This document shows positions 1 to 16,001 of a stretch of DNA of 16,001 bases, piece by piece. The stretch comes from Desulfobulbus sp. (GTDB lineage: Bacteria; Desulfobacterota; Desulfobulbia; Desulfobulbales; Desulfobulbaceae). The DNA is taken from NCBI GenBank assembly GCA_030602145.1, contig JAUWAH010000007.1, positions 1 through 16,001 on the forward strand, in the 5' to 3' direction. Position 1 is the stretch's first letter; each line of letters begins with the position of its first letter. Under the pieces are notes generated by a model that saw only the letters and a program-made list of their open reading frames with translations, had not been told where the DNA came from and did no database searches. The translations under genes were made by a program, and so were the position numbers.

Positions 1-49
1 TTGCCGTTTGCTTTGAGCTATTGGCCCTGAAAGGGGCAAGGAGACCTCT

Positions 50-346
50 ATGCTGAAAAAAAGCTATTCCAAAACCGGAACGGCCTGCCGCGTCACCTTC
101 AAATACGAAAATGAAGAGAACGCCGCTTCCGCCGTCCTGGCGGGCGAATTTAACGGCTGGTCCCTGTATGAGACACCGATGAAGAAACTCAAGGACGGCA
201 GCTTCTCGGCCACCCTTTCCCTGCCCGCCGGACAAAGCTACCGTTTTCGCTATGTGCTCGACGGCGGTGTCTGGGTCAACGACAGCGATGCCGACGGCTA
301 CGCCCCCAACGAGTACGGCGAGGCCAATTCGGTCCTGACCATCTGA
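50..346 (+). CDS. Small stand-alone CBM48 (AMPK/isoamylase-N-type glycogen-binding) protein
   Basis: This 98-residue protein is almost entirely one CBM48/isoamylase N-terminal-like beta-sandwich. It shows the GEFNGW motif (residues 32-37), a following charged loop, the YRFRYVLDG strand (64-72), the tryptophan of VWVND (75) and a final NEYG turn (87-90). In this family these aromatic residues contact alpha-glucan chains, and the domain usually sits on branching or debranching enzymes or AMPK beta subunits. Here no catalytic domain follows, so a glycogen-binding or targeting role is inferred. The start is supported by AAGGAG at 38-43, six bases before the ATG. A small hairpin (21-28 with 32-39, one mismatch) touches that ribosome site. 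The gene is convergent with the carbonic anhydrase gene, with a 30-base gap. There is no signal peptide or membrane segment, so it is presumably cytoplasmic. Confidence 0.85.
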   Translation: MLKKSYSKTGTACRVTFKYENEENAASAVLAGEFNGWSLYETPMKKLKDGSFSATLSLPAGQSYRFRYVLDGGVWVNDSDADGYAPNEYGEANSVLTI

Positions 347-376
347 CCGGGTCGTCAGGCAGGGTCGGCGGGCGGC

Positions 377-931
377 TTAAAAGCAGTCGCCCACCCTGGC
401 CCGGTGATACTCGTTTTTAAGGGCCACATAGCGGCGCCAGGAGGCGTGCATCTCCTCGACCTGGGCATCTGTAACCTCCTTGACCACCTTGGCCGGCGTG
501 CCCATGATCAGGCTGCGGGGAGGAAACTGCTTGCCGGGGGTGACCACCGAGCCGGCGCCGACGATCGACTCCCGTCCGATGACCGCACCGTCGAGGATGA
601 TGGCCCCCATGCCGATCAGACAGAGATCGCCCACCGTGCAGCCATGGAGAATGGCCCGGTGGCCGACGGTGACATCGGCGCCGATGATGGTGGGGTGGCC
701 GTCCCGGTCGTCCCGCTCCGCTCCTTCATGCTGGGTGATGTGGAGCAGGCTGAGATCCTGGATGTTGGTGCGAGGCCCGATGCGGATGCGGTGGACATCG
801 CCCCGGCAGATGACCCCGAACCACAGGGACACATCCTCGCCCAGAATCACATCGCCGATCAGGGTGGCATTGGGAGCCACCCACCCGCCTGTGCCGACCT
901 GCGGCTGATAGTCACGGTATGGCAGAATCAT
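377..931 (-). CDS. Gamma-carbonic anhydrase family protein (left-handed beta-helix)
   Basis: The 184-residue length and hexapeptide-repeat pattern (I-G-x-x-x-x turns such as LIGDVILGEDV and IIGADVTVG) are those of the YrdA/PaaY/CamH-like gamma-carbonic anhydrase family. The three predicted zinc ligands are present: H64 in SLLH, H91 in VGH and H96 in ILHG. So is the conserved NIQD motif (56-59). Family members hydrate CO2 or act as metal-binding trimers of unclear function, so enzymatic activity is likely but not certain. The loop after H64 (about residues 66-80) is acidic and somewhat long. The start is secure: AGGAGG lies about four bases before the ATG. A consensus-like promoter sits about 115 bases upstream inside the end of the ABC gene, so the gene is probably transcribed on its own. 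Confidence 0.92.
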   Translation of the reverse strand: MILPYRDYQPQVGTGGWVAPNATLIGDVILGEDVSLWFGVICRGDVHRIRIGPRTNIQDLSLLHITQHEGAERDDRDGHPTIIGADVTVGHRAILHGCTVGDLCLIGMGAIILDGAVIGRESIVGAGSVVTPGKQFPPRSLIMGTPAKVVKEVTDAQVEEMHASWRRYVALKNEYHRARVGDCF

Positions 932-1043
932 CGTTCCTCCTTGTATCTTGGGGCAATGGGCCGGTCGCCTCCGAAGGCGCCGTGCACCGGGTGAATCGCT
1001 CGGGACCTTGCTCCGTCTTCGCTTCCGGATGCAATGTCTTGCT

Positions 1044-1071
1044 ATTATAATGCCGGTCCATGGCTGGTCAA
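1044..1071 (-). promoter_or_regulatory. Predicted sigma70 promoter for the gamma-carbonic anhydrase gene
   Basis: On the minus strand TTGACC (1066-1071) and a perfect TATAAT (1044-1049) are separated by 16 bases. They read toward the carbonic anhydrase start at 931. The -10 box contains the TAA stop codon of the ABC ATPase gene (1047-1045). The expected start point near 1037 would give a leader of roughly 106 bases. Confidence 0.55.
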
Positions 1072-2541
1072 CCGCCCGCCCCCCTCGGTCGAGGGTTTTT
1101 CATCGCTGGCCGGCGAGGAACTGTGGCGGGGTTCGAAGCAGATGCGCTGGCGGAAAAAATCACGATATTCGTCCGTGCGGTGGCTGACATAGACGATGGT
1201 CGCCAGGTCCTCGGCGGCGAGCCGGGCGAGGAAATCGAGCAGTGCCCGGCGGTTGGCCTCGTCCAGGCCCTGGGTCGGTTCGTCGAGGATCAGCAGCTGC
1301 GGGGTCTTGATCAGGGCGCGGGCCAGCAGGATCAGCCGCTGCTCGCCGTAACTCAGTCGCAGAAAGGACTGCTGGGCCCGGTGGGCCAGGTTGAGTCGCC
1401 GCAACCACCGCCGGCCCAGTTGCAACTCGGCCGGACTGGGCCGGGTGTAGAGGCCGATCGAGTCGAACAGGCCGGAGACGACGATGGCCAGGGCGCTGCC
1501 GGCCACCCGGTGGTTGCGGTGCAGGTCCGGGCTGACAATGCCCATGTGCCGCTTCAGTTCCCAGATCGACTCGCCGCTGCCCCGCCGCCTGCCGAACAGG
1601 GAGAGGTCGTTGACGTAGCAGAGGGGATGATCGCCGGTGATCATCTGGAGGAGGGTTGATTTGCCGCAGCCGTTGGGACCGGTGATCAGGGTGTGGTCAC
1701 CCCGGTTGATGGTCAAATCCAGGCCGGAGAAGACCTCGATGTCCTCATAGCGGGCAAATCCCCGACGCAGGGTGACCAGATTGTCGCCCGGCATCTTCTC
1801 CGCATCCAACCTTCGCTCCCCGCGCAGTTCCTCGACCGAAACCTGGAAGAGCGGCCTCTGGCCGGCAAGCAGGGCTTCGATCCCGGCCAGAACCGAGGAC
1901 CGTTGCCCCTGGATGACAAGGGTGCCGTTGGCAAAGGCGCCCAGATGGGTGCACCACGACGGCATATCGGCGCGGTTGTTGACCAGGAGAAGCAGACCGA
2001 TGCCCTGGCGGTGCACGCCGGCCAGGACCCGGTCCAGGTCCCGGCAACCGGCCTGATCGAGTCCCTCGTAGGGGTTTTCCAGGATGAGCAGGGCAACACC
2101 CAGGCAGAGTTGCTGGACGAGGCAGAGTTTGCGCGCCTGGCCGGAACTGAGTTGCCGGTAGCCCCGATCGAGCACGCCATCGAGGGCGAACAGGTCGACC
2201 AGGTGACGATGGCGCTCGATGTCGGGGACAAAGGCCCGCGCCGGCGTGCCGGGATCGATCCGGCCGAGATAATCGGTGTCGTCCTTGCGCAGTTCGGCCT
2301 CGAAGATCGACTGCTGCCGTTTGAAGGAAAGCACCCCCGCGGCCGCTGGCAGGTCCAGGCGGGCGGCATGGTACCGGATCGGTTCGCCGGCGATCAGTTC
2401 GCCGAACGGACCAATACCGGACCCGTTGCCGCCGATCAGGCACCAGGCCTCGCCCGCACCGATCGTCAGCCTGTCGACAGCCAGGCCGTCGGCCACCAGC
2501 CCTTCGATGACCAGCCGACCGTTCTCGTCCCCGCCGGTCAT
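1045..2541 (-). CDS. ModF/PhrA-like tandem ABC ATPase with a degenerate first ATPase domain
   Basis: This 498-residue soluble protein has two ABC nucleotide-binding domains and no membrane segment, the plan of the ModF (PhrA, 'photorepair protein') family, whose precise role is unsettled. Domain 2 looks complete: Walker A GPNGCGKST (288-296), signature LSYGEQ (396-401), Walker B LLILDEP (416-422) and the H-loop histidine in YVSH (454). Domain 1 keeps the signature LSSGQ (131-135). However, its Walker A reads GGNGSGIG (37-44), with the lysine and following serine lost, and its Walker B region reads LLILENPYEGLD (151-162), lacking both the usual Asp and the catalytic Glu. One catalytically dead site is therefore predicted. 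The gene starts within the aldo/keto reductase stop (ATGA), implying translational coupling. The last 25 residues are low complexity. Confidence 0.88.
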   Translation of the reverse strand: MTGGDENGRLVIEGLVADGLAVDRLTIGAGEAWCLIGGNGSGIGPFGELIAGEPIRYHAARLDLPAAAGVLSFKRQQSIFEAELRKDDTDYLGRIDPGTPARAFVPDIERHRHLVDLFALDGVLDRGYRQLSSGQARKLCLVQQLCLGVALLILENPYEGLDQAGCRDLDRVLAGVHRQGIGLLLLVNNRADMPSWCTHLGAFANGTLVIQGQRSSVLAGIEALLAGQRPLFQVSVEELRGERRLDAEKMPGDNLVTLRRGFARYEDIEVFSGLDLTINRGDHTLITGPNGCGKSTLLQMITGDHPLCYVNDLSLFGRRRGSGESIWELKRHMGIVSPDLHRNHRVAGSALAIVVSGLFDSIGLYTRPSPAELQLGRRWLRRLNLAHRAQQSFLRLSYGEQRLILLARALIKTPQLLILDEPTQGLDEANRRALLDFLARLAAEDLATIVYVSHRTDEYRDFFRQRICFEPRHSSSPASDEKPSTEGGGRLTSHGPAL

Positions 2542-3491
2542 TCGTCCCAGAGTTGTGCCAGGCTGTAGGGTGACCCCCCTCCGGTGAAGAACGAGCCATC
2601 GACGAAGCGGTAGCCCCGGTCAAGGGCGGCGATGTCGGCCATGTCCTCGGCGTCGAGCACCAGGTTGATGGCGGCCAGGTTCTGCCGCAGCCGCTCCGGA
2701 TGGACCGATTTGGGAATGACCACGGTCCGGCGCCCCAGTCCCCAGGCGAGCAGGACCTGGGCCGGGGTGGCCCGATGCCTGGCCGCCACCTTTTGGATGA
2801 CCGGATGGTCGAGCAGGGTCGGCTCGTCCTTCTTTTTCAGAGCTGCGGGGCGGTCGCCCGAGCCGAGCGGCGAATAGGCGGTGACCAGGATACCCTTGTC
2901 CCTGCAGAAGGCGAGCATCGGCTCCTGCTGCAGATAGGGGTGGAGTTCGATCTGGTTCATCGCCGGCGGAATGGTTGCCTGCCGACAGAGGGCGTCCAGT
3001 TTGGCGACGCTGAAATTGCAGACGCCGATGTGTCGGGTCAGTCCATCGGCCACACACTCCTCCATCGCCCTCCAGGTGTCGATGATCGGCATGTCCTCGA
3101 GGGGAACATAGTCCGCGCCGCTACGGGGGAAGAGCACCCCCGGCTTGAAGGCCACCGGCCAGTGGACGAGATAGAGGTCGAGATAGTCGACCCGCAGGTC
3201 GGCCAGTGTCTTTTTCAGGGCAGCTCGCACCCGGTCGGGGGCGTGGGCATCGTTCCACAGTTTGGAGGTGATCCAGAGATATCCCCGGGAAACCCGGCCG
3301 GTGGCGATGACCTCGGCGATTGCCCCACCCACTTCGGGCTCGTTCTGATAGATGGGGGCGCAGTCGATGTGCCGGTAGCCGATGGCCAGGGCATCCTTGA
3401 CCGCATCCTGAACCGCTCCGGGTGCGGCCTTCCAGGTGCCAAGACCAAGGGCGGGCGGTTTTCCGGTCCCGTCGAGGGAAAAAGTGAGCAT
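2538..3491 (-). CDS. Aldo/keto reductase (AKR superfamily)
   Basis: This NADPH-dependent carbonyl reductase of the (beta/alpha)8 AKR superfamily is 317 residues, normal for the family. The catalytic tetrad falls at canonical positions: D43, Y48, K77 and H110. The HIDCAPIYQNE, SKLWN and LVHWP motifs surround it, and the NADP-binding VIPKS segment is near the C terminus. The reading frame stays open upstream to about 3719. The chosen ATG at 3491 has AGGAGG about six bases before it and begins the normal first strand, while the upstream extension has no family resemblance. Substrate cannot be read from sequence; alcohol or aldehyde reductase is the general expectation. The gene is first in a two-gene unit with the downstream ABC ATPase (four-base overlap). 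Confidence 0.93.
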   Translation of the reverse strand: MLTFSLDGTGKPPALGLGTWKAAPGAVQDAVKDALAIGYRHIDCAPIYQNEPEVGGAIAEVIATGRVSRGYLWITSKLWNDAHAPDRVRAALKKTLADLRVDYLDLYLVHWPVAFKPGVLFPRSGADYVPLEDMPIIDTWRAMEECVADGLTRHIGVCNFSVAKLDALCRQATIPPAMNQIELHPYLQQEPMLAFCRDKGILVTAYSPLGSGDRPAALKKKDEPTLLDHPVIQKVAARHRATPAQVLLAWGLGRRTVVIPKSVHPERLRQNLAAINLVLDAEDMADIAALDRGYRFVDGSFFTGGGSPYSLAQLWDE

Positions 3492-3578
3492 GGGTGGACC
3501 TCCTCGTGGTTTCGGGTGGATGCGGTCCGGCATGGGGCCGGTTGGCTGCCAAATTGTTGGCGGCTGTTTATTTCTGGT

Positions 3579-3607
3579 ACAGTAAAAAGGTGCCGCCCAT
3601 CCGTCAA
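3579..3607 (-). promoter_or_regulatory. Possible promoter for the aldo/keto reductase unit
   Basis: On the minus strand TTGACG (3602-3607) lies 17 bases from TACTGT (3579-3584), pointing at the reductase start. The -35 is good and the -10 is poor. An 8-base inverted repeat (GTTTATTT at 3566-3573, AAATAAAC at 3610-3617) brackets the element and could be an operator. A separate plus-strand TACAAT (3704-3709) may be the -10 for the diguanylate cyclase, but no good -35 goes with it. The rest of 3492-3770 shows no gene. Confidence 0.3.
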
Positions 3608-3770
3608 ATAAATAAACCGACGTGTTTCCTGCCGCCTGTCCGGCCTTCGGTCCGTTGACGGGAAGAGATCTTTTTTTTTCTTCGGCCTGCTGCGGGTTGG
3701 GGATACAATAGAACAGCACGGAGATCGGCCGGGCTCAACCGGAAAGATGAGGAGGCAACACACCGTCGTG

Positions 3771-5144
3771 ATGAAGGGCAAGGCACCACCGGATCTGAAG
3801 ATCCACAAGGAAATGGCGGACCAGCAAACCGTGGTCGTGGTCGATGACAGCGCCACCATGCGCGCCGTTATCCAAAAGGAGCTGGAGGTGGCCGGATTCC
3901 GCGTCGTCACCTTCAGCGACGGCCTGGAAGCCCTGTCCTCGCTGCGCTGGATGCAGAAGCTGCCCGACCTGATCACCCTGGACATCGACATGCCGCGAAT
4001 GGACGGCTTCGCCTGCTGCGAGCAGCTCAGGGAGATGGAGGCTCAGGGTGTGTACGGCGATATCAGGACGCCGACCCCCGTCCTCTTCGTATCCGCCAAC
4101 GACACCTTCGACCACCGCAGCCGAGGGTTTCATCTCGGCAGCCTGGAATTCATCTCCAAACCCTTCGCCCGCGGCGACATCGCCGCGGCAGTCTGCAAGG
4201 TGCTGCGGCCGCAAACGGTCTTTGCCGGCATGAGCGGGTTGGTGGTCGACGACAACCAGAGCCTCCGGCGGATGGTCCGCTCCTGCCTGGAGAGGTTCGG
4301 CCTGACGATCATCGAGGCGGAGAACGGCCGCCATGCCTTTGAGCTGCTCAAGGAAAATTTGGTGCAGATCGATCTGGCGATCGTCGATTACGACATGCCG
4401 GTGATGCGGGGTGACGAGTTCATTCACCTGGCCCGACAGCTTCCCGAGGTCGAACACCTGCCCCTGCTTTCCCTCAGCGGGACCGGTGAAAGCCAGGCGG
4501 TGCTGCGGATGTTCCGGGCCGGGGCCACCGATTACCTGGTTAAACCGTTCCTCGCCGAGGAGCTGCTGGCCCGGGTGCAGGTGCATCTCCAACTCCGCCG
4601 TCACATGCGCCGCCTGGAGGAAATGAACCGCAACCTCTACGACAAGGCGGTCAACGACTCCTTGACCGGGCTGCGCAACAAGCGCTACTTCCAGGAGGCC
4701 TTCGAGGAGATGTTCGCCCGGGCCCAGCGCTCACGGTCCGACCTGAGCTGCCTCTTTTTCGATCTCGATCACTTCAAGAAGGTCAACGACACCTGCGGCC
4801 ACGGTTTCGGCGACTATGTCCTCACCACCATCGGCGGGTTGGTGAAACAGCATATTCGCTGCGGCGATCTCGCCGCCCGGTTCGGCGGCGAGGAGTTCGT
4901 CATCGCCCTGCCCAACACCGGCCTGGAGGGGGCACAGTTCGTGGCCGAAAAGATCCGCGCCCTGGTGGAGGCCCATGGTTTCAAGGACCAGGGCCGGCAG
5001 TGGGCGGTCACCATCAGCATCGGGGTGGCTTCCCTGCACGCCCACCAGGCGAAGACCGCGGCAGCCCTGCTGCATGCCGCTGATCAGGGGCTGTACCGTG
5101 CTAAAAATGGCGGTCGCAACCGGGTCGCCAGCGACCCGGAGTGA
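3771..5144 (+). CDS. PleD-like diguanylate cyclase (REC-REC-GGDEF)
   Basis: This 457-residue response regulator makes the second messenger cyclic di-GMP from two GTP. REC1 (about 18-147) has acidic residues VVDD and phospho-acceptor D71 in TLDIDMP, with K130 in SKP. REC2 (about 155-275) has D206 in VDYDMP and K258 in VKPF. The GGDEF domain (about 290-450) has an intact active-site GGEEF (372-376) and an upstream RxxD inhibitory site (R363-D366, five residues before it), so product inhibition is expected. The order matches Caulobacter PleD, except that here both REC domains keep the acceptor Asp. The start is uncertain. ATG 3771 and GTG 3768 follow AGGAGG (3750-3755) at a long spacing. An ATG at 3747 would add eight residues, and ATG 3813 is also possible. 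No cognate kinase is adjacent on this strand. Confidence 0.92.
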   Translation: MKGKAPPDLKIHKEMADQQTVVVVDDSATMRAVIQKELEVAGFRVVTFSDGLEALSSLRWMQKLPDLITLDIDMPRMDGFACCEQLREMEAQGVYGDIRTPTPVLFVSANDTFDHRSRGFHLGSLEFISKPFARGDIAAAVCKVLRPQTVFAGMSGLVVDDNQSLRRMVRSCLERFGLTIIEAENGRHAFELLKENLVQIDLAIVDYDMPVMRGDEFIHLARQLPEVEHLPLLSLSGTGESQAVLRMFRAGATDYLVKPFLAEELLARVQVHLQLRRHMRRLEEMNRNLYDKAVNDSLTGLRNKRYFQEAFEEMFARAQRSRSDLSCLFFDLDHFKKVNDTCGHGFGDYVLTTIGGLVKQHIRCGDLAARFGGEEFVIALPNTGLEGAQFVAEKIRALVEAHGFKDQGRQWAVTISIGVASLHAHQAKTAAALLHAADQGLYRAKNGGRNRVASDPE

Positions 5145-5197
5145 TCCGTTCCCCCCTTGCGCCGTCCATCGGGACAGGGCTGATGTGCTTCAGGTGC

Positions 5198-5234
5198 CCC
5201 GAATTGTCCGCCTGGCAATGTGTCCAGATTCGGG
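5198..5234. repeat. Inverted repeat between convergent genes
   Basis: CCCGAAT (5198-5204) and ATTCGGG (5228-5234) form a perfect 7-base inverted repeat with a 23-base loop, in the 105-base gap between the convergent cyclase and REC/beta-helix genes. There is no T-run on either side, so it is not a typical intrinsic terminator, although it may act as a weak bidirectional structure. Confidence 0.3.
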
Positions 5235-5249
5235 AGCAGGTGAAGAAGT

Positions 5250-6959
5250 TTACTCCGGGCAGCTATGGTAATCCGAAGGCGCGGCACCTTCATGCATGCC
5301 ATAGAGCCTGATGTTCTTCCTGCTGAAGTAAGTGGCGGCCGGCACCGCAATGATGTTTCGCCTCTTGTTGGCGTGCACCATCGCATTTTCATCGTCAATA
5401 TGGATCAACCTGTCGCCAAGCCCCTTGGCGTCAAACTCAGCCCTTGGTTTGAGGATCGCCCTCAACTTGCCCCCTTCGTACAGTTCCCCCTTTTCCAGCA
5501 GTTCTTGGAATGTGTCGTGGGTGACATGGCCGCAGACCAGATGGTGGTCCGGTATGATTATCCTGTCATAGGCACTCCGGCCCCGTATGGTCGTCAGGGG
5601 GCCGGCGACACTGCCCTTGCCGAGGTTGACGTTTTCAAGCATGCAGTGGAACAGGGTGGCCGAGTAGGCCTCCATCTTGACGTTGCTCGTCCACACACCG
5701 TGGGCGCCAATATTGTAGCCGCCAAAATAGGTTGCTTTTCGGATGTTGTGATCCTGGATGTTGACATTCGGGCCGTCGAATTCGCAGCTTTTTATATGGG
5801 CAAATGGCCCGATGTAGAGATTCCGCACCCGGGGCGACAAGATGTGCAAGCTTTCGATGAACGCCAACGGGTCGAAGAATCCGATGCCCATCTTGTTGTG
5901 TTTGTGATCCTTGGCCACCGACGCCCTCATGAGGGTGAAGGATTGCTGGAATTGATCTTTCTGCATTTCGACCGCTTCGGGGGGCAGGTGGATGGTGTAG
6001 CCGCCGAACAGGACGGTTCCGGAAGGAACGGATGCCGCCGTGATCTTTTCAGCGATGTAACACGCATCGCCGACTTCGCAGTTGTCGGGCAACTCGCAAG
6101 CGGTATCCAGGACTGTCCTTGAACCGATCAAGACGTCCCGACCGATCTTGCTGCCATGGAAGGTCACGAAAGGATCCGATGAGACACCTTTGCCGATATG
6201 ATTCCATTTCCAGTGCAGGACACTGCCTTCTCTGACACTCCCTTCTATGCAGAATCGATGGCCATTGACAGGGTCGGTTTCGTCGCTTCTGATCACCACC
6301 CGATCGCCCAGGCTTGCAAAGGGGCCGAACTCAATGGAATTAGGCAGTCCTTCGATGACGATATCCCAGCCAGATGGACGGCGAATGTGTGGATCAATGC
6401 GGACCGGTTCGTAGAGTAGCCTGATATCCTGGAGGATTTTCGAAACAGGATTGCCCGTATCGATAAAGACATACCTGACATGGGGTGTCGGTGTGTCGGT
6501 GAGATTGAACCCATCGGTCAGCCGCTGAACTCTTCCCCGGTTGTGGATGAATTTGTCTTCGACAAAGAATTCTCCGGGCGGTGGGTGCCTGATCCCTGTT
6601 CCGCTGGCAACGGCCCGGATCTTTTCCAGAAGCACGTCGAGATCCACCGGTTTCTCGAGAACATCGGCGGCCCCGAGTTTCATGGCCTGGACGCCGTTTG
6701 CCACGGTGGCATGGCCGGTGAGCAAGATGATTCGCTGGTGGAGGTTCCTTGGCACCAATTCTTCCAGGACTTGCAGGCCGTCCATTTCCGGCATTTGTAA
6801 ATCGAGAAGAATGGCATCGACCAATGTGTTCTGCAATCTTGAGAGCGCCGTCTGGCCCGAAGAGGCCGTTTCGACCTCCAGACCCCTGAGGATCAGGCGT
6901 TCAGATAAAACATCGAGAAACTCTTGGTCATCGTCGATCAACAGTACCTTTTCAGTCAT
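5250..6959 (-). CDS. Response regulator with REC domain fused to a left-handed beta-helix (hexapeptide-repeat) domain
   Basis: This 569-residue protein starts with a complete REC domain: D10/D11, phospho-acceptor D53 in LLDLQMPEMDG, T81 and K103 in EKP. After a linker (about 120-200) come two blocks of hexapeptide-like turns typical of left-handed beta-helices. They span about 200-325 (for example FGPFASLGDRVVI, SKIGRDVLIGSRTVL) and about 370-480 (YIGPFAHIKS, GGYNIGAHGVW, LGKGSVAGPLTTIRG). A charged helical linker (328-356) separates them. The tail to 569 is unrecognised. Beta-helix proteins are usually acyl- or nucleotidyl-transferases or carbonic anhydrases. Block 2 carries NIQD (400-403) as in gamma-carbonic anhydrases, but the VGHxxxxH zinc pattern is not evident. 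As an output domain for a REC this is unusual, and the function is unknown. AAGGAC precedes the ATG, which overlaps the upstream REC stop (ATGA). It is the last gene of the operon. Confidence 0.85.
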   Translation of the reverse strand: MTEKVLLIDDDQEFLDVLSERLILRGLEVETASSGQTALSRLQNTLVDAILLDLQMPEMDGLQVLEELVPRNLHQRIILLTGHATVANGVQAMKLGAADVLEKPVDLDVLLEKIRAVASGTGIRHPPPGEFFVEDKFIHNRGRVQRLTDGFNLTDTPTPHVRYVFIDTGNPVSKILQDIRLLYEPVRIDPHIRRPSGWDIVIEGLPNSIEFGPFASLGDRVVIRSDETDPVNGHRFCIEGSVREGSVLHWKWNHIGKGVSSDPFVTFHGSKIGRDVLIGSRTVLDTACELPDNCEVGDACYIAEKITAASVPSGTVLFGGYTIHLPPEAVEMQKDQFQQSFTLMRASVAKDHKHNKMGIGFFDPLAFIESLHILSPRVRNLYIGPFAHIKSCEFDGPNVNIQDHNIRKATYFGGYNIGAHGVWTSNVKMEAYSATLFHCMLENVNLGKGSVAGPLTTIRGRSAYDRIIIPDHHLVCGHVTHDTFQELLEKGELYEGGKLRAILKPRAEFDAKGLGDRLIHIDDENAMVHANKRRNIIAVPAATYFSRKNIRLYGMHEGAAPSDYHSCPE

Positions 6960-7378
6960 GGTGTCCTTTTTTTGAACAGTTGATGGAAGAACTTGCCCGA
7001 TTGTGGCGCAGGTTTCTTTGCGGTGGCGACTTTGGTTATTTTTTCCACCAATTCTCTGATGTCGATGGGTTTTTCGAGGACATCGGCCGCGCCGAGTTTC
7101 ATGGCCTGCACCCCTTTGGCCACCGTGGCATGGGCGGTCAACAAGATGATTTGCTGGCCGGGAACCATGTCCGTGAGCTTCTCCAGGGTTTGCAGCCCAT
7201 CCATTTCCGGCATCTGCAGGTCAAGCAGAATGACGTCGAACGATTCGCTTTTCAGTCGATCAAGGGCAATTCGGGACGATACCGCAGTTGTCACGTCAAA
7301 TCCTCGTATGGCCAGTCGTTCCGAAAGCACATCGAGAAACTCTTGATCATCGTCGATCAGTAACACCTGTATAGACAT
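6956..7378 (-). CDS. Single-domain response regulator (REC only)
   Basis: A 140-residue CheY-like receiver with all key residues: D10/D11, phospho-acceptor D53 in LLDLQMPEMDG, T81 and K103 in EKP. There is no output domain, only a short basic tail (about 118-140). By eye it is roughly two-thirds identical, without gaps, to the REC domain of the downstream beta-helix protein, which points to a tandem duplication. AGAGGA lies a few bases before the ATG. The stop overlaps the next start (ATGA), so the two are translationally coupled. It probably acts as a phosphate shuttle or sink in the relay encoded by the operon (inference). Confidence 0.92.
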   Translation of the reverse strand: MSIQVLLIDDDQEFLDVLSERLAIRGFDVTTAVSSRIALDRLKSESFDVILLDLQMPEMDGLQTLEKLTDMVPGQQIILLTAHATVAKGVQAMKLGAADVLEKPIDIRELVEKITKVATAKKPAPQSGKFFHQLFKKRTP

Positions 7379-7424
7379 GGCATCCTCTCTGGGAAAAGGC
7401 TTTGATCAATCGAATGCGGCCTTT

Positions 7425-8093
7425 TTAGTCGATGAATTTTTTGGGCATCCTGAGCTGAATGGTCCGATTGGTCTGATCGTTGTAGATTTGAGCCTTGAGG
7501 AAGAGAATGATCGGTTTGCCCTCCTCGGATATAGCCGCCTTTGTGGCTGCTGTATCTATTTCATGGCTGAAGTTCATAACGATGACAACATCGGTCTCAA
7601 TTTCTTGAAAAGCAAAATCCAGAGTCAGGTTTGTGTCGCTGTCATGGCGTTGAAAGATATTCTTCAGGCATATCCAAACCATATTCTGAAGAATGAAGGG
7701 GATGGTTTCGACCTTGATCGTGTCGTCCTGGGAAAACGTGAAGGCAATGCCTTTCATGGCTGCAATGCGATGTGCCAAGGCAACCGTCGATTCAACAATT
7801 TCGCGGAGAGTTACAGTGGTGACCGGACCGCTGACGCTGTGGGCAAACTGATTCAATCTGCGGACGATATCATCGGCATGCTGCACCCGGCGGCGGATAT
7901 TTTCAGCAATCGTTTCCAGGCGGGCCGGGTCGAGCGGTCGCCCCTTGTCCGTCAGGGCGACGAGATCACCAAGCAACCCCGCGTTCTCATTGATGATGGC
8001 CAGGCCATTCTTGATTTCATGGGAGATCGATGCCGTCATGCGGCCAAAGTAATCCAGGCCCAGGGTGTCGACTTTGCCGTGAGAACCGTTCAT
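7425..8093 (-). CDS. DHp-domain histidine phosphotransfer-like protein with degenerate ATPase half
   Basis: This 222-residue soluble protein begins with a kinase-type dimerization/phosphoacceptor segment: SISHEIKNGLAIINENAGLL, with predicted phospho-accepting H25, followed by a second helix to about residue 85. The C-terminal half (about 95-222) aligns in position with an HATPase domain. It has only a worn N-box-like stretch (LQNMVWICLKN, 135-145) and no DxGxG, F-box or GxGxG motifs, so ATP binding is not expected. This plan, DHp plus a dead CA fold, is that of Spo0B and ChpT, which pass phosphate between response regulators. The H-box closely resembles that of the 600-residue kinase upstream. 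Start 8093 is chosen because AAGGAG stands seven bases before it and it overlaps the REC stop (ATGA). An in-frame upstream ATG at 8117 lacks such support. Base composition is visibly AT-rich (27 of 60 G+C in 7621-7680). Confidence 0.8.
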   Translation of the reverse strand: MNGSHGKVDTLGLDYFGRMTASISHEIKNGLAIINENAGLLGDLVALTDKGRPLDPARLETIAENIRRRVQHADDIVRRLNQFAHSVSGPVTTVTLREIVESTVALAHRIAAMKGIAFTFSQDDTIKVETIPFILQNMVWICLKNIFQRHDSDTNLTLDFAFQEIETDVVIVMNFSHEIDTAATKAAISEEGKPIILFLKAQIYNDQTNRTIQLRMPKKFID

Positions 8094-8464
8094 TGTCTGT
8101 CTCCTTGCTCTGCGCATATTTCGTGAAGTTTGGCGGTGAGTACATCGATCTGCACGGGCTTGATCAGGTAATACTCCCGGCCGCTTTCAGCCGAACAAGC
8201 GTTGAAGTCCTCTTCCGAGCCATGGCCGGTGAGAAAAATGAACTTCATGGTCGGTTGTTTGGCCTCGATCAACCGTTTCAAGTCGAGGCCGTTCATTTCC
8301 GGCAGCCTGACATCGAGCAGGGCGATGTCGAACCGTTCCCGGTCGACCGCTTCGAGGGCGGCCCTGTGATTGGTGACCCAGCAGGCGGTTATGCCTCGCA
8401 TTTCCAATCGTTCCGCTAAAGTTGCCACCAACTCTTCTTCATCGTCAACCAGCAGTACGCGCAT
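8090..8464 (-). CDS. Single-domain response regulator (REC only)
   Basis: A 124-residue receiver with acidic D7/D8, phospho-acceptor D51 in LLDVRLPEMNG, T79 and K102 in IKP, and no output domain. The alpha4 region (SAESGREYY, 91-99) departs from the LGAxDYL pattern of its neighbours, so its partner surface may differ. GGAG lies about six bases before the ATG. The first 20 bases overlap the end of the upstream kinase gene, and its stop overlaps the DHp gene start, so all three are probably co-translated. It is placed between the kinase and the phosphotransfer-like protein, as expected for the first receiver of a phosphorelay (inference). Confidence 0.92.
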   Translation of the reverse strand: MRVLLVDDEEELVATLAERLEMRGITACWVTNHRAALEAVDRERFDIALLDVRLPEMNGLDLKRLIEAKQPTMKFIFLTGHGSEEDFNACSAESGREYYLIKPVQIDVLTAKLHEICAEQGDRQ

Positions 8465-10247
8465 GGGGGGGCTCCGGGTATGTTTGTAGTGAAAGCGGCA
8501 GAGTAACGGTTATGGTTGTTCCTTGGTCGACAACGCTTTCGATGGATATCGAGCCGCCGAGTTCGGTGACCAGGCCATAGGTGATGGATAATCCCAGCCC
8601 GGTGCCGCCGCTGCCGCTCTTGGTGGTGAAAAAGGGCTCAAATATTTTTTCCAGATTTTCCGGGGGGATGCCGCATCCGGTGTCGCTGATGGTGGTGATG
8701 ATCCGGGTACCGTCATCACTCAGGCGGCTTTGTATGGCCAATTGGCCCCCGCCCTTCATGGCCGCAAAGGCGTTGTTGATCAGGTTGATGAACACCTGTT
8801 GGAGCTTGCCGCGATCGCTGAACAGTTCCGGAATGGTGTCGGGAATATCCACGCTGACCGTAATGTTTTGGTGGGCAGCCTCCCTGGCCTGAAACTCCAA
8901 AACGTCTCCAACCACCTTGCTCAGATGCACCTGCTGAACCGTGACCTGGATATTGCGAGCAAAATTCAACAATTGACGGGTTATCGTCGCGCACCGTTCC
9001 ACAGAGTGGATAATCGAATCCACCAGGCCGAGCAGGCGCTTGTCGCCGGCATACTCTTGACGGAAGGTGAAGAGATCTTTGATCAACCCGGCCTTTTCGT
9101 TGATGATGGCCAACGGGTTGTTGATTTCATGGGCGACGCCGGCCGAGAGTCGACCGATCGAAGCCATCTTGTTGGCATATTCGGCCTGATGGAGGGATGC
9201 CAACCGCTTCTGGTCTGACTGATAGATGTTGTTCACCAGGTAGGTGCAAATACCGACCACCACGGCAACTATGGCGAGCACGGAGACTGCCAGGAAAACG
9301 AGCAGTTGGCTGTCTGTGCTTTTCCAGGTTTGCACCAGGTCGTTCTTGTGTTTGACGATCAGCAGGATATACGGGGTGTCGATGATATAGGCGTAGCCGA
9401 CGATCACCCTCCTGCCGAGATGATCCACTTGCTCGAAGGTTTCGGTATGTTCCGAAAAGGGCGGCACTCCAAGGGGGAATGTCTGCATGATGTTGCCATA
9501 GTGGCGAGAGGGCGTCTGGATAATCCCCTCCCGGTTGACGAGGAACGCCTCGCCGTCGCCTCCGACTTCAAGATGGGACAGAATGGTGTTTAAGCGTTCA
9601 ACATCGAGACTGGCCCGCAGCAGGTAATGCTCTCCGCCTTCGGGTTTGTTGTGCAACACCGAGATGACAAAATGCGGAGTCATTCGGAAGCCGAGGAAGA
9701 TGTCGCTCACGTCGGAGTGCATGGCCACCGCATGGTTATAGGTTTCCATATCCTTGTAGTGGAGTTTCTTGTACCATTCCTGCTCGCTGTAGTTGATCCC
9801 CTTGATATTGTAGGGTCCTGCGTAGTTCACTTGGGTACCGGTGTGATCAATGAGGCCAAGATCATGCCAATCGCCCAGGCCGCCTCGAAGGTGCTCCAAT
9901 AGTTGACCGAGCCGTTTTTCGTCGGCAAGCTGGTCGAAGGTGTTGTCCAGGGTAAGAAAGTACAGTGCGAATTTCCTTTCCTCCAGGTATGCGGACAGGG
10001 TCCGACGGGCGTTGGAGGCCTGACGGGCCGTCCGCAACACTAATTCCGAATCCAAAGCCCTTTTACTGATGACGTAATCGACGGCAGCCAAGGTGAAAAG
10101 AGGCAGCAGGACCACGGCAAGGGTCACGGCAATGGATTGCTTCCACAACCGTTTGAAGTTGTACAGCGGTTTATACATGCCCGACGATTGATCGGCTTGA
10201 TTCAGGAAACTGGGCTTGTAGTGTTTGAATGGTTCAAGCATGGCCAT
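8445..10247 (-). CDS. Membrane sensor histidine kinase with double-Cache-like sensor domain
   Basis: This 600-residue kinase has a cytoplasmic start, TM1 (about 37-58) and an extracytoplasmic region of about 255 residues with dCache-like features (GLIDHTGTQVNYAGPY, later GDGEAFLVNREGIIQTPS). TM2 (about 314-338), the DHp domain with phospho-accepting H373 in VAHEINNPLA, and a complete HATPase follow: N-box around 488-492, DTGCGIP (522-528), F-box EPFFTTK (537-543) and GGTGLGL (547-553). No HAMP is evident, and a short helical segment (339-360) links TM2 to the DHp. Cache domains bind small ligands such as organic acids or amino acids; the ligand here is unknown. The ATG at 10247 has no clear Shine-Dalgarno sequence, but a possible 32-codon ORF with a strong one ends four bases before it, suggesting coupling. 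An internal ATG at 10178 is the alternative. Confidence 0.93.
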   Translation of the reverse strand: MAMLEPFKHYKPSFLNQADQSSGMYKPLYNFKRLWKQSIAVTLAVVLLPLFTLAAVDYVISKRALDSELVLRTARQASNARRTLSAYLEERKFALYFLTLDNTFDQLADEKRLGQLLEHLRGGLGDWHDLGLIDHTGTQVNYAGPYNIKGINYSEQEWYKKLHYKDMETYNHAVAMHSDVSDIFLGFRMTPHFVISVLHNKPEGGEHYLLRASLDVERLNTILSHLEVGGDGEAFLVNREGIIQTPSRHYGNIMQTFPLGVPPFSEHTETFEQVDHLGRRVIVGYAYIIDTPYILLIVKHKNDLVQTWKSTDSQLLVFLAVSVLAIVAVVVGICTYLVNNIYQSDQKRLASLHQAEYANKMASIGRLSAGVAHEINNPLAIINEKAGLIKDLFTFRQEYAGDKRLLGLVDSIIHSVERCATITRQLLNFARNIQVTVQQVHLSKVVGDVLEFQAREAAHQNITVSVDIPDTIPELFSDRGKLQQVFINLINNAFAAMKGGGQLAIQSRLSDDGTRIITTISDTGCGIPPENLEKIFEPFFTTKSGSGGTGLGLSITYGLVTELGGSISIESVVDQGTTITVTLPLSLQTYPEPPHARTAG

Positions 10248-10251
10248 ATAG

Positions 10252-10350
10252 TCAACAACTCATGCGGGCATTGCCTGGCGCACGGAAGACCGGGTGAGGT
10301 GGATGTGCGGCACATTGTTTTGGTAACTTTGCTGTACACAGGGCAAACAT
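10252..10350 (-). CDS. Possible 32-residue leader peptide upstream of the sensor kinase
   Basis: A short minus-strand ORF begins at ATG 10350 with a strong ribosome site, GGGAGGG (10356-10362), five bases before it. It stops with TGA at 10254-10252, four bases before the kinase ATG. The peptide (starting MFALCTAKLPK, three Cys and several Pro/His) resembles nothing recognised. The support is the ribosome site and the placement, since the kinase itself lacks a good ribosome site. The ORF could serve only to deliver ribosomes, or could be chance. Confidence 0.35.
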   Translation of the reverse strand: MFALCTAKLPKQCAAHPPHPVFRAPGNARMSC

Positions 10351-10368
10351 TGTTTCCCTCCCATAAAA

Positions 10369-10386
10369 GGCTCCCCTTTCGGAGCC
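10369..10386 (-). terminator. Predicted intrinsic terminator after the kinase-like/REC hybrid gene
   Basis: On the minus strand GGCTCC pairs with GGAGCC around a six-base loop and is followed by TTTTA. It lies about 85 bases after the hybrid gene stop and just before the possible leader ORF, so it would separate or attenuate the two minus-strand units. A run of eight T on the minus strand (10456-10463) directly after the gene has only a weak stem before it. No other gene is seen in 10351-10470. Confidence 0.45.
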
Positions 10387-10470
10387 ATGGCGTGCCTGCC
10401 GGCCGACGCGGGCAGGGTGTGGCCAGATCGGCACAAAGCGCGTTCTTGCCCCCCTAAAAAAAAGCCAAAG

Positions 10471-11727
10471 TCAGGCGTCTTTCTGTTGCCTCCGTTCCAT
10501 GATCTTCTCGTTGGCTTTCTTCATCGTTTCGCTGAGCACGTCGATATCCACCGGTTTGTGCAGGTAGGCGAAGGCGCCGAGTTGCATGCAGGTTTCCCGG
10601 TCGGCTTCGCTGCCGTGGCCGGTCAGGATGATCACCTCGATCTCCGGCTGGGTCGCTTTGATCCGTCTCAGCACCTCAATGCCGTCGATGCCGGGCATTT
10701 TCAGGTCGAGGATCATGACGTCGGGCTCATCCTCGCTGGCCATCTGCAAGGCTGATTCGCCGTCGTAGGCAATCGTCGAACCCATGTCTCGAAGGAGCAG
10801 GCGTTCTGACAGTGTCTGCACGAATTCGCGTTCGTCGTCGACGAGCAGCACTCGGGCAGGGGTTTGAAAATGGAGTTTGCGGATGATGTCCGCCTGGTGA
10901 AAATTCTTGCCAACCTCGGTGCTCACTTGTTTCACCCCTTCGATCTTGTTGACGATGTCTTTGAGTTCCTGCTCCAGGCGGCCGAGCATAAGGACGTTTT
11001 TTTCGATGGTCAGGGAAACCGCTCCATTTTTTACTTTGACGCTGAGCTCATGGCCTTCCAGGGCGAGCGCCGCCTGGACGTGGCCCTCCAGGGCCAGGCC
11101 CAACTGGACCTTGGCCTGCAGCCGGAAATCGGCGAGGGCGGTGAGCGACGCCTCGGTGGGGGTCAGCACTTCGGAATGGAGATTCCGTACGATTAGTTGC
11201 ACGCTCTCCTCGACGCCGACCTTGTCGGTTGGAAGCAGGATGTCGTAGATCGCCTGGTCCCAGGGGTCAGGCTTGTTGAGGACCTGCATGGTCCAGGCGG
11301 CCATGTCCTCATCGCTCCTATGTATGGCCTTTGAGGGGTCTTTGTCCGGTTTGGGCATGGAGTGCGCCCGCTTGATGCGATGGGTCATGTCTGCGACCAG
11401 GCAGACCCTGAGGATGTGCGAAATCGTGGGTGGAATCAGGTGGCTGCAAAAACCGTGGATGATCAGGCCGTCTTCGGCAACGATTTCGGAGACAGCCACC
11501 CTGAGGTAGGCGATGGATCGCTCTTTCTCGTGGGTGAGGGGGTTGAGGAGCGAGGTCTTGGCCGAAAAGGCCCGGCTGATCCGATCGGACGAAATGCCGG
11601 ACAGTTTTTCCGCCAGGTTGACAATCTCGCCGTCGTGTACCAACCGGTAACCGGTTTTGGTGGCCAACTGAGGAACAATCAGCTCTTCGTTGCAATGGAT
11701 GGCGTTACAGACGGTAATAACGGACAT
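10471..11727 (-). CDS. Hybrid protein: degenerate cytidylate-kinase-like domain, BON-like segment and REC domain
   Basis: This is a 418-residue three-part protein. Residues 1-185 resemble the cytidylate-kinase-like family (core GYRLVHDGEIVNLAEKL and IIHGFCSHLIPP). The phosphate-binding loop, normally GxGGR- or GSGK-like after the first strand, reads CNAIHCNEE (7-15), so nucleotide phosphorylation is unlikely. Residues 195-272 look BON-like (LQAKVQL..., VKVKNGAVSLTI, VNKIEGVKQV) with a small internal duplication of LALEGH. Residues 291-410 are a complete REC with phospho-acceptor D341 in MILDLKMPGIDG, T369 and K391. AGAGGA precedes the ATG, which is 12 bases after the SulP stop, so the two are surely co-transcribed. 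It is likely cytoplasmic. A role in sensing or controlling the transporter, or as a branch of the neighbouring relay, is inferred only. Confidence 0.85.
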   Translation of the reverse strand: MSVITVCNAIHCNEELIVPQLATKTGYRLVHDGEIVNLAEKLSGISSDRISRAFSAKTSLLNPLTHEKERSIAYLRVAVSEIVAEDGLIIHGFCSHLIPPTISHILRVCLVADMTHRIKRAHSMPKPDKDPSKAIHRSDEDMAAWTMQVLNKPDPWDQAIYDILLPTDKVGVEESVQLIVRNLHSEVLTPTEASLTALADFRLQAKVQLGLALEGHVQAALALEGHELSVKVKNGAVSLTIEKNVLMLGRLEQELKDIVNKIEGVKQVSTEVGKNFHQADIIRKLHFQTPARVLLVDDEREFVQTLSERLLLRDMGSTIAYDGESALQMASEDEPDVMILDLKMPGIDGIEVLRRIKATQPEIEVIILTGHGSEADRETCMQLGAFAYLHKPVDIDVLSETMKKANEKIMERRQQKDA

Positions 11728-11739
11728 GGGAATCCTCTG

Positions 11740-13878
11740 TTATGGGTGGATGACTTCCGGCTGGGGATTGATCCCCAGGGGGCAGAGCTTGATCTCTTCC
11801 GGCGAATGCAGGGTTGGGTGAATATGGCGCAGGGCTTCTTCCAGGGTCGGATAGATATGATCGGCTCCGATCTTGGTGTCCAGGTGCGTCCGAATCAACA
11901 CCTTCATTACGGTTTCGTTAATGCCGCTGAAGGAGACATCGATGTTGGCGCTGCGCAAGCGGCCAACCAGCAAGGATAGTGTCTCCTCGCCCGATGCGTC
12001 AATATCATTGATGCCGTTGGCGACGATGAGCACATGACGCAGCGTGGTTTTGCACAGCATCAAATCCGAGATTTTGTCTTCCAGGTAGCTGGCATTGGCG
12101 AAAAAGAGCGGACCTTCAAAGCGAATGAGCGAGAGGTAATCGCACTCCTTCAGGCCCTTGCTGGCCGCACAGACCAGGATTCTGCTGCGATCCCTGGTCA
12201 GCGAGGTCACCACTGGACGCATGTTCTTATAGAGAAAGACCAGCAGGCACAGCACCACACCCAGCATGATCCCCTTGTCCAGGTGGGGTGCGAACCAGAG
12301 CGTGCACAGAAAGGAAAGGATGGAGATCAGGCCGTCGTACCATTGGGCCTTCCAGGCATGCAGAAAGCCGGAAATGTTGATCAGCCCCATGACGGCCATC
12401 ATGATGATGGCCGCCAGCACCGATTGCGGCAGGTGATAGAGGAGAGGGGTGAAGAAGAGCAGGGTGCCGACAACCGTCAACCCGGTAAATACGCTGGAGA
12501 AACCTGTGATGGCTCCGGCCTGGAGGTTGACGGCGGATCGGGAAAAGGAACCGGAGGCGGGATAGCTCTTACCGATGGCACCAATGATGTTCGCCAGCCC
12601 CTGGCCGATCAACTCCTGGTTGGGGTCGATCCGCTGGCCAGTTTTACTGGCGATGGCCTTGGCGATGGAGATCGCCTCCATGAAGCCCAGAAGCGAGATG
12701 ATGGCGGCATAGGGAAAAAGGTGGAGCATGATTCCGAGATCGACCGTGGGCACGGACATGGCCGGCAACCCCTTGGGAACGGTGCCGATGACCTCGCCGC
12801 CGCCGGTGAGCGGCAGCTTATCGACCTTGACCGGCTTGTTGCCGACCTGGATTCTCCAAGTCCGGCCGTCGGTTTGCGCCCCGGCCGGCAGTTGGTCGAC
12901 CGGATAATAGAGCACGGAACCGTCCGCCTGGATGGACGCCTTGAACAGCAGCAACCGGATCTCCTCCCGGTAGAGGTGAGCCTTGTTCTTTAACTCCTCG
13001 ATTTTGGACTGCATGACCCGATCGTCGTGCTCGGCATCGAGTCTGGCGATGGCATTGTGCCCTTTCTTGGCTTGCTCGAGTCGTTTGCTGGTTTTGGTCC
13101 GTTCCTCGGCCAGGGGAGTTATCCCATCGACAGCCTCATTGAAGGAGGCGATCAATGCCCGGGCCTCGGGCGATTGAATGGCGGAGCCGGCCACGGTGGT
13201 TCGATGCTCGAAACCGATGGCCCAGGAGAGCAGGGTGGTGATGATGACCGCCACCAGGACATTGGGAACTCTGGGGGCGAGACGTTTGAGGGCGATCATG
13301 ATGGCCAGGGCCAGAACGCCGATGAAGAGGGTCGGCCAATGGGTGTAATGCACCGCCGACTGGACGACCCTGAGAATGGTTTCGTAGTGGTGCTCGGCAT
13401 TGTCGACATTCACCCCGAACATTTTGGATAATTGTGAGGTGGCGATGATGATGGCCGCGGCGTTGGTGAAACCGTTGACCACCGGGTGGGAGAGGAAATT
13501 GACCACCAGTCCCAGGCGGAGGATGCCGAGGGCAAGCTGAAAGACGCCGACGAGGAGGGAGAGCAGGATGGCATAGGCGATGAAACTCTCGCTACCGGCG
13601 GTGGCCAACGGTTCAAGGGAGGCGGCTGTCATCAGTGAAACCACGGCCACCGGCCCGGTGGCCAGTTGACGGCTCGATCCGAACAGCGAGGCGACCATCG
13701 GCGGTAAAAAGGCGGCATACAGGCCGTAATAGGCAGGCATGCCGGCCAACTGCGCGTAGGCCATGGACTGGGGGATAAGGACCAGGGCGACCGTCAGGCC
13801 GGCGATGGCGTCCGCCTTGAACATGGTCGGATTGTATCCCGTAAACCAGTCGAGGAAGGGAAAAATTCGTCTGATCAT
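11740..13878 (-). CDS. SulP/SLC26-family inorganic anion transporter with STAS domain and large insertion
   Basis: This 712-residue membrane transporter probably moves sulfate, bicarbonate or another small anion. The SulP signature lies near the N terminus (IAGLTVALVLIPQSMAYAQLAG, 25-46, then YYGLYAAFLPP and the GSSRQLATGP loop). The SYPASGSFSRSAVN motif is at about 438-451, and a STAS domain fills about 581-690. The family commonly has GDVPxGLP after the central helices. Here the equivalent GTVPKGLP (365-372) is preceded by about 134 extra residues (231-364) containing a long charged coiled coil and a beta-rich piece. The start ATG 13878 begins MIRRIFPFLDWF with GAGG about 13 bases upstream. 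The frame is open back to a TTG at 13938, but that extension is unlike the family. The gene is 61 bases after tetR and 12 bases before the hybrid REC gene. Confidence 0.93.
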   Translation of the reverse strand: MIRRIFPFLDWFTGYNPTMFKADAIAGLTVALVLIPQSMAYAQLAGMPAYYGLYAAFLPPMVASLFGSSRQLATGPVAVVSLMTAASLEPLATAGSESFIAYAILLSLLVGVFQLALGILRLGLVVNFLSHPVVNGFTNAAAIIIATSQLSKMFGVNVDNAEHHYETILRVVQSAVHYTHWPTLFIGVLALAIMIALKRLAPRVPNVLVAVIITTLLSWAIGFEHRTTVAGSAIQSPEARALIASFNEAVDGITPLAEERTKTSKRLEQAKKGHNAIARLDAEHDDRVMQSKIEELKNKAHLYREEIRLLLFKASIQADGSVLYYPVDQLPAGAQTDGRTWRIQVGNKPVKVDKLPLTGGGEVIGTVPKGLPAMSVPTVDLGIMLHLFPYAAIISLLGFMEAISIAKAIASKTGQRIDPNQELIGQGLANIIGAIGKSYPASGSFSRSAVNLQAGAITGFSSVFTGLTVVGTLLFFTPLLYHLPQSVLAAIIMMAVMGLINISGFLHAWKAQWYDGLISILSFLCTLWFAPHLDKGIMLGVVLCLLVFLYKNMRPVVTSLTRDRSRILVCAASKGLKECDYLSLIRFEGPLFFANASYLEDKISDLMLCKTTLRHVLIVANGINDIDASGEETLSLLVGRLRSANIDVSFSGINETVMKVLIRTHLDTKIGADHIYPTLEEALRHIHPTLHSPEEIKLCPLGINPQPEVIHP

Positions 13879-13939
13879 GCTGTTGCTGCACCTCGGAGCG
13901 TTAAGTAAGGGTTGATAACCGTAGGCAGTGCCCACCAAT

Positions 13940-14530
13940 CTAGTCCGTTCTTTTCTCCAACATCCGCCGACAGGCGTTCACCAATTCCCCGGAGAGCGCC
14001 CTGACGTCGTAGAGGTTGTTCATCCGGAACCTGACCATGCTGTCCGCCATGGCAAAGACGATCAGGGCCGATCTCTGCGCCGAGAGGTCGGGGGCGATGG
14101 AGCCGTCCTTCTGGCCGGTGAGGATGGCGTTTTCAAAGAGTCCGACGAAACTGTTGTAGATAGCCTCGAGAATGTCCCGGCATTCCGGGGAGCTTTCCGC
14201 CAGTTCGTACGGATAGCGCTGGTGAAGGATGGCGAACAGGTCTTCGTGGTTGGCGGCCATGAAAAGGTAGAAGGAGAGCGATTCCTCCACCATGTCAAGC
14301 CCGGTCTTTTCCGACTCCGCATGGCAATACCGTTCAAATTCCGGGAGGATGCCTTCTTTCAGCTTGTTCAGGATGGCCAGAAAGATACCCTGCTTGCTCT
14401 TGAAGTGATAGAAAATGGTCCCCTCGGCCACCCCGGTCATCTTCGACAGCTCGCCCATGGCGGTGTCCTTGTACCCTTTTCTCGAGAAGAGGAAGGTTGC
14501 GGCCTGGAGCAATGCCTCCTTTTTCTTCAT
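13940..14530 (-). CDS. TetR/AcrR-family transcriptional regulator
   Basis: This 196-residue repressor-type protein has an N-terminal TetR helix-turn-helix (about 3-50, with MGELSKMTGVAEGTIFYHFKSK holding the recognition helix). An all-helical ligand-binding domain (about 70-190) has no recognisable ligand signature. The length is typical. AGGA lies about nine bases before the ATG. It is the first gene of a unit with the SulP transporter and hybrid REC protein. A strong promoter with a 14-base palindrome at its start point lies about 190 bases upstream, so negative autoregulation and control of the transporter are likely (inference). Confidence 0.93.
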   Translation of the reverse strand: MKKKEALLQAATFLFSRKGYKDTAMGELSKMTGVAEGTIFYHFKSKQGIFLAILNKLKEGILPEFERYCHAESEKTGLDMVEESLSFYLFMAANHEDLFAILHQRYPYELAESSPECRDILEAIYNSFVGLFENAILTGQKDGSIAPDLSAQRSALIVFAMADSMVRFRMNNLYDVRALSGELVNACRRMLEKRTD

Positions 14531-14706
14531 GGGCTCTGTCCTGTCGATTGGTCGAATATATGGGTTGCCCGAAACAGGTGGGCAGCCGGGGGTGATGATG
14601 TCAGCCCGCTCTTGGCAGCATGTTCGCGTTGGTTGTCCGGACGGGTGGCCAGGTGCCGGCGTTGATCGGTCGAATCCTGAGTCCGGGTCATGGTCACCGA
14701 AAACAA

Positions 14707-14720
14707 ACTGAGCGCTCAGT
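14707..14720. promoter_or_regulatory. Predicted TetR operator palindrome
   Basis: ACTGAGCGCTCAGT is a perfect 14-base palindrome directly after the tetR -10 box, covering the expected transcription start. An overlapping pair, AAACTGA (14705-14711) and TCAGTTT (14720-14726), adds a second dyad. Size, symmetry and position fit a TetR-family operator. It may also affect any plus-strand transcription toward metY. Confidence 0.65.
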
Positions 14721-14727
14721 CAGTTTT

Positions 14728-14756
14728 CTTTTAAAAGGTTCGCCAAAGACTGTCAA
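14728..14756 (-). promoter_or_regulatory. Predicted sigma70 promoter of the tetR-SulP unit
   Basis: On the minus strand a perfect TTGACA (14751-14756) is followed, after exactly 17 bases, by TAAAAG (14728-14733). The start point would fall near 14721, inside or beside the palindrome. The leader from there to the tetR ATG is about 190 bases. Within it a 54-codon frame (14691-14527) overlaps the tetR start but has no ribosome site, and no other feature is seen. Confidence 0.6.
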
Positions 14757-14793
14757 GAAAAAATTCGGCTCGGGTTAAAAGGAGTGTGGCCGC

Positions 14794-14856
14794 ATGGACG
14801 ATTGCTCTGCACTCAACCTTGATGGCAAGTGCACAAATGTGAAATGCTCGCTATAA
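14794..14856 (+). CDS. Possible 20-residue cysteine-containing small protein
   Basis: A 21-codon ORF begins at ATG 14794 with AAAAGGAG ending nine bases before it, and stops at TAA 14854-14856. The peptide has cysteines at 4, 13 and 18 in only 20 residues (starting MDDCSALN, ending VKCSL), a pattern that could bind metal or sense cysteine supply. It lies between the divergent tetR promoter and metY, upstream of a sulfur-assimilation gene. I do not recognise it. The evidence is the ribosome site, the composition and the position only, and chance is quite possible. Confidence 0.3.
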   Translation: MDDCSALNLDGKCTNVKCSL

Positions 14857-14857
14857 T
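14830..14857 (+). promoter_or_regulatory. Possible promoter for metY
   Basis: A perfect TATAAT (14852-14857) follows TGCACA (14830-14835, four of six matches to the -35 consensus) by 16 bases. The start near 14864 would give metY a leader of about 225 bases. The -10 overlaps the stop of the possible small ORF. Confidence 0.35.
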
Positions 14858-14863
14858 TGAAAG

Positions 14864-15089
14864 GCTGGCCGAAATGGTCCTGGCGGCGAGGCGAGGCCAG
14901 CGGCAGCCAGGTGAAGACGGTTGCGCAGACCAACGCATCACCGATGATGAGCTGGCCAGCCGCGATTGACTCGGGATGCGTGAGCGACCAGTTCGTGCGC
15001 CTGCGCATTGTCCGTTGTATGGCACCGGATTCTATCGCCTTTCGATAGACCGACGTTTTGTCCCCTCTTTCCTTCCCATGGAGGATCCC
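14864..15089 (+). other. Long leader region before metY with several hairpins
   Basis: This stretch holds no convincing gene. It has CCTGGC/GCCAGG (14879-14884 with 14906-14911), a 10-base palindrome GCTGGCCAGC (14951-14960) and a perfect 7-base stem TCTATCG/CGATAGA (15031-15037 with 15043-15049). The last is followed by CCGACGTTTTG shortly before the metY ribosome site. Its place suggests a cis-regulatory leader. I do not see the conserved core of SAM-I or SAH riboswitches. Confidence 0.3.
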
Positions 15090-16001
15090 ATGTCGCATTC
15101 AATACGCCGCTTCGGCTTCACCACCCGCCAACTCCACGCCGGCCAGGCCGTCGACCCTGCCACCGGCAGCCGGGCGGTGCCGCTCTACCAGACCACCTCC
15201 TATCAGTTCGAGAATGCCGAGCATGCCGCCCGGCTTTTTGCCCTCAAGGAGATGGGCAACATCTACACCCGGCTCATGAACCCGACCACCGATGTGCTCG
15301 AACAGCGGGTGGCCGACCTGGAGGGGGGGATCGGCGGTCTGGCCGCCAGCAGCGGCCATGGCGCCCAGACCCTGGCCTTCCTGACCCTCTGCGGGGCCGG
15401 CGATCATATCGTCTCGAGCAGCAGTCTTTACGGCGGCACCTACAACCAGTTGCACTACACCCTGCCGAGGCTGGGCATTGAGGTGAGTTTTGCCGATCCG
15501 GCCGATCCGGACTCTTTCCTCCGCGCCATCCGGCCCGCCACCAAGCTGATCTACGGCGAAACCCTGGGCAACCCGGGCCTGATCGTCTTCCCCTTCGACG
15601 AGGTCGGCGCCATTGCCCGGGCGCACAACCTGCCCCTGGTGATCGACAATACCCTCGCCACCCCGTACCTGTGCCGGCCGCTCGAGTGGGGGGCCAACAT
15701 CGTCAGCCACAGCACCACCAAGTTCCTCAACGGTCACGGCACCTGCATCGGCGGTGTGCTGGTGGACGGAGGCACCTTCGACTGGGCATCCGGCCGGTTC
15801 GACGCCTTCACCGAACCGGACCCCTCCTACCACGGCCTGGTCTACAGCAGCCTCGGCCCGCCTGCCTTTATCCTCAAAGCCCGGGTGCAGATGCTGCGCG
15901 ACCTTGGCATCTCAGCCTCGCCTTTCAACAGTTGGCTGACCGTCCAGGGCATTGAAACCTTAAGCCTGCGCATGCAGCGACATGTGGCCAACGCCCTGGC
16001 C
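15090..16001 (+). CDS. metY: O-acetylhomoserine sulfhydrylase (aminocarboxypropyltransferase), 3' end beyond window
   Basis: A PLP-dependent Cys/Met-metabolism enzyme that makes homocysteine (or methionine) from O-acetylhomoserine and sulfide (or methanethiol). The first 304 residues are present with no stop before the window edge. The family is about 425 residues long. Recognisable parts are FTTRQLHAGQ at the N terminus, PLYQTTSYQF (31-40), YTRLMNPT (59-66), the ASSGHGAQ loop, the PLP-contacting VIDNT, and the Schiff-base lysine K211 in SHSTTKF. This order matches MetY more closely than MetB or MetC. The start is clear: GGAGG (15080-15084) is five bases before the ATG. In a sulfide-rich organism this direct sulfhydrylation route is expected. 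The gene is divergent from the tetR-SulP unit and preceded by a long leader. Confidence 0.93.
   Translation, partial: MSHSIRRFGFTTRQLHAGQAVDPATGSRAVPLYQTTSYQFENAEHAARLFALKEMGNIYTRLMNPTTDVLEQRVADLEGGIGGLAASSGHGAQTLAFLTLCGAGDHIVSSSSLYGGTYNQLHYTLPRLGIEVSFADPADPDSFLRAIRPATKLIYGETLGNPGLIVFPFDEVGAIARAHNLPLVIDNTLATPYLCRPLEWGANIVSHSTTKFLNGHGTCIGGVLVDGGTFDWASGRFDAFTEPDPSYHGLVYSSLGPPAFILKARVQMLRDLGISASPFNSWLTVQGIETLSLRMQRHVANALA

Follow-up and report, generated by a model that had tools for sequence, protein, structure and literature searches.

A response regulator with a predicted two-lobed, carbonic-anhydrase-like left-handed beta-helix output in Desulfobulbus sp.

The window, i.e. the whole stretch of 16,001 nucleotides from Desulfobulbus sp. 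that was analysed (contig JAUWAH010000007.1), carries on its minus strand a gene, REC-LbH, encoding a receiver domain (REC) followed by a predicted left-handed beta-helix module. Upstream of it on the same strand lie two single receivers, a HisKA protein, a sensor kinase, a cytidylate-kinase-like protein with a REC, a SulP transporter and a TetR gene, in the following arrangement (the TetR gene comes last):

5250..6959, minus strand: REC-LbH gene, 569 aa, ATG start
6956..7378, minus strand: REC2, single receiver of 140 aa, closely related to the fused REC
7425..8117, minus strand: HisKA protein, 230 aa, no HATPase match
8090..8464, minus strand: REC1, single receiver, 124 aa
8445..10247, minus strand: dCache-HisKA-HATPase sensor kinase, 600 aa, candidate cognate kinase, recurring in relatives
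10471..11727, minus strand: cytidylate-kinase-like protein with REC, 418 aa
11740..13938, minus strand: SulP-STAS anion transporter, 732 aa

The start codon of REC-LbH shares the tetranucleotide ATGA with the stop codon (TGA) of REC2 and is preceded by the purine-rich AAAAAAAGGACACC, an arrangement suggesting that both genes are likely co-translated. A REC-REC-GGDEF diguanylate cyclase gene (3747-5144, plus strand) is convergent with REC-LbH. The cytidylate-kinase-like domain (PF13189, E 1e-16) with its C-terminal REC is itself an unusual receiver fusion. At E<=1e-40 its gene was detected in 16 of the 23 genomes of the genus (counting the window's own) and in 23 of the 73 genomes of the family. 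Among the 17 loci around it (L052-L068), REC2 ends the series in six (L052, L053, L056, L058, L064, L065), the series of L065 being cut by a contig end; in the other five, the next ORF obtained by simple ORF picking had no blastp match (E<=1e-8) to the module or to other beta-helix queries. The HisKA protein located between REC1 and REC2 recurs in the genus operon and is possibly a phosphotransfer or phosphatase partner. Nothing on the REC-LbH operon was found in the open-access literature, among the matches listed.

The receiver occupies the N-terminus of the protein:

6615..6947, minus strand: receiver domain, residues 5-115, with D9-D11, D53, T81 and K103

It matches PF00072 with 94.7 bits (E 5e-27) and possesses the acidic residues, phospho-accepting Asp, Thr/Ser and Lys of a response regulator, all identical in the 4/4 REC-bearing sequences, window protein included. 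The complete REC with D53, T81 and K103 recognised in the earlier note is thus confirmed. Besides REC, PF00132 alone scored above the Pfam cut-off (residues 254-284, E 4e-7).

When 5.77 billion proteins were searched with residues 125-569, 12 clusters were returned, window protein included. Two profile searches of the module recovered 14 clusters and then the identical 14, so that the set looks saturated for profile searching. REC is present in 4 of these 14 clusters and absent from the other 10, whose proteins are 413-454 aa long. An assembly artefact or a chance read-through is excluded by the three further REC-fused proteins, which come from other sources, and by the ATGA overlap with REC2. 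In the module tree, the fused forms all lie on one side of a branch (84/99; 80% of 200 bootstrap trees). In the receiver tree, the fused RECs fall with the operon REC2 receivers (88/87, below the starred threshold and with long-branch warnings), the REC2 of L058 being positioned just outside this group; three fused RECs cluster (97/93) and the fourth, P0004, was not placed. The simplest history would be that a copy of REC2 was fused once to a module that already existed; the receiver tree alone does not show this.

The remainder of the protein could be divided as follows:

6000..6371, minus strand: beta-helix lobe 1, residues ~197-320, gamma-carbonic anhydrase (gamma-CA) homologous by sequence comparison
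5922..5981, minus strand: predicted helix between the lobes, residues 327-346, from structure models
5526..5822, minus strand: beta-helix lobe 2, residues ~380-478, from structure prediction and 3c8v match
5325..5522, minus strand: C-terminal tail of the module, residues 480-545, including R517 and H529

The earlier note had proposed a left-handed beta-helix output made of two hexapeptide-repeat blocks and an unrecognised tail. The first block is above chance, both by its PF00132 match and by a shuffle test in which its best in-phase motif count, 5 per 60 aa, was equalled by 3 of 1000 shuffles. In the second, corresponding to lobe 2, the hexapeptide motif signal is absent (980/1000 shuffles equal it), and this block is a beta-helix solely by structure prediction and by its match with 3c8v. 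The latter entry, a 'putative acetyltransferase' of Desulfovibrio desulfuricans G20 whose family members have ~472 aa, is a two-lobed beta-helix protein matched by the fold of the whole module. A comparison of the module with the 3c8v family by hhalign yielded a probability of 97.6 and an E-value of 4e-12 over 266 columns from about residue 259, with 24% identity; in the direct profile search of the PDB, 3c8v appeared at E 0.04 and 0.23 only. Structure prediction and the 3c8v match hence support the proposed association of REC with a left-handed beta-helix; the plain trimeric helix envisaged is replaced by a two-lobed module of a solved fold with a gamma-CA-related lobe 1, and the tail belongs to this module, R517 and H529 being invariant in 23/23 sequences of the two families whichever of the three MAFFT modes was used. 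The module nevertheless differs from 3c8v, which has no REC: identity in the structure alignments is 15-17% and the two form separate sequence families. A mention of 3c8v was found in peptide-design work, as judged by the title of that work.

The predicted models of REC-LbH are of modest confidence (mean pLDDT 60.9 and 59.1). In the full model, residues 301-330 and 451-510 average at least 90, values under 50 are found for residues 121-240 and 341-410, and the putative site residues discussed below sit in stretches of about 42-62. Of the 49 rows ranked beneath 3c8v in the structure search, at least 9 belong to different beta-helix proteins, among them LpxA, GlmU, dynactin and N-acetyltransferases, which are tied in Z. 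Gamma-CAs stand together with LpxA, GlmU and others in the lobe 2 list, which thus favours none of them.

Of the whole genomes searched, the window's own was the sole one with a full-length module. This genome aside, partial matches were obtained in 9 of 145 relatives' genomes (E 1e-5 to 9e-4), 3 of 395 genomes taken from the phylum and 14 of 257 genomes of the class. One of the phylum and class loci, L032, is 3c8v-like; the full gamma-CA signature was found by pattern in 13 of the other 17 (L022-L031, L033-L039) and is absent in 4. Two matches in genome contigs are presumably LpxD, so no wider distribution follows from them. No match was found in 22 genus mates, of which seven have genomes 56-84% complete, nor in the 3 and 277 genomes of two other classes, the searches of these two classes having no positive control. 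Plasmids searched with P0008 and viral contigs searched with A4 gave no match either, which argues against a mobile or viral origin.

We also inspected the surroundings of the 3c8v-like gene, as 11 loci covering 11 of the 13 genomes. A CBS protein adjoins it in 8/11 loci, and SulP is found upstream, separated from it by two to four ORFs, in 3/11 (L069, L087, L090); two of the eight loci devoid of SulP (L088, L089) end 1.7 and 0.2 kb upstream. SulP, a ~240-aa protein, the CBS protein and the 3c8v-like gene stand in a row in L069 (7884-14454), L087 (4847-10666) and L090 (1672-6883), with extra small ORFs in L087 and L090 and a PPK2 following in L069. This row is a second SulP - beta-helix association.

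Residues R59, D61 and D76 are members of the conserved residue set of gamma-class carbonic anhydrases. The lobe 1 positions concerned, together with the gamma-CA encoded in the window itself, are:

6282..6290, minus strand: R224-S-D226, counterpart of gamma-CA R59/D61, invariant in 14/14 module sequences
6213..6215, minus strand: H249, counterpart of gamma-CA metal ligand H81, invariant in 14/14
6156..6158, minus strand: H268, counterpart of gamma-CA metal ligand H122, invariant in 14/14
377-931, minus strand: gamma-carbonic anhydrase, 184 aa, full site-residue set, 4.3 kb from the REC-LbH gene

The best PDB matches of the family profile are gamma-CA-type proteins, carrying various labels, over lobe 1 (4mfg 2e-7, 9rmq 7e-7, 3r3r 1e-6, YrdA 2e-6). 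Aligned by hhalign with 14 gamma-CAs, the window's own included, lobe 1 reached a probability of 98 and E-values of 2e-13 to 4e-13. On these sequence comparisons lobe 1 is homologous to gamma-CAs such as Cam/CamH, YrdA and the 377-931 protein, which looks ordinary. The alignment pairs R224, D226, H249 and H268 with R59, D61, H81 and H122, and sets Q75 on R243 and H117 on P263. Consistently, hmmsearch recovered H268 in 14/14, H249 in 13/14, R224 in 11/14 (the rest being gaps) and P263 in 14/14. In contrast to gamma-CAs, lobe 1 is devoid of H117 and Q75, and the protein has two lobes per chain, a long tail and a REC. According to a passage of PMC4519908, Cam takes H81 and H122 from one monomer and H117 from the adjacent one, with Q75 belonging to the hydrogen-bond network. 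The three metal His (H81, H117, H122) are not found within one beta-helix in REC-LbH: 14/14 module sequences have P, S or N at the H117 position of lobe 1, which excludes a plain single gamma-CA output.

Candidates for the missing residues are located in lobe 2:

5751..5756, minus strand: Q402-D403, candidate counterpart of gamma-CA Q75/D76, 14/14
5700..5702, minus strand: H420, candidate counterpart of gamma-CA metal ligand H117, 14/14

Q402, D403 and H404 are invariant (14/14), as is H420, which follows Q402 after exactly 18 residues, the length of one turn in a helix of this type. When the module and 3c8v families were aligned, all three MAFFT modes showed Q402, H420 and H268 as invariant in both; R224 and D226 align between the families in one of three modes, and H249 is aligned to no His of the 3c8v family in any of them. 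Lobe 2 of the 3c8v family aligns with the gamma-CA 1v3w (E 4.7e-5), its Q299 and H317 falling at Q75 and H117 and the H81 and H122 positions being occupied by isoleucines, and a weak match of module lobe 2 to 9gva (E 0.34) places Q402 at Q75 and H420 at H117. Combining these two alignments, each gamma-CA site residue would, hypothetically, be kept in exactly one lobe. Other alignments conflict with this register. A weak hhalign of module lobe 2 to the gamma-CAs (probability 5, E 0.008) keeps Q402/D403 at Q75/D76 but assigns H117 to A431, and in the global run the gamma-CA site is missed; for the 3c8v family, hhalign places H150 at H117 in lobe 1 and F334 at H117 in lobe 2 (global run). With hmmsearch, H117 falls on H420 in 4/14 gamma-CAs using the module's own profile and 9/14 using the joint profile, and on F334 in 11/14 using the 3c8v family profile alone; Q75 falls on Q402 or its 3c8v-family counterpart in 9/14 (own), 5/14 (joint) and 0/14 (3c8v family). 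Owing to these conflicts, the split site is treated here as hypothetical.

The fusion, the intact phospho-site, the fold, the lobe 1 homology, the kept and lost site residues, the operon and the rarity of the protein are supported by the observations above. Together with them, we found support for an output that is a two-lobed, carbonic-anhydrase-like left-handed beta-helix module, as opposed to the usual DNA-binding or enzyme partner. As a tentative but preferred interpretation, REC-LbH would be a response regulator in which a kinase-driven phospho-switch acts on a metal or anion site of this 3c8v-type output, with CO2/bicarbonate or another anion as ligand. The dCache sensor kinase of the operon would probably phosphorylate D53; the phosphorylated REC may then pack differently against the module, or change how the module assembles, and thereby open or close the putative gamma-CA-like site formed by H249, H268, R224 and D226 and possibly completed by Q402 and H420 from lobe 2. 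The gamma-CA residues that are kept point to a gamma-CA-type site for a metal or an anion, and the adjacent SulP suggests that the ligand or substrate is likely CO2/bicarbonate or another small anion carried by that transporter. Against a gamma-CA-like site stand the P, S or N at the H117 position of lobe 1, the inconsistent lobe 2 register and the low-confidence site stretches of the models, the single MAFFT mode aligning R224/D226 between families and the lack of any aligning H249, the other beta-helix proteins (at least 9 of 49 rows) below 3c8v, and the presence of SulP near the 3c8v-like gene in 3/11 loci only. As to the transporter, a passage of PMC6458275 describes a SulP clade juxtaposed with the carbonic anhydrase Can2 and contrasts it with other clades, including bicarbonate transporters, that bear STAS and no Can2; since the window's SulP has STAS, this source supports the interpretation only in general, and its contrast between the two kinds of clade counts against it.

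A more specific version, which we regard as doubtful, is a phospho-switched carbonic anhydrase whose site is split between lobe 1 (R59/D61/H81/H122) and lobe 2 (Q75/D76/H117) and would be joined by REC phosphorylation, setting CO2/bicarbonate interconversion beside SulP. Uneven sharing of site residues does occur: in the plant complex I gamma-CA heterotrimer, as far as a portion of PMC7447434 describes it, one of three interfaces keeps all ligands. Site residues are there unequally spread over paralogous units around one composite metal site, as would be the case here, although the plant subunits are separate, unfused and without a receiver.

A phospho-regulated acyl- or acetyltransferase is unlikely in our view. 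The title of 3c8v, the PF00132 match, the LpxA, GlmU and LpxD proteins among the profile and structure matches, and relative P0012, which passes Pfam Hexapep_GlmU (24.6 vs cut-off 23.3 bits), would all agree with it, but the best profile matches of lobe 1 are gamma-CA-type and its R-D pair and two His are those of gamma-CAs. Moreover, relatives P0005 and P0012 reach the cut-off of no listed NCBIfam model, and for the full protein the best 25 of 107 NCBIfam matches all fall in the REC part. No curated family beyond generic hexapeptide models was found to cover the module (Pfam; NCBIfam among the matches listed).

We likewise consider it improbable that the module is catalytically dead and serves as a scaffold or binding partner, for instance by REC-controlled docking on SulP or a membrane complex, in the manner of CcmM or the complex I gamma-CA subunits. 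One of the three metal His has indeed gone from lobe 1, and plant complex I includes gamma-CA subunits with lost sites (same portion of PMC7447434); against this, H268, Q402, H420 and H529 are invariant over two families at 24% identity, a conservation with no obvious purpose in a pure scaffold. Finally, a REC acting as a mere phosphate sink or dimerisation tag, derived from REC2 duplication and with little effect on the module, would fit the grouping of fused RECs with REC2 receivers (88/87) and the 10/14 clusters without REC, but is very unlikely given that all phospho-site residues are kept in 4/4 fused proteins and that the fused RECs are 62-91% identical among themselves.

Enzymatic response regulators are known with GGDEF, EAL and CheB outputs. 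REC-LbH resembles them in that REC precedes a putative enzyme domain, and differs from them in that its output fold is none of these three. The earlier note had suggested that this output would be undescribed: its union with REC was indeed not found among the matches listed from the open-access literature, whereas the fold had already been solved (3c8v). More broadly, we found no description of a REC-beta-helix fusion or of a lobe-wise loss of gamma-CA residues among the matches listed from a mainly open-access literature. REC and the fold are each already known; what appears new is that they are joined and that gamma-CA residues are lost lobe by lobe.

With REC-LbH, the outputs that a receiver may drive come to include a beta-helix module of gamma-CA-like type, and the solved fold of 3c8v gains the hypothesis of a gamma-CA site split over two fused lobes. 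We know of no earlier two-component output of the split-site carbonic anhydrase kind, so that this one would be the first, if true. In that case, a function would also be suggested for the 3c8v family, and signalling through a two-component system would bear directly on the chemistry of inorganic carbon or anions, with no transcription step.
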